A stretch of 64,000 nt of DNA from Achromobacter pestifer (lineage in GTDB: Bacteria; Pseudomonadota; Gammaproteobacteria; Burkholderiales; Burkholderiaceae_B): positions 806,001 through 870,000 of the forward strand of contig NZ_CP053985.1 in assembly GCF_013267355.1 (NCBI RefSeq), written 5' to 3'. The stretch's first letter is position 1. Each line of letters starts with the position of its first letter. The translations under genes were made by a program, and so were the position numbers. This document shows, piece by piece, positions 1 to 64,000 of this stretch. Under the pieces are notes generated by a model. The model ran no database searches and was not told the DNA's origin. It worked only from the letters and a program-made list of their open reading frames with translations.

Positions 1-1
1 G

Positions 2-334
2 CGGGCCTGGCGCCTGTTCATCGGCCACCTGATCACGGGCAAGCGGCTGGCCTGGGACAAGACCATGCATGACTTCCCCTCCACCGACCAGCTGGCGCAG
101 CAGCGCCAGCGCCTGGGCGACCTGCTGCTGTCCTGGCAGGCCATCGACCACCAGATGCTGGAGCAGGCGCTGGAGATCCAGGCGCGCGAAAAGCGGCCGC
201 TGGGCGAAATCCTGATGGAACGGGGCTGGCTCGATGAAAAGACGCTGCGCGAAGCGCTTTCATTCCAGCAGGGCGCTCCAACACAAACCGAACCTCCCGC
301 GGACCCGCTATCGCACAGGCCCTCTCCTCCATGA
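2..334 (+). CDS. nfrB: NfrB-like glycosyltransferase, C-terminal fragment (5' end outside window)
   Basis: Only the last 110 residues are present; the frame is open from base 2 with no start. The visible part is a MshEN/GspE-N-like domain (L-G-D-L-L-L, then G-E-I-L-M-E-R-G-W-L) ending in a short proline-rich tail. In NfrB (phage N4 receptor protein B) an inner-membrane family 2 glycosyltransferase is followed by such a domain, which in related proteins binds cyclic-di-GMP. The identification rests on this domain plus the next gene, nfrA, whose ATG overlaps this stop codon in an ATGA (331-334), so the two are translationally coupled. The catalytic half lies upstream and cannot be judged here. 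Confidence 0.75.
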   Translation, partial: RAWRLFIGHLITGKRLAWDKTMHDFPSTDQLAQQRQRLGDLLLSWQAIDHQMLEQALEIQAREKRPLGEILMERGWLDEKTLREALSFQQGAPTQTEPPADPLSHRPSPP

Positions 335-2688
335 CCGTCATTTCGCGTTCGCTGGCTTTCAGCGCCCTGCTGCTGTGCGTGGCAGCGGCTCCCGAAGCCG
401 CCGCCCAGGCCGCGGCCGCAACCGAACGTCCATTGGAGGGTGACGCCTACCAACTGGCCGACCAGGCCTACAAGCAGTACGACGCGGGGCATTACGAAAC
501 CGCCCAGGTCATGGCGGAGAACGCCATCCGGCTGCGGCCCGACGTGGCCCGCCTGCGGCTGCTGCTGGTCTATGCCCTGGAGAAGCAAGGCAAGCGCCAG
601 GAGGCCGTGCGCGCCGCCGACGCCGCCATCGCCGACGGCCTGGGCTCGCCCGAGCTGCGCCAGGCCCGGGCCAACCTGCAACGCCCGCCGGCCGTGGCCG
701 CCACGCCTGCGCAGCCCGCGGCGCAAACACCTGCGCAAGCGTCCGAACCCGCTCCCGAACAAGCTTCCAAGCAAGCGCCAGCACAAACGCCCGCACCGGT
801 CCGCAAGCCCGCGCCGCAAACCCCGTACCAGCGGGCCTATCCCGTGGCGGCGCGCGCCTATGCGGACTATGCGCGCCAGGACTACGCCGCGGCCGCCGCA
901 GGCGCCGAACGCGCCTTCCGCGCCGCGCCCAGGCAAGACGAATGGGCCTTGCTGTGGGTGGAATCGCTGGGCGCGCAGCAGCGCTATGAAGCCGCCAGTC
1001 AGGCGGTCGACACGGCGCTGGCGCTGGGCGCGCCCAACCAAGCCGCGCTGCACGCCAGGCAGCAGGCCTTTCAGAAGCAGATCGCCGCCAGCCAGGCGCC
1101 CGCCGCGCCGGCTCCGGGCAGCGTGGCCGCCACGGGCGCCTACGCCGCCTACGACCGGGGCGCCTACCAGGAAGCCATCGCGCTGGCCCGCCAGGCCGTG
1201 GCGCAAGCGCCAGACAACGAAAGCCATGCCCAGCTGCTGACGACCACGCTGGCCGCGGGCACCAAGGCGCAAGCGGCCGAAGCGGAAGCCCGGCTCGGCG
1301 ACGCCATCGCTCGCCAGCCGGACTCAGCCCAATTGCTGGCGCAGCGCGGCTACGCGCGCCAGCGCCTGGGCCAGCCCGCGGGCGCGGCGTCCGACTTCGC
1401 GGCCGCGCGCGCGACCGGCCAGGCGCCGCCGCGCCTGATCCTGGACCAGGCCTATGCGCAGTCCGCAATGGGCGACAACCGCGCCGCCACGGACTCGCTC
1501 AAGCAGGCCATCGACATGGACGACGCCGGCCAACTGGGCCTGACGCCGCTGGAACGCTACAACACGCGCAGCGGCGTCGCCGCCCTGTCGCGCGAATGGG
1601 GCGGCTCGTTCTCCGCGTCCTACCGCGGCGCGCGGCCGGCCAGCTCCAGCCTGGGCGGGGCCGCCATCAACACGCCTGGCGACGTGATATTCAGCACTGC
1701 GGAAATCTTCTGGCGTCCGCCGCAGCTGAACAACCGCTGGGGCATGCTCGAAGCCTATGCGCGCAGCTCCAACACGCTGTACGACGGCGGCAGCACCTAC
1801 GAGTCGCGCAGGAACGTCGACCCCTGCACCGGTGCAAGCACCCCGGACGAACGCTCCAACGAAGAACGCTTCCGCAACAACAGCACGGCATCCGGCATCC
1901 CCAGCACCATCGGCGCGCTGGGCCTGCGCTATCTGCTGGCCGATACCGGCGTGACCTTCGGCATCGAACGCCGTTTCTTCCTGGGGTCCGCCACCCGCCA
2001 GGGCTATGCCTACCCCGAATCCAGCGCGGTGCAATGCGCGGCGCAGCAGGCCTTCCACAACGCCTATCCCAATCTGCAGGACCAGAGCGCCGTGGCGCGC
2101 TACAAGCTCAACGGCAATGCCGGCGGCTGGATGTCCTACGTCACCTACGGCTATTACCAGGGCCGCGAGTTGCGCGTGGACGTGCCGAGCTGGCTCACCA
2201 TCGAAGGCTATGCGCAGGCCGGCTACGCATGGGACGACAACAGCGCCCGCTACACGGCCTACTCGGTGGACTCCAAGGGCCAGCGCCAGCAGGACCTGGG
2301 CAGTTCCTCGGGCCGCCTCAAGCGCGACCAGGCCTTCCTGTCCGGCGAGCTGCGCGTGGGCCGCAGCTTCCGCGCCACCAGCATCAGCGACAAGCTGGTG
2401 CTGTTTCCCTATGCGGTGGTGGGCGCGGACTGGCTGTGGCAGAAGAGCGTGGCCAAGCTCGACGACCTGCCCGGCTACGGCAGCCAGTCGGTGGTCCTGT
2501 CCGACCATGACACCTCGTGGTCGCTGGGCGTGGGGCCCGGCTTCAATGTGCGCTACTGGTTCCGCGAGGACCACTACAACGCGCCGCGCTCCTACCTGGA
2601 CTTCGGCGTCCAGTACCGCACCAGCATAGGCGGCGGCGAGAGCGACCGCGCCAAGGGTTGGTTCATGAATATGACGCTGTCGTACTGA
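331..2688 (+). CDS. nfrA: NfrA-like outer-membrane protein with TPR repeats (phage N4 adsorption protein A family)
   Basis: 785 residues. A signal peptide ends near residue 25 (hydrophobic core, then A-A-A-Q-A). It is followed by an Ala/Gln-rich TPR region (about 35-420), with an Ala/Pro/Gln linker around 120-165 separating two TPR blocks. The C-terminal 350 residues are rich in alternating aromatic strands and end in M-T-L-S-Y, typical of an outer-membrane beta barrel. This is the NfrA architecture: a TPR periplasmic part and an exporting barrel paired with the NfrB synthase. In E. coli the pair makes the surface glycan used by phage N4. Start is the ATG overlapping the nfrB stop. It is longer in low-complexity linkers than E. 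coli NfrA would suggest; substrate unknown. Confidence 0.8.
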   Translation: MTVISRSLAFSALLLCVAAAPEAAAQAAAATERPLEGDAYQLADQAYKQYDAGHYETAQVMAENAIRLRPDVARLRLLLVYALEKQGKRQEAVRAADAAIADGLGSPELRQARANLQRPPAVAATPAQPAAQTPAQASEPAPEQASKQAPAQTPAPVRKPAPQTPYQRAYPVAARAYADYARQDYAAAAAGAERAFRAAPRQDEWALLWVESLGAQQRYEAASQAVDTALALGAPNQAALHARQQAFQKQIAASQAPAAPAPGSVAATGAYAAYDRGAYQEAIALARQAVAQAPDNESHAQLLTTTLAAGTKAQAAEAEARLGDAIARQPDSAQLLAQRGYARQRLGQPAGAASDFAAARATGQAPPRLILDQAYAQSAMGDNRAATDSLKQAIDMDDAGQLGLTPLERYNTRSGVAALSREWGGSFSASYRGARPASSSLGGAAINTPGDVIFSTAEIFWRPPQLNNRWGMLEAYARSSNTLYDGGSTYESRRNVDPCTGASTPDERSNEERFRNNSTASGIPSTIGALGLRYLLADTGVTFGIERRFFLGSATRQGYAYPESSAVQCAAQQAFHNAYPNLQDQSAVARYKLNGNAGGWMSYVTYGYYQGRELRVDVPSWLTIEGYAQAGYAWDDNSARYTAYSVDSKGQRQQDLGSSSGRLKRDQAFLSGELRVGRSFRATSISDKLVLFPYAVVGADWLWQKSVAKLDDLPGYGSQSVVLSDHDTSWSLGVGPGFNVRYWFREDHYNAPRSYLDFGVQYRTSIGGGESDRAKGWFMNMTLSY

Positions 2689-2776
2689 GCGCCCATGACG
2701 ACGATGCGCGCAGCTCAAAGCCATGGCGGCTGCGCCACCACGATAGCGGCACCGCTTCAGGTCGCGAGTCCGCCGC

Positions 2777-3757
2777 CTAAAGCGGCCACTCCCGCCTGAG
2801 ACGCTCGGCCTCGGGCGTGGGCCCGATCAGCCAGGGATCCGCGGCAAAGGCGACCACGCTTTGCGCGCGGTAGCGCCGCGCGATGCGCAACTGCCGCCGC
2901 ACGCGCGCCGCATCGGCGGAGCGGGCATTGAAGGTGGTGCCGTCCTGGCGTTCGGACGGCAGTTCCTCGAACAGTTCGACGATCAGGTCGAACGGCGCGC
3001 GACGCGCCAGCAGCATGCGGTGCAAGGGCTCCAGCGCCTCGTATGCCGCCATGCCGGACACGCCTACCCCGTCCTGCAGCATGGGCCTCAGCCTGGCGGC
3101 ATCCAGCAGTCCGCTCCACAGATCTGCCAGACTCAGCGACCCCGGCAATTTGCTGTGATACGTGGAGATGGCGGGTGCGCGCCCGGTCTGTTGCGCGAGC
3201 GGATCGGACAGTTCGCGCAGCCATTGCGCAAGGCGTGCCTGGCGGCCAGCCGCGGCCCAGCTGTGCTGCTCGATCTCGTAAGGGATATACCAGCCGCGGA
3301 ACGCGGCAAGCCCGGTTGCGCCCGAGGCCCGGGCATAGGCCAGCGCCTGCGCCTGCGCGGCCTGCAGGAAAGCCGCCAGCGCCGCGTCATCCGGATTGCC
3401 CAGTTGCCGCCACCAGCGCTCGTCGTAGGGCAGGCCCAGTTGCAATCCCATGCCCAGGCGCTGCGCCTCATCGAAGATCAGCGCCAGCGTGGCCGCAGGC
3501 AATTGCCACGGTTGGGGACCGCCGCTCGCCCCTACCCATTGGATGATGATCTCGCGGAATCCCAGCGCATGCATGGCGGCGATGCGCTCGCGCCAGGCCT
3601 CTGGACTCAATTCCAAATGGCTGGGCCACAGTTGCCAAAAGGTGCTTTGCATCGACCACGCCGGCGCGCACGCGGGCAGGCCGGCGGCCAGCGCCGCCGC
3701 GCCCAGTCCTTGCAACAAGCGCCGCCGGCCGGTGGAAGCAGGCATCGATGCCTGCAT
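2777..3757 (-). CDS. DUF4434 domain lipoprotein with Tat-like signal, possible glycan-active TIM barrel
   Basis: 326 residues. The N terminus has R-R-R-L-L-Q-G followed by an alanine/leucine core and L-P-A-C (Cys about residue 29), which looks like a twin-arginine-type signal with a lipobox, so an anchored periplasmic protein is likely. The mature part begins M-Q-S-T-F-W-Q-L-W and contains F-R-E-I-I-I-Q-W, the opening beta strands of DUF4434, a glycoside-hydrolase-like TIM barrel family without a firmly known reaction. It converges on nfrA, so a role in processing the NfrAB glycan is plausible but is only inferred from position. The start codon lies at the edge of a perfect 18-base palindrome (see 3738-3755). 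ATG at 3745 is an alternative start. Confidence 0.65.
   Translation of the reverse strand: MQASMPASTGRRRLLQGLGAAALAAGLPACAPAWSMQSTFWQLWPSHLELSPEAWRERIAAMHALGFREIIIQWVGASGGPQPWQLPAATLALIFDEAQRLGMGLQLGLPYDERWWRQLGNPDDAALAAFLQAAQAQALAYARASGATGLAAFRGWYIPYEIEQHSWAAAGRQARLAQWLRELSDPLAQQTGRAPAISTYHSKLPGSLSLADLWSGLLDAARLRPMLQDGVGVSGMAAYEALEPLHRMLLARRAPFDLIVELFEELPSERQDGTTFNARSADAARVRRQLRIARRYRAQSVVAFAADPWLIGPTPEAERLRREWPL
3738..3755. repeat. Perfect 18-bp palindrome over the DUF4434 start
   Basis: GCAGGCATCGATGCCTGC is its own reverse complement. It covers codons 1 to 7 of the DUF4434 gene, overlapping the last bases of the ATG. In RNA it could fold as a hairpin sequestering the initiation region; in DNA it could be an operator. 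No function is demonstrated. Confidence 0.5.
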
Positions 3758-3777
3758 GGGCTGCCTGGCGATAAGAC

Positions 3778-4194
3778 TTAACCGCGGTTGCCGAAGATGC
3801 CCGACAAGGACGCCAGCAGGTCGGCCGGGTTGAGTTGCTGCTCGCCCTGGACCTCGCCGTTGGGGGTGGCCTTGTCCACCAGCTGCGGCAGCAGCGAGGA
3901 CAGCGAGCCCAGCACGGAATCCGTGTCCTGCCCGGTCTTGGAGGCCAGTTCATTGACAACGCCCGGATCCAGCACGGAACCGAGCTGGTCGGCGCTGACC
4001 GGCATGTTCTGGCCGGTGCCCACCCACGAAGCGACGATCTCGTTCAGGCCGCCCTTCTGGAAGCTTGCGATCAGGCCAGTCAGGCCGCCCGGGTACTTGT
4101 TCAGTTGCTCGATCAGCGCGGGCAGCAGCGAAGCCGAGCCCCCTTGCTGACCGCCGCCGGCCATCGAGGCCAAGGTATCCAATAGGCTCATCAT
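3778..4194 (-). CDS. yidB: YidB family protein (DUF937)
   Basis: 138 residues, small and glycine-rich, with the family's opening M-S-L-L-D-T-L-A-S-M. A gly/gln patch precedes L-L-P-A-L-I-E-Q-L, followed by the conserved G-L-N-E-I-V-A-S-W-V-G-T-G-Q-N and L-G-S-V-L. This is the YidB/DUF937 signature; the biochemical function of the family is not established. An AGGAG sits 4 bases before the first ATG and 7 before the second (4191), so the true start may be one codon later. It lies 20 bases upstream of the DUF4434 gene on the same strand and could be co-transcribed with it. Confidence 0.85.
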   Translation of the reverse strand: MMSLLDTLASMAGGGQQGGSASLLPALIEQLNKYPGGLTGLIASFQKGGLNEIVASWVGTGQNMPVSADQLGSVLDPGVVNELASKTGQDTDSVLGSLSSLLPQLVDKATPNGEVQGEQQLNPADLLASLSGIFGNRG

Positions 4195-4302
4195 CGTGCT
4201 CCTGAAAAATCGGAGAATCAGTATAGGCCCATGCCCGCCGCGCTGCCTGTCATCTAATGGATGACACCCGGGATCTTTACAAAGCTTATCTATTGCGTCC
4301 GG

Positions 4303-5547
4303 TCAGTTTGCGGCCTTCCCCGCCTGCAAGGCTTGCAACGACTTCAGGCCGGCGCGGCCGTCCGGCCGCAGGCCCAGTTCGCGCTGCACCGCCTGCAGGG
4401 CCTGCCGGGTACGGGCGCCGATCATGCCATCGGGTTCGCCGATCTCATAGCCGCGGGCAATCAGCAAGCGCTGCAATTCGCGCCGCTGCGCCCGCGACAG
4501 CCCCGGATCGTCGGTCGGCCAGGCTTGCGCCAAGGGACCGCCGCCGCGCAGCCTGTCGGACAGATGGGCAATGGCCAGCGCGTAACTTTCCGCGGCGTTG
4601 TAGGAATACAGGGCGTCGAAATTGCGCGTGACCAGGAAGGCGGGGCCGCCGCGGCCCGCCAGCAGCAGCAGGCCGGCCGGCGTGTCGCCCGCGGGCAGCG
4701 GCTGGCCGTCGGCGCGCGTGACGCCCCGCCCGGCCCAGTACGACATCGGACGCTTGTTCTTCCTGCCCGCGCCCGCGGTGTCCAGGCCCGCCGGCAGGCG
4801 GACCTCGTAACCCCATTGCAGCGCGCTGTTCCAGCCCGCGCGCTTGAGGAAGTTGGCCGTCGATGCCAGTGCATCCGGCACGCTGTCGACCAGGTCGCGG
4901 CGGCCGTCGCCGTCGAAATCCACCGCCAGCCGCAAGTAGGTCGAGGGCATGAACTGGGTCTGGCCGAAGGCGCCCGCCCAGGATCCCGTCAGGCGTTCGG
5001 GTGCGATGTGCTCGTCCTGGATGATCTTCAGGGTGGCAAAGAATTCGCCCCGGAAATAGGCCTGCCGCCGGCCGAAGCAGGACAGCGTGGACAGCGACGT
5101 CAGCAAAGGCCGCCCGCCCAGGGTGCGGCCGTAGTTGCTCTCCACGCCCCAGACTGCGGCGATGGTGGCCGCGTCCACGCCGTAGCGCGATGCGGCGCGG
5201 TCCAGGTCGGACTGCCAGCGCGCCATGCCGGCCTGGCCGTCGGCCACGCGCTCGTCGTCGACCAGGGCCGCCATGTAGTCCCAGATGGGCGTCTTGAATT
5301 CCGGCTGGGCGTCCAGCAGATCGAGCACCGCCATGTCGGGCACGAGCCCCGCGGTGTGGGTGTCGAACGTGGCGCCCGACACGCCGGCCTTGAGCGCCGG
5401 GCCGCGCAGTTGCGCCAGGCAGGCCGCGAACGCGTCGGCGGCCGAAGCGGCGGGCGTCAGCGAAATGAGCGCGCCTCCGGCCAAGAGGATGGTCAGCGGC
5501 CGCAGGCAGCGGGTCCGCAGCGCTTTGATGAAATTGTCGGTGCTCAT
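4303..5547 (-). CDS. Lytic murein transglycosylase (MltB-type, with peptidoglycan-binding domain)
   Basis: 414 residues from the ATG at 5547. It cuts the glycan strand of peptidoglycan with 1,6-anhydro product formation, in the periplasm. A signal peptide (hydrophobic 17-35, cleaved near A-S-A-A) precedes the SLT_2 catalytic domain. The catalytic glutamate is E136 in G-V-E-S-N-Y-G; the family motif G-S-W-A-G-A-F-G-Q-T-Q-F-M-P follows. The last 65 residues form a PG_binding_1 repeat (G-Y-E-I-G-E-P-D-G ... T-R-Q-A-L). No lipobox is seen, so it is a soluble MltB relative. The start was chosen because GGAAAAC precedes this ATG. The gene begins 9 bases after the DUF455 stop, indicating one transcript. 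Confidence 0.85.
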   Translation of the reverse strand: MSTDNFIKALRTRCLRPLTILLAGGALISLTPAASAADAFAACLAQLRGPALKAGVSGATFDTHTAGLVPDMAVLDLLDAQPEFKTPIWDYMAALVDDERVADGQAGMARWQSDLDRAASRYGVDAATIAAVWGVESNYGRTLGGRPLLTSLSTLSCFGRRQAYFRGEFFATLKIIQDEHIAPERLTGSWAGAFGQTQFMPSTYLRLAVDFDGDGRRDLVDSVPDALASTANFLKRAGWNSALQWGYEVRLPAGLDTAGAGRKNKRPMSYWAGRGVTRADGQPLPAGDTPAGLLLLAGRGGPAFLVTRNFDALYSYNAAESYALAIAHLSDRLRGGGPLAQAWPTDDPGLSRAQRRELQRLLIARGYEIGEPDGMIGARTRQALQAVQRELGLRPDGRAGLKSLQALQAGKAAN

Positions 5548-5556
5548 GTTTTCCAA

Positions 5557-6378
5557 TCAACCGGCCTGCAACGCGGCAAGCTCGGCATCGTCGAATCCGG
5601 CGGCGCGGCGCGCCTCCAGGTTGAAGGGACCGCGCAGGCGCGGCGCATCAAAACGCTGCGCCAGTTCGGCATAGCAGGCAACGGGATCGTGGCCCGTCTG
5701 CGCGCACAGCTGCTTGTACCAATGGTTGCCGATGGCCACGTGGCCGATTTCGTCGGCCAGGATGATGTCGACGATGGCCGCGCTCTCCGCGTCCCCCGCT
5801 CCCGCCAGCTTGGCGCGGATCGCGGGAGAGGCATCCAGGCCGCGCGCCTCCAGCGTGCGCGGCACCAGCGCCAGGCGGGCCAGCAGGTCTTCTTGCGTGC
5901 GTTGCGCCATGTCCCACAGGCCGTTGTGGGCGGGGAGATCGCCATAGGCGTGGCCCATCGCGGCCAGGCGTTGCCTGAGCAGGTCGAAGTGGTAGGCCTC
6001 TTCGCGCGCCACGCGCAGCCAGTCGCGGTAGAAGGCTTCCGGCATGCCGGCAAAGCGCCACATGATGTCCAACGCCAGGTTGATGGCGTTGAATTCGATG
6101 TGCGCCAGCGCGTGCAGCAGCGCCGCGCGCCCTTGCTCGCTGGCCATGGAGCGCTGCTTGACCTGGGCGGGGGCCACCAGCTCGGGCCGTGCCGGGCGGC
6201 CCGGCAGCTCCGCCGTGGGCGTGTACTCCCGCTGGCAGTCCAGCGGCGCCTCATCCGACATGGCGCGCACTGCCGCCAGCTTGTCCTGCCAGGCCGTGGC
6301 GGCCAGGGCCGCCAGCGCCTGCCCGCGCAGGCAATCCCGGCCATGCCCGGCCGCGGCGGGCATCGTATTGCTGTCCAT
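5557..6378 (-). CDS. DUF455 ferritin-like protein
   Basis: 273 residues from ATG 6378, which has AGAGAAG at a good distance; an upstream in-frame extension to 6471 is unlikely. The protein has the four-helix ferritin-like pattern of DUF455/COG2833 with candidate metal ligands in A-H-I-E-F-N-A-I-N, R-E-E-A-Y-H-F and D-E-I-G-H-V-A-I-G-N-H. These Glu/His motifs match di-iron carboxylate proteins of the MiaE/ferritin superfamily. Whether it is an oxygenase or an iron/oxidative stress protein is unknown. It is transcribed just ahead of the transglycosylase and divergently from the FemAB-like gene at 6478. Confidence 0.8.
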   Translation of the reverse strand: MDSNTMPAAAGHGRDCLRGQALAALAATAWQDKLAAVRAMSDEAPLDCQREYTPTAELPGRPARPELVAPAQVKQRSMASEQGRAALLHALAHIEFNAINLALDIMWRFAGMPEAFYRDWLRVAREEAYHFDLLRQRLAAMGHAYGDLPAHNGLWDMAQRTQEDLLARLALVPRTLEARGLDASPAIRAKLAGAGDAESAAIVDIILADEIGHVAIGNHWYKQLCAQTGHDPVACYAELAQRFDAPRLRGPFNLEARRAAGFDDAELAALQAG

Positions 6379-6477
6379 ATGCTTCTCTGTGCCGGGCGGC
6401 CTCGCGCCAGCCCGAAATCCCGTGAAAGCGCCGTGGCTGCAAGCCTCGCGCATACACGGAGACTTTATCATTCAGCC

Positions 6478-7614
6478 ATGGATTCCCTGCGCCTGACCAT
6501 AGAAACCGACCTGTCCCGCATCGACGCCCAGCAATGGGACGCGCTGGCGGGCGATCAGCCCTTCCTGCGCCATGCGTTCCTACGCGCGCTGCACGACACC
6601 GGCTGCGCCGCGCCCCAGACCGGATGGGCGCCGCATTACCTGGCGCTGTGGCGCGACGGCGCGCTGGCCGCCGCCGCCCCGCTTTATCTGAAATCGCATT
6701 CGCGCGGCGAGTATGTGTTCGACTACGCCTGGGCGGACGCCTTCCAGCGCCATGGGCTGCGCTACTACCCCAAGCTGCTGTCGGCCATTCCATTCACTCC
6801 GGTGACAGGGCCCAGACTGCTGGCAGGCAACGATGAGGACCGCGCCACGCTGGTGCGCGGGCTGATCGCCTTCGCCGAAGAACTCAAGGTTTCGTCGCTG
6901 CATCTGCTGTTCCCTTCGGACACCGATATGCGCGTGCTGCGCGACGCCGGCTTCATGATCCGCGAAAGCGTGCAATTCCACTGGACCAATCCGGGCTATG
7001 CGGACTTCGACGCCTTTCTGGCCACGATGAGCCACGACAAGCGCAAGAAGATCCGCCAGGACCGCAAGAAGGTCGCCGCCGCCGGGCTGTCGTACCGCTG
7101 GTTGCGCGGCGCGGAGATCGGCGCGGCCGAACTGGACTTCTTCTACGAATGCTATTGCCGCACCTATTTCAGCCACGGCAATCCGCCCTACCTGAGCCAC
7201 GAATTCTTCCGGCGCGCGTACCGCGAACAGGCCGAGGCCTTCGTGCTGATCCTAGCAGAGCGCGACGGCCTGCCGGTGGCGGCCGCGCTCAATCTGGCGG
7301 GCGGCGACGCGCTGTATGGGCGCTACTGGGGCGCGGCCGAATACGTGCCGGGGCTGCACTTCGAGACCTGCTACATGCAGTCCATCGCCTACTGCATCGC
7401 CCACGGCATCGCGCGCTTCGAGGGCGGCGCGCAAGGCGAACACAAGATGGCGCGCGGGCTGCTGCCCACGCCCACCTGGTCGGCCCACTGGGTCGCGCAC
7501 CCCGGCTTCGCGGACGCGATCCAGAACTTCCTGGATGAGGAAACAGCAGCGGTGACGGACTACCTGGGAGAGCTGGAAACGCACTCCCCGTTCAAGCGGC
7601 CGCAGGAAGGCTGA
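6478..7614 (+). CDS. GNAT/FemAB-like acyltransferase (peptidogalycan biosynthesis family, DUF482)
   Basis: 378 residues starting M-D-S-L-R-L. Features are a long acyltransferase fold with K-R-K-K-I-R-Q-D-R-K-K in the middle (about 185-195), F-Y-E-C-Y-C-R-T-Y-F, G-R-Y-W-G-A and F-E-G-G-A-Q-G-E-H-K-M-A-R-G near the end, characteristic of the DUF482/COG3146 family. Members are predicted N-acyltransferases related to FemAB peptidyl transferases; the substrate is not known. A cell-wall link is suggested only by the neighbouring lytic transglycosylase. The start is the ATG 99 bases from the divergent DUF455 start, so the divergent promoters share this gap. A much longer open frame upstream on this strand is a composition artefact. 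Confidence 0.75.
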   Translation: MDSLRLTIETDLSRIDAQQWDALAGDQPFLRHAFLRALHDTGCAAPQTGWAPHYLALWRDGALAAAAPLYLKSHSRGEYVFDYAWADAFQRHGLRYYPKLLSAIPFTPVTGPRLLAGNDEDRATLVRGLIAFAEELKVSSLHLLFPSDTDMRVLRDAGFMIRESVQFHWTNPGYADFDAFLATMSHDKRKKIRQDRKKVAAAGLSYRWLRGAEIGAAELDFFYECYCRTYFSHGNPPYLSHEFFRRAYREQAEAFVLILAERDGLPVAAALNLAGGDALYGRYWGAAEYVPGLHFETCYMQSIAYCIAHGIARFEGGAQGEHKMARGLLPTPTWSAHWVAHPGFADAIQNFLDEETAAVTDYLGELETHSPFKRPQEG

Positions 7615-7617
7615 GCT

Positions 7618-8088
7618 CTACAGGAAGCGGTCCAGCAGCTTGCGGCTGTGCTTGTCCAGCGACTGGATGTCGCGCACCAGATAAAAGATGCCGTGGCTGT
7701 CGGCGATCAGCAGGGTCTGCGGACTCAGGCGGCGGATGTCCTCTTCGCCGCGCAGCGTGAACGAGGTGGGACCGCGATCGGTATCGACTTGCCAGGTGCT
7801 CGGCGTCGCGAAGGTGGAGACGCTGGCCAGCTTGCGGATCTCGGGCATGAATTCCCGGCTCGCCAACTCTTCCTCGATCAGCGCGCGCTGCGGGGCCGGC
7901 ACATCGGACAGGTGTTCGATCCAGACCAGTTCGCGCCCGTCCGCCGTCACGAGCGACAGGCCGCGGCCCGGTTCGCTGATGGGAAAGGCCCGCACGGGCA
8001 GCACGCCCTCGTGGTTCTGGCCATCGGCGGACTGGAACTCCAGGCGCCCGAAGGCATTGCGGCGCAGCTGAAAAGACGGCAAGGTCAT
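7618..8088 (-). CDS. DUF1854 protein, cyanophycin-metabolism-associated family
   Basis: 156 residues, no signal peptide or membrane span. The sequence opens F-Q-L-R-R-N-A-F-G-R-L and has V-L-P-V-R-A-F-P-I-S-E-P and V-W-I-E-H-L, the DUF1854 pattern. Members of this family are regularly found beside cyanophycin synthetase genes, hence the family label; no activity is known. It starts 22 bases after the stop of the ABC transporter gene on the same strand, so both are probably one transcript diverging from the two cphA genes. Inference: an accessory or regulatory subunit for the transporter or for cyanophycin handling. Confidence 0.8.
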   Translation of the reverse strand: MTLPSFQLRRNAFGRLEFQSADGQNHEGVLPVRAFPISEPGRGLSLVTADGRELVWIEHLSDVPAPQRALIEEELASREFMPEIRKLASVSTFATPSTWQVDTDRGPTSFTLRGEEDIRRLSPQTLLIADSHGIFYLVRDIQSLDKHSRKLLDRFL

Positions 8089-8109
8089 GACGATAATTCC
8101 AGTTCCGCG

Positions 8110-10395
8110 TCAGGCCACGGCGGCCATGTCTTCGCTGCCCGACGCCTGCGCGTCGGCCTCGGCCTGGCGCGCCTGCGCCTGGTACAGGCGATAGTAGGCG
8201 CCCTCGCGGGCCATCAGTTCCTCGTGCGGGCCCTGCTCCACGATCTGGCCGCGGTCCAGCACCACCAGGCGGTCCGCCTTGCGCAAGGTGCTCAAGCGGT
8301 GGGCGATGGCGATCGTGGTGCGGCCGCGCACCAGGTTGTCCAGCGCCTTCTGGATTTCCTTTTCCGTGGTGGTGTCCACCGACGAGGTCGCCTCGTCCAG
8401 GATCAGGATGCGCGGATCGATCAGCAGCGCGCGCGCGATCGAGATGCGCTGGCGTTCGCCGCCGGACAAGGCCTGGCCGCGCTCGCCGACCAGCGAGTCA
8501 TAGCCGTGCGGCAGCCGCAGGATGAACTCGTGCGCATGCGCGGCGCGCGCCGCGGCCAAGATTTCGTCACGGGTGGCGTCCGGCTTGCCGTAGGCGATGT
8601 TCTCGGCGATGGTGCCGAAGAACAGGAAAGGCTCCTGCAGCACCAGCCCGATATTGCGCCGGTAGTCCGCCACGCGCACCGAGCGTATGTCGGCGCCGTC
8701 CACCAGCACCGCGCCCTCGGACACGTCGTAGAAGCGGCAGATCAGGTTGATCAGCGTGCTCTTGCCCGAGCCGCTATGGCCCACCAGGCCGATCATCTCG
8801 CCAGGGGCGATATTCAGGTTCAGCCCGCGGATGACCTGGCGGTTGCCGTAACGGAAACCCACGTCGCGCAATTCGATGCGGCCGTTGATATGCGGCAGCT
8901 TGGCCGGGTTCTGCGGCTCCGGCACGCTGGACACGTGGTCCAGGATGTCGAAGATGCGCTTGGCGCCGGCCGCGGCCTTTTGCGTGACCGAGACGATGCG
9001 GCTCATCGAATCCAGGCGCATGTAGAAGCGCCCGATATAGGCCAGGAAGGCGGCCAGCACACCGACGGTGATCTGCTTCTGCGACACCTGCCAGATACCG
9101 AAGATCCACACCACCAGCAGACCCACCTCGGTCAAAAACGTGACGGTGGGCGAGAACAGCGACCAGGTGGTGTTCACGCGGTCGTTGACTTCCAGGTTGC
9201 GGTTGTTGGCTTCGCGAAAGCGCGCGACTTCGCGCTTTTCCTGCGCGAAAGCCTTGACCACGCGGATGCCCGGTATGGTGTCGGCCAGGACGTTGGTGAT
9301 TTCCGACCAGATGCGGTCGACCTTTTCGAAGCCATGGCGCAGGCGGTCGCGCACCGCGTGGATCATCCAGATGATGAACGGCAGCGGCACCAGCGTGACC
9401 AGCGCCAGCCACGGGTTGATGGACACCAGGATGACCGCCGTCATGACGATCATCAGGATGTCGTTGGCGAAATCCAGCAAGTGCAACGACAGGAACACGC
9501 AGATACGGTCGGTTTCGCTGCCGATGCGGGAAATCAGGTCCCCGGTGCGCTTGCCGCCGAAATACTCCAGCGACAGCTGCTGCAGGTGCTCATAGGTAGT
9601 GGTGCGCAGGTCCGCGCCGATGCGCTCGCTGACCCAGGCCAGGATGTAGGTGCGGGCCCAACCCAGGCCCCAGGCCAGGAAAGCCGAGGCCAGCAGCCCT
9701 CCCAGATAGAGGCGGACCTTGTCGTAATCGATGGGCGCGCCGTTCTGGAATGGAATCAGCACGTCGTCCATCAGCGGCATGGTCAGATACGGCGGCACCA
9801 GGGTGGCGGCCGTGCCCAGCAGGGTCAGCACGAAACCCGCCAGCAGCGGCCCGCGGTAGGGGCGGGCGAAACGCCACAGGCGCAGCAGCGCCCACGTGGT
9901 GGATGGCGCCGCCTGTTCCTGGTTGCAGGTCGGGCATTCTTCCTCGCCCGCCGGAATGACGTTATTACAGACGGTGCAGGTGCGCTCCGCCAGTTCCTCG
10001 TCCTGATGGCCGGACAAACGGATGGCCTGCTGGGTCTCGAACTGCGCCAGCAGGCGCAGCGCGGCCGGATTGCGCGCCAGCGTGAAACGCCAGGCGCCCA
10101 GGCGGGAGCCGTCGTCGTGCAATTCCAGCAGCGCGGCGCCGGCGTGGTCGGTCAGGCTCAGCTTTAATTGGGGGCCGTATGCCCAGGATTCCCAGCGCGG
10201 CTCGTCCGGATGGCGAGCCAACAGCCGGCGGTCGGTAGCGGCGACCAGCCCCGGGCGGAACTTCAGGCGCTGATCCAGGTCTATTTCAACCCAGGCCAAC
10301 AAGGTTTCGCCATCCGCCAGTTCGGCGCGGATTTCATCCCGCCAGCGGGCAGGAAAGGCTTCGGCAAGGCCGGAAAGCAGGTTTGGTTTTTTCAT
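8110..10395 (-). CDS. ABC transporter (fused TMD-NBD) with N-terminal PH-like part and zinc ribbon, cyanophycin-associated
   Basis: 761 residues from ATG 10395; the ribosome site is weak, so the start could differ slightly. Residues 1-135 form a soluble N-terminal domain. C140-x2-C143-x10-C154-x2-C157 makes a zinc-ribbon knuckle before the membrane part. Residues about 180-480 hold the six-helix exporter domain, and the C-terminal third the nucleotide-binding domain with Walker A G-H-S-G-S-G-K-S-T, signature L-S-G-G-E-R-Q-R and Walker B I-L-I-L-D-E-A. This is an exporter-type half transporter that would homodimerise. It sits next to DUF1854 and diverges from cphA. Substrate unknown; export of a cyanophycin-related peptide or a regulatory role are both possible. 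Confidence 0.85.
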   Translation of the reverse strand: MKKPNLLSGLAEAFPARWRDEIRAELADGETLLAWVEIDLDQRLKFRPGLVAATDRRLLARHPDEPRWESWAYGPQLKLSLTDHAGAALLELHDDGSRLGAWRFTLARNPAALRLLAQFETQQAIRLSGHQDEELAERTCTVCNNVIPAGEEECPTCNQEQAAPSTTWALLRLWRFARPYRGPLLAGFVLTLLGTAATLVPPYLTMPLMDDVLIPFQNGAPIDYDKVRLYLGGLLASAFLAWGLGWARTYILAWVSERIGADLRTTTYEHLQQLSLEYFGGKRTGDLISRIGSETDRICVFLSLHLLDFANDILMIVMTAVILVSINPWLALVTLVPLPFIIWMIHAVRDRLRHGFEKVDRIWSEITNVLADTIPGIRVVKAFAQEKREVARFREANNRNLEVNDRVNTTWSLFSPTVTFLTEVGLLVVWIFGIWQVSQKQITVGVLAAFLAYIGRFYMRLDSMSRIVSVTQKAAAGAKRIFDILDHVSSVPEPQNPAKLPHINGRIELRDVGFRYGNRQVIRGLNLNIAPGEMIGLVGHSGSGKSTLINLICRFYDVSEGAVLVDGADIRSVRVADYRRNIGLVLQEPFLFFGTIAENIAYGKPDATRDEILAAARAAHAHEFILRLPHGYDSLVGERGQALSGGERQRISIARALLIDPRILILDEATSSVDTTTEKEIQKALDNLVRGRTTIAIAHRLSTLRKADRLVVLDRGQIVEQGPHEELMAREGAYYRLYQAQARQAEADAQASGSEDMAAVA

Positions 10396-10657
10396 TGGAA
10401 CGCATACCGGGCCAGGACTCTGCCCTACTAGGCGGCAACCGGTTCGCAACCTGGACTGGCGGCAAACGTGTCCCTTCCTTACAACATAACGATTTCACGC
10501 TTTGAAGGCGTCGTATAGTAGCAGCCGATTTTTCTAATTAGGAATATCTGGGATCCCCCACTCGTTGGCATTATTCTAAGGGCGCAACCCCAATAAATTC
10601 GCGGTCTTGCATAGGGGCGTCCGCGCGTGCCAACCTGCTTCTCCAGTAAATTAAAAC
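10396..10657. promoter_or_regulatory. Divergent promoter region between the ABC transporter and cphA'
   Basis: 262 bases without a gene, less GC-rich than the flanks. TATAGT at 10514-10519 is a fair -10 candidate for the rightward cphA genes, but no good -35 is seen at the right distance. No convincing Shine-Dalgarno precedes the cphA' ATG at 10658, whose upstream bases are AT-rich, which may mean low or regulated translation. No palindrome of note. Confidence 0.3.
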
Positions 10658-13273
10658 ATGAAAAAGAAAGACATTGAATTTCTCGATGTCGTGGCTTTGC
10701 GCGGCCCGAACATTTGGACGTATCGCCCGGTACTCGAAGCGTGGGTGGATATCGGTGAATTGGAGGACTACCCCTCCAACACCATCCCCGGCTTTTACGA
10801 ACGCCTGACGGAATGGCTGCCGACCCTGATCGAGCACCGCTGCAGCCCGGGAGTCCGGGGCGGCTTCCTGTCGCGCCTGAAGGAAGGCACCTGGCCCGGC
10901 CACATACTTGAACATGTCACCCTGGAACTGCAGAACCTGGCCGGCTTGCGCGGCGGTTTCGGCAAGGCCCGGGAAACCTCCACCCGCGGCGTCTACAAGG
11001 TCGTGGTGCGCGCCTGGCAGGAACAGGTCACCCGCACCGCCCTGAACGAAGCCCGCGACCTGGTCATGGCCGCCATCGAGGACCGCCCCTTCGACGTGCC
11101 CGCCGCCATCGCCAAGCTGCGCAGCCTGATCGACAAACACTGTCTCGGCCCCAGCACCGCCTGCATCGTGGACGCCGCCGACGACCGCGACATCCCCTAT
11201 ATCCGCCTGTTCGAGGGCAACCTCGTGCAGTTCGGCTACGGCTCGGCCCAGCGCCGCATCTGGACGGCCGAAACCGATCGCACCAGCGCCATCGCCGAAG
11301 GCATTTCGCGCGACAAGGACCTGACCAAGGAACTGCTGTCGACCTGCGGCGTGCCCGTGCCCGAAGGCCGCCTCGTGCGCAGCGAGGACGACGCCTGGGA
11401 AGCGGCCGAGGACATCGGCCTGCCAGTGGTCGTGAAGCCCTATGACGGCAACCATGGCCGCGGCGTGTTCACCAACCTGACCACGCGCGAGGAAGTGGTG
11501 TCGGCCTACCGCGTGGCCGTGGACGAAGGCAGCGGCGTGATCGTCGAGCGCTTCGTGCTGGGCAACGAGCACCGCCTGCTGGTCGTGGGCGACCGCATGG
11601 TGGCCGCCGCCGCCGGCGAACCGGCCTGGGTGACGGGCGACGGCAAGTCCACCATCACCGAACTCATCGACAGCCAGATCAATACCGACCCGCGCCGCGG
11701 CCGCACCGAGAACCATCCGCTGAATCCGGTGCGCCTGGATTCCGCCGCGCGGCTGGAAATCGCCCGCCAGGGCCTGTCGGAAGACAGCGTTCCGCCCGAA
11801 GGCCAGCGCGTGCTGGTGCAGCGCAGCGGCAACGTCGCCTTCGACGTGACCGACCGCGTGCACCCCAGCATTGCCGCCACGGTGACCCTGGCCGCGCGCA
11901 TCGTGGGCCTGGACATCGCCGGCGTGGACCTGGTGGCCGAAGACATCTCCCGCCCGCTGGAAGAACAGCGCGGCGCCATCGTCGAAGTCAATGCCGGCCC
12001 CGGCCTGCTGATGCACCTGAAGCCGGCCGACGGCACCCCGCGCCCGGTGGGCCGCGCCATCGTCGACCATCTGTTCCCCGAAGGCGACGCTGGCCGCATC
12101 CCCATCGTGGGCGTGACCGGCACCAACGGCAAGACCGTGGTGGCGCGCCTGGTGGCCCGCCTGCTGAGCCTGTCCGGCAAGCGCACCGGCCTGGCCTGCA
12201 GCGAAGGCCTCTATCTGGACCGCCGCCAGGTGCAAAAGGGCGACCGCGCCGATTTCGCCTCGGGCACGCGCCTGCTGATGAACCGCAACCTGGACGCCGC
12301 CGTCATCGAGAACGACAGCAGCGTGATCCTGGGCCAGGGCCTGGCCTATGACCGCTGCCAGGTGGGCGTGGTCACCAACATCGACGACGCCGACCACCTC
12401 GGCGACTTCGACATCAACGAAACGGAACGCATGTTCAACGTGTTCCGCACCCAGGTGGACGTGGTGCTGCCCGGCGGCGCCACCGTGCTGAACGCGCGCG
12501 ATCCGCGCGTGGTGGAAATGGCCGAGCTGAGCGACGGCGCCGTGATCTTCTTCGGCATCGACCCCGCCCTGCCCGCCATCGCCGCCCACCTGCAGCAGGA
12601 CGGCCGCGCCGTGTTCGTGCGCGACGGCGGCATCGTGCTGGCGCAAGGCAGCCGCGAGGAACGCCTGGCCACGGTGGCCTCGATCCCGCTGACCCATGGC
12701 GGGCGCGTGGCCTTCCAGGTCGAGAACGTGCTGGCCGCCGTGGGCGCCGCCTGGGCGCTGGACATCCCGGTGGAGCTGATCCGAGCCGGCATCGAAACCT
12801 TCGACATCGACCAGGCCGACGCGCCCTGGCAGTTCACGCTGTTCGAACGCAACGGCAGCACCGTGGTGGTCGACGATGTGCACAACGCCTCGGCGCTGCG
12901 CCCCCTGATCGCCGCCATCGACCAGTTCCCGTCGACCACGCGCGCCGCCGTCTATTCGGCCGGCGCGGACCGCCGCGACGCGGACCTGATCGAACAGGGC
13001 AAGCTGCTGGGCGACGCCTTCGACCGCGTGGTGCTCTACGACGACCTGACCGTGCGCAGCAAGCGCCCCGCGGGCGAGGCGCGCGCGCTGCTGCGCCAAG
13101 GCCTGGAGCAAGGCTCCCGCGTCAAGGACATCCACGACGAACCCGACCACGGCAAGGCCATCCAGAGCCAGCTCGACCGCATCGCCGCAGGCGACTTCGT
13201 CCTGCTGCAGTCCGACGAAGCCTTCTCCGGTCCCACCATCGACCTGGTCCGCCGCTGGATTCAGCAATACTGA
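10658..13273 (+). CDS. cphA': Cyanophycin synthetase paralogue with degenerate Mur-ligase domain (CphA')
   Basis: 871 residues, full length for CphA1, which polymerises Asp and Arg into cyanophycin. Domains: N domain (1-160), ATP-grasp (about 165-480, K260-P-Y-D-G-N-H-G-R-G), and Mur-ligase-like (485-871). The N domain keeps a metallopeptidase-like H82-x-x-E85-H86 and L-E-L-Q. The Mur part keeps G488-T-N-G-K-T but has V-V where CphA has T-T. It has E551-N-D-S-S-V in place of the E-T-A-R-G-G motif, D-D-V-H-N-A in place of D-Y-G-H-N-P, and L451 where CphA has R440. So the arginine-adding site looks impaired while the rest looks intact. It is followed after 62 bases by cphA on the same strand. 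Confidence 0.85.
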   Translation: MKKKDIEFLDVVALRGPNIWTYRPVLEAWVDIGELEDYPSNTIPGFYERLTEWLPTLIEHRCSPGVRGGFLSRLKEGTWPGHILEHVTLELQNLAGLRGGFGKARETSTRGVYKVVVRAWQEQVTRTALNEARDLVMAAIEDRPFDVPAAIAKLRSLIDKHCLGPSTACIVDAADDRDIPYIRLFEGNLVQFGYGSAQRRIWTAETDRTSAIAEGISRDKDLTKELLSTCGVPVPEGRLVRSEDDAWEAAEDIGLPVVVKPYDGNHGRGVFTNLTTREEVVSAYRVAVDEGSGVIVERFVLGNEHRLLVVGDRMVAAAAGEPAWVTGDGKSTITELIDSQINTDPRRGRTENHPLNPVRLDSAARLEIARQGLSEDSVPPEGQRVLVQRSGNVAFDVTDRVHPSIAATVTLAARIVGLDIAGVDLVAEDISRPLEEQRGAIVEVNAGPGLLMHLKPADGTPRPVGRAIVDHLFPEGDAGRIPIVGVTGTNGKTVVARLVARLLSLSGKRTGLACSEGLYLDRRQVQKGDRADFASGTRLLMNRNLDAAVIENDSSVILGQGLAYDRCQVGVVTNIDDADHLGDFDINETERMFNVFRTQVDVVLPGGATVLNARDPRVVEMAELSDGAVIFFGIDPALPAIAAHLQQDGRAVFVRDGGIVLAQGSREERLATVASIPLTHGGRVAFQVENVLAAVGAAWALDIPVELIRAGIETFDIDQADAPWQFTLFERNGSTVVVDDVHNASALRPLIAAIDQFPSTTRAAVYSAGADRRDADLIEQGKLLGDAFDRVVLYDDLTVRSKRPAGEARALLRQGLEQGSRVKDIHDEPDHGKAIQSQLDRIAAGDFVLLQSDEAFSGPTIDLVRRWIQQY

Positions 13274-13282
13274 CAATATCTG

Positions 13283-13312
13283 CGCGCGCCCTCGCCCAAG
13301 CGCGGGCGCGCG
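13283..13312 (+). other. Intercistronic hairpin between cphA' and cphA
   Basis: CGCGCGCCC (13283-13291) pairs perfectly with GGGCGCGCG (13304-13312) around a 12-base loop, with no T tract after it. It is better read as an mRNA stability or attenuation element than a true terminator, and could set different levels of the two synthetases. Confidence 0.5.
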
Positions 13313-13335
13313 TGAGCTAGACAGGAATACCTGCC

Positions 13336-15906
13336 ATGGAAGTTTCCCGTATCCGAGCACTGCGCGGCCCCAATCTGTGGAGCAAGAACACCGCGATCGA
13401 GGCCATTGTTTCCTGCGCCGACGCCGAATGCTCCATCGACAACCTGCCTGACTTCGAAGCGCGCCTGCGCGCGCGGCTGCCCCAGACCGGGCTGCTGCGT
13501 CCGGAAGGCCATCAGGGCGCGGTCTCCATCGCGCACGTGCTGCAGATCGTGGCCCTGACGATGCAGGCGCACGCCGGCTGCCCCGTCACGTTCGGCCGCA
13601 CCGCCTCCACCATCGAGCCCGGCGTGTTCCAGGTGGTGGTCGAGTACAGCGAAGAAGAAGTCGGCATGCTGGCGATGGAACTGGCGCAAGTGCTGGTGCG
13701 CGCCGCGCTGGACGACACGCCCTTCGATCTCGCCGATGCCTTGAAGCGCCTGCGCGAGCTCGACGAAGACGTGCGCCTGGGGCCCAGCACCGGCTCCATC
13801 GTCAACGCCGCCACCGCCCGCAACATCCCCTACCGCCGCCTGACCCAGGGCAGCATGGTGCAGTTCGGCTGGGGCAGCAAGCAGCGCCGCATCCAGGCCG
13901 CCGAAACCGACCTGACCAGCGCCATCTCCGAATCCATCGCCCAGGACAAGGACCTGACCAAGATGCTGCTGGACTCGGCCGGCGTGCCGGTGCCCATGGG
14001 CCGCTCGGTGACCACCGCGGAAGAAGCCTGGGCCGCGGCCGAAGAGCTGGGCGGCCCGGTCGTGGTCAAGCCGCGCGACGGCAGCCAGGGCCGCGGCGTC
14101 GCCGTCAACATCGAAACGCGCGAACGCGTGATCCAGGCCTTTGAAGTGGCCGAGGAAATCAGCTCCGAAGTCATCGTCGAACGCTACATTCCCGGCCACG
14201 ACTTCCGCCTGCTGGTGGTGGGCGGCGCGCTGGTCGCGGCCTCGCGCCGCGATCCGCCGCAAGTCACCGGCGACGGGGTGCAGACCATCCGCCAACTGGT
14301 GGACCAGGTCAACGCGGACCCGCTGCGCGGCGATGGCCATGCGACCTCGCTGACCAAGATCCGCTTCGACGACATCGCCCTGGCGACCCTCAAGAAGCAG
14401 GGTTTCGACGCCGACTCCGTGCCGCCGTCCGGCACCCTGATCTTCCTGCGCAACAACGCCAACCTCAGCACCGGCGGCTCAGCCACCGACGTCACCGACG
14501 AGGTGCACCCCGAGATGGCCGCGCGCGCGGTGTCGGCGGCCCGCATGATCGGGCTGGACATCTGCGGCGTGGACGTGGTGGCCGAAAGCGTGCTCTATCC
14601 GCTGGAAGACCAGCACGGCGGCGTGGTGGAAGTGAACGCCGCGCCCGGCCTGCGCATGCACCTGAATCCCTCGTTCGGCAAGGGCCGCGCCGTGGGCGAC
14701 GCCATCATCGCCAATATGTACGCGGACGGCGACGACGGCCGCATCCCCGTGGTGGCCGTCGCCGGCACCAACGGCAAGACCACCACCGTGCGCCTGACCG
14801 CCCATATCCTGGGCGTGGCCGGCAACCGCGTCGGCATGACCAACTCCGACGGCGTCTACGTCGACAACCTGCGCATCGACACGGGCGACTGCAGCGGCCC
14901 GCGCAGCGCCCGCAGCGTCCTGATGCACCCCGACGTGGACGCGGCCGTGTTCGAAACCGCGCGCGGCGGCATCCTGCGCGAGGGCCTGGCCTTCGACCGC
15001 TGCAACGTGGCCATCGTCACCAACATCGGCATGGGCGACCACCTGGGCCTGGGCTACATCAGCACGGTCGAAGACCTGGCCGTGGTCAAGCGCGTGATCG
15101 TGCAGCACGTGTATCCGAGCGGCACCGCGGTGCTGAACGCGGCCGACCCCATCGTGGCCGAAATGGCCGCGAGCTGCCCGGGCTCGATCACCTACTTCGC
15201 CGAGGACCGCAACCATCCCGTGCTGGCCACGCACCGCGCCCAAGGCTTGCGCTGCGTGTACCGCGACGGCGACTCCATCGTCACCGCGCAAGGCGCCGAA
15301 GAGACCCGCTACCCGCTGGCCTCGATTCCGCTCACGCGCAACGGCGCCATCACCTTCCAGGTGGAAAACGCCATGGCGTCGATCGCCGCCGCCTGGGCCC
15401 TGGGCCTGGACACGGACGTCATCCGCCGCGGCCTGGCCACTTTTGTCAACGATGCCCAGACCGCGCCCGGACGCTTCAACGTGTTCGACTACCGCGGCGC
15501 CACGGTGATCGCCGACTACGGCCACAATCCCGACGCCATCCTGGCCCTGGTGCGCGCGGTGGACGCCATGCCCGCCAAGCGGCGCTCCGTTGTCATCAGC
15601 GGCGCGGGCGACCGGCGCGACGAAGACATCCGGATGCAGACCGAGATCCTCGGCGACGCCTTCGACGACGTGCTGCTCTACCAGGACCAGTGCCAACGCG
15701 GCCGCGCCGATGGCGAAGTGCTGGCGCTGCTGCAGCAGGGCCTGGTCAACGCCACGCGCAGCAAGCATGTCGAAGAGATCCACGGCGAATTTCTCGCCAT
15801 CGACACGGCGCTGACGCGCCTGGGCGCCGGCGACCTTTGCCTGATCCTGGTCGACCAGGTCGAAGAGGCGCTGGATCACATCGCGCGCCGCATCGCGCAA
15901 GCCTGA
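13336..15906 (+). CDS. cphA: Cyanophycin synthetase (CphA), intact Mur-ligase domain, altered N domain
   Basis: 856 residues; ACAGGA lies 10 bases before the ATG. The three-domain CphA1 layout is complete: N domain (1-150), ATP-grasp (about 150-465, K245-P-R-D-G-S-Q-G-R-G) and Mur ligase (470-856). The Mur ligase motifs are all there: G477-T-N-G-K-T-T-T, E540-T-A-R-G-G, D-H-L-G-L-G and D727-Y-G-H-N-P. The N-domain metallo motif is lost: aligned positions are H67, Q70, I71 and T75 instead of H, E, H, E. The ATP-grasp loop has S-Q where CphA' has N-H. It therefore complements the defects in its neighbour. It would act in the cytoplasm making the Asp-Arg reserve polymer. Confidence 0.9.
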   Translation: MEVSRIRALRGPNLWSKNTAIEAIVSCADAECSIDNLPDFEARLRARLPQTGLLRPEGHQGAVSIAHVLQIVALTMQAHAGCPVTFGRTASTIEPGVFQVVVEYSEEEVGMLAMELAQVLVRAALDDTPFDLADALKRLRELDEDVRLGPSTGSIVNAATARNIPYRRLTQGSMVQFGWGSKQRRIQAAETDLTSAISESIAQDKDLTKMLLDSAGVPVPMGRSVTTAEEAWAAAEELGGPVVVKPRDGSQGRGVAVNIETRERVIQAFEVAEEISSEVIVERYIPGHDFRLLVVGGALVAASRRDPPQVTGDGVQTIRQLVDQVNADPLRGDGHATSLTKIRFDDIALATLKKQGFDADSVPPSGTLIFLRNNANLSTGGSATDVTDEVHPEMAARAVSAARMIGLDICGVDVVAESVLYPLEDQHGGVVEVNAAPGLRMHLNPSFGKGRAVGDAIIANMYADGDDGRIPVVAVAGTNGKTTTVRLTAHILGVAGNRVGMTNSDGVYVDNLRIDTGDCSGPRSARSVLMHPDVDAAVFETARGGILREGLAFDRCNVAIVTNIGMGDHLGLGYISTVEDLAVVKRVIVQHVYPSGTAVLNAADPIVAEMAASCPGSITYFAEDRNHPVLATHRAQGLRCVYRDGDSIVTAQGAEETRYPLASIPLTRNGAITFQVENAMASIAAAWALGLDTDVIRRGLATFVNDAQTAPGRFNVFDYRGATVIADYGHNPDAILALVRAVDAMPAKRRSVVISGAGDRRDEDIRMQTEILGDAFDDVLLYQDQCQRGRADGEVLALLQQGLVNATRSKHVEEIHGEFLAIDTALTRLGAGDLCLILVDQVEEALDHIARRIAQA

Positions 15907-15931
15907 GCCGTACGCGGCTCCCGAAGTGAAG

Positions 15932-15957
15932 ACGGGGCGCCCTTGGGCGCCCCGTTT
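15932..15957 (+). terminator. Rho-independent terminator after cphA
   Basis: An 11-bp perfect stem ACGGGGCGCCC / GGGCGCCCCGT with a TT turn lies 26 bases after the cphA stop and is followed by TTTGCGTTTGCG. Confidence 0.75.
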
Positions 15958-15980
15958 GCGTTTGCGTCAGCGCGCGCCGA

Positions 15981-16100
15981 TCAGCTGCTGGACGACGCCA
16001 CGGGCGCGGCAGCCTGATAGCGGTCCGTCACGTGCGTGCATCCCATCGCCGTCATCGCGGCCAGCGTCAGCAAGATAGCGCTGCAAAGTCGTTGCGTCAT
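15981..16100 (-). CDS. Small 39-residue lipoprotein
   Basis: A very short gene. ATG at 16100 is preceded by GGAAGAGGAA at ideal spacing. The product starts M-T-Q-R-L and has a hydrophobic stretch of about 12 residues, then the lipobox A-M-G-C (Cys21), leaving a mature peptide of 19 residues that ends in four serines (T-H-V-T-D-R-Y-Q core). The signal, lipobox and ribosome site together support a real outer-membrane or periplasmic microprotein. Function unknown; I do not recognise a family. It ends 24 bases from the cphA terminator, which it faces. Confidence 0.65.
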   Translation of the reverse strand: MTQRLCSAILLTLAAMTAMGCTHVTDRYQAAAPVASSSS

Positions 16101-16505
16101 GCGGGTTCCTCTTCCTTTTTCTGCGGCCGAACGTGGTTGCCGGTTCCGCCATGACTATACCGTCGCGCCCGCCCGCAAGCCAGCCGCGCCCGCCCCGGCG
16201 GCAGCCGCAGATCCGGTTACCAGCCCCACTCAAAAGAGGACAAGACATTGCCGGAATGTAACTGCCACATCTAGTGCGCCTGCAACCTCGCCTCGCCGGA
16301 AATCAGGGCTTTTTGCAGACTGACGGCCGTTACATTTGCCCACAGCCTGGTTTGACGGCCATGCCGCATGGCTCGTACGGTGAATGCATGGCCTGCACGA
16401 CATCTTCTATATCGACAGGCTCTAGCTGATCAGTGTCCCACTCAACCGCGACAGCCCGGTTTACAGGCCGCAAACCGGATGGCGCAAGCAACAGGAGAGG
16501 TCACC
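16101..16505. promoter_or_regulatory. Gene-free divergent promoter region (small lipoprotein / csbD operon)
   Basis: 405 bases with no supported coding frame. On the minus strand TATAGT (16159-16154) is a good -10 for the small lipoprotein, giving a leader of about 45 bases. On the plus strand TTGACG (16352-16357) with a poor -10 is the best candidate for the csbD operon. AATGTAAC (16255-16262) and its inverse GTTACATT (16329-16336) form a widely spaced inverted pair that might bind a regulator. Confidence 0.3.
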
Positions 16506-16706
16506 ATGAACAACGACATCATCGCTGGCAAATGGAAGCAACTGGCAGGCAAGGCCAAGGTCGCCTGGGGCGAGCTCACCGACGACGAGCTGACCCGCAG
16601 CGAAGGCAACGCCGAACGTCTGGCGGGCCTGATCCAGGAGCGCTACGGCAAGACCCGCGAACAGGCGGAAAAGGAAGTCCGCGACTTCTTCGACCGCAAT
16701 CCTTGA
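16506..16706 (+). CDS. csbD: CsbD family stress protein
   Basis: 66 residues; CAGGAGAGG precedes the ATG. It is a highly charged, helical, soluble protein with the CsbD pattern: I-I-A-G-K-W-K-Q-L-A-G-K near the start, W-G-E-L-T-D-D-E and G-L-I-Q-E-R-Y-G-K-T-R-E-Q-A. CsbD-like proteins are general-stress markers in many bacteria, with unknown molecular action. It is the first gene of a three-gene stress set with a DUF1328 membrane peptide and a BON protein, separated by 27 and 69 bases. Confidence 0.9.
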   Translation: MNNDIIAGKWKQLAGKAKVAWGELTDDELTRSEGNAERLAGLIQERYGKTREQAEKEVRDFFDRNP

Positions 16707-16733
16707 TCCGATCAACCACCAGGAGAAGCTGAC

Positions 16734-16898
16734 ATGTTGCACTACGCCGTCGTTTTCTTCGTCATTGCCATCATCGCCGCTGTCCTGGGTTTCGGCGGCA
16801 TCGCCGCCGGCGCTGCCGGTATCGCCAAGATCCTGTTCTTCGTCTTTCTGGTACTGGCGCTGCTGTCCATCCTCGGCGGCGCATTCCGCAAGAAATAG
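16734..16898 (+). CDS. DUF1328 small membrane protein (YtjA-like)
   Basis: 54 residues with two hydrophobic helices (about 4-20 and 30-48), a [14 protein letters not shown] turn and a basic F-R-K-K end. This is the DUF1328 pattern of inner-membrane peptides frequently found with CsbD genes. AGGAG lies upstream (CACCAGGAGAAGCTGAC before ATG). Function is unknown; it is likely a stress-induced membrane peptide given the neighbours. Confidence 0.85.
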
Positions 16899-16967
16899 AA
16901 CTCGCACCCAAGACACCACGCAATCCTCGCGCCCCGACGCGCTGAACCACTAACAAGGAGCATGACT

Positions 16968-17306
16968 ATGGAATTCCGCAAGCTGATCGCCGCCGCCGCA
17001 CTGGGCACGGGCGCCGTCTTCACTTCCATGGCTTTTGCCGCCGACGACGGCAAGCCGAAACAATCCGTGGGTGAATACGCGTCCGACGCCACCGTGACCA
17101 CCAAGGTCAAGGCCGCCATCGTGGCCGACAAACAGCTGAGCGCGCTGGACATCGCCGTGGAGACCAATGCGGGCGTCACCAAGCTGACAGGCACCGTCGG
17201 CACCGCAGCCGAAGCCGATCATGCCGCCACCGTGGCGCGCGGCGTCGAAGGCGTGAAACAGGTGATGAACAACATCAAGGTCGACCCGGCCAAGAACAAG
17301 AAGTAA
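16968..17306 (+). CDS. BON domain periplasmic protein
   Basis: 112 residues from ATG 16968. AAGGAG is 7 bases before this ATG but only 1 base before the upstream ATG (16962), so the second is chosen. A signal peptide ends at A-F-A-A (about residue 22). The rest is one BON domain: D-A-T-V-T-T-K-V-K-A-A-I, then V-E-T-N-A-G-V-T-K-L-T-G-T-V and a final V-M-N-N-I-K-V. BON domains bind phospholipid and help envelope integrity, as in OsmY. It is the third gene of the csbD operon, consistent with osmotic or envelope stress. Confidence 0.88.
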   Translation: MEFRKLIAAAALGTGAVFTSMAFAADDGKPKQSVGEYASDATVTTKVKAAIVADKQLSALDIAVETNAGVTKLTGTVGTAAEADHAATVARGVEGVKQVMNNIKVDPAKNKK

Positions 17307-17340
17307 GCCCGACCGGGCTGCTCAAGCCCTTTCCTGAAAG

Positions 17341-17382
17341 ACCAAGCGGCGCCCGTGTCGGACACGGGCGCCGCTTGGTTTT
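17341..17382. terminator. Strong bidirectional terminator between the BON gene and the phzF-like gene
   Basis: A perfect stem of 17 bp (17342-17358 with 17362-17378) closes a 3-base loop and is followed by TTTT on the plus strand; the minus strand runs into TGGTCTTTC. It sits between two convergent genes. Confidence 0.85.
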
Positions 17383-17412
17383 GGGCCGCCTTCCAGACGG
17401 TAGCCCCAACAC

Positions 17413-18285
17413 TCAGATATCGACCACGCCCCTGCCTATCTCCAACGCGCGCCCGCCCACCTGGATCCGGCCATCGGCCAGGACGTCCAGCAGCAGACGG
17501 CAGGGCCGGCCCATCTGGTCGCCCTGCTCCACCAGGATGCTGGCGGGCAAGGAACGCTTCTGGTGCCGCAGCCACCCGCCCAGATTGGCGCAGGCGGACC
17601 CCGTGCCGGCGTCCTCGTTCACGCCGCCACCCGCCTTGACGTAAAAGTAGCGCGCCACCACGACCTGCCGGCCATCCTGCTGGCGGCTGTCGTCGAAAGC
17701 GAACGCGTACATGACCTTGCGGCCCAGGCTGTTGGCCTGCCAGCGGTCCAGCCGGGACGCGTCGGGGGCAACGCGGCGCACGGCTTGCACGCTGGCCAGC
17801 GGCACCAGCAACTGGTCGGCGCCGGTGTCCAGCCATATCGGATCGCCCAGCAGATCGTTCGCATCCAGGCCCAGCAGGCTGGCGATCTCGGCACGTTCCA
17901 GCGCGGGCGCGGCGGTGCGCACGCCGTCCGGACACGGCGCGGTAAAGGTCCAGGCATCGCCGCGCGCCGTCACCGGCACCACGCCGGCGGCGAACTCCAG
18001 CGCCAACGCGTCGCCCGTCTGCCGCAGGTCCCGCACGACTTGTGACGTGCCGATAGTGGGATGGCCCGCGAACTTCATCTCGAAACCCGGCGTGTAGATG
18101 CGCACCCGCGCCGCCGCCTTGGTCGAAGGCAGAATGAAGGTCGTTTCGGAGAGATTGAATTGCGCCGCCAGGTTCAGCATGGTGGCGTCGTCCATGCCGC
18201 GCGCGTCTTCGAACACGCAAAGCTGGTTGCCACTGAAGGTGGAGGAAGCGAAGACGTTGAGCAGTCGGAATGCGTAGGAGGCCAT
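17413..18285 (-). CDS. PhzF family isomerase/epimerase-like protein
   Basis: 290 residues from ATG 18285 (M-A-S-Y-A-F-R-L-L-N-V-F). The PhzF signature is clear: F-S-G-N-Q-L-C-V-F-E, then F-N-L-S-E-T-T-F-I, K-F-A-G-H-P-T-I-G-T and, late, G-T-G-S-A-C-A-N-L-G-G-W. PhzF proteins have a two-lobed diaminopimelate-epimerase-like fold with a catalytic Glu, here in the S-E-T motif. No phenazine genes are nearby, so it is a generic family member of unknown substrate. An in-frame upstream extension to 18339 is judged unlikely. Confidence 0.85.
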   Translation of the reverse strand: MASYAFRLLNVFASSTFSGNQLCVFEDARGMDDATMLNLAAQFNLSETTFILPSTKAAARVRIYTPGFEMKFAGHPTIGTSQVVRDLRQTGDALALEFAAGVVPVTARGDAWTFTAPCPDGVRTAAPALERAEIASLLGLDANDLLGDPIWLDTGADQLLVPLASVQAVRRVAPDASRLDRWQANSLGRKVMYAFAFDDSRQQDGRQVVVARYFYVKAGGGVNEDAGTGSACANLGGWLRHQKRSLPASILVEQGDQMGRPCRLLLDVLADGRIQVGGRALEIGRGVVDI

Positions 18286-18302
18286 GGCGGTAGCGATAGT
18301 TG

Positions 18303-18330
18303 AAAACGTTGCGCCGGCCTGGGCCGGCGC
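18303..18330 (-). terminator. Terminator after ftrD
   Basis: On the minus strand GCGCCGGCC pairs with GGCCGGCGC (18311-18330, tiny turn) and is followed by AACGTTTTC. It lies between the ftrABCD operon and the phzF-like gene. Confidence 0.55.
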
Positions 18331-18363
18331 GCGCCTCACTTTATCGCAAGCCTCGGACCCGGG

Positions 18364-19761
18364 CTACCAGACCGCGAAAAACAATACCCAGGCCAGGCAG
18401 AACGGCGCCAGGCCGGCCGCCAGCACCAGCCAGGCCAGCCCCTTGCGCCAGCCGCTCGCCACGCGCGGCTTGAGCAGGCGCGCATACAGGCGCAGCGTCC
18501 ACAGCACCGCCAGGCTCAGCAGCGTGAAGCGCACGGGCGCGGCCCAGGCGGCCTGCATCCCTTCGTGCTTGAGCAGATTGACCGTGGTGGCCGACAGGCC
18601 CAGGAAGACGCCAATGCCGGCCGAAGGAATCAGGGCCTGCGCCAGCTTGTGCAGGCCGGGACGCCCCCAACGCGTGGCCGGCTCACCGGGCAGGGGCGCG
18701 GCGGGCGCCAGGCGGTCGGCGATCCACAGCGACAGGAAGCTCGCTCCGCCGACGCAAATCGTGGCGCCGACGACGAACATCAGGATGCCCGCGCCGTCCA
18801 GCCACGAGAAGCTGTCGTTCACTTCCGGGTAGTGCGTCAGGATGAACCAGGGCGCGTTGTCCAGCAGCGGCCACATGATGTCGTGCTCGACCAGCCAGGT
18901 CGCGGCCCACTGCTTGGCGGTCACATACCAGGGGCTGGCGCTCCAGAGAAAGGCGCCGATCGCGATGCCCATCAGGCCGAAGCACAGCAGCGCCGTCTGC
19001 CACGGGTCGCCGTGGGTGACATGCACGATTTCTTCTTCGGGCGAGCGCGGCGTCAGTTCGATCGCGCCGCGATAGCCGCTGCAGCGTCCGCAGACATGGC
19101 AATCGCCCGCGCCCTTCATGTGGCGCAGCGGCACCAGCGGCGCACAGTTGATGGGTTCGATGCGGATGACCGGATGGCGCCACTTTTCTTCGTCAACCTT
19201 GAAGTGCCAGGGCGCCAGCTTGGCCAGCAGATTGAAGACGCCGTTGACCGGGCACAGGTACTTGCACCACACGCGCTTGCTACGGCCGTAACGCCAGCCG
19301 ACGATCATGGCCGCCACCGTGGACCCGCCCAGCACCGCCAGCACCGCCAGCGGATACTGGTACACGCTGACCAACTGGCCATAGACCGTGGTCAGCGCGA
19401 ACGCGACGAACGGCCAGCCGCCCCAGCGCATCCATTTCGGAATGGCGCGCCCTTGGCCGCGTTCGCTGGCCCATTCCGTCAGCATGCCTTCAGGACAGAG
19501 CCAGCCGCACCAGGCCCGGCCCAGGATGGGCATGGAGATGAGCACGAACGGCCACCACACGCCCCAGAACGCGAACTGCGCAACGATGGTCAAGTTGTTG
19601 AACACCGAGGCCGCGTTGTCGGGCAAGGGCAGGATCGCGGGCACGATCAAAAGGAACGCGTACATCGCAACAATGCCCCACTGCAGCTTGCGCAACAGCG
19701 GGGCATGGTCACGGAGGAAGTCGGCGATACGGGAGGTTGCCCTCCCGAGTGCAGCTGCCAT
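18364..19761 (-). CDS. ftrD: FtrD-like polyferredoxin, ferrous iron transport electron-transfer component
   Basis: 465 residues from ATG 19761, which has GAAGG 7 bases upstream. Several membrane helices flank cysteine clusters: W-C-G-W-L-C-P-E-G and W-C-K-Y-L-C-P-V-N-G (NapH/CcoG-like), and a loop C-A-P ... D-C-H-V-C-G-R-C-S-G. This is the FtrD type of iron-sulphur membrane protein that works with a cupredoxin and an FTR1 permease; it probably supplies or removes electrons during iron transport. It is the last gene of ftrABCD, 40 bases after ftrC. Confidence 0.85.
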   Translation of the reverse strand: MAAALGRATSRIADFLRDHAPLLRKLQWGIVAMYAFLLIVPAILPLPDNAASVFNNLTIVAQFAFWGVWWPFVLISMPILGRAWCGWLCPEGMLTEWASERGQGRAIPKWMRWGGWPFVAFALTTVYGQLVSVYQYPLAVLAVLGGSTVAAMIVGWRYGRSKRVWCKYLCPVNGVFNLLAKLAPWHFKVDEEKWRHPVIRIEPINCAPLVPLRHMKGAGDCHVCGRCSGYRGAIELTPRSPEEEIVHVTHGDPWQTALLCFGLMGIAIGAFLWSASPWYVTAKQWAATWLVEHDIMWPLLDNAPWFILTHYPEVNDSFSWLDGAGILMFVVGATICVGGASFLSLWIADRLAPAAPLPGEPATRWGRPGLHKLAQALIPSAGIGVFLGLSATTVNLLKHEGMQAAWAAPVRFTLLSLAVLWTLRLYARLLKPRVASGWRKGLAWLVLAAGLAPFCLAWVLFFAVW

Positions 19762-19801
19762 GGTCAAACCTTCAAATATTCAGTCCGGCGATAGTCGGGG
19801 T

Positions 19802-20653
19802 TCAGGAAGCGCTGCGGACCGCGGTGGCAGCCTTGGCAGGCTTGCCTCCCACCCAGCGCAGCAGCGCCCAGACGATGATCCAGTAAGCCACCCACAACAG
19901 CACCGAGGTCAGCGCAGGCAGGGCGCGGTAGCCGGCGAAGTCGGCCAGGATCTTGCCCACGCCGGTGCTGTCGCTCAAGAGCCAGGAGCTGTCCCAGACC
20001 GGATCCACGATGGTCGGCAGCACGTCCAGCGAAATCAGATGGTCCAGGCCGCCCACCAGCAACGAGCCGGCCAACAGCAGCAACAGGATTTCGGTCACGC
20101 GGAAAAAGCGGCGCCAAGTGATGAGCTTGCCACCCAATTGCAGCAGCCAGAATGTCAGCAGCGCCACCACGAAACCGGCCACGCCGGCCAGCGCCAGCAT
20201 CAGCATGTCGCTGCCGCCCTCGCCCGCCGACACCGTGCCGTACAGGAATACGACGGTTTCGCTGCCTTCGCGCGCCACGGCGATCGCCACCAGCACGAAC
20301 AGGCCCCACCAGTTGTCGCTGGCGACGGAAGCCCGCGCACCGCCTTCGAGTTCGCCCTTGAGCGTGCGGCCGTGCTTCTTCATCCAGACGACCATCTGCA
20401 CCACCAAGGCGCAAGCGGCCAGCGACATGATGGCCTGGAACCATTCCTGGCCTTCGTCGCTGAGCCAGTTGGACACGCCCAGCAGCACCAGCGCCAGCGC
20501 CACGGCCAGCGCCAGGCCTGCCGCGACGCCGCCCCACAGGTAGTTCAGGCCGCGCTTGCCCTCGGGCGTGGAGCGCAGCCAGGTGTAGAGAATGCCCACC
20601 ACCAGCATGGCTTCGACGCTTTCACGCCAGACGATAAAGAGGACCTGTTCCAT
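19802..20653 (-). CDS. ftrC: FTR1 family iron permease FtrC
   Basis: 283 residues, about seven membrane helices. Two R-E-x-x-E motifs typical of FTR1 iron permeases are present: R-E-S-V-E near residue 10 in the first helix and R-E-G-S-E in the middle. These glutamates coordinate iron during translocation across the inner membrane. It is preceded by ftrB (13-base gap) and followed by ftrD. The order A-B-C-D matches the Bordetella FtrABCD system, which takes up ferrous iron, particularly at acidic pH. Confidence 0.92.
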   Translation of the reverse strand: MEQVLFIVWRESVEAMLVVGILYTWLRSTPEGKRGLNYLWGGVAAGLALAVALALVLLGVSNWLSDEGQEWFQAIMSLAACALVVQMVVWMKKHGRTLKGELEGGARASVASDNWWGLFVLVAIAVAREGSETVVFLYGTVSAGEGGSDMLMLALAGVAGFVVALLTFWLLQLGGKLITWRRFFRVTEILLLLLAGSLLVGGLDHLISLDVLPTIVDPVWDSSWLLSDSTGVGKILADFAGYRALPALTSVLLWVAYWIIVWALLRWVGGKPAKAATAVRSAS

Positions 20654-20666
20654 ATATTGCTACCGC

Positions 20667-21020
20667 TTAGTCCTTGGGCTTGACGACCAAGGTGCCTTTC
20701 ACGCTCTGGTGAAAGTCATCAAAAAATGGATACTCGCCGGGACGGGAAATCGTGATCACGACAAAGGACTTCACGCCCGGTCCCAGGACTTTTTCCTTGC
20801 GCAGCGGAATGCTTTCGAATTCCACCGGCTCGTTGCTCTCGTTGATGAGCTCGATCTTGAAACGGCCCGCCGGCACTTCCAGCGTGGCGGGCTCGAACGT
20901 GCCGTCCGGCTTGAACCTCAGCGTGAACGTGGGCAGTTCGTCAGCCTGCGCGGGCGCCCCGCCGGCCAGGCCGGCCAGGCCGATCAGCAACGCGGCGGCA
21001 AGGCGTAGCAGGCTGCGCAC
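20667..21020 (-). CDS. ftrB: FtrB-like periplasmic cupredoxin
   Basis: 117 residues, start GTG at 21020 two bases after the ftrA stop. A signal peptide (residues 1-26, ending A-Q-A) is followed by a small cupredoxin-like beta sandwich with L-E-V-P-A-G-R-F-K-I-E-L-I-N and P-F-F-D-D-F-H-Q-S. In the Ftr system FtrB is thought to oxidise ferrous iron for passage through FtrC. A full classic type 1 copper His-Cys-His-Met set is not obvious, as in other members of this subgroup. Confidence 0.82.
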   Translation of the reverse strand: MRSLLRLAAALLIGLAGLAGGAPAQADELPTFTLRFKPDGTFEPATLEVPAGRFKIELINESNEPVEFESIPLRKEKVLGPGVKSFVVITISRPGEYPFFDDFHQSVKGTLVVKPKD

Positions 21021-21022
21021 GA

Positions 21023-21559
21023 TCAGTAACCGCCCTTCTTGCCGGTGCCGGCGTAGACGAATTCATATTCGAGGTCGAAGGGTTCGAACCACGGACCCAC
21101 GCCGGTTTCCTTGTCGATGTGGCGGCCGAAGTGGCTCATCTTGTCCGCGGTGGGCGACAGCACCGTGTACTTCAGTTTGTACTTGCCCGGGCCTTCCAGC
21201 TTGACGTTCTCGCCGTAGTGCGGACCGTCGTTGGCGACCATGGGCATGAAGGTGCCCTTCTGCACGTTCTGGCTGCCGACCTTCTGGATTTCGTACTTCA
21301 CGACCAGATAAGGCACCCACTCGCCTTCGGGGAAGCCCGTCTTGTTGCCGGCGGTGGCGTGGATGTCGGCCTCGAGGTGCACATCCGAATCCTTGGCCGG
21401 GCGCATCATGCCCGGGGGGTCCATTTCGATCGGCTGCAGGTACACCGCGCCGATTTCCATGCCGCCCTTTTCCACCGGTTTGCCGATGGGGTATTCGGCC
21501 GCGTTCGCGGCGGAAACGCTCAGGGCGACAATGGCCAGGGCCAAGGCTTTCTTGATCAT
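21023..21559 (-). CDS. ftrA: FtrA / P19-like periplasmic iron-binding protein
   Basis: 178 residues from ATG 21559; AAGGA is 8 bases upstream of it, but only 2 from the other ATG (21565). The signal peptide ends A-N-A-A near residue 21. The mature protein has the P19 family pattern: E-Y-P-I-G-K-P, G-A-V-Y-L-Q-P-I-E-M-D-P-P, D-S-D-V-H-L-E-A-D-I-H-A and Y-T-V-L-S-P. P19 proteins bind copper and iron in the periplasm and hand iron to FTR1 permeases. First gene of ftrABCD. The roughly 120-base AT-rich leader upstream has no clear Fur box, although Fur control would be expected. Confidence 0.9.
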   Translation of the reverse strand: MIKKALALAIVALSVSAANAAEYPIGKPVEKGGMEIGAVYLQPIEMDPPGMMRPAKDSDVHLEADIHATAGNKTGFPEGEWVPYLVVKYEIQKVGSQNVQKGTFMPMVANDGPHYGENVKLEGPGKYKLKYTVLSPTADKMSHFGRHIDKETGVGPWFEPFDLEYEFVYAGTGKKGGY

Positions 21560-21725
21560 GTGCATAATCCTTGAGACACGAATGAGACGACGGTTCGTAA
21601 AATACAAACAAGAACCGTTTTCATTAATGTAACTAAATCAACTGACAGAACCCTGAACCTGACGCCAGGAAAATCTGCGGATCATTGCGTTTGATCAAGC
21701 GGTGAAAGCGGTTTGGCCCGCCCCT

Positions 21726-22796
21726 TCAGAGCCCGAGAAACTTGAACGGCGCCGAGGGCTGGAAAGCGCGCGTGGCGTCTCCCGCAAACGTGTGGCGCTG
21801 GTCCGGACCAAGATCCAGCTTCAGCACCTTGCCGCTTTCCGGACTGAAATCCAGGGCCTTGAGATCCACCCAGAATGTGTTGGGCGTCAGGGCCGATTCG
21901 AAGAAGTACAGCTTGCGCTGGTGGTCGAAAACGGTGCGCCAGCGCGTGGACGAGATATTGGGCTGCCCGGGCGTGCTGATGCCATAGGGCACCGACACGT
22001 TGCGGATGACGCTGAAGACGCTGGCCAGCGCCTTGTTGGGATCGGGGTCCTTGGGAATGGCGTTGATGTAGAACGAGGCCCGCACGAATCGATCGGCCGC
22101 GCGATTGGTGCCTGGCAGCATGGTGGTGCCGCCGATCTGCTGCCAATAGGCATCGAGCGCGAGCTGCTGCTCGAACTGAGGCGAGTTGGTCATCACCTGA
22201 TAGTCGCGGCTGTGGTGGATCACCTGGCGTCCGCCGATGTATTCGATGATGGCGCTGTCGCCGCTGGCGTCCGAAATGGACAGATGCAGCGTAGTCAGCC
22301 GGTCCTCGCCCGGCACATTGTCGGAGACGATGGTGTAGGGCTCCTGCTCCAGCGCCGCCACGGCTTCCTTCACGGTGGCGTAGTTGTCCAGCACGTACTG
22401 GGCCCACGCGGCAATGGTCAGGCCGGGCTTGCTCTTGGCATCGAATGGCGGGTACTGCGATTCGGCCAGCCACAGCAGATTGGCGCTCAGGCCCGCTTCG
22501 TTCACGCCATCGGTGGTGGAGACGTCATAGCCGGACGTGACGACGCTGCCGTAGCGCGAGGTCCAGCGCAGGGAATTCGGACCAGCCTCGCCGCTGCGCG
22601 CCATGCCGCGCGGCAGCACCCACAGGTTGCTGGTGATGTCGTTCTTCCAGTCCATGGAACGCGCCGTGACCACCTGATCGTTGGCGCCATGAAAGACCAC
22701 GCGGGTGCAAGCCCAAGCGGCAGACGGCGCGGACAGGGCGGTCAGTCCGGCCAATGCCGCGCAGGCCAAGCGGGAAACAGCCTGGTTCAGTCTCAT
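21726..22796 (-). CDS. Secreted linear amide C-N hydrolase (choloylglycine/penicillin V acylase family)
   Basis: 356 residues from ATG 22796, with AGGAG 8 bases upstream. A signal peptide ends at A-W-A just before C30, so cleavage exposes Cys as the N-terminal nucleophile, followed by T-R-V-V-F-H-G, the Ntn-hydrolase pattern. S-M-D-W-K-N-D and G-L-S-A-N-L-L-W-L are further family motifs. The enzyme acts in the periplasm on amides such as N-acyl compounds, bile salts or penicillin V; some Gram-negative relatives cleave N-acyl homoserine lactones. The natural substrate here is not deducible. It is downstream of phaR but separated from it by a terminator. Confidence 0.85.
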   Translation of the reverse strand: MRLNQAVSRLACAALAGLTALSAPSAAWACTRVVFHGANDQVVTARSMDWKNDITSNLWVLPRGMARSGEAGPNSLRWTSRYGSVVTSGYDVSTTDGVNEAGLSANLLWLAESQYPPFDAKSKPGLTIAAWAQYVLDNYATVKEAVAALEQEPYTIVSDNVPGEDRLTTLHLSISDASGDSAIIEYIGGRQVIHHSRDYQVMTNSPQFEQQLALDAYWQQIGGTTMLPGTNRAADRFVRASFYINAIPKDPDPNKALASVFSVIRNVSVPYGISTPGQPNISSTRWRTVFDHQRKLYFFESALTPNTFWVDLKALDFSPESGKVLKLDLGPDQRHTFAGDATRAFQPSAPFKFLGL

Positions 22797-22860
22797 GCTT
22801 GCACTCCTGGGAATCTGTTCTTCTGAATGCCGCGCAAACGAGGGCCGGTGCGCGATGATG

Positions 22861-22904
22861 AAAAAACACCCCAAGAACCGGATTGCTATCCGGCTTTTGG
22901 GGTG
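22861..22904 (-). terminator. Rho-independent terminator after phaR
   Basis: On the minus strand CACCCCAA pairs with TTGGGGTG, with an inner CCGGAT/ATCCGG stem, followed by TTTTTT. It lies directly after the phaR stop. Confidence 0.85.
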
Positions 22905-22940
22905 CTGATCGATGAGGCCGCGCCTGGCGCAGCCCCGCCG

Positions 22941-23513
22941 CTACTTGCGTCCAGGACCTTGCGGTCCGCCCGGCTGGAACGGGAAGGTCGAGAACATGGC
23001 GCGGGTCTGATCCTGCATCTGATCCTGCATCTGCACGAACAGATTCTTGCTCTGGTCAATGTAGTTGTTCATCATGTTCTGCAGCATGGGCGTCTGCACG
23101 TTCATGAACTGGGTCCAGGCCTCGGGGCCGAATTGGCTGCCGTACAGGCCCTTGGACTGTTCCGCCATGCGCTGCTGGATTTCCATGAAGGCCTGGATGT
23201 TCTTTTCCAGGTAGGAACCCATGATGCCCTGCATGGCATGGCCGTAGAAACGGATGATCTGCGACAGCATGTTCGACGAGAACATGGGCATGCCGCCGCT
23301 TTCCTCTTCGAGGATGATCTGCAGCAGGATGCTACGCGTCAGGTCTTCGCTGCTCTTGGCGTCGACGACCTGGAATTCCTCGTTTGCCAGAACCAGTTGT
23401 TTGACATCTGCCAGGGTGATGTAGGTGCTGGTCCGGGTGTCGTACAGACGACGGTTGGGGTACTTTTTAATCAGGCGCAGGCTGGCGCCGGTTTGTGCTT
23501 GCGTCATGGTCAT
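22941..23513 (-). CDS. phaR: PhaR, polyhydroxyalkanoate synthesis repressor
   Basis: 190 residues. The N-terminal PHB/PHA accumulation DNA-binding domain is unmistakable: I-K-K-Y-P-N-R-R-L-Y-D-T and T-Y-I-T-L-A-D-V-K. It is followed by the PHB_acc repeats and a C-terminal Met/Gln-rich tail (Q-M-Q-D-Q-M-Q-D-Q). PhaR binds both DNA and PHB granules, repressing phasin and its own genes until polymer appears. ATG 23507 is an alternative start two codons in. It follows phaC and phaB on the same strand, but strong hairpins in the phaB-phaR gap suggest reduced read-through. Confidence 0.93.
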   Translation of the reverse strand: MTMTQAQTGASLRLIKKYPNRRLYDTRTSTYITLADVKQLVLANEEFQVVDAKSSEDLTRSILLQIILEEESGGMPMFSSNMLSQIIRFYGHAMQGIMGSYLEKNIQAFMEIQQRMAEQSKGLYGSQFGPEAWTQFMNVQTPMLQNMMNNYIDQSKNLFVQMQDQMQDQTRAMFSTFPFQPGGPQGPGRK

Positions 23514-23559
23514 CCCCGGATCGGGCGATCTCTAAGGCTTCGGATAGGGTTAGTGTAAT

Positions 23560-23617
23560 CCGGAGGGCCCTCTCCCTGAGGCCCTCCGGTACCGACGGGC
23601 CGCCCGCGGGCGGCCCG
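23560..23617 (-). other. Two hairpins between phaB and phaR
   Basis: CCGGAGGGCC/GGCCCTCCGG (23560-23589, 10-base loop) and the near-complete palindrome at 23596-23617 (CGGGCCGCCCG with CGGGCGGCCCG) lie side by side just after the phaB stop. T tracts are absent. They probably attenuate transcription or protect the phaCB mRNA end. Confidence 0.5.
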
Positions 23618-23624
23618 CGATGCG

Positions 23625-24362
23625 TCAGCCCATGTGCAGGCCGCCGTTGAGCGAGAAGTCAGCGCCCGTCGAAAAACCGGACTCGTCCGAGGCCAGCCAC
23701 GCCGTCATGGACGCGATTTCCTCCGGCGTGCCGAGACGGCGAACCGGGATGGTGGCAACGATCTTTTCCAGTACGTCGGGACGGATGGCGCGGACCATGT
23801 CAGTGCCGATGTAGCCGGGCGAAATCGTGTTGACCGTGACGCCCTTGCTGGCCACTTCCTGAGCCAGCGCCATGGTGAAGCCATGGATGCCGGCCTTGGC
23901 CGTGGAATAGTTGGTCTGGCCGAATTGTCCCTTCTGCCCGTTGACCGAGCTGATGTTGACGATGCGGCCCCACTGGCGCTCGACCATGCCTTCGATGACC
24001 TGCTTGGTCACATTGAACAGACTGTTCAGGTTGGTGTCGATAACCGCGCGCCAATCGTCGGCGCTCATCTTGCGGAACAAGCCGTCGCGGGTGATGCCCG
24101 CATTGTTGACCAGCACGTCGACCGGGCCCAGTTCCTTCGTGACCCGTTCGAAAGCCTCTACCGTGGAGTCCCAATCGGACACGTTGCCCACGGACGCGTA
24201 GAACGTATAGCCCTGCGCTGCCTGCTCATCCAGCCATTGCTGGTAGTTGCGGCTAGGGCCGCAACCTGCCACCACGCGAAAGCCATCCTTGGCCAAGCGC
24301 TGGCAAATAGAGGTGCCGATACCGCCCATCCCGCCTGTAACGTAAGCCAGTTTTCCGCTCAT
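23625..24362 (-). CDS. phaB: Acetoacetyl-CoA reductase PhaB
   Basis: 245 residues, an SDR enzyme reducing acetoacetyl-CoA to (R)-3-hydroxybutyryl-CoA with NADPH for PHB synthesis. The cofactor motif G-G-M-G-G-I-G is at residues 10-16, N-N-A-G in the middle, and the catalytic Ser...Tyr-x3-Lys in N-I-S-S-V-N-G ... N-Y-S-T-A-K. A strong AGGAGG precedes the ATG. It lies 77 bases after the phaC stop, so phaC and phaB form one unit; no phaA thiolase gene is present here. Confidence 0.95.
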   Translation of the reverse strand: MSGKLAYVTGGMGGIGTSICQRLAKDGFRVVAGCGPSRNYQQWLDEQAAQGYTFYASVGNVSDWDSTVEAFERVTKELGPVDVLVNNAGITRDGLFRKMSADDWRAVIDTNLNSLFNVTKQVIEGMVERQWGRIVNISSVNGQKGQFGQTNYSTAKAGIHGFTMALAQEVASKGVTVNTISPGYIGTDMVRAIRPDVLEKIVATIPVRRLGTPEEIASMTAWLASDESGFSTGADFSLNGGLHMG

Positions 24363-24439
24363 TGGACTTCCTCCTGTGTGCGACGGACGCCTCGTTGATT
24401 AACCTTCTTCTTGTCTGGGCCTCACCGCTGATCGCGGTT

Positions 24440-26074
24440 TCAGGCTGCCCGGACTTTCACATACCTGCCAGGCGCCGGCTCTATCGGCCGGTACTTGGCA
24501 TTGCCCAATTTTTCACGCGCCTTGACCTGCTTGCCCGAATGTCCCGACAGCCAGCCGGCCCAATCGGGCCACCAGCTGCCCGGCGTCTCGACGGCCTGGG
24601 CGAACCATGTGTTCGGGTCGCCAGGCAGATGATGGCCCGACTGTTCGAGTTTGTCAGCCGCCCAATAGCTGCGGCGTTTCTTGGCCGGAGGATTCACCAC
24701 GCCCGCGATGTGGCCGGATGCTCCCAACACGAAACGCTGCGGTCCGCGCAGCACCTGGGTGGACGCATACGCCGAGACCCAGGGCACGATATGGTCCTCG
24801 CGTGACCCGAAGATGTACGCCGGCATTTCCAGGCGCGTCAGGTCCAGCGGCAGGCCCGCGGCCTGGGCACGGCCCGGCACCTTGAGGTTGTTCTCGAGGT
24901 AGGTATTGCGGAAGTACCAGGAGAAGAACGGTCCGGGCAGATTGGTGCTGTCGCCATTCCAGAATAGCAGGTCGAACGCGGGCGGCTTCTGGCCTTTCAG
25001 ATAGTTGCCGACCACATAATTCCAGACCAGTTCGTTGGGCCGCAGGAACGAGAACGTGGTGGCGAGGTCGCGCCCGGGCATCAGCCCGCCCTGGCCCAAT
25101 TGGTGGTCGCGCAGCAGCGCGTGGGCCTCGTCGACGAAGACGTTCAGGATGCCGGTATCGTGGAAATCGAGCAGCGAGGTCAGCAGCGTCAACGAAGCCA
25201 CGGGATGCTCGCCGCGCGCCTCGGCCAGGGCCAGCGCGGAGGCCAGCATCGTGCCGCCGACGCAGAAGCCCAGCGCATTGACTTGCGGCTGCTTGGTGAT
25301 GTCGCTGGCCACGCGCAGCGCCTGCAGCACCGCGTCGTCCAGATAATCGGACCAAGTCGCGCGGTCCACGCCGTCGGTATCGCTGGACACCGGATTGCGC
25401 CAGGAAATCAGGAACACCGTATAACCCTGGTCCACCGCGTGCCGCACGAAGGAATTCTCGGGCTGCAGGTCCAGGATGTAGAACTTGTTGATGTTCGGCG
25501 GCACGATGACCAGCGGCCGCTCGTGCACGGTGGCGGTCGACGGCGCGTACTGGATGAGCTGGAACAGCCGGTTCTCGAACACCACTTCGCCAGGCGTGAC
25601 GGCAACGTTGCGGCCGATCTCGAATTGCGATTCGTCCGTCTGCGTGATGCGGCCTTTCTTGACGTCGCCCAGTAGATTGGCCAGCCCTTCGTTGAGCGCG
25701 CGTCCGGCGCTTTCGACGATGGATTGCTGGGCATCCGGGTTCAGCGCCAGGAAGTTCGACGGCGACAGCGCGTCGACCCATTGCATGATGGAAAAGCGCA
25801 GGCGGTCGCGCATGGGCTCGCTGACCTGGGCCGCATCGACCATGCGCGACATGGCGCGGGCCGACAGCAGATAGGTATGCGCCAGCAACAGATGCGAATG
25901 ATGGGAGGCCCAGGCATCGCCCGAAAAGCGGCGGTCTGACAGCGGCGCAAGCGCGCCACGGCGGGCGTCATCGCAAAGGCGCTGCCACTCGCGGGAAAAT
26001 TCGGCCTGAATGTCGGCCAGGACTTCCGGTGCCACGCTCACCGGAATGGGCCCTGCGGAGAGATTGGCATTCAC
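24440..26074 (-). CDS. phaC: Class I poly(3-hydroxyalkanoate) synthase PhaC
   Basis: 544 residues. It polymerises (R)-3-hydroxyacyl-CoA on the PHB granule. The alpha/beta hydrolase core has the lipase-like box G-F-C-V-G-G with catalytic Cys271, the Asp in G-S-R-E-D-H-I-V-P-W and the His in G-A-S-G-H-I-A-G. N-P-P-A-K-K and the tryptophan-rich C-terminal part (S-W-W-P-D-W) are class I features. It is slightly shorter at the N terminus than the common 560-590 residues. It begins the phaC-phaB-phaR cluster and has a recognisable promoter upstream. Confidence 0.95.
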   Translation of the reverse strand: MNANLSAGPIPVSVAPEVLADIQAEFSREWQRLCDDARRGALAPLSDRRFSGDAWASHHSHLLLAHTYLLSARAMSRMVDAAQVSEPMRDRLRFSIMQWVDALSPSNFLALNPDAQQSIVESAGRALNEGLANLLGDVKKGRITQTDESQFEIGRNVAVTPGEVVFENRLFQLIQYAPSTATVHERPLVIVPPNINKFYILDLQPENSFVRHAVDQGYTVFLISWRNPVSSDTDGVDRATWSDYLDDAVLQALRVASDITKQPQVNALGFCVGGTMLASALALAEARGEHPVASLTLLTSLLDFHDTGILNVFVDEAHALLRDHQLGQGGLMPGRDLATTFSFLRPNELVWNYVVGNYLKGQKPPAFDLLFWNGDSTNLPGPFFSWYFRNTYLENNLKVPGRAQAAGLPLDLTRLEMPAYIFGSREDHIVPWVSAYASTQVLRGPQRFVLGASGHIAGVVNPPAKKRRSYWAADKLEQSGHHLPGDPNTWFAQAVETPGSWWPDWAGWLSGHSGKQVKAREKLGNAKYRPIEPAPGRYVKVRAA

Positions 26075-26106
26075 TTCGACACCTTGTTATCGAAACTACG
26101 CGATTG

Positions 26107-26135
26107 ATGTTGCATTCCGGGTCCGGGACTGTCAA
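26107..26135 (-). promoter_or_regulatory. Candidate sigma-70 promoter of phaC
   Basis: On the minus strand a perfect -35 TTGACA (26135-26130) is followed after 17 bases by CAACAT (26112-26107), placing transcription start about 25-30 bases ahead of the phaC ATG. Confidence 0.5.
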
Positions 26136-26169
26136 TGCGGGTATACAAGGAGGCCTGACAGGGTATGCC

Positions 26170-26192
26170 GCAAGGCCTGCCGCAGGCCTTGC
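26170..26192 (-). terminator. Hairpin after pgeF
   Basis: An 11-bp perfect inverted repeat, GCAAGGCCTGC and GCAGGCCTTGC around one central base, lies 6 bases after the pgeF stop. No T tract follows, so termination strength is uncertain. Confidence 0.5.
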
Positions 26193-26198
26193 GTCAGA

Positions 26199-26963
26199 TC
26201 AAACCGGGCCGAGCCAGGCCAGCAAAGCCATGCGTCCGGTTTCGCCGTCGCGGCGGTACGAGAAGAACCGATCGGCCCCGGCCACCGTGCATATCCCGCT
26301 CAAGGACACCTCTTGTACCCCGGCGCGGCGCAGGCGGAAATCAGCCAATCCGGCGAGATCGGCCAGCCATTTTCCGGAAAGTCCGGGCCTCGGGTTGAAG
26401 TAGCGCAGGGTTGCCGGATCGTCCTTGGAGAAGGCGTCCAACACGTCCTGGCCCACCTCGAACGCCTGCGGGCCTATGCCCGGCCCGACCCATGCGCGCC
26501 AGCCGGAAGCCTGCGGCGCCTTGGCGCGCATGGCGGCCAGCGTGTGTTCCAGCACGCCGCCCGAGAGGCCGCGCCAGCCGGCATGCGCCGCGCCCAGCAC
26601 CGTGCCTTGCGCATCGGCGATGACCACCGGCAGGCAGTCGGCCACCATCACGGCCAGCACTCGGCCAGGCCGCGCCGTGACGCTGGCATCGACCGCCGGC
26701 TCGTCCGGCAGGTCCGCCTGATCGGCGTCCACCACTTCGCTACCGTGGACCTGGCGCAGCCACAGGGGTTCGGCCGGCAGCGCGGCGCGCACGCGGCGCC
26801 GGTTTTCAACGACCGTGTCCGGATCATCCCCGGCGCGGCGGCCCAGATTCAAGGTGTCGTGCGGCGCGACGCCGACGCCCCCTGCCCGGGTCGTGCAGAA
26901 ATAATTCACGCCCGCCCATTCCGGGCCTGTCACCACCGGCAGGCCGGCCGCTACGCGTTCCAT
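26199..26963 (-). CDS. pgeF: PgeF peptidoglycan editing factor (laccase-domain / YfiH family)
   Basis: 254 residues from ATG 26963, which overlaps the end of rluD by 13 bases. The Cu-oxidase_4/YfiH fold is shown by V-N-Y-F-C-T-T-R-A-G-G-V-G, D-A-D-Q-A-D, M-V-A-D-C-L-P-V-V-I-A-D (metal Cys) and A-A-H-A-G-W-R-G-L (metal His). PgeF removes wrongly incorporated L-Ser from UDP-MurNAc peptides; relatives have been called polyphenol oxidases. The rluD-pgeF overlap is the usual arrangement in this group. Confidence 0.92.
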   Translation of the reverse strand: MERVAAGLPVVTGPEWAGVNYFCTTRAGGVGVAPHDTLNLGRRAGDDPDTVVENRRRVRAALPAEPLWLRQVHGSEVVDADQADLPDEPAVDASVTARPGRVLAVMVADCLPVVIADAQGTVLGAAHAGWRGLSGGVLEHTLAAMRAKAPQASGWRAWVGPGIGPQAFEVGQDVLDAFSKDDPATLRYFNPRPGLSGKWLADLAGLADFRLRRAGVQEVSLSGICTVAGADRFFSYRRDGETGRMALLAWLGPV

Positions 26964-27949
26964 GCAATCGCTTCCTGGACCAAGCTCATGTCGGGAGGCA
27001 CGGCCGCGGCGAACTCGACTTCGCCGCGGCCGCCCGGATCTTCGAAATGCAGCGCGCGCGCATGCAGCATCTGCCGCTGCGCGCCCGCAATGTTCTTGCC
27101 GCCGTAGATCGTATCGGCCACCAGCGGATGCCCCAGGCTGGCCATGTGCACACGGATCTGATGCGTGCGGCCCGTTTCCAGGCGGCACACCACTTCGGTG
27201 ACGCGGCCTCCGGGATCCGCCTCGCCGCGGCGGGCGGGCAGGTAATGGGTAATGGCAGGCTTGGGCGCAACCGGGCGCTCCACGCTCATGCGCACCGGCA
27301 CGCGCGAATCGCGGCCGATGGGACGGTCGACCTTGCCGGCCGCGGCCAGCCAGCCATGGGCCAGCGCCACGTACTCGCGGCCCATGCTGCGCGCCTGCAA
27401 TTGGCGCACCAGATGCGTCTGCGCGGTTTCGTTGCGCGCCACGACCATCAGGCCGGAGGTGTCCTTGTCCAGGCGGTGCACGATGCCGGCGCGCGCCACC
27501 TGCGCCAGCTCGGGATAGCGGTACAGCAGGCCGTTGAGCAGCGTGCCGCTCCAGTTGCCGGCGCCGGGATGCGTCACCAGGCCCGCGGGCTTGTTCACCA
27601 CGATCCAGTCGGGGCTTTCGGCCACGACCGCGAATTCCACGGGTTCGGGCGCAAAAGCCAGGGCTTCGGGTGCGGGCTGGGGCCAGACGGTGAGCTCATC
27701 GTCGGGGCCGACCGTCTGGCGGACCTTGCCGGGCTTGCCGTTGACGTGGACGTTGCCGGCCTCGATCCAACCCTGCAGCCGGCCGCGGGAATGTTCGGGC
27801 AACAACCCGGCCAGCACCTTGTCCAGCCGGTCGGCGCGCGTGCCGGAAGGCACTGTTACAAATTGCGGCTCCCCCCGGGGATTTTCTTCGGAAATACCCA
27901 GGAGTTCGTCGTCGGAAATGAGATCCGCGCCGGAGGCTATATCAGACAT
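26951..27949 (-). CDS. rluD: 23S rRNA pseudouridine(1911/1915/1917) synthase RluD
   Basis: 332 residues. An N-terminal S4 domain (about 35-95: R-A-D-R-L-D-K-V-L ... G-N-V-H-V-N-G-K-P) is followed by the pseudouridine synthase domain with catalytic Asp in H-R-L-D-K-D-T-S-G-L and the late R-T-H-Q-I-R-V-H-M-A. It modifies helix 69 of 23S rRNA. The gene diverges from bamD, as is common in proteobacteria; the two start regions are very close, and the minus-strand leader is short with no good Shine-Dalgarno. Confidence 0.93.
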   Translation of the reverse strand: MSDIASGADLISDDELLGISEENPRGEPQFVTVPSGTRADRLDKVLAGLLPEHSRGRLQGWIEAGNVHVNGKPGKVRQTVGPDDELTVWPQPAPEALAFAPEPVEFAVVAESPDWIVVNKPAGLVTHPGAGNWSGTLLNGLLYRYPELAQVARAGIVHRLDKDTSGLMVVARNETAQTHLVRQLQARSMGREYVALAHGWLAAAGKVDRPIGRDSRVPVRMSVERPVAPKPAITHYLPARRGEADPGGRVTEVVCRLETGRTHQIRVHMASLGHPLVADTIYGGKNIAGAQRQMLHARALHFEDPGGRGEVEFAAAVPPDMSLVQEAIAWNA

Positions 27950-27961
27950 GGAGACAAATCA

Positions 27962-27967
27962 TATAAT
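27962..27967 (+). promoter_or_regulatory. -10 element of bamD promoter
   Basis: A perfect TATAAT; the -35 region is poor. Initiation around 27974 would leave a leader of about 29 bases to the GTG at 28003. This argues against the upstream TTG at 27973 as the start codon. Confidence 0.5.
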
Positions 27968-28002
27968 CAGCCTTGCATGCTAACACCAAGGATACGATTC
28001 TC

Positions 28003-28845
28003 GTGATTCACCACTCCGCAGCTCCCTCGAATCCCGCCTCCCGAAGCGGGCCGGTCTTGCGCGTGGTTATCGCGCTGTTTGCCGCCATGGTCATTGCCGG
28101 TTGCGGCTCGACCAACAGCAAGTATGACAAGACCACCAACTGGAGCGCCGAACAGCTCTACGCGGACGCCAAGGCGGAAATGTCTTCCGGCGGCTGGAAG
28201 GAAGCGCGCGAACGCCTGACCGCGATCGAAAGCCGCTACCCCTTCGGCGTCTACGCACAGCAGGCACTGCTCGAGCTTGCCTACGTCAACTGGAAGGACG
28301 GCGAAAACGAGCAGGCCCTGGCTGCCATCGACCGCTTCCAGCAGCTCTACCCCAACCATCCTGGCACCGATTACGCCCTCTACCTGAAGGGCCTGATCAA
28401 CTTCACCCCGGCCAGCGCCTTCATGAGCAGCATCACCGGCCAGGATCCCGCCGAGCGCGATCCCAAGGGCCTGCGCGCGTCCTACGACGCGTTCAACGAG
28501 CTGATCAAGCGCTACCCCGACAGCAAGTACGCGGTGGATGCCGAGAAGCGCGTCGCCTGGCTGGTCAACACCATCGCCATGAACGAAGTGCACGTCGCCC
28601 GCTACTACTACGAGCGCGGCGCCTACGTGGCCGCGGCCAACCGCGCGCAGACCGTCATCACCGACTTCGAAGGCGCCCCCGCCACGGAGGAAGCGCTCTA
28701 TCTGATGGTCGAGTCCTACGACAAGCTCGGCCTGACCGAACTGAAGAACGACTCGCAGCGCGTGTACGACAAGAACTTCCCCAACAGCGACTTCAAGACC
28801 AAGGGCCTGAAGGCCGACAAGAGCTGGTGGAACCCGTTCAACTGA
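28003..28845 (+). CDS. bamD: Outer-membrane assembly lipoprotein BamD
   Basis: 280 residues from GTG 28003, which has AAGGA 10 bases upstream. An in-frame TTG at 27973 would lie only 6 bases after the -10 element and is rejected. A lipobox V-I-A-G-C ends the signal peptide (Cys34). Five TPR-like repeats follow (E-Q-L-Y-A-D-A-K-A-E-M ... F-P-N-S-D-F), ending N-P-F-N. BamD is the essential partner of BamA in inserting beta-barrel proteins. Followed by a strong terminator. Confidence 0.93.
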   Translation: MIHHSAAPSNPASRSGPVLRVVIALFAAMVIAGCGSTNSKYDKTTNWSAEQLYADAKAEMSSGGWKEARERLTAIESRYPFGVYAQQALLELAYVNWKDGENEQALAAIDRFQQLYPNHPGTDYALYLKGLINFTPASAFMSSITGQDPAERDPKGLRASYDAFNELIKRYPDSKYAVDAEKRVAWLVNTIAMNEVHVARYYYERGAYVAAANRAQTVITDFEGAPATEEALYLMVESYDKLGLTELKNDSQRVYDKNFPNSDFKTKGLKADKSWWNPFN

Positions 28846-28869
28846 CGTAACGGTCGCTGCATCGAAGAA

Positions 28870-28896
28870 AGCCCCTGCCGCGCAGGGGCTTTTTTT
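28870..28896 (+). terminator. Rho-independent terminator of bamD
   Basis: AGCCCCTGC / GCAGGGGCT with a CGC loop, followed by a T run of six. It overlaps the end of the convergent regulator gene. Confidence 0.9.
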
Positions 28897-29836
28897 ATGC
28901 CGGCGCGCCGCGCCGCAGGGCTTGCGGCGGCTGCCCGTAAATGCGGATGAAGGCGCGGCGCATGCGCTCCGTATCGCCAAAACCCACCCGGCGCGCGATC
29001 GCATCCAGGCCGGCCTCGCCCTCCTCGACCAGTTCGCGGGCAGCCTCGGCGCGCACGCGCTCCACGGCCTTGGCCGGGGTCTGGCCGGTTTCCAGCTTGA
29101 ACTGGCGGCAGAATTGGCGCGGACTCAGGCAGGCCACGCCGGCCAGGCGTTCGATGTCCAGGACTTCGTCCAGGTGCTGGCCCACATGGGCCAGCACCTC
29201 GCGCATGCGCCCGCTGGCCGGCGCCAGATCCTGCAGCGCCGAGAACTGCGACTGCCCGCCCGTGCGCCGGTGATAAACCACCATCTCGCGGGCGGTGGCG
29301 CGGGCAACCGCCTCGCCGTGGTCGGCTTGCACCATGGCCAGCGCCAGGTCTATGCCCGCCGTGATGCCCGCCGAGGTCCAGACCGCGCGGTCTTCGACAT
29401 AGATGCGGTCCGCCTCCACCGCCAGGGCCGGATGGCGTTGCTGCAATTCGGCGGCATGGCGCCAGTGGGTGGTCACCCGGCGCCCCTGCAGGATGCCAGC
29501 CTGCGCCAGCACGAAAGCCCCAGTGCAGACGCTGGCCACGCGCCGGCCGCGCGCATGCGCGGCGCGCAGATAAGCCAGCATGGCGGGGGCCGCCCGAGGT
29601 TCGCGCGCGCCCTGCCCGCCAGGCACCAGCACGGTATCGGCGCGCAGCCCACGCCAGGGCCGCGTCTGCACGGGCACGCCGGCCGAGCAGCGGACCAGGC
29701 CGCCCTCGGCCGACACCACCGCCACCTCGTAGGCGCCCGGCACCAGTTCGGCGGCGATCTGGAAGACTGACAGCGGCCCGGCCATGTCGAGCAGCTGGAA
29801 GTTGGGCACGGGCAGGATGCAGACGCGATGGGTCAT
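28895..29836 (-). CDS. GlxA-type transcriptional regulator (DJ-1/PfpI domain plus AraC HTH)
   Basis: 313 residues from ATG 29836. The N-terminal half (5-190) is a DJ-1/PfpI domain: F-Q-L-L-D-M-A-G-P-L, V-L-V-P-G-G-Q-G-A-R and the nucleophile-elbow A-S-V-C-T-G-A-F. The C-terminal 100 residues form two AraC helix-turn-helix motifs (C-L-S-P-R-Q-F-C-R-Q-F ... R-V-G-F-G-D-T-E-R-M-R-R-A-F). It diverges by 85 bases from an MFS transporter, so it probably controls that exporter. Effector unknown. The stop codon lies inside the bamD terminator T run. Confidence 0.88.
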   Translation of the reverse strand: MTHRVCILPVPNFQLLDMAGPLSVFQIAAELVPGAYEVAVVSAEGGLVRCSAGVPVQTRPWRGLRADTVLVPGGQGAREPRAAPAMLAYLRAAHARGRRVASVCTGAFVLAQAGILQGRRVTTHWRHAAELQQRHPALAVEADRIYVEDRAVWTSAGITAGIDLALAMVQADHGEAVARATAREMVVYHRRTGGQSQFSALQDLAPASGRMREVLAHVGQHLDEVLDIERLAGVACLSPRQFCRQFKLETGQTPAKAVERVRAEAARELVEEGEAGLDAIARRVGFGDTERMRRAFIRIYGQPPQALRRGAPA

Positions 29837-29921
29837 GGCATGAAAAGAGGGAAAATAGTCATTCTTGCCAAATTGTCCGACGCTAGAGTGGGGGCTGTCA
29901 ATCCTCCGGACTCCCTCAGCC

Positions 29922-31133
29922 ATGACCTCCTCCTCGCGCGGCCTGCGCAATTCCCGCATTCTCGCCATCTGCCAGGGCCTGTACATCGCGGCGATCTCCA
30001 TCGACCTGACCCTGACGGCGCTGACCGGCCAGATGCTGGCCCCGCATCCGGCGCTGGCAACGCTGCCCTTCGCGCTGATCACGGTGGCGGGCGCCGCCGT
30101 CACCTGGTATGCATCGCTGCTCATGCAGCGCATCGGCCGCCGTGCGGGCTTCATGCTGGGATCGCTGGCGGGCGCGGCCGGCGGCCTGATTTCGGTGGGC
30201 GCGGTCTTCGCCAGCGACTTCTGGTTCTTCTGCCTGGGCACGGCGCTGGTCGGCGTGTTCCAGGCCTTCGCGCAGTACTACCGGCTGGCCGCCGCCGACG
30301 CGGTGCCCGCCGAAGCCAAGAGCCGCGCCATTTCCGTGGTCCTGACGGGCGGCGTCATCGCCGCCATCGCGGGGCCGGCGCTGGCGGCCTGGGCCAAGGA
30401 CATTTTCCCCGCCGCGATCTTTTCCGGCGCCTATCTGATGGTGGCCCTGCTGGGAGCGGCCAGCGCCTTGCTGCTCATCGCCTATCGCGACCAGGAAGGC
30501 GATGGCGGCCAGCCCGCCGACACGCAGGCCGCGGGCCTGCCGGCACGTCCTTTGGGCGAGGTCATGCGGCAGCCGATTTTCGTGGCGGCGCTGGCCAACA
30601 ACGTCGTGGGTTCGGTGTCGATGATGTTCGTCATGACGGCCGCGCCGCTGGCCGCGGTGGCCTGCCAGCACAGCATCGCCGACGGCGCCAGCATCATGCA
30701 GTGGCACCTGATCGGCATGTATGCGCCGGCCTTCTTCGCCGGCGCGCTGATCAACCGGCTGGGGTTGCCCCGCGTGCTCGGCATGGGCATGGCGCTGAAC
30801 GCCGCCTGCTCGGTGATCGCGATGCAATCGACTTCGCTCGCGGCCTTCCACGCGGCGCTGTTCTGCCTGGGCGTGGGCTGGAACTTCATGTTCGTCGGCG
30901 GCACCACGCTGCTGGCCCAGTCCTACCGCCCCGCCGAACGGGCGCGGGTGCAAGGCGCCGCCGAAATGCTGCGCTATGCCACCACCGCCTTGGCCACGCT
31001 GGCCGCCGGACCGGCGTTGGCGCGGATGGGCTGGGAAACCCTGAATGCCGCCATGCTGCCCATCGTAGGCCTGGCCGCGGTGATGACGGGATGGTGGGCG
31101 CTATCGCGTCGAACGGAGCAGGTGGCCGCCTGA
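29922..31133 (+). CDS. MFS transporter
   Basis: 403 residues with about 12 membrane helices in two halves; the loop 2-3 motif appears as L-M-Q-R-I-G-R-R-A-G-F. A cytoplasmic stretch rich in charged residues (Y-R-D-Q-E-G-D-G-G-Q) marks the middle. Family 1 of the major facilitator superfamily; substrate not deducible. Start is ATG 29922 (M-T-S-S-S-R-G-L); in-frame upstream codons would run into the regulatory gap. It diverges from the GlxA-type regulator, the best hint at its control, and no other genes join its transcript. Confidence 0.88.
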   Translation: MTSSSRGLRNSRILAICQGLYIAAISIDLTLTALTGQMLAPHPALATLPFALITVAGAAVTWYASLLMQRIGRRAGFMLGSLAGAAGGLISVGAVFASDFWFFCLGTALVGVFQAFAQYYRLAAADAVPAEAKSRAISVVLTGGVIAAIAGPALAAWAKDIFPAAIFSGAYLMVALLGAASALLLIAYRDQEGDGGQPADTQAAGLPARPLGEVMRQPIFVAALANNVVGSVSMMFVMTAAPLAAVACQHSIADGASIMQWHLIGMYAPAFFAGALINRLGLPRVLGMGMALNAACSVIAMQSTSLAAFHAALFCLGVGWNFMFVGGTTLLAQSYRPAERARVQGAAEMLRYATTALATLAAGPALARMGWETLNAAMLPIVGLAAVMTGWWALSRRTEQVAA

Positions 31134-31170
31134 CATGGCCGGCAGAGCCGCCCGCCGACGCGGGCGGCTG

Positions 31171-33267
31171 CTAGTCCTGCGCTTCCTGCTTGCGCCGGTA
31201 GAACGCCAGCACTTCTTCCAGTTCGCGGGTCCGCGCGAACGGCGGCAATCCGCGCCACAGGCGCTTGCCGTAAGGCTTTTCGACCAGCCGCGCGTCGCCC
31301 ACCATGAGCACGCCCCAATCCGATTCCGTGCGGATCAGACGGCCGGCGCCCTGCTTGAGCGAAATCGCCGCTTCGGGCAATTGGTACTCCGAAAAGGGAT
31401 TGCCGCCCTGCGCACGGCAGGCGCGCAGCCGCGCCTCGATGACCGGATCGTCGGGCGGCGCGAACGGCAGCTTGTCGATCGCCACCAGCGTCAGCACATC
31501 GCCGGGCAGGTCGATGCCTTCCCAGAAACTGGCGCTGCCCACCAGCACGGGATGCTCCAGCTTGCAGAAGCGGTCCAGCAGGTCGCGCCGCGTGCCCTCG
31601 CCCTGCTTGAGCAAGGGCCATTCATGGCCGGCATCATCAAAGGCGTCGGCCAGCAGGCTTGCAACCTTGTCCACGGCGCGCAGCGTCGTGCACAGCACCA
31701 GCGTGCCGCCTGGGCTGGCTTCCAGCAAGGGCAGCAACGTCTGCACGAAACGATCGAGGAACTGCGGCGATTGCGGTTCGGGCATGCCGCGCGGCACGAA
31801 CAGCAGGGCTTGTTCGGGGTAGTCGAAGGGCGATTCCCATTTGCCCGTGCGCGCCTTTTCCAACCCCAGCTGGCTGGTGAAGTGGGTGAACTCGCCGTTC
31901 ACGGACAAGGTGGCCGAGGTCATGATCCAGGCTTGGCCCGGCTTGCGGTACTTGGAAAAAGCCTGGGCCACCGACAGCGGGGCCGAATGCAGGCGCACGT
32001 GATGCTGCCCGTGCTCGACCCAGCGTACCGCCGGGCCGGTCCATTGTGCCGCCGCGGCTGCGCCCTCCAGGATGGCGACAGGCGTGGACATCCCGTCGCC
32101 CAGCGCCGATTGCAGCGCAGGCTCGGGCGCCTGGTCGTCGCGGCCCCAGCCTTCCTCGGAATAGTCCGCGCCCGCCCGACCCGGCGTGGCCCAGCGCTTC
32201 AGGCGCACCGAGATCTCGGCGCCGCTGCGCGCGGCGGCCATCAGGTCCGGGTGCTTTTCGGCCACCGCGCCCAGCGCCTTCGCCGCGCCGTCCACGGCCT
32301 CGCGCAGCGCCATCAGCGCCTCGTCGAATTCCTCGGGATTGGGGATGGCCTCGAAGGTCGCCTTGCGGCCCGGCATCCGGTCCAGCGGCGCACAGACCAG
32401 GCGCAGCTCGCGCGCCGCCGTTTCCACGTGGCGGCTGACGTCGCTCCATTTGGCGGCTTCGCGCGCATAGGCCAGGCCGGCTGCTTCCAGCGCACGGCCG
32501 AAATCCAGCAGCTGGTGCGTGGACACGCTGCTGCCCAGAAAGCGGGTGGCGGTGTCCGGCAACTGGTGCGCTTCGTCGAAGATCACGGTGTCCGCTTCGG
32601 GCAGCAGATCGGTCACGCCTTCTTCGCGCAACACCAGGTCGGCCATGAAGAGGGCGTGGTTGACGACCACCACGTCGGCCTCCTGGGCCTGGCGGCGCGC
32701 CTTCACCACGAAGCAGTCGCGGATGCGCGGACATTCCTGGCCCAGGCAGTTCTCGCGCGTGGAGGTCACGCGCTGCCAGATGTCGGCGTCTTCAGGCACC
32801 TGCGCCAGGTCGCTGCGGTCGCCGGTCTTGGTGATGCCGGCGAAAACCTGGATCTGGCGCAGCTGCTGGATCTCGGTGCGCGACTTCAAGGCGCGCTCGT
32901 CGCCCTGCAGACGGTCCAGGTGGTAATGGCAGACGTAGTTGCCGCGGCCCTTGAGCAGCGCGGCGGTCACTGGCGCGGCCAGCGCGGCGCGTACGCGCGG
33001 CAGGTCGCGGGCGAAAAGCTGGTCCTGCAGCGTGCGCGTGCCGGTGGAAATCAGCACCTTGCCGCCCTGGATGAAGGCGGGTACAAGATAGGCCCAGGTC
33101 TTGCCGATGCCGGTGCCCGCCTCGGCCACCAAGGTGGAGCGGTCCTGGATGGCCTGCCCTATGGCCTGCGAGAGTTCGATCTGCGAAGGTCGCGGCTTGT
33201 AGCCAGGCAAGGCCGTGGCCAAAGGGCCGTCGGCGTCGAAGAATTCGGAGATATCCAGGTCCAGCAT
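31171..33267 (-). CDS. ATP-dependent DNA helicase of the DinG/YoaA family
   Basis: 698 residues. Superfamily 2 XPD-like helicase: Walker A A50-G-T-G-I-G-K-T, D231-E-A-H box, and four cysteines C113, C174, C179, C185 that fit the iron-sulphur cluster of DinG/YoaA helicases. The late motif Q-G-A-G-R-L-I-R-T-E-S-D-W-G is helicase motif VI. Such enzymes unwind 5' to 3' and help replication meet lesions, R-loops or transcription. It converges with the MFS gene (37-base gap) and diverges from tex. Confidence 0.88.
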   Translation of the reverse strand: MLDLDISEFFDADGPLATALPGYKPRPSQIELSQAIGQAIQDRSTLVAEAGTGIGKTWAYLVPAFIQGGKVLISTGTRTLQDQLFARDLPRVRAALAAPVTAALLKGRGNYVCHYHLDRLQGDERALKSRTEIQQLRQIQVFAGITKTGDRSDLAQVPEDADIWQRVTSTRENCLGQECPRIRDCFVVKARRQAQEADVVVVNHALFMADLVLREEGVTDLLPEADTVIFDEAHQLPDTATRFLGSSVSTHQLLDFGRALEAAGLAYAREAAKWSDVSRHVETAARELRLVCAPLDRMPGRKATFEAIPNPEEFDEALMALREAVDGAAKALGAVAEKHPDLMAAARSGAEISVRLKRWATPGRAGADYSEEGWGRDDQAPEPALQSALGDGMSTPVAILEGAAAAAQWTGPAVRWVEHGQHHVRLHSAPLSVAQAFSKYRKPGQAWIMTSATLSVNGEFTHFTSQLGLEKARTGKWESPFDYPEQALLFVPRGMPEPQSPQFLDRFVQTLLPLLEASPGGTLVLCTTLRAVDKVASLLADAFDDAGHEWPLLKQGEGTRRDLLDRFCKLEHPVLVGSASFWEGIDLPGDVLTLVAIDKLPFAPPDDPVIEARLRACRAQGGNPFSEYQLPEAAISLKQGAGRLIRTESDWGVLMVGDARLVEKPYGKRLWRGLPPFARTRELEEVLAFYRRKQEAQD

Positions 33268-33472
33268 AGCGAGTCAACGGTGAACCGGTGCCAGTTGCGG
33301 TTCGGGCGCCAGACACTTGTGTGGGAAAGGACCAAATGATACCTGCTGCCGGGCCGCGGATTGGCCGCCATGCCGCCGCAAGGGGGACATATCCGCCCAC
33401 CCTGGCACGTTTTGTAACAGCGGCTTATGGCACAATCCGCCCCTTGTTTTTCCTTTTTGTCGTCGTATCGAG

Positions 33473-35848
<2,376 letters not shown>

Positions 35849-35865
35849 GCGACCGTCGCTCCACG

Positions 35866-35897
35866 AAAAACCGGCGCCTGGTGCGCCGGTTTTTTTT
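35866..35897 (+). terminator. Rho-independent terminator of tex
   Basis: CCGGCGC / GCGCCGG with a 5-base loop, flanked by AAAAA and a run of eight T. Confidence 0.92.
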
Positions 35898-35950
35898 ACC
35901 TAGGGCTTACCCGTAAAACGATGCCTTACTTGTGTTCGCTCAAGCCGCAA

Positions 35951-35994
35951 CTATCAAAAATGATAGAAAATATCTAATTGTGTCTAAATAATAA
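35951..35994 (+). promoter_or_regulatory. AT-rich regulatory region with palindrome ahead of an unknown gene
   Basis: CTATCA-AAAA-TGATAG (35951-35966) is a perfect inverted repeat. It is followed by an AT-rich stretch with TAAATA/TAATAA (35985-35994) as possible -10, but no consensus -35. The palindrome would lie near -35, a usual place for an activator or repressor. The following leader to the ATG at 36127 is about 125 bases and GC-rich. Confidence 0.4.
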
Positions 35995-36126
35995 GACCCG
36001 GCGGCGCCAGGCCGCAAAGCGACACAAGCCCCCCGCGAACAGGCGAGCCATGGCGCGCAGCGCCTGCCGGGGAGCAGCACAAGAACGACAGCGCCCTGCC
36101 CCGAACGACCGGAGATCTGCCCAGCC

Positions 36127-36633
36127 ATGCCCCATACCATCACGCTTGCCGCCAATGAAACGGCAACCATCACCGCCGAACAAGCCAACGCCAGCGGCGC
36201 CTACAGCGAAATCACCCTGGGCCAGTATTCGCACCTGCTAGTCGACGGCGCCGAAGTGAGCTTCAAGCACATCACGCTGGAGCGGCTGGGCAGCCGTGTC
36301 ATCGAGTTGAGCAATGGCGCGCAGTTGCACGTCGGCGCGCTGGGATTCGCCAGCATGGGGGCCAGCATCACTTACCGCATCGGCGCGGGTTGCGCGCTGA
36401 CCTTCGACGCCAGCCAATGGGATCCGGAAGTGGTCGCCAACACCACTTTCGATTTCGCCAGCCAGGGCAGCGGCATGCTGAAGTACTTCCCGTTCATCAA
36501 TCCGGAATGGCTGGACTGCCCGAACGTGACGGGCTACACGGAAGGCGACATGCTCGAAATCGCCGGCCAGGGCAGCGCCCAGCGCTTCCAGGTACGCGAC
36601 GGGCGCATCGTGGCCAACGCCCGCGCCGCCTAA
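36127..36633 (+). CDS. Hypothetical protein, beta-rich, 168 residues
   Basis: I do not recognise a family. CGGAGAT lies at a proper distance before the ATG. The product is acidic, without signal peptide or membrane span. It starts M-P-H-T-I-T-L-A-A-N-E-T and shows alternating short hydrophobic and small residues (I-T-L-G-Q-Y, L-L-V-D-G-A, A-Q-L-H-V-G-A-L) suggesting many beta strands, perhaps a small beta-helix or beta-sandwich. Codon use is like its neighbours. It stands alone between two terminator-like hairpins with its own AT-rich control region, so expression seems independently regulated. Confidence 0.65.
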   Translation: MPHTITLAANETATITAEQANASGAYSEITLGQYSHLLVDGAEVSFKHITLERLGSRVIELSNGAQLHVGALGFASMGASITYRIGAGCALTFDASQWDPEVVANTTFDFASQGSGMLKYFPFINPEWLDCPNVTGYTEGDMLEIAGQGSAQRFQVRDGRIVANARAA

Positions 36634-36639
36634 GCAGCC

Positions 36640-36660
36640 GGGCCGGCGTTGCGCCGGCCC
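36640..36660. terminator. GC hairpin between convergent genes
   Basis: GGGCCGGCG / CGCCGGCCC with a 3-base loop directly after the stop at 36633 and 8 bases from the convergent trpS stop. No T run. Confidence 0.5.
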
Positions 36661-36667
36661 CTTGGGC

Positions 36668-38020
36668 TTATTCCTGCGACAGCGACGACAGCGCGGCGCG
36701 CGCGCGCGCCAGCAAGGCGCCGGATTCGTCCTGCGCGCCCGCCGGCGCGGTCGCCACGGCCACGCCGTCGATCAAGGCCGCATAGCCCTGCCCGTCGGCC
36801 TGCAGCGCGGCATCGGCCGGTTCCGCCTGCAGACGGCGCATGACGGCGCCAGCTTCCTTCGGATCGGCGAAGCGCTGCGACAGCAGCAGTTCCTCGCCGT
36901 CGGCGGCCAGCAGGCGGAAGCGGAAGCCGCCGTCTTCATCGCGGAAGCTGACGAAGCGCGCGCCCTTGCCCTTTTCCTTCTTGGGCTGCGCGGCCTTGGC
37001 GCCGGAACCGGCTTCCAGATTGCGCAGGCCCACGGCCTGGCGCAGTTCCAGCATGAACGGCGTAGCCAACTTGCGCGCCTTGGCGGCGCCGGCCTGCAGG
37101 ATCTCTTCGATGCGGCCGGGGTTGGCCATCAGGTCGACGTACTTCTCGCGCATGGGCGCCAGCAGGTTCTCCAGGTGGTCGTACAGCGCCTGCTTGGCTT
37201 CGCCCCAGCCCAGGCCCTCTTCGAGCTGCTTGCGCAGCGCGGCGGCCTGCTCGTGCGTGGCGAAGGCGCGGTAGATGGTGTACAGGTGCGAGTTCTCGGC
37301 ATCCTTGGGCTCGCCCGGCGCGCGCGAATCAGTGACGATGCGCATCACCGCCGCGCGCAGCGCGCTGGCGCCGCCCTCGAACAGCGGAATGGTGTTGTTG
37401 TAGCTCTTGGACATCTTGCGGCCGTCCAGGCCCGGCAAGGTCGCCACGTCCTCTTCGATCACGACTTCCGGCAGCGTGAAGTAGTCGCGGCCGTACAGGT
37501 GATTGAAGCGCTGCGCGATGTCGCGCGCCATTTCCAGATGCTGGATCTGGTCGCGGCCCACGGGCACCTTGTTGGCGTTGAACATGACGATGTCCGCGGC
37601 CATCAGCACCGGGTACGAGAACAGGCCCATGGTCACGCCATCGTCCGGCTCCAGGCCCTTTTCCGTGTTCTGGTCCACCGACGCCTTGTAGGCATGCGCC
37701 CGGTTCATCAGGCCCTTGGCCGTGACGCAGTTCAACAGCCAGGTCAGCTCGGGAATCTCGGGGATGTCCGACTGGCGGTAGAAGGTCACGCGCTCGTGGT
37801 CCAGGCCCACCGCCAGCCAGGTGGCGGCGATTTCCAGGCGCGAGCGCGCCACGCGGGCCGGGTCGTCGCACTTGATGAGGGCGTGGTAGTCCGCCATGAA
37901 GAAGAATGCGTCCACGCCGGGCTGCGCGCTGGCCTGGACGGCGGGACGGATCGCGCCCGCGTAATTGCCGAGGTGGGGAGTTCCAGAGGTGGTGATGCCG
38001 GTAAGGACGCGGGTATTCAT
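36668..38020 (-). CDS. trpS: Tryptophanyl-tRNA synthetase with extra C-terminal YegP-like domain
   Basis: 450 residues. The class I core (1-335) has the HIGH-equivalent [10 protein letters not shown] and K-M-S-K-S in [10 protein letters not shown], and charges tRNA with Trp. After a Lys/Gly/Ala linker (P-K-K-E-K-G-K-G), residues about 354-400 read [24 protein letters not shown], which resembles the DUF1508/YegP fold. A further tail of about 50 residues follows. The usual bacterial TrpS stops at about 334, so this is a fusion-type enlarged enzyme; the extra domain's role is unknown. Confidence 0.93.
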
Positions 38021-38076
38021 GAGGCGAAGAGGCGTTTGCTAGGGGAAACGCCCAGTGTAACGTGCCGGGCGGACGG

Positions 38077-38400
38077 CTACAGAACGGCCAGCACCGGCGC
38101 CGCCAGCGCGCACAGGCCGCCGGCGGTCAGCGCGGCGCGCGGCCGGAACGTCAGGAACCAGATCAGCAGCAGTCCGGCGATGCTGAGGATGCCTATCCAT
38201 TCGACCGTGCCGTAGCTCCAGCCCCAGACCGCCGCCGAGGCGCACAGGGACAGGGCCAGCGCCACCCAGCCGAACAGGCGCAAGGGCAAGCGATGGCGCC
38301 GGGGCAAGGCGCGGTCGAACAGGTCCTCGTAGTGACGGTCCATGCCCAGGCACAGGGCGGAAAAACCCGCATAGGCCAGGCAGAAGGCGGCTAGCGTCAT
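38077..38400 (-). CDS. DUF3325 membrane protein
   Basis: 107 residues, three to four membrane helices. Typical opening A-A-F-C-L-A-Y-A-G-F-S-A-L-C-L-G-M-D-R-H and a mid L-R-L-F-G-W-V-A-L. DUF3325 proteins accompany PepSY-type iron genes; function unknown. The ATG overlaps the PepSY gene's stop in an ATGA (38397-38400), so it is translationally coupled as the last of the four-gene operon. Confidence 0.82.
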   Translation of the reverse strand: MTLAAFCLAYAGFSALCLGMDRHYEDLFDRALPRRHRLPLRLFGWVALALSLCASAAVWGWSYGTVEWIGILSIAGLLLIWFLTFRPRAALTAGGLCALAAPVLAVL

Positions 38401-40058
38401 AGCGTATCCCCTCTAGGTTCGTAGGCGTGCTGGACAGGCGGGGGCGGGGGCTGCACGGCGGACTTGGCGGCTGCGCTTGCCTTGGCTGCCCCCTTGATCG
38501 GCGCCCTGGCAGCCGCCTTGCCGGCGCGGGCGGCCTTGCGGGCCATCCAGGCCAGCAACAGCGCCCCAACCAGGCAGGTCAGGTCGAAACCGGCCATGAC
38601 CCAGTCGCCCGCAGGCAGCGACACGCCCAGATGGCGCGAGGTCGTCAGGGCGTTGACCACCGGCACCAGCGCCAAGGCGGCCGCCGCGACGGCCAGCAGG
38701 TCGCGCCACTTGCGGTGCTGGAACAGGAAGGCGTAGACCAGCGACAGCCCCCAGGCGGCGAAGAAGGCGCGTGACTCCCAGAACTGCCTGCCCGGCAGAT
38801 CGGCGGGCAAGAGGCGGTTGGCCCAGAAAAAGGCCGCGACCGAGATGAACAGACCTGCGATCGTGCCGGCATTGAGCGCGTCCACCAGCCGCAGCGAGAA
38901 CGCTTCACGCGCGCCCGGACGGGCCTTCTGACGCCGCTTGGCGATCCACAGGACCATGCCCGTGCCGACCATGGCCGTGCCCGCCATGCTGACCAGGAAA
39001 TAAAGCCAGCGCAGGAACGGTTCGGCGAACAGGCCCAGGTGCAGGCCGACGATGACGCCGGCGGTACGCGCCGTGGCGCCGAGTTCGTCCTCGCTTTCCT
39101 GCAGCGCGCCCGTGACGCCGTCAAAGCGCATGTATGGCGCCAGCTTGCCGAACGACACGCCATCGGCGGCGTCGCGCACCAGGGTCACGGTCGCGCCGGC
39201 ATCGCCCGGATGGTTGACGGTGACGCGCCCCACCCGGCCTTGCCAATGCTGCTGCGCCTGCTCCACCAGCGGCGCCAGCGGCAGCAGCGGCGCGGGCTCG
39301 TTGCGCGCGGGGGTGATCTTGAACGACTTGAAGACATCGTCGGAATACTGGCGCGGGCTCTCGTAGACGGCCAGTATGCCGGCCGGCATCAGCATGGCCA
39401 TGAACAGCACCAGCCCGCTGAACGTGATCATCAGATGGAACGGCAATCCCAGCACCGACAAGGCGTTATGGCCGTCCATCCAGGCGCGCTGTCCGCCCTT
39501 TCTGGGCCGGAAGGTGAAGAAATCGGTGAAGATCTTCTTGTGGGTGATGATGCCGCTGATGATGGCCACCAGCATGAACATGCCGGCGATGCTGGCGAGC
39601 CAGCGGCCCCAGGGAAACGCGGTTTCCAGTTCGAAATGGAAACGGTAGAAGAAATCGCCGCCGCGCGTCTCGCGCGCGGTCACGGCCTGGCCGTTGGCCG
39701 GGTCCAACTTCACGCGCACGAAGCCGCGTTCGCCGGGCTTGGGCTTGGGCACCTGGTAAAGCAATTGGATCGACGGCTCGCGGTCGGACGGCGGCGTGAT
39801 GAACCAGCGCGTGGCGTCCGGCGCATGTTCGCTCAGGTAGCGCTGCGCGGCGGCCACGGACTGCGCAGCAGGCGCGGGCCGCACCTGGATCTCGGGTTGC
39901 ATCCAGGCCGTGATCTCGGGGCGGAAGAATGCCAGCGTGCCGGTCAGGAACATCGCGAACAGCACCCAGCCGAAGATCAGCCCCGACCAGGTGTGCAGCC
40001 AGGACATGGATTGGCGCAGGCCTTCTTCGCCCGGCGCCTTGTCCACTTTCGCCTTCAT
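38397..40058 (-). CDS. PepSY-associated transmembrane protein
   Basis: 553 residues from ATG 40058, with ATGA overlaps at both ends. The first helix contains S-W-L-H-T-W-S-G-L-I-F-G-W-V-L-F, the hallmark of PepSY_TM (COG3182) proteins. A periplasmic PepSY loop follows with G-R-W-L-A-S-I-A-G-M-F, then three or more further helices. The tail is unusually Ala/Lys/Pro-rich with five consecutive prolines. These proteins sit beside TonB-dependent siderophore receptors and include ferric reductase-like members (FoxB/FiuB type). A role in reducing or releasing siderophore iron is inferred from this context. Confidence 0.85.
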   Translation of the reverse strand: MKAKVDKAPGEEGLRQSMSWLHTWSGLIFGWVLFAMFLTGTLAFFRPEITAWMQPEIQVRPAPAAQSVAAAQRYLSEHAPDATRWFITPPSDREPSIQLLYQVPKPKPGERGFVRVKLDPANGQAVTARETRGGDFFYRFHFELETAFPWGRWLASIAGMFMLVAIISGIITHKKIFTDFFTFRPRKGGQRAWMDGHNALSVLGLPFHLMITFSGLVLFMAMLMPAGILAVYESPRQYSDDVFKSFKITPARNEPAPLLPLAPLVEQAQQHWQGRVGRVTVNHPGDAGATVTLVRDAADGVSFGKLAPYMRFDGVTGALQESEDELGATARTAGVIVGLHLGLFAEPFLRWLYFLVSMAGTAMVGTGMVLWIAKRRQKARPGAREAFSLRLVDALNAGTIAGLFISVAAFFWANRLLPADLPGRQFWESRAFFAAWGLSLVYAFLFQHRKWRDLLAVAAAALALVPVVNALTTSRHLGVSLPAGDWVMAGFDLTCLVGALLLAWMARKAARAGKAAARAPIKGAAKASAAAKSAVQPPPPPVQHAYEPRGDTL

Positions 40059-40363
40059 GCCGCCCCCATGGTCCGGCCGGCCAGGAACAGCGCGCCCAGC
40101 AAGGCGGCGGGCAATAGCACGCCGGCCCAGGCGCGCCAGGCATTGCGCGTGGCGAATACCCAGATCACGCCGCAGGCGTAGAACACGAAGGACAGCATCT
40201 GCGCCGTGACCACGGCGTCCGGCCGCCGCATGGGCAGCCAGATCGCCAGGCAGGCGGCGGCCGCCGACGCCAGGACGTAGCCGCCCAGGATGGCGGCCGC
40301 CGCCCTGGAAAAGACGGCCAGACGGTAGCGCATCATGCCTGCGCCGGCTGCGGGAGCTTTCAC
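40055..40363 (-). CDS. DUF3649 membrane protein
   Basis: 102 residues with about three membrane helices. G-G-Y-V-L-A-S, A-Q-M-L-S-F-V-F-Y-A-C-G-V-I-W-V-F-A and R-N-A-W-R-A-W fit DUF3649, annotated in some genomes as an iron-transport-associated protein. The start ATG overlaps the DUF4198 stop and its own stop overlaps the PepSY start, both as ATGA. Confidence 0.8.
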   Translation of the reverse strand: MKAPAAGAGMMRYRLAVFSRAAAAILGGYVLASAAAACLAIWLPMRRPDAVVTAQMLSFVFYACGVIWVFATRNAWRAWAGVLLPAALLGALFLAGRTMGAA

Positions 40364-40992
40364 TGGGACACGTTGAAGGTTGTGGTCGAAACGTAGCGGA
40401 TCTTGGCGTAGGCCTTGCCGTCGGCCTCACCCGCCTTGTCTTCGACGTGGGCGGCTTCGAGCACGTACTGGCCGGGCCACGGCGTGGTGATTTCGATGCG
40501 GCCGTTTTCATCGCTGTGGAAGCGCTTTTCCCATTTGGGCGGGCCGAACACGGTGACTTCGGTCTTGGCCAGCGGCTTGCCCTTGAACTGCAGCACGAAA
40601 GCGTTGGTCCCGGCCGCGACCGGCACGAGTTCCAGGTCCAGCTTGCCCTCGGTGTCGGCGCGGCCGGCCTTGGCGCCGTACTGCACCAGGGTGTCCTTGA
40701 ACTGGTAGGCCTGGCGCAGGCGCACGTCGCCCTTGCCCGCCGCCGCGAATTCGAGGAAGTCCGCGCCCTCGCCCGAGGCCTTCAGCGCCTTGCCGTCGGC
40801 GCCCGTCACGACGGGCGCAACCATGATCTTGCCGAGCAGGCCGTCGCGCTTTTCGCGCACGTCGTCCGCCCATTCCCCGAAATACGCCTTGGCCGGTCCC
40901 TCGGCGCTGCGTTCCAGCCAAACGAAATGCGCCTGCGCGGCGCCCGCCGCGCCCATGAGGGCGATGGCGGCCAAGGTTCTTGCGAATGTCAT
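40360..40992 (-). CDS. DUF4198 periplasmic protein
   Basis: 210 residues; CTAAAGGAAATC precedes the ATG. The signal peptide ends A-Q-A just before H-F-V-W-L-E, the usual DUF4198 mature start. A carboxypeptidase-like beta domain occurs in the second half (P-L-A-K-T-E-V-T-V-F-G and G-R-I-E-I-T-T-P-W-P-G-Q-Y). DUF4198 proteins are linked to metal uptake loci. It is the first gene of the four-gene iron operon, behind a Fur-box promoter. Confidence 0.82.
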   Translation of the reverse strand: MTFARTLAAIALMGAAGAAQAHFVWLERSAEGPAKAYFGEWADDVREKRDGLLGKIMVAPVVTGADGKALKASGEGADFLEFAAAGKGDVRLRQAYQFKDTLVQYGAKAGRADTEGKLDLELVPVAAGTNAFVLQFKGKPLAKTEVTVFGPPKWEKRFHSDENGRIEITTPWPGQYVLEAAHVEDKAGEADGKAYAKIRYVSTTTFNVSQ

Positions 40993-41056
40993 TGTTGATT
41001 TCCTTTAGAGGACCGGATCGGGCCAGCCCCGCGGCCAGGACCCGATTCGGAGGGTT

Positions 41057-41075
41057 TTAAATTATAACCATTCTC
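41057..41075 (-). promoter_or_regulatory. Candidate Fur box and -10 of the DUF4198 operon
   Basis: On the minus strand GAGAATGGTTATAATTTAA matches 12 of 19 positions of the classical Fur box by eye and contains a perfect TATAAT. Iron-bound Fur would block this promoter. Confidence 0.5.
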
Positions 41076-41096
41076 ACTTCGAAATAGCGGACAGCC

Positions 41097-43601
41097 TTAC
41101 CAGCGATAGCGCAGGCTGGCCTTGATGGAACGCTGATAGCCGTACCAGCACCAGGAATCGCCCGAGCACGACGCGATGTATTCCTTGTCGAACAGGTTCT
41201 GCACGTTCAGCGCCACCTGCATGCCCTTGAGCGATGGCGATGCGCGGCCCAGGTCGTAGTCCAGCATCAGGTCGAACAGCGTGACCGACGGAACCTTCAG
41301 CGTGTTGGTCTCGTTGCCATACGAGGAACCGATGTAGCGCACGCCGCCGCCCACGCCCATGCCCGCCAGCGGACCTTCCTGAAGCTGGTAGCGGGCCCAC
41401 GCGGACGCCTGTTGCGACGGCACGCCCACGGGCGTCTTGCCCTTCAGGTTCAGGCCCGCGGCGTTGGGATAGCCCTTGGAGTACTCGTTGTCCATCAAGG
41501 AGTACGCGGCCACCAGCGTCAGCCCGCGCAGGGGCTCGGTCTTGGCTTCGAACTCGATCCCCTGCGTGCGCAGCTCGCCGGCCTGGATGGAGCAGCGTCC
41601 ACCGGCCGTGCCGCAGATATGGGTCGGATCCGGATCGGTGGTCGTCATGTTCTCGCGGCGGATGTCGAACGCCGCGACCGACAGCAGCGTGGCGCTGCCC
41701 GGCGGCTGGTACTTGATGCCGACCTCATACTGGTTGCCTTCGATCGGCTTGAACGGCACGTTCTGCCACCCCGTTCCCGACTGCGGTTCGAACGACTCCG
41801 AGTAGCTGAAATAAGGCGCCACGCCGTTGTCGAAGTTGTAGATCACGCCCAGGCGGCCCGTGAACTTCTCCGCATTCAGCGAAGACGGCGCGACCCGTCC
41901 GGTGGCGATCGTGGTGGTCTCGCCCACGGTGCGCGACCAGTCGTAGCGGCCGCCCAGCAACACCGACAGGCGATCGATCTTGATCTGGTCCTGGAAGTAC
42001 AGGCCGGCCTGATACTGCTTGTTGGTCGCGTCCGTCGAGAACGCCGGCGTGGGGATGTTCTGGTGATTGTCCGGATTCAACACGTCCAGCGCGGGCGCTG
42101 TGCCAAAGCCGGACAGCGTGTCGGTCTTGACGTGCTGGTAGTCAAAGCCCACCAGCGCGGTATGCGCGAAACGGCCGGTGTTGAAGCGCGCCTGCAGGTT
42201 GTTGTCCAGGACCAGCGCGCCCACGTCCACGTCGGTCGCGATCGACGCACGCTGCTGGTAGCGATAGGTCTTGTCGGTGTAGCCGTAGTTGTTGGTCATC
42301 GCGCCGTAGATGCTGCGGTACTGCGCTTCCGAACGCGTCCAGCGCAGGCTTTGCGAGGCCTTGAAGGTATCGTTGAAGCGGTGTTCCAGCACGTAGCCCA
42401 GCGAGTAGCTCTTACGGTCGCTCTTTTCGAAGTTGGCGTCGCCGTCGTAGTAGTCCGCCGGCAGGCGGATGCCGTCGGGCGCGGACAGCAGCGTGCGCAT
42501 GGCCGGCACGCTGCCGTAGGAACCCATGTCGGGATCGCGCTGGAAGTTCGTCAGCACCGTCAACGTCGTGTCACTGCTGGGCTTCCAGGTAAAGGCCGGC
42601 GACACGAAGTAGCGGCGTTCCTTGGTGTCTTTGACCTGGCCGTCGGACATGTAGCCCGAACCGGCCAGGCGGTACAGGAATTTGCCCTCGTCATCCACCG
42701 GGCCGCCGAAATCGAAATTGGCGCGGCGGTAGTCATAGTTGCCAACCTGCACCTCGACCTCGCGCAGCGTCTCTTCCAGCGGGCGCTTGCTGACCTGGTT
42801 GACCACGCCGCCCGGACCGCCCTGCCCGTACATGACGGAAGCCGGCCCCTTCAACACGTCCACGCGCTCCAGGCGATAGGCATCCACCTGCGGCAAGGCG
42901 TCGCGGCCGCCGAATACCCGCAGGCCGTCCAGATAGGTCGATGCCGAAAAACCGCGCACGCTGAACTGGTCCAGGCGCGTGGCGGTGGCCCCGCGCGATT
43001 CCGTGGCCACGCCCGCGGTGTAGCGCAACACCTGGTTCAGCGTCTGCGCGCCCTGCTCCGTGATCTGTTCGCGCGTGACCACCGACACCGACTGCGGCGT
43101 TTCGATCAGCGGCGTGTCGGTCTTGGTGGCGCTGGCGCTGACCGTGGCCACATAGCCCACCGTCGTGATTGCGCTGTCGGACATGCCCGACACCGTCACC
43201 GGCGCCAGCGTGGGCGTGTCGCCCGCGGGCGCGGCAACCTGCACCAGCGTCCAGGTATTGCCCGATTGCGCTCGCGCCTGCAGGCCGCTGCCCGCCAGGA
43301 TGCGGGCGAATCCCGCGCCCACCGAGTAGGCGCCCTCCAGCCCGTCCGAGCGGCGTCCGCGCACCAACGCCGGATCGAACGACAGCACCACGCCGGCGCT
43401 GCGCGCGAACTGCGTCAGGGCGTCGGCCAAAGAGCCGGCAGCGATCTGGTAGCCGCGCGGCGCATTCGCGGATGCGGGCGCCGACTGGGCCCAGGCCTGC
43501 GGCATGCCAGCGGCAAGCCCGCCCGCGCATAGGGCGGCCAGCACCGCGATGCGGCCGGCGAACAAAGGGGCGCGCAAGCGCGGGTGAGATGAAACGGACA
43601 C
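41097..43601 (-). CDS. TonB-dependent siderophore receptor with N-terminal signalling (STN) domain
   Basis: 834 residues, GTG start with GGGAGAG upstream. The signal peptide ends A-W-A-Q (about 39). Residues 50-115 are the STN signalling domain (G-S-L-A-D-A-L-T-Q-F-A). The plug runs from about 160 (I-E-T-P-Q-S-V-S-V-V-T-R-E-Q-I), and the 22-strand barrel ends in Y-R-W. It would import a ferric siderophore, probably a hydroxamate by the FpvA/FhuE-like plug (inferred). The STN domain pairs with FecR and FecI directly upstream, making a cell-surface signalling trio. Confidence 0.92.
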   Translation of the reverse strand: MSVSSHPRLRAPLFAGRIAVLAALCAGGLAAGMPQAWAQSAPASANAPRGYQIAAGSLADALTQFARSAGVVLSFDPALVRGRRSDGLEGAYSVGAGFARILAGSGLQARAQSGNTWTLVQVAAPAGDTPTLAPVTVSGMSDSAITTVGYVATVSASATKTDTPLIETPQSVSVVTREQITEQGAQTLNQVLRYTAGVATESRGATATRLDQFSVRGFSASTYLDGLRVFGGRDALPQVDAYRLERVDVLKGPASVMYGQGGPGGVVNQVSKRPLEETLREVEVQVGNYDYRRANFDFGGPVDDEGKFLYRLAGSGYMSDGQVKDTKERRYFVSPAFTWKPSSDTTLTVLTNFQRDPDMGSYGSVPAMRTLLSAPDGIRLPADYYDGDANFEKSDRKSYSLGYVLEHRFNDTFKASQSLRWTRSEAQYRSIYGAMTNNYGYTDKTYRYQQRASIATDVDVGALVLDNNLQARFNTGRFAHTALVGFDYQHVKTDTLSGFGTAPALDVLNPDNHQNIPTPAFSTDATNKQYQAGLYFQDQIKIDRLSVLLGGRYDWSRTVGETTTIATGRVAPSSLNAEKFTGRLGVIYNFDNGVAPYFSYSESFEPQSGTGWQNVPFKPIEGNQYEVGIKYQPPGSATLLSVAAFDIRRENMTTTDPDPTHICGTAGGRCSIQAGELRTQGIEFEAKTEPLRGLTLVAAYSLMDNEYSKGYPNAAGLNLKGKTPVGVPSQQASAWARYQLQEGPLAGMGVGGGVRYIGSSYGNETNTLKVPSVTLFDLMLDYDLGRASPSLKGMQVALNVQNLFDKEYIASCSGDSWCWYGYQRSIKASLRYRW

Positions 43602-43690
43602 AAAACTCTCCCTGTACGGTGGTATCTATCCCTGCCTTCCGTACGGGATCGGAAAACCTGCAAGCCGCAGGTCAGAAAAATTTGTAACGC

Positions 43691-44635
43691 TCACGCCTCG
43701 CGCGGACCCACCTGCAGCCAGTACGGCGTATGCCGCGTGACGCGGATGGGCAAGGCAGGCTCCAGCGCCTTGAGCGCGCGCTCGGCGTCGTCCAGCGGGA
43801 AGACGCCCGACAGCCGCAGGCCGGCCACCGCCGGATCCACGCGGATCATGCCCAGGCGCTGACGCGCCAGGTATTGCGCGAAGTAGTCCAGGCGCCAGTC
43901 CTTGGCCACCACCAGCCCGTCGGTCCAGGCCAGCCTGTCGGGATCGGAGGCGTGACGGCCAATCTCGCCGCTCTCGGAGAATTGCAGGCGTTCACCGGCT
44001 TCGGCATGCGTGGCCACGCCGGCGCGCAGCAACACCACGCTGCCTTCGTACACGCCCACGCGCACCCCTTCGGCGGTGCGGCGCAGGTCGAAGCGCGCTC
44101 GTTCGGCGCGCACCTCGCCATGCCCCGTGTCCACGCGCAGCGCCGCCATGGCGGGCCGCATTTCGGTCTGCACCAGCACTTCGCCGCGCAGCAGATCCAT
44201 GCCACGGGCATCGCCCTGCAAGTGCAGGCGCACCGCGCTGTCGCTGTTCAAGGTGATGTGCAGCCCATCGGCCACCGCCACGGCCAGACGTTCGCCGACG
44301 CCGGTGCTGAGGTCCGCGGCCAGCCGTTGCCACGGCGCATGGCGGTAGCCCGCCCAGCCGGTGAAGGCCGTGCCGCCGATGGCCAGCAACCCGCGCAATA
44401 CCGTGCGGCGGCCCGCCGACGGCGGCGCAGACAATGCGGTATGCGCCAACGCCGCCGGCACGCGGCGCGCATCCTGGCTGATGCGCTGCAAGCGGTCCCA
44501 AGCCTGACGGTGCGCCGGATCCTGCGCCAGCCACGCCTCGCACGATTGCCGTTCCCCCACGCCGGCCATTCCGGATTGCAGCCGCACCCACCAAGCGATC
44601 GCCTGGTCCGCCACCGGATCCGCGGCGCTAGTCAT
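43691..44635 (-). CDS. fecR: FecR-like transmembrane sigma-factor regulator
   Basis: 314 residues from ATG 44635, overlapping the sigma gene by 8 bases. The cytoplasmic N terminus has the anti-sigma pattern A-I-A-W-W-V-R-L-Q-S-G, then W-L-A-Q-D-P-A-H-R-Q-A-W-D-R. One membrane span (about 90-107) is followed by the FecR periplasmic domain, ending in a short STN-like part (L-R-L-S-G-V-F-P-L-D-D). It relays siderophore occupancy of the receptor to FecI. ATG 44647 is an alternative start. Confidence 0.92.
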   Translation of the reverse strand: MTSAADPVADQAIAWWVRLQSGMAGVGERQSCEAWLAQDPAHRQAWDRLQRISQDARRVPAALAHTALSAPPSAGRRTVLRGLLAIGGTAFTGWAGYRHAPWQRLAADLSTGVGERLAVAVADGLHITLNSDSAVRLHLQGDARGMDLLRGEVLVQTEMRPAMAALRVDTGHGEVRAERARFDLRRTAEGVRVGVYEGSVVLLRAGVATHAEAGERLQFSESGEIGRHASDPDRLAWTDGLVVAKDWRLDYFAQYLARQRLGMIRVDPAVAGLRLSGVFPLDDAERALKALEPALPIRVTRHTPYWLQVGPREA

Positions 44636-45161
44636 CGAACGCCGCATAGCACGCGGTCATGGCGCGCACCATGTATTGCTGCACGGAGCTCAAGGAGACT
44701 TCAAGCCGCTGCGCGATCTCGGGATAGGTCAGCCCATCGAGCTGCGACAGCAGGAAGGCGGAACGCGCCTTCGGTGGCAATCCGTCCAGCAAATGGTCGA
44801 GCCGTGCCAGCGATTGCAACTGCTCGGCCTGTTGTTCGGGAGACGGCGCGTAGACCTCGGGGATGGCGGCCAGATAGGCAAGATACGCGCGCTCTAGCGC
44901 CGCATGCCGCTGATGGTCCACCACCAGCCCGCGGGCAATGGTGGTCAGCAGCGCGCGGGCTTCGCCGGCCCGCACCGCCTTGCGGCCCTGGATCAGCCGC
45001 AGGAAAACGTCCTGCGCCAGGTCTTCGGCGCGATGTTCGCAACCCAGCCTGCGGCGCAGCCAACCGAATAGCCAGGGGCGGTGATCGCGGTACAGGCCAT
45101 CGACGGGCGCGGCAGGAGCGTCGCTGCGCGCGGCCGATGCAGACAGGAGGGTGGAAGACAC
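44628..45161 (-). CDS. fecI: FecI-type ECF sigma factor
   Basis: 177 residues from GTG 45161; no good Shine-Dalgarno is visible, so the start is provisional. Region 2 reads A-E-D-L-A-Q-D-V-F-L-R-L-I and region 4 G-L-T-Y-P-E-I-A-Q-R-L-E-V-S-L-S-S-V-Q-Q-Y-M, both diagnostic of FecI sigma factors (iron-starvation class). It would direct transcription of the adjacent receptor gene. Preceded by a strong candidate Fur box. Confidence 0.92.
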   Translation of the reverse strand: MSSTLLSASAARSDAPAAPVDGLYRDHRPWLFGWLRRRLGCEHRAEDLAQDVFLRLIQGRKAVRAGEARALLTTIARGLVVDHQRHAALERAYLAYLAAIPEVYAPSPEQQAEQLQSLARLDHLLDGLPPKARSAFLLSQLDGLTYPEIAQRLEVSLSSVQQYMVRAMTACYAAFDD

Positions 45162-45205
45162 GTTGGAAACTGCGGTGCTGGACCAGAAGTCTCCAAATCT
45201 TAATT

Positions 45206-45224
45206 GATAATGACTTGTATTACC
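45206..45224 (-). promoter_or_regulatory. Candidate Fur box upstream of fecI
   Basis: GATAATGACTTGTATTACC (read on the plus strand) matches 13 of 19 bases of the Fur consensus, including the complete left half GATAATGA. It lies 45 bases upstream of the fecI start. Confidence 0.6.
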
Positions 45225-45271
45225 AATTTCAACCGCGATCTGCCCGGAAAATCCGGACAGATGCGGCGCGA

Positions 45272-46363
45272 CTACAACGACACGGTGTGGCGGCGTTCCG
45301 ATTCCAGGTATTCGCGCGACTGCATTTCCAGGATGCGCGAGACGGTGCGGTGGAATTCATTGGCCAGTGCGCCCTCGGTGTAGATTTCCTCGGGCTCGCA
45401 CTCGGCGGACATGATGAGCTTGACGCGGTGGTCGTAGAACACGTCGATCAGCCAGGTAAAGCGGCGCGCCTCGGAGGCCTGACGCGGTCCCATGCGAGGC
45501 ACGCCCGACAGGATCACCGCGTGGAAGCGGTTGGCCAATTCCAGATAGTCGTTCTGCGAACGCGGCCCGCCGCAAAGCGTGGCGAAGTCGAACCACACCA
45601 CCGACCCGCCCAGCGCCAGCGCGCGGATCTCGCGGTGCTCGATATGCAACACCGGGTCCTGGGGCGGCGTATCGGCCAGGCTGTCGAACGCTTTTTGCAA
45701 CGCCTGCTGGGCATGCTCGTCCAGCGGCGTGTGATAACACTGCACCTGTTCCAGCGAACGGCGGCGGTAGTCCACGCCGGCATCCACGTTCATGATGTCC
45801 ATGCGCGCCTGGATCAGCTGGATGGCGGGCAGGATGCGGTCGCGGTGCAGGCCGTCCGGATACAGGGTCGAAGGTTCGTAGTTGGACGTCATCACGAAGG
45901 ACGTGCCGTACTCGAACAGCTTGAACAGCAGCCGGTGCAGGATCATCGCGTCGGCCACGTCGGACACGTGGAACTCATCGAAGCAGATCAGGCGGTAGCG
46001 CTTGGCCACGCGCCTGGCCACTTCGTCCAGCGGGTCCTGCATGCCCTTCACTTCTTCGAGTTCGCGGTGCACGCCGCGCATGAATTCGTGAAAGTGCAGG
46101 CGCGTCTTGCGCACCACGGGCACGGTGGCGTAGAAGGCGTCCATCAGGAAGCTCTTGCCACGCCCCACTCCGCCCCACAGGTACACGCCGCGGGGCACGT
46201 CGGGGCGGTTCAGCAGCTTCTTCAGCGCGTTCGAGCGCATCGACTTGAACTTGACCCATTCGTCGTAGTAGCGCTGCAGCCGGTCGATCGCCACCTTCTG
46301 GGCTTCATCGGGCTTGTAGCCGCGCTCGGCCAGGGCGTGTTCGTAGTATTCGCTGACGTTCAT
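45272..46363 (-). CDS. zapE: ZapE, AFG1-like ATPase
   Basis: 363 residues. Walker A is G64-G-V-G-R-G-K-S, Walker B is L-I-C-F-D-E-F-H. The family sequence V-Y-L-W-G-G-V-G-R-G-K-S-F-L-M-D-A-F and F-H-E-F-M-R-G-V-H identify ZapE, which destabilises FtsZ rings during constriction under stress and is related to mitochondrial AFG1/LACE1. It follows lpd on the same strand but lies beyond lpd's terminator, so it has its own start or read-through only. Confidence 0.93.
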   Translation of the reverse strand: MNVSEYYEHALAERGYKPDEAQKVAIDRLQRYYDEWVKFKSMRSNALKKLLNRPDVPRGVYLWGGVGRGKSFLMDAFYATVPVVRKTRLHFHEFMRGVHRELEEVKGMQDPLDEVARRVAKRYRLICFDEFHVSDVADAMILHRLLFKLFEYGTSFVMTSNYEPSTLYPDGLHRDRILPAIQLIQARMDIMNVDAGVDYRRRSLEQVQCYHTPLDEHAQQALQKAFDSLADTPPQDPVLHIEHREIRALALGGSVVWFDFATLCGGPRSQNDYLELANRFHAVILSGVPRMGPRQASEARRFTWLIDVFYDHRVKLIMSAECEPEEIYTEGALANEFHRTVSRILEMQSREYLESERRHTVSL

Positions 46364-46384
46364 GTGGGAGCAGGTAAAGCAGAA

Positions 46385-46414
46385 TGAAAAAAGGGCGGAT
46401 CCGTGAACCCGCCC
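46385..46414 (-). terminator. Terminator of the sucA-sucB-lpd operon
   Basis: On the minus strand GGGCGG pairs with CCGCCC (10-base loop) and is followed by TTTTTT. It lies 26 bases after the lpd stop. Confidence 0.8.
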
Positions 46415-46439
46415 CCGTCTTGCATCGGCTATGCGCGTA

Positions 46440-47867
46440 TCAGAAATTCAACGCGCGCTTGTCCACGGCCAATGCGGCTTCCTTCACGGCTTCCGACAGC
46501 GTCGGGTGCGCGTGGCAGATGCGGGCGATGTCTTCGGCCGCACCGCGGAATTCCATGATGGTCACGGCTTCCGAGATCAGTTCCGAGGCCATCGGACCCA
46601 CGATGTGCACGCCCAGGACCTCGTCGGTCTTGGCATCGGCGATCACCTTGGCAAAGCCGGTGGTGTCGCCCAGCGCGCGGGCGCGGCCGTTGGCCAGGAA
46701 CGGGAAGCTGCCGGCCTTGTACTCGCGGCCTTCGGCCTTGAGCTGTTGCTCGGTCTTGCCGACCCAGGCGATTTCCGGCGAGGTGTAGATCACCCACGGC
46801 ACGGTGTCGAAGTTGACGTGGCCGTGCTGGCCGGAGATGCGTTCGGCAACCGCCACGCCTTCTTCCTCGGCCTTGTGCGCCAGCATCGGGCCGCGCACCA
46901 CGTCGCCCACCGCCCAGACGTTCGGCAGGTTGGTCTTGCAGTCGCCGTCCACGGCGATGAAACCGCGCTCGTCGAGCTTCAGGCCCACGGCGTCGGCGTT
47001 CAGGCCGCCGGTGTAGGGCACGCGGCCGATCGAGACGATCAGCTTGTCGACCACCAGCTTCTGCTCGGCGCCCTTGGCGTCGACATAGGGCACGGTGACG
47101 GACTTGGCGGTCGCCTTGATCTCGCCGATCTTGACGCCCATCTGGATGTTCAGGCCTTGCTTGGTGAAGGCCTTCAGGGCTTCCTTGGCCACTTGGCCGT
47201 CAGCCGCGGCCAGGAATTCCGGCATGGCTTCCAGGATGGTCACTTCGGAACCCAGGCGGCGCCACACGCTGCCCATTTCCAGGCCGATCACGCCGGCGCC
47301 GATCACGCCCAGCGTCTTCGGCACGGCGCCGATGTTCAACGCGCCGTCGTTGGACAGCACGACCTTTTCGTCGAACGGCAGGCCGGGCAGCTCGCGCGCC
47401 GACGAACCGGTGGCGACCACCACGTGCTTGGCAACCAGGTCTTCCTCGGCGGTGCCGGTGACCTTGATGGCCCAGCCGCCTTCCACCTGGCCGACGAACG
47501 CGCCCTTGCCGTGGAAGAAGGTGACCTTGTTCTTCTTGAACAGGTACAGGATGCCGTCGTTGTTCTGCTTGACCACCGTGTTCTTGCGGCCGATCAGCGT
47601 GTCGAGCTTCAGGCTGACGCCCTTGACTTCGATGCCGTGGTCGGCGAAGTGGTGATTGACCTGCTCAAAGTGTTCGGACGATTGCAGCAGCGCCTTGGAC
47701 GGAATGCAGCCGACGTTGGTGCAGGTGCCGCCGGGAGCCGGGCCGCCTTGGCCGTTTTGCCAGGCGTCGATGCAAGCCACCGACATGCCGAGCTGCGCGG
47801 CGCGGATGGCGGCGATGTAGCCGCCGGGGCCCGCGCCGATGACGACGACGTCAAATTGTTTGGACAT
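46440..47867 (-). CDS. lpdA: Dihydrolipoyl dehydrogenase (E3)
   Basis: 475 residues from ATG 47867. The FAD site is G11-A-G-P-G-G, the redox disulphide C49-T-N-V-G-C54, the NAD-binding G-A-G-V-I-G-L-E in the middle and the C-terminal active base motif H-A-H-P-T-L-S-E. It re-oxidises the lipoyl arm of 2-oxoglutarate dehydrogenase. Third gene after sucA and sucB on the same strand; it may also serve other lipoyl complexes. Confidence 0.95.
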
Positions 47868-47984
47868 AGTGTTCTCGCGATGAGGTATTGAGTGGAGCAC
47901 GCCCCGCCCTGCGGGCCGGCAAGAAGCCGGCCAGGGCGCCGCAAGACCCTGGGGTCGCTTGGGCGCCGGGCCGGGGCGTCGAGA

Positions 47985-49211
47985 TTACAGGTCCAGCAAC
48001 AGGCGCTGCGGATCTTCCAGGGCGTCCTTCATGGCGACCAGGCCCAGCACGGCTTCGCGGCCGTCGATGATGCGGTGGTCGTAGGACAGCGCCAGGTAGT
48101 TCATCGGGCGGATGACGATCTGGCCGTTTTCCACCACGGCGCGATCCTTGGTGGCGTGCACGCCCAGGATGGCCGATTGCGGCGGGTTGATGATCGGGGT
48201 CGACAGCATCGAGCCGAACACGCCGCCGTTGGAGATCGAGAAGGTACCGCCGGTCATTTCTTCAATGCCCAGCTTGCCGTCAGCGGCGCGGCGGCCGAAG
48301 TCGGCGATGGTCTTTTCGATGTCGGCGATCGACAGCTGGTCAGCGTTGCGCAGGATCGGCACAACCAGGCCGCGCGGGCTGCCGACAGCGATGCCGATGT
48401 CGAAGTAGCCGTGGTAGATGATGTCCTTGCCGTCGATCGAGGCGTTGATCAGCGGGTACTTCTTCAGCGCGGCCACGGCAGCCTTGACGAAGAACGACAT
48501 GAAGCCCAGCTTGATGCCGTGCTCTTTCTCGAACTTGTCCTTGTACTTGCTGCGCAGGTCGATGACGGCCTGCATGTTGACTTCGTTGAACGTGGTCAGG
48601 ATCGCGTTTTCCTGCTGCGATTGCAGCAGGCGCTCGGCGATGCGGGCGCGCAGGCGGCTCATCGGCACGCGCTGTTCCGGACGGCCGTCCAGCGACATCG
48701 TCGGGGGAGCGACCGGCGCGGCGGCCTTGGCCGGAGCGGCCTTGGCGGGAGCGCTGGCGGCCAGGGCGTCGCCCTTGGTCACGCGGCCGTCACGGCCGGT
48801 GCCGGCCACGGAAGCGGCGTCGACGCCCTTCTCGGCCAGGATCTTGGAGGCGGCGGGCGAAGCCACGCCGGCGGCAGCCGACGAAGCGGCAGCGGCGGGT
48901 GCGGCGGCGGCTTGCTCGGCGGCCTTGGGGGCCTCGGCGGCGGGCGCGGTGGCGGCGACGGCGGCCTTGCCTGCGGTGTCGATGCGGGCCAGCACTTCGC
49001 CGGAGGTAACGGTGCTGCCATCGCCCTTGACGATTTCAGCCAGCACGCCCGAGGCGGGGGCCGGCACTTCCAGCACGACCTTGTCGGTTTCGACTTCGAT
49101 CAGGATTTCGTCCGCTTCAACGGCAGCGCCCGGCTGCTTCTTCCAGGTCAGCAGCGTCGCTTCGGAGACGGATTCGGAGAGTTGGGGGACGACGACGTCG
49201 GTAATAGCCAT
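47985..49211 (-). CDS. sucB: Dihydrolipoamide succinyltransferase (E2, OdhB/SucB)
   Basis: 408 residues. One lipoyl domain (1-78, [10 protein letters not shown] with the lipoylated Lys) is followed by a long Ala-rich hinge (80-110), a subunit-binding domain (A-S-P-A-A-S-K-I-L ... [10 protein letters not shown]), a second Ala/Pro hinge and the catalytic core with [13 protein letters not shown]. It transfers succinyl groups to CoA. 101 bases after sucA. Confidence 0.95.
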
Positions 49212-49312
49212 TTTGTTTGTTCCGTAAAGTTTGTGTTCTGGTCGCGCTGCGCGGCAAGCTTCGAATCGGAATTCCAGAAACCTGCGCGCGCGGCGCGTGC
49301 ATCAAGCGAGTG

Positions 49313-52180
49313 TTACTTCGTCAACATGACCTTGAACTTGGGCGCGAAGGCCGTTTCGATCAGGGCCTTCTGCTGCTCCTGGTGCTTGGCCAGGTAGCCC
49401 ACGGCCGGCGATGCCGACGCGGCGCGGCCGGCATAGCCCAGCTTCTGGCCTTCGACCATGTTTTCGTACACATGATGCTGAACGTAGAACCAGGCGCCCT
49501 GGTTCTGCGGTTCGTCCTGAACCCAGATCACTTCGGTTGCCTTCGGGTACTTGCGCAGTTCCGTTTCGAACGACTTGTGCGCGAACGGATACAGCTGTTC
49601 GACGCGAACGATCGCCACGTTGTCGGCGCCACGCTCGCGGCGGGCATTGACCAGATCGTAGTAGACCTTGCCCGAGCAAGCCAGCACGCGCTTGACCTTG
49701 CTGGCGTCGATGGCCTCGTCGACTTCGCCGATGACGGGGCGGAAGCTGCCGCCTGCCAGATCGGTCAGGGGGGAGCCGGCGTCCTTGTTGCGCAGCAGCG
49801 ACTTCGGCGTGAACAGCACCAGCGGCTTGCGGAACGGGCGGATCATCTGGCGGCGCAACACATGGAAGATCTGCGACGCGGAGGTCGGCTGGACCACTTG
49901 CATGTTGTTGTCGGCGCACAGTTGCAGGAAGCGCTCGATGCGGCCCGAGGAGTGCTCGGGGCCTTGACCTTCGTAGCCGTGCGGCAGCATCAGGGTCAGG
50001 CCCGACTGGCGGCCCCACTTGGCTTCGCCGGAGCTGATGAACTGGTCGATCACGACCTGGGCGCCGTTGACGAAGTCGCCGAACTGGCCTTCCCAGATGG
50101 TCAGCGTGTTGGGTTCGGCGCTGGAGTAGCCGTATTCAAACGCCAGCACCGCCTCTTCGGACAGCACGGAGTCGATCACGGTGAACGGAGCCTGGCCTTC
50201 CGAGACGTTCTGCAGCGGAATGTAGGTGCCGTCGTTCCAGCGTTCGCGGTTCTGGTCGTGCAGCACGGCGTGGCGGTGCGTGAACGTGCCGCGGCCCGAG
50301 TCCTGGCCGGTGATGCGGATGGCGTAGCCCGAGGACACCAGGGTGGCGAAGGCGAGGTGTTCGCCCATGCCCCAGTCCAGGTTCAGTTCGCCCTTGGCCA
50401 TGGTGCGGCGGTCGTTCAGCAGCTTGGCGACCAGCGGGTGCACCGTGAAGCCTTCCGGCACGGTGGTGATGCGTTCGCCGATGCGCTTGAGCTCGGCCAG
50501 CGGCACGGCGGTGTCGGCCTGGTCGGTCCACTTGGCGCCCAGGAACGGCGACCAATCGATGGCGTACTTGCTCTTGTAGTCGGTCAGCACCGGTTCGATG
50601 GTGCGCTGGCCGTCTTCCATCAGCTGGCGGTAGTCCTTCACGAGCTGATCGGCTTCGCCGTCGGCCAGCACGCCTTGCGTGGTCAGCTTGTCGGCGTACA
50701 GCTTGCGCGTGCCAGGGTGATGGCCGATGCGCTTGTACATCAGGGGCTGCGTCAGCGACGGGGTGTCTTGCTCGTTGTGGCCCAGCTTGCGGAAGCAGAC
50801 GATGTCCACGACGATGTCGTGGCGGAACTGCAAGCGGTAGTCCAGCGCCAGCTTGGTGACGAACACCACGGCTTCGGGATCGTCGCCGTTGACGTGGAAC
50901 ACCGGCGCTTCGATCATCTTGACCACGTCGGTGCAATACAGCGTCGAGCGCGAGTCACGCGGGTCGGACGTGGTGAAACCGATTTGGTTGTTGATGACGA
51001 TGTGCAGCGTGCCGCCCGTGCCGTAGCCGCGGGTTTGCGCCAAGTTCAGCGTTTCCATGACCACGCCCTGGCCGGCGAAGGCCGCGTCGCCGTGCACCAG
51101 CACGGGCAGCACTTGCTTGCCTTCGGCGTCGCCGCGGCGTTCCTGGCGAGCGCGCACGCTGCCTTCGACCACGGGGTTGACGATTTCCAGGTGGGACGGG
51201 TTGAACGCGAGCGACAGGTGGACCGGGCCGCCACGGGTGGACAGGTCGCTGGAGAAGCCGTTGTGGTACTTCACGTCGCCGTCGGTCAGGCCTTCGGCGT
51301 GCTTGCCTTCGAACTCGGCGAACAGGTCGCCGGGCATCTTGCCCATGATGTTCACGAGCAGGTTCAGGCGGCCGCGGTGGGCCATGCCGACCACGATTTC
51401 CTGGACGCCGTTTTCACCGGCGTGGTTCACCACTTCGTCCATCGAGGCGATGAAGCTTTCGCCGCCTTCCAGCGAGAAGCGCTTCTGGCCGACGTACTTG
51501 GTGTGCAGGAAGCGCTCGAGGCCTTCGGACTCGGTCAGCTGCTGCAGGATGTGGCGCTTTTCTTCGACCGAATAGGCGGGCGCGCCCAGGGTGGTTTCCA
51601 GGCGTTCCTGGATCCAGCGCTTGGCGGCGGGGTCGGAGATATGCGTGAATTCGGCACCGATGCTGCGGCAGTAAGTGTCGCGCAGCGCCTTCAGGATGTC
51701 GCGCAGCGTCATGGTGCTGGCGGTCGTGAAGTAGGTGTTGGTGGCCGAGTAGGTCTGGTCCAGATCGGCTTCGGTCAGGCCGTAGAAGGCCGGATCGAGT
51801 TCGGGGATCGGCGGACGTTCCTGGCGCTTGAGCGGATCCAGATCGGCCCAGCGCGAACCCAGGGAGCGGTAGGCCGCGATCAGCGACTGCACCGAAACCT
51901 GCTTGCTGGCCACGGTCAGGTCGGGTTCGGCGGCGCGTTGCACGAAGGCATTGGCCTTGGCGCGCTGGGCGAACGATTCGACGATGGGAGCGTGGGCCTG
52001 GTCGCGGGTGGATTCCTGGCCGTCGGTGGCGGGAGCGTGTTGCAGCTGGTCGAAGTATTCGCGCCAGTTGTCAGGTACCGAACCGGGATTGTCGAGGTAG
52101 GCTTCGTAAAGCTCCTCAACATAAGGGGCGTTACCCCCAAAGAGATAAGACGTGGATAGAGATTCTATTTCCGAAGACAT
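49313..52180 (-). CDS. sucA: 2-oxoglutarate dehydrogenase E1
   Basis: 955 residues, standard length. N-terminal S-Y-L-F-G-G-N-A-P-Y-V-E-E-L-Y, then the thiamine diphosphate part with G-M-A-H-R-G-R-L-N-L-L-V-N, H-I-V-I-N-N-Q-I-G-F-T-T and R-K-L-G-H-N-E-Q-D-T-P, and the transketolase-like C-terminal half with L-P-H-G-Y-E-G-Q-G-P-E-H-S-S. It decarboxylates 2-oxoglutarate in the TCA cycle. First gene of the sucA-sucB-lpd operon. Confidence 0.96.
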   Translation of the reverse strand: MSSEIESLSTSYLFGGNAPYVEELYEAYLDNPGSVPDNWREYFDQLQHAPATDGQESTRDQAHAPIVESFAQRAKANAFVQRAAEPDLTVASKQVSVQSLIAAYRSLGSRWADLDPLKRQERPPIPELDPAFYGLTEADLDQTYSATNTYFTTASTMTLRDILKALRDTYCRSIGAEFTHISDPAAKRWIQERLETTLGAPAYSVEEKRHILQQLTESEGLERFLHTKYVGQKRFSLEGGESFIASMDEVVNHAGENGVQEIVVGMAHRGRLNLLVNIMGKMPGDLFAEFEGKHAEGLTDGDVKYHNGFSSDLSTRGGPVHLSLAFNPSHLEIVNPVVEGSVRARQERRGDAEGKQVLPVLVHGDAAFAGQGVVMETLNLAQTRGYGTGGTLHIVINNQIGFTTSDPRDSRSTLYCTDVVKMIEAPVFHVNGDDPEAVVFVTKLALDYRLQFRHDIVVDIVCFRKLGHNEQDTPSLTQPLMYKRIGHHPGTRKLYADKLTTQGVLADGEADQLVKDYRQLMEDGQRTIEPVLTDYKSKYAIDWSPFLGAKWTDQADTAVPLAELKRIGERITTVPEGFTVHPLVAKLLNDRRTMAKGELNLDWGMGEHLAFATLVSSGYAIRITGQDSGRGTFTHRHAVLHDQNRERWNDGTYIPLQNVSEGQAPFTVIDSVLSEEAVLAFEYGYSSAEPNTLTIWEGQFGDFVNGAQVVIDQFISSGEAKWGRQSGLTLMLPHGYEGQGPEHSSGRIERFLQLCADNNMQVVQPTSASQIFHVLRRQMIRPFRKPLVLFTPKSLLRNKDAGSPLTDLAGGSFRPVIGEVDEAIDASKVKRVLACSGKVYYDLVNARRERGADNVAIVRVEQLYPFAHKSFETELRKYPKATEVIWVQDEPQNQGAWFYVQHHVYENMVEGQKLGYAGRAASASPAVGYLAKHQEQQKALIETAFAPKFKVMLTK

Positions 52181-52508
52181 ATCGCTTCACCTTTACGAGT
52201 GCTTCACTCGACACGATGCAGGAAAACCTTCCGCGACACGGGCTTCCCGTTAAGCGGATAGCAGGGGCAGAAGGCGCGTACAAGCCTTAAAAGCCGTATG
52301 GGATAAGAGTATAGCCCTTTGAGTTTAAGGACGTCTTCTTGCGTTTGCGTGACGCAAAAGCGCATTCGGAATGCCGTCATGCAGCATTGGAATGTCCAGC
52401 GAACCCCGTCCATTGCGCCGTCTACGCGCCATCAATTTCTGGCAACCCAAAATGCCGCGTCGCATCATTTTCACTAACGGAAATGCCAGTGTTGCGCATT
52501 AGCCTCGT
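52181..52508 (-). promoter_or_regulatory. sucA promoter region with TTTGCGT-G-ACGCAAA palindrome
   Basis: 328 bases without a gene. On the minus strand TATACT (52313-52308) is a good -10 for sucA, 128 bases upstream of its ATG, with a partial -35 (GACG core) at normal spacing. TTTGCGTGACGCAAA (52344-52358) is a perfect 7-1-7 palindrome 30-45 bases upstream of that -10, in the position of a regulator site. The other half, towards acdR, shows nothing else. Confidence 0.45.
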
Positions 52509-52979
52509 TCATACGGGCAATTCGGTGGTCGACAGGATCTCTTTCAGGACGAAAAAGGTGCGGATCTGGCGTACGCCGGGCAGCTTGATGATCTCCCCGG
52601 CATGCAGCTTGTTGAAGCGTTCCAGGTCGCGGATGCGCAGCATCAGGAAATAGTCGAACTCGCCCGCCACCAGGTGGCATTCCAGGCAGCCGCTGATGCC
52701 GCGCGCCGCGGCTTCGAAATCCGTGAAGGACTCCGGCGTGGAGCGGTCCAGCACCACGCCCACGATGACGAGGGTGCCCATGTCCACTGCCGCCGGTTCG
52801 AGCAGGGCGACGGTCTTGCGGATGATGCCCTCGCTCTTGAGCTTTTCCACCCGGCGCAGGCAGGCGGCCGGACTCAGGTGGACGCGCGCGCTCAATTCCA
52901 GGTTGGTGATCTGGGCATCCTGCTGCAGCACGCGCAGGATCTGCCGATCGATGCGGTCCAGGCTGGAAATGGCTGGCAT
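52509..52979 (-). CDS. acdR: Lrp/AsnC family regulator, probable AcdR
   Basis: 156 residues. Helix-turn-helix with D-R-I-D-R-Q-I-L-R-V-L-Q-Q-D-A-Q and L-S-P-A-A-C-L-R-R-V-E-K-L, then the RAM ligand domain (G-E-F-D-Y-F-L-M-L-R-I-R-D-L, L-P-G-V-R-Q-I-R-T-F-F-V-L). It diverges from acdS over an AT-rich gap, the standard acdR-acdS arrangement in proteobacteria, where the Lrp-like protein activates ACC deaminase when ACC is present. The role here is inferred from position. Confidence 0.88.
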   Translation of the reverse strand: MPAISSLDRIDRQILRVLQQDAQITNLELSARVHLSPAACLRRVEKLKSEGIIRKTVALLEPAAVDMGTLVIVGVVLDRSTPESFTDFEAAARGISGCLECHLVAGEFDYFLMLRIRDLERFNKLHAGEIIKLPGVRQIRTFFVLKEILSTTELPV

Positions 52980-53160
52980 TTAATACGTCCCCAAAAATTA
53001 AATTGCGACAAAAGAACTAATCTAGAAATATTAAATAGAAATTCCGATATTTATTTAATTATTTTCCATTTAAACAATAAAAATACGCAATTGACGATAA
53101 ATCATTGAAATTCCTATGATTTTTCCATCCGCGCCACCCGGCCGGCACAGGAGAACCCAT
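52980..53160. promoter_or_regulatory. AT-rich divergent control region of acdR/acdS
   Basis: About 130 of these 181 bases are strikingly AT-rich amid GC-rich flanks. Loose inverted and direct repeats of AAATATTAAATA / TATTTATTTAAT type (53024-53062) fit the degenerate AT-rich sites that Lrp-family proteins bind. The promoter hexamers cannot be fixed with confidence. Confidence 0.45.
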
Positions 53161-54177
53161 ATGGATCTGCAACGATTTCCGCGCCACCGCCTGACCTTCG
53201 GCGACACCCCCATCGAAAAGCTCGAGCGCCTGTCCGCGCATCTGGGCGGCAAGGTCGAGATCTACGCCAAGCGCGAAGACTGCAACAGCGGCCTTGCGTT
53301 CGGCGGCAACAAGCTGCGCAAGCTGGAATACCTGATCCCGCAGGCGCTGGAACAGGGTTGCGACACGCTGGTCACCATCGGCGGCATCCAGTCCAACCAC
53401 ACCCGCATGGTGGCCGCGGTCGCCGCGAAGCTGGGACTGGCCTGCGTGCTGGTGCAGGAAAACTGGGTGGACTATTCGGACGCGGTCTACGACCGGGTCG
53501 GCAACATCATGATGAGCCGCCTGATGGGCGCCGACGTGCGCCTGGTGGACCAGGGGTTCGACATCGGATTCCGACGTAGCTGGGAAGAGGCGCTGGAAGA
53601 CGTCCGCAAGCGCGGCGGCAAGCCCTACGCGATTCCGGCCGGCGCGTCCGACCACGAGCTTGGCGGCCTGGGCTACGTCGGCTTCGCCGAGGAAGTGCGG
53701 CGCCAGGAAGCCGAGCTGGGCTTCAAGTTCGACTACATCGTGGTGTGTGCGGTCACGGGCAGCACGCAGGCCGGCATGGTGGTGGGCTTTGCAGCCGACG
53801 GCCGCGCCGACCGCGTCATCGGCATCGACGCCTCGGGCACGCCCGAGCAGACCCGGGCGCAGATCCTGCGCATCGCGCGGCGCACGGCCGACATGGTCGG
53901 ACTCGAGACCGCCATCGAGGAGCGCGACGTGGTGCTGGACACCCGCTATGCGTACCCGGCCTACGGCCTGCCGTCGGCCGAAACCAACGAGGCCATCCGT
54001 GTTTGCGCCCGCCTCGAAGGCATGATGACCGACCCGGTCTACGAAGGGAAATCCATGCAGGGCATGATGGACATCATCCGCCGCGGCGAGATTCCGGCAG
54101 GTTCGCGGGTTCTGTATGCGCACCTGGGAGGGGTGCCGGCGATCAACGCCTACAGCTTTCTCTACCGCAACGGATAA
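53161..54177 (+). CDS. acdS: 1-aminocyclopropane-1-carboxylate deaminase
   Basis: 338 residues, exactly the length of characterised AcdS proteins, and CAGGAGA precedes the ATG. PLP lysine K51 lies in G-G-N-K, with S78 in G-G-I-Q-S-N-H. The residues that separate ACC deaminase from D-cysteine desulfhydrase are E295 (in V-Y294-E295-G-K-S) and L322 (in Y-A-H-L-G-G); both are present. It converts ACC, the plant ethylene precursor, to 2-oxobutyrate and ammonia, a trait of plant-associated bacteria. Controlled by the divergent Lrp-type gene. Confidence 0.95.
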
Positions 54178-54289
54178 GGGCGCCTACGGCGCCTTTGGCT
54201 GGCCTTGCGGCGACCTGCGCTGAAAGGCCGGCCAGGCCCAGGGCTTGCCAGTCCTGGCCGCCAGCGCCCATGATGAGCGCAGGAAGCGC

Positions 54290-54322
54290 AGCCCAGCCGG
54301 CGTATCCGCCGGCTGGGCTTTT
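54290..54322 (+). terminator. Terminator downstream of acdS
   Basis: A 13-bp perfect stem (54290-54302 with 54307-54319), tetraloop TATC, followed by TTTTC. A second smaller repeat CGCGTGGG/CCCACGCG follows at 54323-54347. Confidence 0.8.
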
Positions 54323-54361
54323 CGCGTGGGCTGAGCTTTCCCACGCGTCCTCCCGCAAAAT

Positions 54362-54384
54362 TATGTACATAGTTTGTATACAAA
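54362..54384 (+). promoter_or_regulatory. Paired palindromic operators ahead of the ureide operon
   Basis: TATGTACATA (54362-54371) and TTTGTATACAAA (54373-54384) are two perfect palindromes one base apart, about 95 bases upstream of puuE. The second fits the T-x-G-T-x-x-A-C-x-A type of GntR/FadR-like operators. They probably bind a repressor of ureide genes not encoded in this window. Confidence 0.5.
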
Positions 54385-54477
54385 ACTACGATTTCCAGCT
54401 AAGGTGCTGAGCATCAGGAAGTCGTCCGCCCACCCACGCCCGGCCATCGCGCGCCGTTGCACTCTGCCCGCCTGTTC

Positions 54478-55422
54478 ATGACCGCCTACGATTCCACGCT
54501 CCCCTACCCCCGCGACCTGGCCGGCTACGGCCGCAATCCGCCGCATGCCCGATGGCCGGGCCAGGCGCGCATCGCGGTGCAGTTCGTGCTGAATTACGAG
54601 GAAGGCGGCGAGAACAGCGTGCTGCATGGCGACGCCGGATCCGAACAGTTCCTGTCGGAAATGTTCAACCCCGCCAGCTATCCCGAACGCCATCTGAGCA
54701 TGGAGAGCGTCTACGAGTACGGCTCGCGAGCCGGCGTATGGCGCATCCTGCGGGAGTTCGAAAAGCGCGGACTGCCGCTGACCGTGTTCGGCGTCGGCAT
54801 GGCCTTGCAACGCCACCCTGAACTGACCGCCGCCCTCACCGAGCTGGGACACGAGATCGCCTGCCACGGCTGGCGCTGGATCCACTACCAGCACATCGAC
54901 GAAGCCACCGAACGCGAGCACATGCGCCTGGCCATGGACGCGATCACGCAAATGACCGGCAGCCGTCCGCTGGGCTGGTACACCGGCCGCGACAGTCCGC
55001 GCACCCGACGCCTGGTGGCCGACTACGGCGGCTTCGAGTACGACAGCGACTACTACGGCGACGACCTGCCCTTCTGGATGCGCGTGCAGAAAACGGACGG
55101 CAGCGTGGTGCCGCAACTGATCGTGCCTTATACGCTGGACTGCAACGACATGCGCTTCGCGCTGCCGCAAGGCTATTCGCACGCCGATCCCTTCTTCCAG
55201 TACCTGAAGGACAGCTTCGACGCGCTCTACGCCGAGGGCGATGAAGCGCCCAAGATGATGAGCATCGGCATGCACTGCCGCCTGCTGGGTCGGCCCGGCC
55301 GCATCGCCGCGCTGCAGCGCTTCCTGGACCACATCGCCCGCCATGACCGCGTCTGGGTCTGCCGGCGCCTGGACATCGCGCGCCACTGGAAGGCGGCGCA
55401 TCCCCATACCCCCAACGCCTGA
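54478..55422 (+). CDS. puuE: Allantoinase PuuE (polysaccharide deacetylase-like, metal-independent)
   Basis: 314 residues from ATG 54478 (an in-frame TTG at 54457 is less likely). The opening Y-P-R-D-L-A-G-Y-G-R-N-P-P, then F-V-L-N-Y-E-E-G-G-E-N and E-I-A-C-H-G-W-R-W-I-H-Y, and G-W-Y-T-G-R-D-S-P match PuuE. It opens allantoin to allantoate. This family is unrelated to the amidohydrolase AllB. It is the first gene of a plus-strand set with the UraD-AllC fusion 11 bases later. Confidence 0.92.
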   Translation: MTAYDSTLPYPRDLAGYGRNPPHARWPGQARIAVQFVLNYEEGGENSVLHGDAGSEQFLSEMFNPASYPERHLSMESVYEYGSRAGVWRILREFEKRGLPLTVFGVGMALQRHPELTAALTELGHEIACHGWRWIHYQHIDEATEREHMRLAMDAITQMTGSRPLGWYTGRDSPRTRRLVADYGGFEYDSDYYGDDLPFWMRVQKTDGSVVPQLIVPYTLDCNDMRFALPQGYSHADPFFQYLKDSFDALYAEGDEAPKMMSIGMHCRLLGRPGRIAALQRFLDHIARHDRVWVCRRLDIARHWKAAHPHTPNA

Positions 55423-55433
55423 ACAGGACGGCC

Positions 55434-57203
55434 ATGGCCCACACCCTAGCCCAACTCAATGCGGCGGCGCCCGCGGACGCCGCCGCCATGCTCGACGGCC
55501 TGTACGGGCAAGCGCCCTGGATCGCCGAGCGCGCGCTTGGCCACCGGCCGTTCCGTTCGCTGGCCGATCTGGCGCAGCGCCTGCGCCGCGCCGTGAACGA
55601 CGCGGATGCCGAAGCCCGGACGGCGCTGCTGCGCGCCCATCCCGAACTGGGGGCCGCGCAGGGCACGCGTCTGAATGCGGATTCGGCTCGCGAGCAAGAG
55701 CTGGCTGGCCTGGCCGGCTGCACGCCCGGCGAACTGGCGCGTCTGCAGGAGTTGAATGCCGCCTACAAGACCCGGTTCGGTTTTCCCTTCGTCCTTGCCG
55801 TGCGTGGCGCTCGCGGCGCCGGCATGACGCGCCCGCAAGTGATCGACGAATTCACCCGTCGCCTGGACAACCCGCCGGACCTGGAATTCGAAGAGGCCCA
55901 GCAGCAGCAGCACCGCATCGCCGAAATCCGCTTGAGCGAACGTTTCGACTCCGAGCCCGCCATCGGCAACGACATCTGGGACTGGGGTGAGCAACTGGCC
56001 GTCCATAGCGACCCGGGCTATGCCGAAAAAGGCCAGTTGACCGTCACCTACCTGACCGACGCCCACCGCGCCTGCGCCGGACTGCTGACGCAGTGGATGC
56101 GCGATTGCGGCTTCGACGAGGTCGGGATCGACGCCGTGGGCAACGTGGTCGGCCGGTACCTGGCCGCCAACCCCGACGCCCCCACCCTCATGACTGGCAG
56201 CCATTACGACACGGTGCGCAACGCCGGCAAGTACGACGGCCGGCTGGGCATCTTCGTACCGATGGCCTGCGTGCGCGAACTCCACCGCCAGGGCAGGCGC
56301 CTGCCCTACCACCTGGAAGTCATCGGCTTCGCGGAAGAGGAAGGCCAACGCTACCGCGCCACCTTCCTGGGCTCGGGCGCGTTGATCGGCGACTTCAAGC
56401 CGCAGTGGCTGGACCAGCAGGACGCCGACGGCGTCAGCATGCGCGATGCGATGGCGCATGCGGGCCTGCGCAGCGAGGACATCCCCAAGCTCAAGCGCGA
56501 CCCCGCCCGCTATCTGGGCTTTGTCGAAGTCCATATCGAACAAGGTCCGGTGCTGTACGAAATGGGGCTGCCGCTGGCCGTGGTCACGTCCATCAACGGC
56601 TGCGTGCGCTACCAGGTGCGGATCAACGGCCTGGCCTGCCATGCCGGCACCACGCCCATGAACCGCCGCCGCGACGCCGCCACCGCCACCGCCGAGCTGG
56701 CCCTGTACGTGGAACAGCGCGCCGCCCGCGACGGCGACTCGGTAGGCACCATGGGCATGCTGGAAGTCCCCGGCGGCTCGATCAACGTGGTGCCGGGAGA
56801 ATGCCGCTTCAGCCTGGACCTGCGCGCGCCCAGCGACGCGCAGCGCGATGCGCTGGCGCGCGACGTGCTGGCCGAACTGGAAGCCATCTGCCAGCGCCGC
56901 GGCCTGCGCTACATGCTGGAAGAAACCATGCGCGCCGCCGCCGCCCCCAGCGCCCCCGCCTGGCAGCAGCGCTGGGAACGCGCCGTGGACGCGCTGGGAC
57001 TGCCTGTCCACCGCATGCCCAGCGGCGCAGGCCACGATGCCATGAAGCTGCACGAGGTCATGCCCCAGGCCATGCTGTTCGTGCGCGGCCAGAACTCCGG
57101 CATCAGCCACAACCCGCGCGAATCCACCTCCAGCGACGACATCCAGCTTGCCGTGCTGGCGCTGCTGAGCCTGCTCGACGACCTTGCCCACGACACCCAA
57201 TAG
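55434..57203 (+). CDS. Bifunctional OHCU decarboxylase (UraD) - allantoate amidohydrolase (AllC) fusion
   Basis: 589 residues; CAGGACGGCC precedes the ATG. Residues 1-165 are UraD: H69-P-E-L-G with the catalytic His and S84-x2-E87-Q88. Residues about 175-589 are an M20-family allantoate amidohydrolase with metal ligands H257 (S-H-Y-D-T), D268 (K-Y-D-G-R), E302 and E303, H367 (V-H-I-E-Q-G-P) and H559 (S-H-N-P). The fusion joins the step before allantoin with the step after allantoate; PuuE, just upstream, supplies the step between. All three lie in the uric-acid-to-ureidoglycolate pathway; uricase and HIU hydrolase are not in the window. Confidence 0.92.
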   Translation: MAHTLAQLNAAAPADAAAMLDGLYGQAPWIAERALGHRPFRSLADLAQRLRRAVNDADAEARTALLRAHPELGAAQGTRLNADSAREQELAGLAGCTPGELARLQELNAAYKTRFGFPFVLAVRGARGAGMTRPQVIDEFTRRLDNPPDLEFEEAQQQQHRIAEIRLSERFDSEPAIGNDIWDWGEQLAVHSDPGYAEKGQLTVTYLTDAHRACAGLLTQWMRDCGFDEVGIDAVGNVVGRYLAANPDAPTLMTGSHYDTVRNAGKYDGRLGIFVPMACVRELHRQGRRLPYHLEVIGFAEEEGQRYRATFLGSGALIGDFKPQWLDQQDADGVSMRDAMAHAGLRSEDIPKLKRDPARYLGFVEVHIEQGPVLYEMGLPLAVVTSINGCVRYQVRINGLACHAGTTPMNRRRDAATATAELALYVEQRAARDGDSVGTMGMLEVPGGSINVVPGECRFSLDLRAPSDAQRDALARDVLAELEAICQRRGLRYMLEETMRAAAAPSAPAWQQRWERAVDALGLPVHRMPSGAGHDAMKLHEVMPQAMLFVRGQNSGISHNPRESTSSDDIQLAVLALLSLLDDLAHDTQ

Positions 57204-57208
57204 AGACC

Positions 57209-58441
57209 ATGACCGACTACGCCCGACTCGACGCCTGGGTTGACGCCCACTTTGACGAAGAAGTCCGCTTCCTGCAGGAGCTGGTGCGCGTGCCGACCGA
57301 CACGCCCCCCGGCAACAATGCGCCGCACGCCGAACGCACGGCCGAATTGCTGCAAGGCTTCGGCCTGGACGCCGAGGCTCATCCGGTGCCGGCGCAGGAC
57401 GTGCGGGACTACGGCCTGCAATCGATCACCAACCTGATCGTGCGCCGCGAGTACGGCGCCGGCGGCCTGCGCGTGGCGCTCAATGCCCACGGCGACGTGG
57501 TGCCGCCGGGCGAAGGCTGGGCACATGACCCGTATGGCGGCGAAATCGACAACGGCAGCCTCTACGGCCGCGCCGCCGCCGTCAGCAAGAGCGATTTCGC
57601 CAGCTTCACGTTCGCCTTGCGCGCGCTGGAAGCCGTCGCCCGCCCCCGCCGCGGCGCGGTCGAATTGCACTTCACCTACGACGAGGAATTCGGCGGCCTG
57701 CTCGGCCCCGGCTGGCTGCTGTCGCAAGGGCTGACCAAGCCCGACCTGCTGATCGCCGCCGGTTTCAGCTACGAGGTCGTCACCGCGCACAACGGCTGCC
57801 TGCAGATGGAAGTGACCGTACACGGCAAGATGGCCCATGCCGCCATCCCCAGCAGCGGCGTGGACGCGCTGCAAGGCGCCGTCGCGATCCTGAACACACT
57901 GTACGCGCAGAACGCGCGGTATCGGGAGATCCGCTCCGAGGTGCCGGGCATCAGCCACCCCTACCTGAACGTCGGCCGCATCGAAGGCGGCACCAATACC
58001 AACGTGGTGCCGGGCAAGGTGGCGTTCAAGCTGGACAGGCGCATGATTCCCGAAGAAAACGCGGCCGAGGTCGAAGCCGACATCCGCTGCATCATCCAGG
58101 AAACCGCCGACTCCGTGCCCGGCATCAGCGTGGACATCAAGCGCCTGCTGCTGGCCAATTCCATGCGCCCGCTGCCGGGCAGCCAGCCGCTGGTGCAGGC
58201 CATACAGAAACATGGAGAGGAATTGTTCGGCGAGCCCATCCCCGCCATGGGCACGCCGCTCTATACCGACGTGCGCCTGTACGCCGAAGCGGGCATCCCT
58301 GGCGTGATCTACGGCGCCGGACCGCGCACCGTGCTGGAATCGCACGCCAAGCGCAACGATGAACGGGTGGTGCTGGAAGACCTGCGGCGCGCCACCAAGG
58401 TCATCGCCCGCACGCTGGCCGACCTGCTGGACGCCGCCTGA
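57209..58441 (+). CDS. M20 family hydrolase with altered metal-site motif
   Basis: 410 residues, 5 bases after the fusion gene. M20 ArgE/DapE-like fold with H94-G-D96-V-V-P, D-E-E (159-160 Glu pair), a dimerisation domain (V-H-G-K-M-A-H-A-A-I-P) and a late S-H-A-K-R-N. Where usual members have G-R-G-x-x-D-M-K-G with the bridging Asp, this one has G-R121-A-A-A-V-S-K-S-D-F; the aligned Asp is Val125, with D129 four residues on. The next Glu-Pro motif (G-E-P) is also missing. Probably a ureide- or peptide-acting amidohydrolase with a rearranged metal centre; function uncertain. Confidence 0.8.
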   Translation: MTDYARLDAWVDAHFDEEVRFLQELVRVPTDTPPGNNAPHAERTAELLQGFGLDAEAHPVPAQDVRDYGLQSITNLIVRREYGAGGLRVALNAHGDVVPPGEGWAHDPYGGEIDNGSLYGRAAAVSKSDFASFTFALRALEAVARPRRGAVELHFTYDEEFGGLLGPGWLLSQGLTKPDLLIAAGFSYEVVTAHNGCLQMEVTVHGKMAHAAIPSSGVDALQGAVAILNTLYAQNARYREIRSEVPGISHPYLNVGRIEGGTNTNVVPGKVAFKLDRRMIPEENAAEVEADIRCIIQETADSVPGISVDIKRLLLANSMRPLPGSQPLVQAIQKHGEELFGEPIPAMGTPLYTDVRLYAEAGIPGVIYGAGPRTVLESHAKRNDERVVLEDLRRATKVIARTLADLLDAA

Positions 58442-58447
58442 AGCGGC

Positions 58448-58470
58448 CGCCCGGCAGGACCGGCCGGGCG
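58448..58470. terminator. Hairpin between convergent genes
   Basis: CGCCCGGC / GCCGGGCG with a 7-base loop sits between the stops of the M20 gene and the OPT gene. No T run, so strength is uncertain. Confidence 0.45.
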
Positions 58471-58472
58471 CC

Positions 58473-60521
58473 TCACGCCAGTTTCATCACCCGGCGCCAG
58501 AACAGGATCGCCACCGCCACGAAGACGGCCAGCCCCAGGAACGAGGCCGTGTGCTCGAAGCCTGCGCCGGCGATCGCCAGTGGCGCTTCGGTGCCGGCCG
58601 CGCCGATGATGCCGGCCATCAGCACGCCGACCAGGCTTTCGCCCACGATCAGGCCGGAAGCGATCAGCACGCCGCGGCGGTTGGCCGCCTCGGCAAACTG
58701 TTCGTAGGGCTTGCCGGCGGCGGCCGCGCGGCGGCGCAAGGCACGTTCCAGCAGCCATGCCAGGACGGCGCCGACCACGATGGGCGAGGCGACCGTGGGC
58801 GGCAGATAAATGCCTATGCCCACCGCCAGCACCGGGATGCGGGCCACGCGGCAGGTGCGCTTCATGATCTCGTCCACCACGATCAGGCCCACGCCGACCG
58901 CCATGCCGATCAGGATCATGGTCCAGTTGAGCTGGTGCGTGAAGATGCCGCGCGCGATCGCCAGCATCAGCGTCGCCTGCGGCGCCGACAGCGCCTGCGC
59001 CGGGTCCATGCCCTCGCGCGGCATGGCGTCGGCAAAACCGTAGGCGTTGTAGAGCAGCTCCAGCACCGGCGAAATCACCGCCGCGCCGGCCACGCAGCCG
59101 ATCAGCAGCGCCACCTGCTGACGCCAGGGGGTTGCGCCCACCAGCCAGCCAGTCTTCAGGTCCTGCAGGTTGTCGTTGGAAATGGAGGCCACCGCCACCA
59201 CCGCCGAGGTGCTGAAGATGGACAGCGCGATCGCCATCTGCACGCCGTTCTGCGCGCCCAGCAATTCACCGCCCAGCGCCAGCATCAGCAGCGACACCAG
59301 CACGATGGCCACGATGCCCACGCCCGAGATCGGGCTGGTCGACGACCCCACCAGGCCGGCCATGTAGCCGCAGGCCGCGGCCACCAGGAAGCCGAACACG
59401 AAGGCGAACAGCACGGCGTAGGCCACCAGCTTCCAGATCGCGGCGGGCGACAGCGGCGCACCCGACAGGAACACCTGGAAGGTCACCACCAGCACCGCCA
59501 CCAGCACCAGCGTCACGGCCGAGATCCAGCCGGCCGACAAGTCGCGCTCGGTGCGCGGCGCGCGTCCGGCGCGGGCCGCGCCCGCCTTGGTCAGGGCCGA
59601 GAACGAGGCCTTGACGCCGCGCGCCATCGGCATGAACAGCGTGGCCAGCGTCCAGATGGCGCCCACGCCGATCACGCCGGCGCCGATGAAGCGCACCTGC
59701 GACGCCCACAGGCCGGTGGCGTACTTTGCCAGCGACATGCCCGCAGGCATGTCCCCCATGGCGGTCAGGATGGGCACGGCGATGCCCCAGGAAATGATCA
59801 GTCCGGTCAGCATGGCCAGGCCGGCGACGATGCCGATCAGGTAGCCCGCGCCCAGCAGCGCCAGCGAGAAGCCCATGGGCAGCCGGAACACCGCCCCGCC
59901 CAGTTCGAACCAGCGGCTGAAACTGTCGCCCAGCACGCGCAGTCCGCTGGCCGCGAAGCTGACCGCGGCGGCGACCAGGCCGCCCGCCACGATGTCGCCC
60001 ATGCCGGTCTCGGCCTTGGCCGGCGCGCGTCCGTCCTCAGCAGCCTCGTCCTGGGCGCGCTCGGCGCTGCCCACCCGCAGGATTTCAGCGGCGGCCACGC
60101 CTTCCGGATACGGCAGGTCGCTCTGCACCACCATCACGTGGCGCAGCGGAATGGTGAACATCACGCCGAGCATGCCGCCCGCCGCGCAGATGCCCAGCGT
60201 CTGCCAGAACGGGAAGCCCTGCCAGTGCCCCATCATGACCAGGGCCGGCAGGATGAAGATGATGGACGACAGCGTCCCGGCCGCGGAAGCCTGGGTCTGC
60301 ACCATATTGTTTTCGAGGATGTTCGCGTCCTTGAACAGGCGCAGGACGGACATCGAGATCACCGCCGCCGGAATGGCGGATGAGAACGTCAGGCCTACCT
60401 TCAGTCCGAGAAAGACGTTGGAGGCCGTGAAGATGACGGTGATGATTGCGCCCAGGAGGATGCCGCGGAACGTAAGTTCGGGCAAGGTGACCTCTGCCGG
60501 GACGCTGATGGGTTGGGTCAT
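58473..60521 (-). CDS. OPT family oligopeptide transporter
   Basis: 682 residues from ATG 60521 (AGGAA 9 bases upstream). About 15 membrane helices. Opening helix F-R-G-I-L-L-G-A-I-I-T-V-I-F-T-A-S-N-V-F-L-G-L, then S-S-A-I-P-A-A-V-I-S-M and L-P-Y-P-E-G-V-A-A-A, all conserved in the bacterial OPT/COG1297 subgroup. Members move peptides or metal-chelating compounds with protons. It converges on the M20 gene and could supply its substrate. Confidence 0.9.
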   Translation of the reverse strand: MTQPISVPAEVTLPELTFRGILLGAIITVIFTASNVFLGLKVGLTFSSAIPAAVISMSVLRLFKDANILENNMVQTQASAAGTLSSIIFILPALVMMGHWQGFPFWQTLGICAAGGMLGVMFTIPLRHVMVVQSDLPYPEGVAAAEILRVGSAERAQDEAAEDGRAPAKAETGMGDIVAGGLVAAAVSFAASGLRVLGDSFSRWFELGGAVFRLPMGFSLALLGAGYLIGIVAGLAMLTGLIISWGIAVPILTAMGDMPAGMSLAKYATGLWASQVRFIGAGVIGVGAIWTLATLFMPMARGVKASFSALTKAGAARAGRAPRTERDLSAGWISAVTLVLVAVLVVTFQVFLSGAPLSPAAIWKLVAYAVLFAFVFGFLVAAACGYMAGLVGSSTSPISGVGIVAIVLVSLLMLALGGELLGAQNGVQMAIALSIFSTSAVVAVASISNDNLQDLKTGWLVGATPWRQQVALLIGCVAGAAVISPVLELLYNAYGFADAMPREGMDPAQALSAPQATLMLAIARGIFTHQLNWTMILIGMAVGVGLIVVDEIMKRTCRVARIPVLAVGIGIYLPPTVASPIVVGAVLAWLLERALRRRAAAAGKPYEQFAEAANRRGVLIASGLIVGESLVGVLMAGIIGAAGTEAPLAIAGAGFEHTASFLGLAVFVAVAILFWRRVMKLA

Positions 60522-60665
60522 TGCAGTATTTCCTATCATGCCAGCCGCGAATTCTAGCGCCTTCGCGTCCACCCAGCGGCCACACCCCTGGGGCGGTCGC
60601 TGGGCGCATCCTCGGCAGAAGCTGCCGCCGGTCGCAAAACCTGCAACAGATTATGCTGAATTTTC

Positions 60666-60675
60666 GGGAATTCCC
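60666..60675. promoter_or_regulatory. GGGAATTCCC palindrome ahead of the E1 gene
   Basis: A 10-bp perfect palindrome framed by TTTTC and CCAAAA lies 80 bases before the chosen E1 start, in the divergent gap with the OPT gene. Possible operator; no -10/-35 pair is evident. Confidence 0.3.
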
Positions 60676-60745
60676 CCAAAATTTTGATTACCCATGCCAG
60701 GGGCTAGGGTCTAGCATGGACGTCACAACAGGAGACGACCAGACC

Positions 60746-63427
60746 ATGCGCGACGCCAGTTCCGCCCGCCCCGGGCACGATATCCAGCACGACGCCGACC
60801 CCGCCGAAACCGCCGAATGGCGCGACGCGCTGGAATCGCTGGTAGAGGCGGAAGGTTCTGAGCGGGCGGGCTATGTGCTGGACAACCTGCTGGGCCATGC
60901 CGCGTCGCTGGGCCTGCGCGCCAACAGCCAGACCCGCACCGCCTACCTCAACACCATCCCCGCCGACCAGGAGCCGCCCTTCCCCGGCAACCTGGCGGTC
61001 GAGGAACGCATCGCCCGCATCAACCGCTGGAACGCGCTGGCCATGGTGGTGCGCGCCAACCAGGCACACGGCGAACTGGGCGGCCACATCGCCAGCTACG
61101 CCTCGGCCGCCGACCTGTTCGAGGTGGGCTTCAACCACTTCTTCCGTGCGCAGAGCCAGGACGGGCCAGGCGACCTGGTCTACATGCAGCCGCACTCGGC
61201 GCCCGGCGTCTATGCCCGCGCCTACCTGGAAGGTTTCCTCGGCGAAGAGGACCTGGCGCATTTCCGCCAGGAGATCACGGCCAGCGCGCGCGGCCTGCGC
61301 GGCTTGTCGTCGTACCCGCATCCGTGGCTGATGCCGGACTTCTGGCAGTTCCCCACGGGCTCGATGGGCATCGGCCCCATCAACGCCATCTACCAGGCGC
61401 GCTTCATGCGCTACCTCGAGCACCGTTCGCTCATGCCCGGCGGCGACCGCAAGGTCTGGGGCATCTTCGGCGACGGCGAAATGGACGAACCCGAATCGAT
61501 CGCCGCGCTGACCTTGGCCGCGCGCGAAAAACTCGACAACCTGGTGTTCGTGGTCAACTGCAACCTGCAGCGGCTGGACGGCCCGGTGCGCGGCAACGGC
61601 CGCATCATCGACGAACTCGAAACGCTGTACGCGGGCGCCGGCTGGAATGTCATCAAGCTGGTCTGGGGCAGCGACTGGGATGCGCTCCTGCGGCGCGACA
61701 CCAATGGCGCGCTGGCGCGCGCGTTCGCCAATACCGTGGACGGACAGTTCCAGACCTTCGCGGCCAATGACGGCGCCTTCAACCGCGCCCACTTCTTCAA
61801 CCAGAATCCCGAGCTGGCCGCCCTGGTGGCCGACTGGAGCGACGAGGCCATCGACCGGCTGCACCGCGGCGGCCATGACATGGTGAAGATCCATGCCGCC
61901 TACCACCGCGCGGCCAACCATCGCGGCCAACCCACCGTGATCCTGGCGCAGACCAAGAAGGGTTTCGGCATGGGCTCGGCCGGCCAGGGCAAGATGACCA
62001 CGCACCAGCAGAAGAAGCTCGACGACGAAGCGCTGCTGGCCTTCCGCGACCGCTTCGCGCTGCCCATCTCGGACGCCGACTGCCTGGCGCTGAAGTTCTA
62101 CCGTCCGGCCGAGGACAGCGCCGAGCTGCGCCACCTGCAGGCGCGCCGCGCTGCGCTGGGCGGCCATATTCCCCGCCGCAACACCGAAGCGCCGCGCCTG
62201 GCGCCGCCGGACGCGGAACACTGGGCGCGCTTCGCGCTGGCCGCCGATGGCAAGGAGATGTCCTCCACCATGGCCATCGTGCGCATGCTGACCGCACTGC
62301 TCAAGGACGCCACGGTGGGTCCGCGCATCGTGCCCATCGTGGCGGACGAGGCGCGCACCTTCGGCATGGCCAACCTGTTCCGCCAGATCGGCATCTATTC
62401 CGCGCAAGGCCAGCTCTACGAGCCCGAGGACATCGGTTCGGTGCTGTACTACCGCGAGGCCCGCGACGGCCAGATCCTGGAAGAAGGCATCACCGAGGCC
62501 GGCGCGATTTCCTCGTGGACGGCCGCCGGCACCAGCTACTCGGTCAATGGCCTGCCGATGCTGCCCTTCTATATCTATTACTCGATGTTCGGCTTCCAGC
62601 GCATCGGCGACCTGATCTGGGCCGCCGCCGACCAGCGCACGCGCGGCTTTCTCGTCGGCGCGACCTCCGGCCGCACCACCCTGGGCGGCGAAGGGCTGCA
62701 GCACCAGGACGGCTCCAGCCACATCATGGCCGCGGCCGTGCCGAACTGCCGCGCCTATGACCCGGCCTACGCGTTCGAGGTCGCCGTCATCGTCGAGCAC
62801 GGCATGCGCCGCATGCTGGACGAACAGCGCGACGAGTTCTATTACCTGACCGTCACCAACGAGAACCTGGCGCAGCCGGACATGCCGGCCGGCGCGGACG
62901 TGCGCGAGGGCATCCTGCGCGGCATGTACCGCCTGCGGCCCGCCCGCGGGCAGGCCCAGGTGCGCCTGCTGGGCGCCGGCCCGATGCTGCGCGAGTCCGA
63001 GCTGGCGGCAGAACGGCTGCAGGCCGACTACGGCGTGGACGCCGAAGTCTGGAGCGTCACCAGCTACTCCGAGCTGGCCCGCGCCGGCCGCGAGGCCGAA
63101 CGCGCGCGCGTGCTGGGGCTGGATGCCGGCGTCGACTGGGTCCGGACCTGCCTGGGCGCAAGCGGCGCTCCGGTAGTCGCCGCCAGCGACTACGTGCGCG
63201 CCGTGCCCGAGCAGATCCGCGCCTGGGTGCCCGCCCCCTACCGCACGCTGGGCACCGACGGCTTCGGCCGCAGCGACACCCGCGCCCAGTTGCGCGACTT
63301 CTTCGAAGTCAGCGCGGACTGGATCGTGCTGCACGCGCTGGACAGCCTGGACCGCCAGGAAGACGCCAAGGCGCTGCGCGCCCGCTTGAACGCTGGCGCC
63401 CGCCAGACACCGCCTTGGGATTTGTAG
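60746..63427 (+). CDS. Homodimeric 2-oxoacid (pyruvate or 2-oxobutyrate) dehydrogenase E1, AceE/MdeB-like
   Basis: 893 residues from ATG 60746, with AGGAGA 10 bases upstream; ATG 60716 is an alternative. Thiamine motif G-D-G-E-M-D-E-P-E-S ... N-C-N-L-Q, and family motifs P-H-S-A-P-G-V-Y-A-R-A-Y, G-S-M-G-I-G-P-I-N-A-I and G-R-T-T-L-G-G-E-G-L-Q-H-Q-D-G identify the AceE family. No E2 or E3 is beside it, so it is an orphan copy. In Bordetella-type genomes such a copy is called mdeB; in Pseudomonas MdeB oxidises 2-oxobutyrate. Substrate choice is unproven. Confidence 0.88.
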   Translation: MRDASSARPGHDIQHDADPAETAEWRDALESLVEAEGSERAGYVLDNLLGHAASLGLRANSQTRTAYLNTIPADQEPPFPGNLAVEERIARINRWNALAMVVRANQAHGELGGHIASYASAADLFEVGFNHFFRAQSQDGPGDLVYMQPHSAPGVYARAYLEGFLGEEDLAHFRQEITASARGLRGLSSYPHPWLMPDFWQFPTGSMGIGPINAIYQARFMRYLEHRSLMPGGDRKVWGIFGDGEMDEPESIAALTLAAREKLDNLVFVVNCNLQRLDGPVRGNGRIIDELETLYAGAGWNVIKLVWGSDWDALLRRDTNGALARAFANTVDGQFQTFAANDGAFNRAHFFNQNPELAALVADWSDEAIDRLHRGGHDMVKIHAAYHRAANHRGQPTVILAQTKKGFGMGSAGQGKMTTHQQKKLDDEALLAFRDRFALPISDADCLALKFYRPAEDSAELRHLQARRAALGGHIPRRNTEAPRLAPPDAEHWARFALAADGKEMSSTMAIVRMLTALLKDATVGPRIVPIVADEARTFGMANLFRQIGIYSAQGQLYEPEDIGSVLYYREARDGQILEEGITEAGAISSWTAAGTSYSVNGLPMLPFYIYYSMFGFQRIGDLIWAAADQRTRGFLVGATSGRTTLGGEGLQHQDGSSHIMAAAVPNCRAYDPAYAFEVAVIVEHGMRRMLDEQRDEFYYLTVTNENLAQPDMPAGADVREGILRGMYRLRPARGQAQVRLLGAGPMLRESELAAERLQADYGVDAEVWSVTSYSELARAGREAERARVLGLDAGVDWVRTCLGASGAPVVAASDYVRAVPEQIRAWVPAPYRTLGTDGFGRSDTRAQLRDFFEVSADWIVLHALDSLDRQEDAKALRARLNAGARQTPPWDL

Positions 63428-63549
63428 GATTGCAATCCGCCATGCGGCGCGGGTTTGAGCTAAATCGTCCATTCGCTGCACCGCAACAACCAAGCACCCG
63501 CGCTTTCTGTTGAAATACGGGTGTTCCCAAGCATTTCCAAGAAAATACG

Positions 63550-63571
63550 GCGGGCCGCGAGCCCGCTTTTT
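63550..63571 (+). terminator. Rho-independent terminator of the E1 gene
   Basis: GCGGGC / GCCCGC with a CGCGA loop followed by TTTTT, between the E1 gene and the malic enzyme gene. A 12-bp palindrome GGATTGCAATCC overlaps the last base region of the E1 stop (63427-63438). Confidence 0.8.
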
Positions 63572-63617
63572 GCAATCCGATTTCCTTTCCATTTAGCGCC
63601 CTCAAGGCCGGTATCCC

Positions 63618-64000
63618 ATGGACGAAACTCTCACCAAAATGGCGTTGGACTACCACGCCTACCCCACGCCCGGCAAAATCTCGGTCACCCCGACCAAGAC
63701 GCTGGCCAACCAGGACGACCTGTCCCTGGCCTACTCCCCCGGCGTGGCGGCCGCCTGCATGGCCATCTTCGAGCAGGGCGATGACGCCGCCTCGAAGTAC
63801 ACCTCGCGCGGCAACCTGGTGGGCGTGATCACCAACGGCACCGCCGTGCTGGGCCTGGGCAACATCGGCCCGCTGGCCGCCAAGCCCGTGATGGAAGGCA
63901 AGGGCTGCCTGTTCAAGAAGTTCGCCGGCATCGACGTGTTCGACATCGAACTGGCCGAGAACGACCCGGACAAGCTGGTCGACATCATCGCGGCGCTGGA
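63618..64000 (+). CDS. maeB: NADP-dependent malic enzyme, N-terminal part (3' end outside window)
   Basis: 127 residues are visible. The malic-enzyme N-terminal domain is unmistakable: [39 protein letters not shown] and [11 protein letters not shown]. It decarboxylates malate to pyruvate. The MaeB class normally carries a phosphotransacetylase-like C-terminal half, which would lie beyond the window. Confidence 0.93.

What the first reader, a model, noticed from the sequence alone, without database searches (positions are those of the whole stretch)
10658..15906. Two tandem full-length cyanophycin synthetases have lost motifs in complementary domains
Seen directly: CphA' keeps H82-x-x-E85-H86 and L-E-L-Q in the N domain, where CphA has H67, Q70, I71, T75. 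In the Mur-ligase domain CphA keeps T-T after G-T-N-G-K-T, E540-T-A-R-G-G and D-Y-G-H-N-P, while CphA' has V-V, E551-N-D-S-S-V and D-D-V-H-N-A. The ATP-grasp loops also differ (N-H against S-Q; L451 against R440). From family knowledge, CphA1 has an ATP-grasp site adding Asp, a Mur-like site adding Arg, and in some enzymes an N-domain site that trims polymer into primers. The pattern suggests CphA' does priming and Asp addition while CphA does Arg addition, possibly as a hetero-oligomer.
Basis: partly seen in the sequence, partly recalled or inferred. Interest (0 to 1): 0.78.

Follow-up and report, generated by a model that had tools for sequence, protein, structure and literature searches.

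The report
Polymer enzyme split into two genes
In this bacterium and its relatives the enzyme that makes the nitrogen-storage polymer cyanophycin looks split over two neighbouring genes, one keeping the site that cuts starter pieces and the other keeping the sites that build the chain, which would show how a three-site enzyme can divide its work between two proteins.

Summary
The allocation of jobs is not.

Against structurally solved CphA1, the upstream protein (CphA', 10658-13273) keeps the N-domain metallopeptidase (primer-making) site in 95 of 95 non-redundant orthologues. It keeps the Asp-adding G site in 0 of 95 and the Arg-adding M site in 0 of 95. CphA (13336-15906) keeps N in 0 of 85, G in 85 of 85 and M in 84 of 85 (the miss is a truncated row). 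The nearest listed single-gene enzymes keep all three in 93 of 93.

So CphA' is not the usual Asp adder: it lost R323, R458 and five residues of the Asp-binding loop. CphA is predicted to add both Asp and Arg; its H267Q is normal in the sister group (Gln in 77 of 93). The pair mirrors the laboratory-made N-G+M+/N+G-M- SuCphA1 heterodimer, which works.

Unexplained: CphA' keeps the ATP, Mg and R309 residues of its G site.

The pair type, an ABC transporter and a DUF1854 gene mark the same 41 of 120 genomes, mostly without cyanophycinase. Tandem cphA genes were known. I did not find the reciprocal loss in the open papers searched. No oligomer or activity was tested.

The parts
10658..13273 (+). 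cphA': N-domain site intact, G acceptor site lost, M site degenerate, 871 aa
10835..10852 (+). CphA' HRCSPG (aa 60-65): third zinc ligand Cys62 (= SuCphA1 C59) and H60 (= H57)
   Evidence: function from PMC9262961
10898..10915 (+). CphA' GHILEH (aa 81-86): HxxEH metallopeptidase motif (H79, E82, H83 in SuCphA1)
   Evidence: 95 of 95 orthologues
11444..11464 (+). CphA' G-domain P-loop DGNHGRG with H267
   Evidence: H in 93 of 95
11606..11623 (+). CphA' AAAGEP: R323 of the Asp site replaced by Gly
11819..11854 (+). CphA' QRSGNVAFDVTD: Asp-binding omega loop, five residues shorter
11990..12016 (+). CphA' NAGPGLLMH: R458 of the Asp site replaced by Leu451
12119..12325 (+). CphA' M-core motifs GTNGKT-VV to ENDSSV (ARGG lost)
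12809..13270 (+). CphA' M-lid, present here but absent in 70 of 79 nr85 pairs
13336..15906 (+). cphA: N-domain site lost, G and M sites intact, 856 aa; starts 62 nt after cphA' ends
14077..14097 (+). CphA G-domain P-loop DGSQGRG (Gln at 267, the common state in the complete sister enzymes)
14239..14256 (+). CphA ASRRDP carrying R323 of the Asp site
14455..14499 (+). CphA NANLSTGGSATDVTD: intact Asp-binding loop (N394, S396)
14635..14661 (+). CphA NAAPGLRMH carrying R458 (R440 here)
14764..15531 (+). CphA M site: GTNGKTT, ETARGG, GDHLG, DYGHNP
8110..10449 (-). ABC transporter NF052233 (cyanophycin metabolism-associated), divergent from cphA'; longest ORF as listed, an internal ATG start at 10401 was used for the family scan
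7618..8088 (-). DUF1854 protein NF052234 (cyanophycin metabolism-associated)

Best explanation
A three-site cyanophycin synthetase has been partitioned between two adjacent genes. CphA is the polymerase: its G domain adds Asp and its M domain adds Arg, and it has no working N-domain peptidase, so by itself it should be primer-dependent. CphA' is the primer-making partner. Its N-domain C-H-H zinc site cuts cyanophycin chains into primers, its M domain is dead or partly deleted, and its G domain has lost the Asp pocket. The two probably co-assemble as CphA1 protomers do, but trans action without assembly would also serve. Shown here: which residues are kept or lost, their fixation, co-occurrence and operon-like order, and purifying selection on both genes. 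Inferred: the activities, primer dependence and assembly.
For: Site counts: CphA' N 95 of 95, G 0 of 95, M 0 of 95; CphA N 0 of 85, G 85 of 85, M 84 of 85.

Losses by domain, N against the rest: CphA' 2 and 60, CphA 16 and 10.

The nearest listed single-gene enzymes keep all three sites, 93 of 93, mostly with Gln267 (77 of 93). CphA' and CphA are each one clade (100/100 and 100/98, on a sample of rows).

Tandem order: one strand in 78 of 78 nr pairs and a gap of 200 nt or less in 77 of 78. Co-occurrence: 147 of 148 family genomes with a match have two or more (matches not sorted into the two types; the exception is a fragmented genome of about 470 contigs, 89% complete). In the order sample no genome showed the CphA type alone.

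Both proteins are under purifying selection in Achromobacter, including the dead M domain of CphA' (dN/dS 0.08 M-core, 0.13 M-lid).

Published biochemistry: an engineered N-G+M+/N+G-M- SuCphA1 heterodimer is active with and, somewhat less, without primer, and SuCphA1 with G and M inactivated gives primer-independent synthesis to TmCphA1 in trans (PMC9262961).
Against: No activity or assembly was tested. Both structure predictions were unfinished when I wrote.

CphA' keeps its G-domain ATP, Mg and R309 residues (K220, K261, D431, E450, N452, R309; also H460) in 95 of 95 and its G lid in 14 of 14 conserved positions. That is more than a passive scaffold seems to need.

CphA has some departures of its own outside the N domain: Gln267, while H267A inactivates the G site of SuCphA1; E215 kept in 1 of 85, while E215A costs TeCphA1 most and SuCphA1 about half of its activity; T522 is Ser in 35 of 85. 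That Gln serves I infer from the sister group, which also has E215 in only 23 of 93, not from an assay.

No cyanophycin was found in Cupriavidus necator H16, nor when its genes were overexpressed there or in E. coli (Adames 2013, seen only as cited in PMC8560796 and PMC11362209).

In the engineered dimer, having N on the other protomer is somewhat less active without primer.
Confidence: 0.7

Rival explanations
1. The CphA' G domain is a live ATP-grasp ligase with a changed acceptor: it activates the chain end as acyl phosphate and joins something other than Asp (an amine, a dipeptide, a cap), besides the N-site activity.
For: ATP, Mg and R309 residues kept 95 of 95 and H267 in 93 of 95. G core and lid are about as conserved as in CphA (identity 0.739 against 0.760; 0.642 against 0.591), while the M-site lysine K499 drifts (44 of 95). 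The acceptor pocket changed in one consistent way: R323 to G/S, R458 to L in 92 of 95, loop five residues shorter in 94 of 95.
Against: ATP binding may be needed only for fold or assembly. No candidate acceptor was identified. CphA2-like dipeptide use was not tested residue by residue, because no CphA2 sequence could be lined up.
Confidence: 0.2
2. CphA' is mainly the missing cyanophycin-degrading enzyme: in pair genomes its N-site endopeptidase replaces cyanophycinase in mobilising the polymer.
For: Cyanophycinase (TIGR02069, the only cyanophycinase model searched) is over its cut-off in 4 of 41 pair genomes but in 3 of 3 single-CphA1 genomes of the same 120 and in 8 of 9 further single-gene genomes (the ninth is the MAG G544).
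Against: The known N-site activity is slow and endo-acting, giving mainly fragments of four dipeptides (PMC9262961). A gene that sits in tandem with the synthetase is an odd place for a degradation enzyme. Another peptidase may exist.
Confidence: 0.12
3. One reading: CphA' primes and adds Asp, CphA adds only Arg.
For: CphA' keeps H267 (93 of 95), K220, K261, R309 and the Mg ligands; CphA has Gln267 (83 of 85).
Against: CphA' has lost R323, the S396-G399 loop and R458 in 95 of 95; CphA keeps them in 85 of 85. Gln267 occurs in 77 of 93 complete single-gene sister enzymes.
Confidence: 0.04
4. CphA' is an inactive regulatory or chaperone paralogue whose N site is conserved for zinc or structure only.
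For: Two of three sites lack needed residues; pseudoenzyme paralogues of oligomeric enzymes are common (general knowledge, recalled).
Against: Zinc ligands, catalytic Glu and second-shell residues (H57, F67, R70, E87) are invariant, 95 of 95, as in catalytically active SuCphA1.
Confidence: 0.05

Closest known systems
CphA1 of Synechocystis and Trichodesmium (SuCphA1, 7lg5/7txu; TeCphA1, 7wac)
   Same: Three domains N, G, M. CphA has the G and M residues, CphA' has the N-site residues.
   Different: There one chain has all three sites; here neither chain has, and the losses are reciprocal.
Primer-dependent CphA1 such as TmCphA1
   Same: N-site motif missing, G and M active, as predicted for CphA (PMC9262961).
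   Different: Described there without a partner; CphA has an N-site-bearing gene 62 nt upstream.
CphA2
   Same: Lacks the M P-loop and the M-lid (PMC9427784); 70 of 79 nr85 CphA' lack the lid and 51 of 95 the P-loop lysine.
   Different: CphA2 lacks the N-site motif (PMC9262961), which CphA' keeps 95 of 95. CphA2 G-site residues could not be compared here.
Engineered SuCphA1 heterodimer N-G+M+/N+G-M- (PMC9262961)
   Same: Same division of active sites between two protomers.
   Different: Made by point mutation in a dimeric W672A background; in CphA' the G-site loss is in the Asp pocket, not the catalytic His.
Tandem cphA genes of Betaproteobacteria (Group 1 cluster, PMC10687191; CphA1/CphA2 of Sideroxydans, PMC5178258)
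   Same: Two adjacent cphA genes without cyanophycinase; in PMC10687191 also with an ABC transporter gene. I take them as the same pair; their sequences were not compared here.
   Different: In the passages I read they are described as two copies or two synthetases; active-site partition is not mentioned.

Membership tests
CphA1 (three-site cyanophycin synthetase) | Sequence over the NCBIfam TIGR02068 cut-off (850 bits) | tested here: met
   CphA' 898.7 bits, CphA 980.8 bits
CphA1, tested for CphA | G-domain Asp site (R309, R323, N394, S396, R458 with K220, K261, D431, E450; H267 not counted) | tested here: met
   CphA: 85 of 85 complete; H267 itself is Gln in 83 of 85
CphA1, tested for CphA | M-domain site (K499, E558, R561, H586, K602, H748) | tested here: met
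   CphA 84 of 85, the miss being a truncated row
CphA1, tested for CphA' | G-domain Asp site and M-domain Arg site | tested here: not met
   G 0 of 95, M 0 of 95; CphA' is therefore not filed as a CphA1
Primer-independent CphA1, tested for CphA | Cx19HxxEH motif in the N domain | tested here: not met
   CphA 0 of 85; CphA' carries the C, H, E, H residues, 95 of 95
CphA2, tested for CphA' | M P-loop and M-lid lost | tested here: inconclusive
   K499 kept in 44 of 95; lid lost in 70 of 79 nr85 pairs, but present in this window
CphA2, tested for CphA' | No N-domain HxxEH site | tested here: not met
   CphA' keeps it 95 of 95
CphA2, tested for CphA' | Polymerises beta-Asp-Arg dipeptides | not testable with these tools
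   needs an assay
Hetero-oligomeric enzyme | Physical complex of CphA and CphA' | not testable with these tools
   the tool folds single chains; monomer predictions did not finish

The most novel reading that the evidence does not exclude
CphA' is a new kind of enzyme: an N-site primer-cutter whose G domain still makes the acyl phosphate at the cyanophycin chain end but gives it to something other than Asp. Together with CphA, the dedicated ABC transporter and the DUF1854 protein it would make a modified, perhaps exported, cyanophycin-like polymer. That would fit the failure to find ordinary cyanophycin in Cupriavidus necator and the scarcity of cyanophycinase in pair genomes.
Probability: 0.17. 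Interest if true: 0.85.

Novelty: new variant of a known kind. Interest (0 to 1): 0.64.

Why it matters
The primer-making motif is fully present in 83% of CphA1 sequences (PMC9262961); the rest were taken as primer-dependent. In the pair genomes examined here the missing site sits in the gene next door (how much of the 17% this explains was not counted). It offers a natural, testable case of a multi-site polymerase dividing primer-making and polymerisation between two proteins, parallel to an engineered heterodimer that already works. It suggests that engineers should express both genes. It also turns two old puzzles into experiments: why Cupriavidus makes no visible cyanophycin, and how bacteria without cyanophycinase use it.

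Tried and rejected
Rejected: CphA' as Asp adder (acceptor residues lost). Rejected: CphA G domain dead because of Gln267 (sister enzymes Gln in 77 of 93; an N-acetylglutaminylglutamine synthetase, L251, also has Gln there in the printed alignment). Rejected: CphA' as decaying pseudogene (dN/dS 0.05-0.13 by domain in 29 Achromobacter sequences).

Led nowhere: lining up CphA2 with CphA' in the Asp pocket. CphA2 always ranked below the five CphA1 chains whose alignments are printed, and plasmid records gave no cyanobacterial copy among the 60 of 122 rows shown. Looking for more relatives of the Magnetococcales MAG gene in its order: 1 of 48, the same gene. Branching order of CphA, CphA' and the sister clade: unresolved (86/53), so I cannot say whether the duplication came before or after the sister clade split off.

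Rows dropped: proteins under 550 aa were left out of the alignment; L214 and the two L195 genes were taken out of the CphA' and CphA sets by me (L195 counted among the 15 singles, L214 shown apart). The sister set is the best 120 of 8000 scored proteins, so it is the nearest part of that group only. Loci were found by likeness to CphA'. N394 in CphA' is an uncertain column next to the deletion. D585 reads as Gly in CphA by a one-residue alignment shift; the neighbouring column holds D in 85 of 85.
Full report
WHAT WAS CHECKED. The two ORFs lie at 10658-13273 (871 aa, CphA') and 13336-15906 (856 aa, CphA) on the + strand, 62 nt apart. The genome is an Achromobacter-like one (CphA' up to 99% identical in named Achromobacter records), and G000 has no other full-length copy. 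Both proteins pass the NCBIfam cyanophycin synthetase cut-off.

REFERENCE RESIDUES. From SuCphA1 and TeCphA1 papers: N domain C59, H79, H83 bind zinc and E82 is the base (PMC9262961, Results and Discussion read). G domain: R309 and H267 at the acyl phosphate, K220, K261, D431, E450 for ATP and Mg, E215 of the neighbouring protomer at the chain-end Arg, and R323, N394, R458 and the S396 pocket for Asp (PMC9427784, sections 7 and 8). M domain: K499, T500, T522, E558, R731, H748 for ATP and Mg (section 10). That K602 is the carbamylated lysine of Mur ligases I recall from family knowledge.

DATA SET. At 90% identity, with L214 and L195 set apart, these are 95 CphA' and 85 CphA, beside 15 single-type enzymes (SuCphA1, TeCphA1 and both L195 genes among them). 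Of the 148 family genomes with a match I fetched only a part (17 regions, beside those drawn through the order search).

RECIPROCAL LOSS. CphA': H57, C59, F67, R70, H79, E82, H83, E87 each 95 of 95; R323 to Gly or Ser 95 of 95; S396-G399 absent 95 of 95; R458 to Leu 92 of 95, none Arg; K499 44 of 95; H586 20 of 95. CphA: C59 0 of 85, F67 and R70 deleted 85 of 85; R323, N394, S396-G399, R458 85 of 85; K499, T500, E558, R561, G562, G563, H586 85 of 85; T522 is Thr in 50 and Ser in 35; H267 is Gln in 83; E215 is kept in 1. The omega-loop span is 26 aa in 94 of 95 CphA' (27 in one), 31 in 85 of 85 CphA and 15 of 15 singles. Counted over all positions conserved in the singles, N losses are 2 (CphA') and 16 (CphA), other losses 60 and 10, with 8 positions lost in both.

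COMPLETE SISTERS. A search with the MAG gene L214 scored 8000 proteins and listed the best 120; the few named ones are from Planctomycetota (Pirellulales, Isosphaeraceae, Thermoguttaceae and the like) and one Magnetococcales MAG. At 90% identity there are 93; the tested N, G and M residues are complete in 93 of 93, with Gln at 267 in 77, His in 15, Lys in 1, and E215 in 23. Whether these genomes hold a second cphA gene was not searched; I call them single because each protein has all three sites. In a tree of the G domain and linker without the trait columns (19 CphA', 19 CphA, 22 sister and 9 single-type rows), CphA' (100/100), CphA (100/98) and the sister set (91/85) are each one side of a branch and stand together against classical CphA1 (100/99); their order is unresolved.

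CONSTRAINT. Mean pairwise identity over 79 nr85 pairs, CphA' then CphA: N 0.639, 0.603; G core 0.739, 0.760; G lid 0.642, 0.591; G omega 0.565, 0.697; M core 0.476, 0.687. The M lid is lost in 70 of 79 CphA' (27 of 151 positions or fewer), partial in 1 and present in 8. In Achromobacter both genes are under purifying selection in every domain (median dN/dS 0.05-0.13; 29 CphA' and 28 CphA sequences).

CONTEXT. In 78 of 78 nr pairs the genes are on one strand, in 77 no more than 200 nt apart with the starts I chose. In 120 genomes of the order, 44 have a match: 41 with the CphA'/CphA type and 3 with one classical CphA1. Of the 41, one (G278) shows only CphA', whose contig ends there, and in G253 and G299 the two genes lie on different contigs. 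The same 41, and no other of the 120, have the ABC transporter NF052233 and the DUF1854 protein NF052234 over their cut-offs. Cyanophycinase TIGR02069, the only cyanophycinase model I searched, is over its cut-off in 7 of 120: all 3 single-CphA1 genomes and 4 pair genomes, one of which (G303) has a separate locus with two more cphA-like genes and a cyanophycinase next to it. In nine single-gene genomes of the phylum sample it is over the cut-off in 8; the exception is the Magnetococcales MAG G544, where the gene is divergent from an NF052233 ABC gene as in the window. That gene runs off its contig end and the MAG has 8% contamination, so a lost partner or a foreign contig cannot be excluded.

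MECHANISM. CphA keeps what is needed to add Asp and Arg, with Gln for His267, and lacks the primer-cutting site. CphA' keeps the primer-cutting site and lacks both synthetic sites. SuCphA1 made artificially into N-G+M+/N+G-M- dimers works, and SuCphA1 with dead G and M, or its N domain alone, gives TmCphA1 primer-independence in trans (PMC9262961). The natural pair fits that scheme. What does not fit a mere scaffold is the G domain of CphA': ATP, Mg and R309 residues are invariant (95 of 95), with His267 in 93 of 95. Either ATP closure of this domain matters for assembly, or it has another acceptor.

AGAINST. No assay. Gln267 and the loss of E215 in CphA touch residues whose Ala mutants harm CphA1, though the complete sisters share both changes. 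Published work on Cupriavidus necator H16, seen only through two reviews (PMC8560796, PMC11362209, passages), found no cyanophycin in the wild type or on overexpression; whether both genes were expressed together I could not read (paper not held).

KNOWN BEFORE. Two cphA genes side by side without cyanophycinase in Betaproteobacteria are described in PMC5178258 (passages) and PMC10687191 (section 3.3), and low cyanophycinase co-occurrence in beta-proteobacteria in PMC10206079 (Results part 1). NCBIfam already names the ABC and DUF1854 families as cyanophycin-associated. In the open library the listings of my searches showed no paper on reciprocal active-site loss; listings show titles and abstract starts only and subscription papers are not held, so this is not proof.

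VERDICT. Observation confirmed; interpretation half right: priming in CphA', but both additions in CphA. New variant of a known kind.

Noticed in passing
window 7618-10449 (-): ABC transporter NF052233 and DUF1854 protein NF052234, divergent from the pair; both occur in exactly the same 41 of 120 order genomes as the pair type. The transporter scores next against MsbA-like exporters and has a CxxC-type segment before the ABC part.
   Followed up: partly
G000 and order sample: No TIGR02069 cyanophycinase match in the window's genome, and one over the cut-off in only 4 of 41 pair genomes, while 3 of 3 and 8 of 9 single-gene genomes have one.
   Followed up: partly
L195 (G303:C1:5338900-5346400): A second locus with two further cphA-like genes facing each other, both with complete G and M residues and defective N sites, next to a cyanophycinase, in a genome that also has the tandem pair.
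   Followed up: no
L070 and L169 (G259): In these metagenome contigs the CphA reading frame is broken into two pieces; left as found.
   Followed up: no
L166 and L168: CphA' of 813 aa with about half of the M lid (87 positions left), between the 870-aa and 720-aa forms.
   Followed up: partly
window 16368-17306 (+): Downstream small genes: a CsbD-like protein (weak NF007748 match, under its cut-off; the CsbD name is recalled) and an OsmY-like protein (NF007858, under its cut-off).
   Followed up: no
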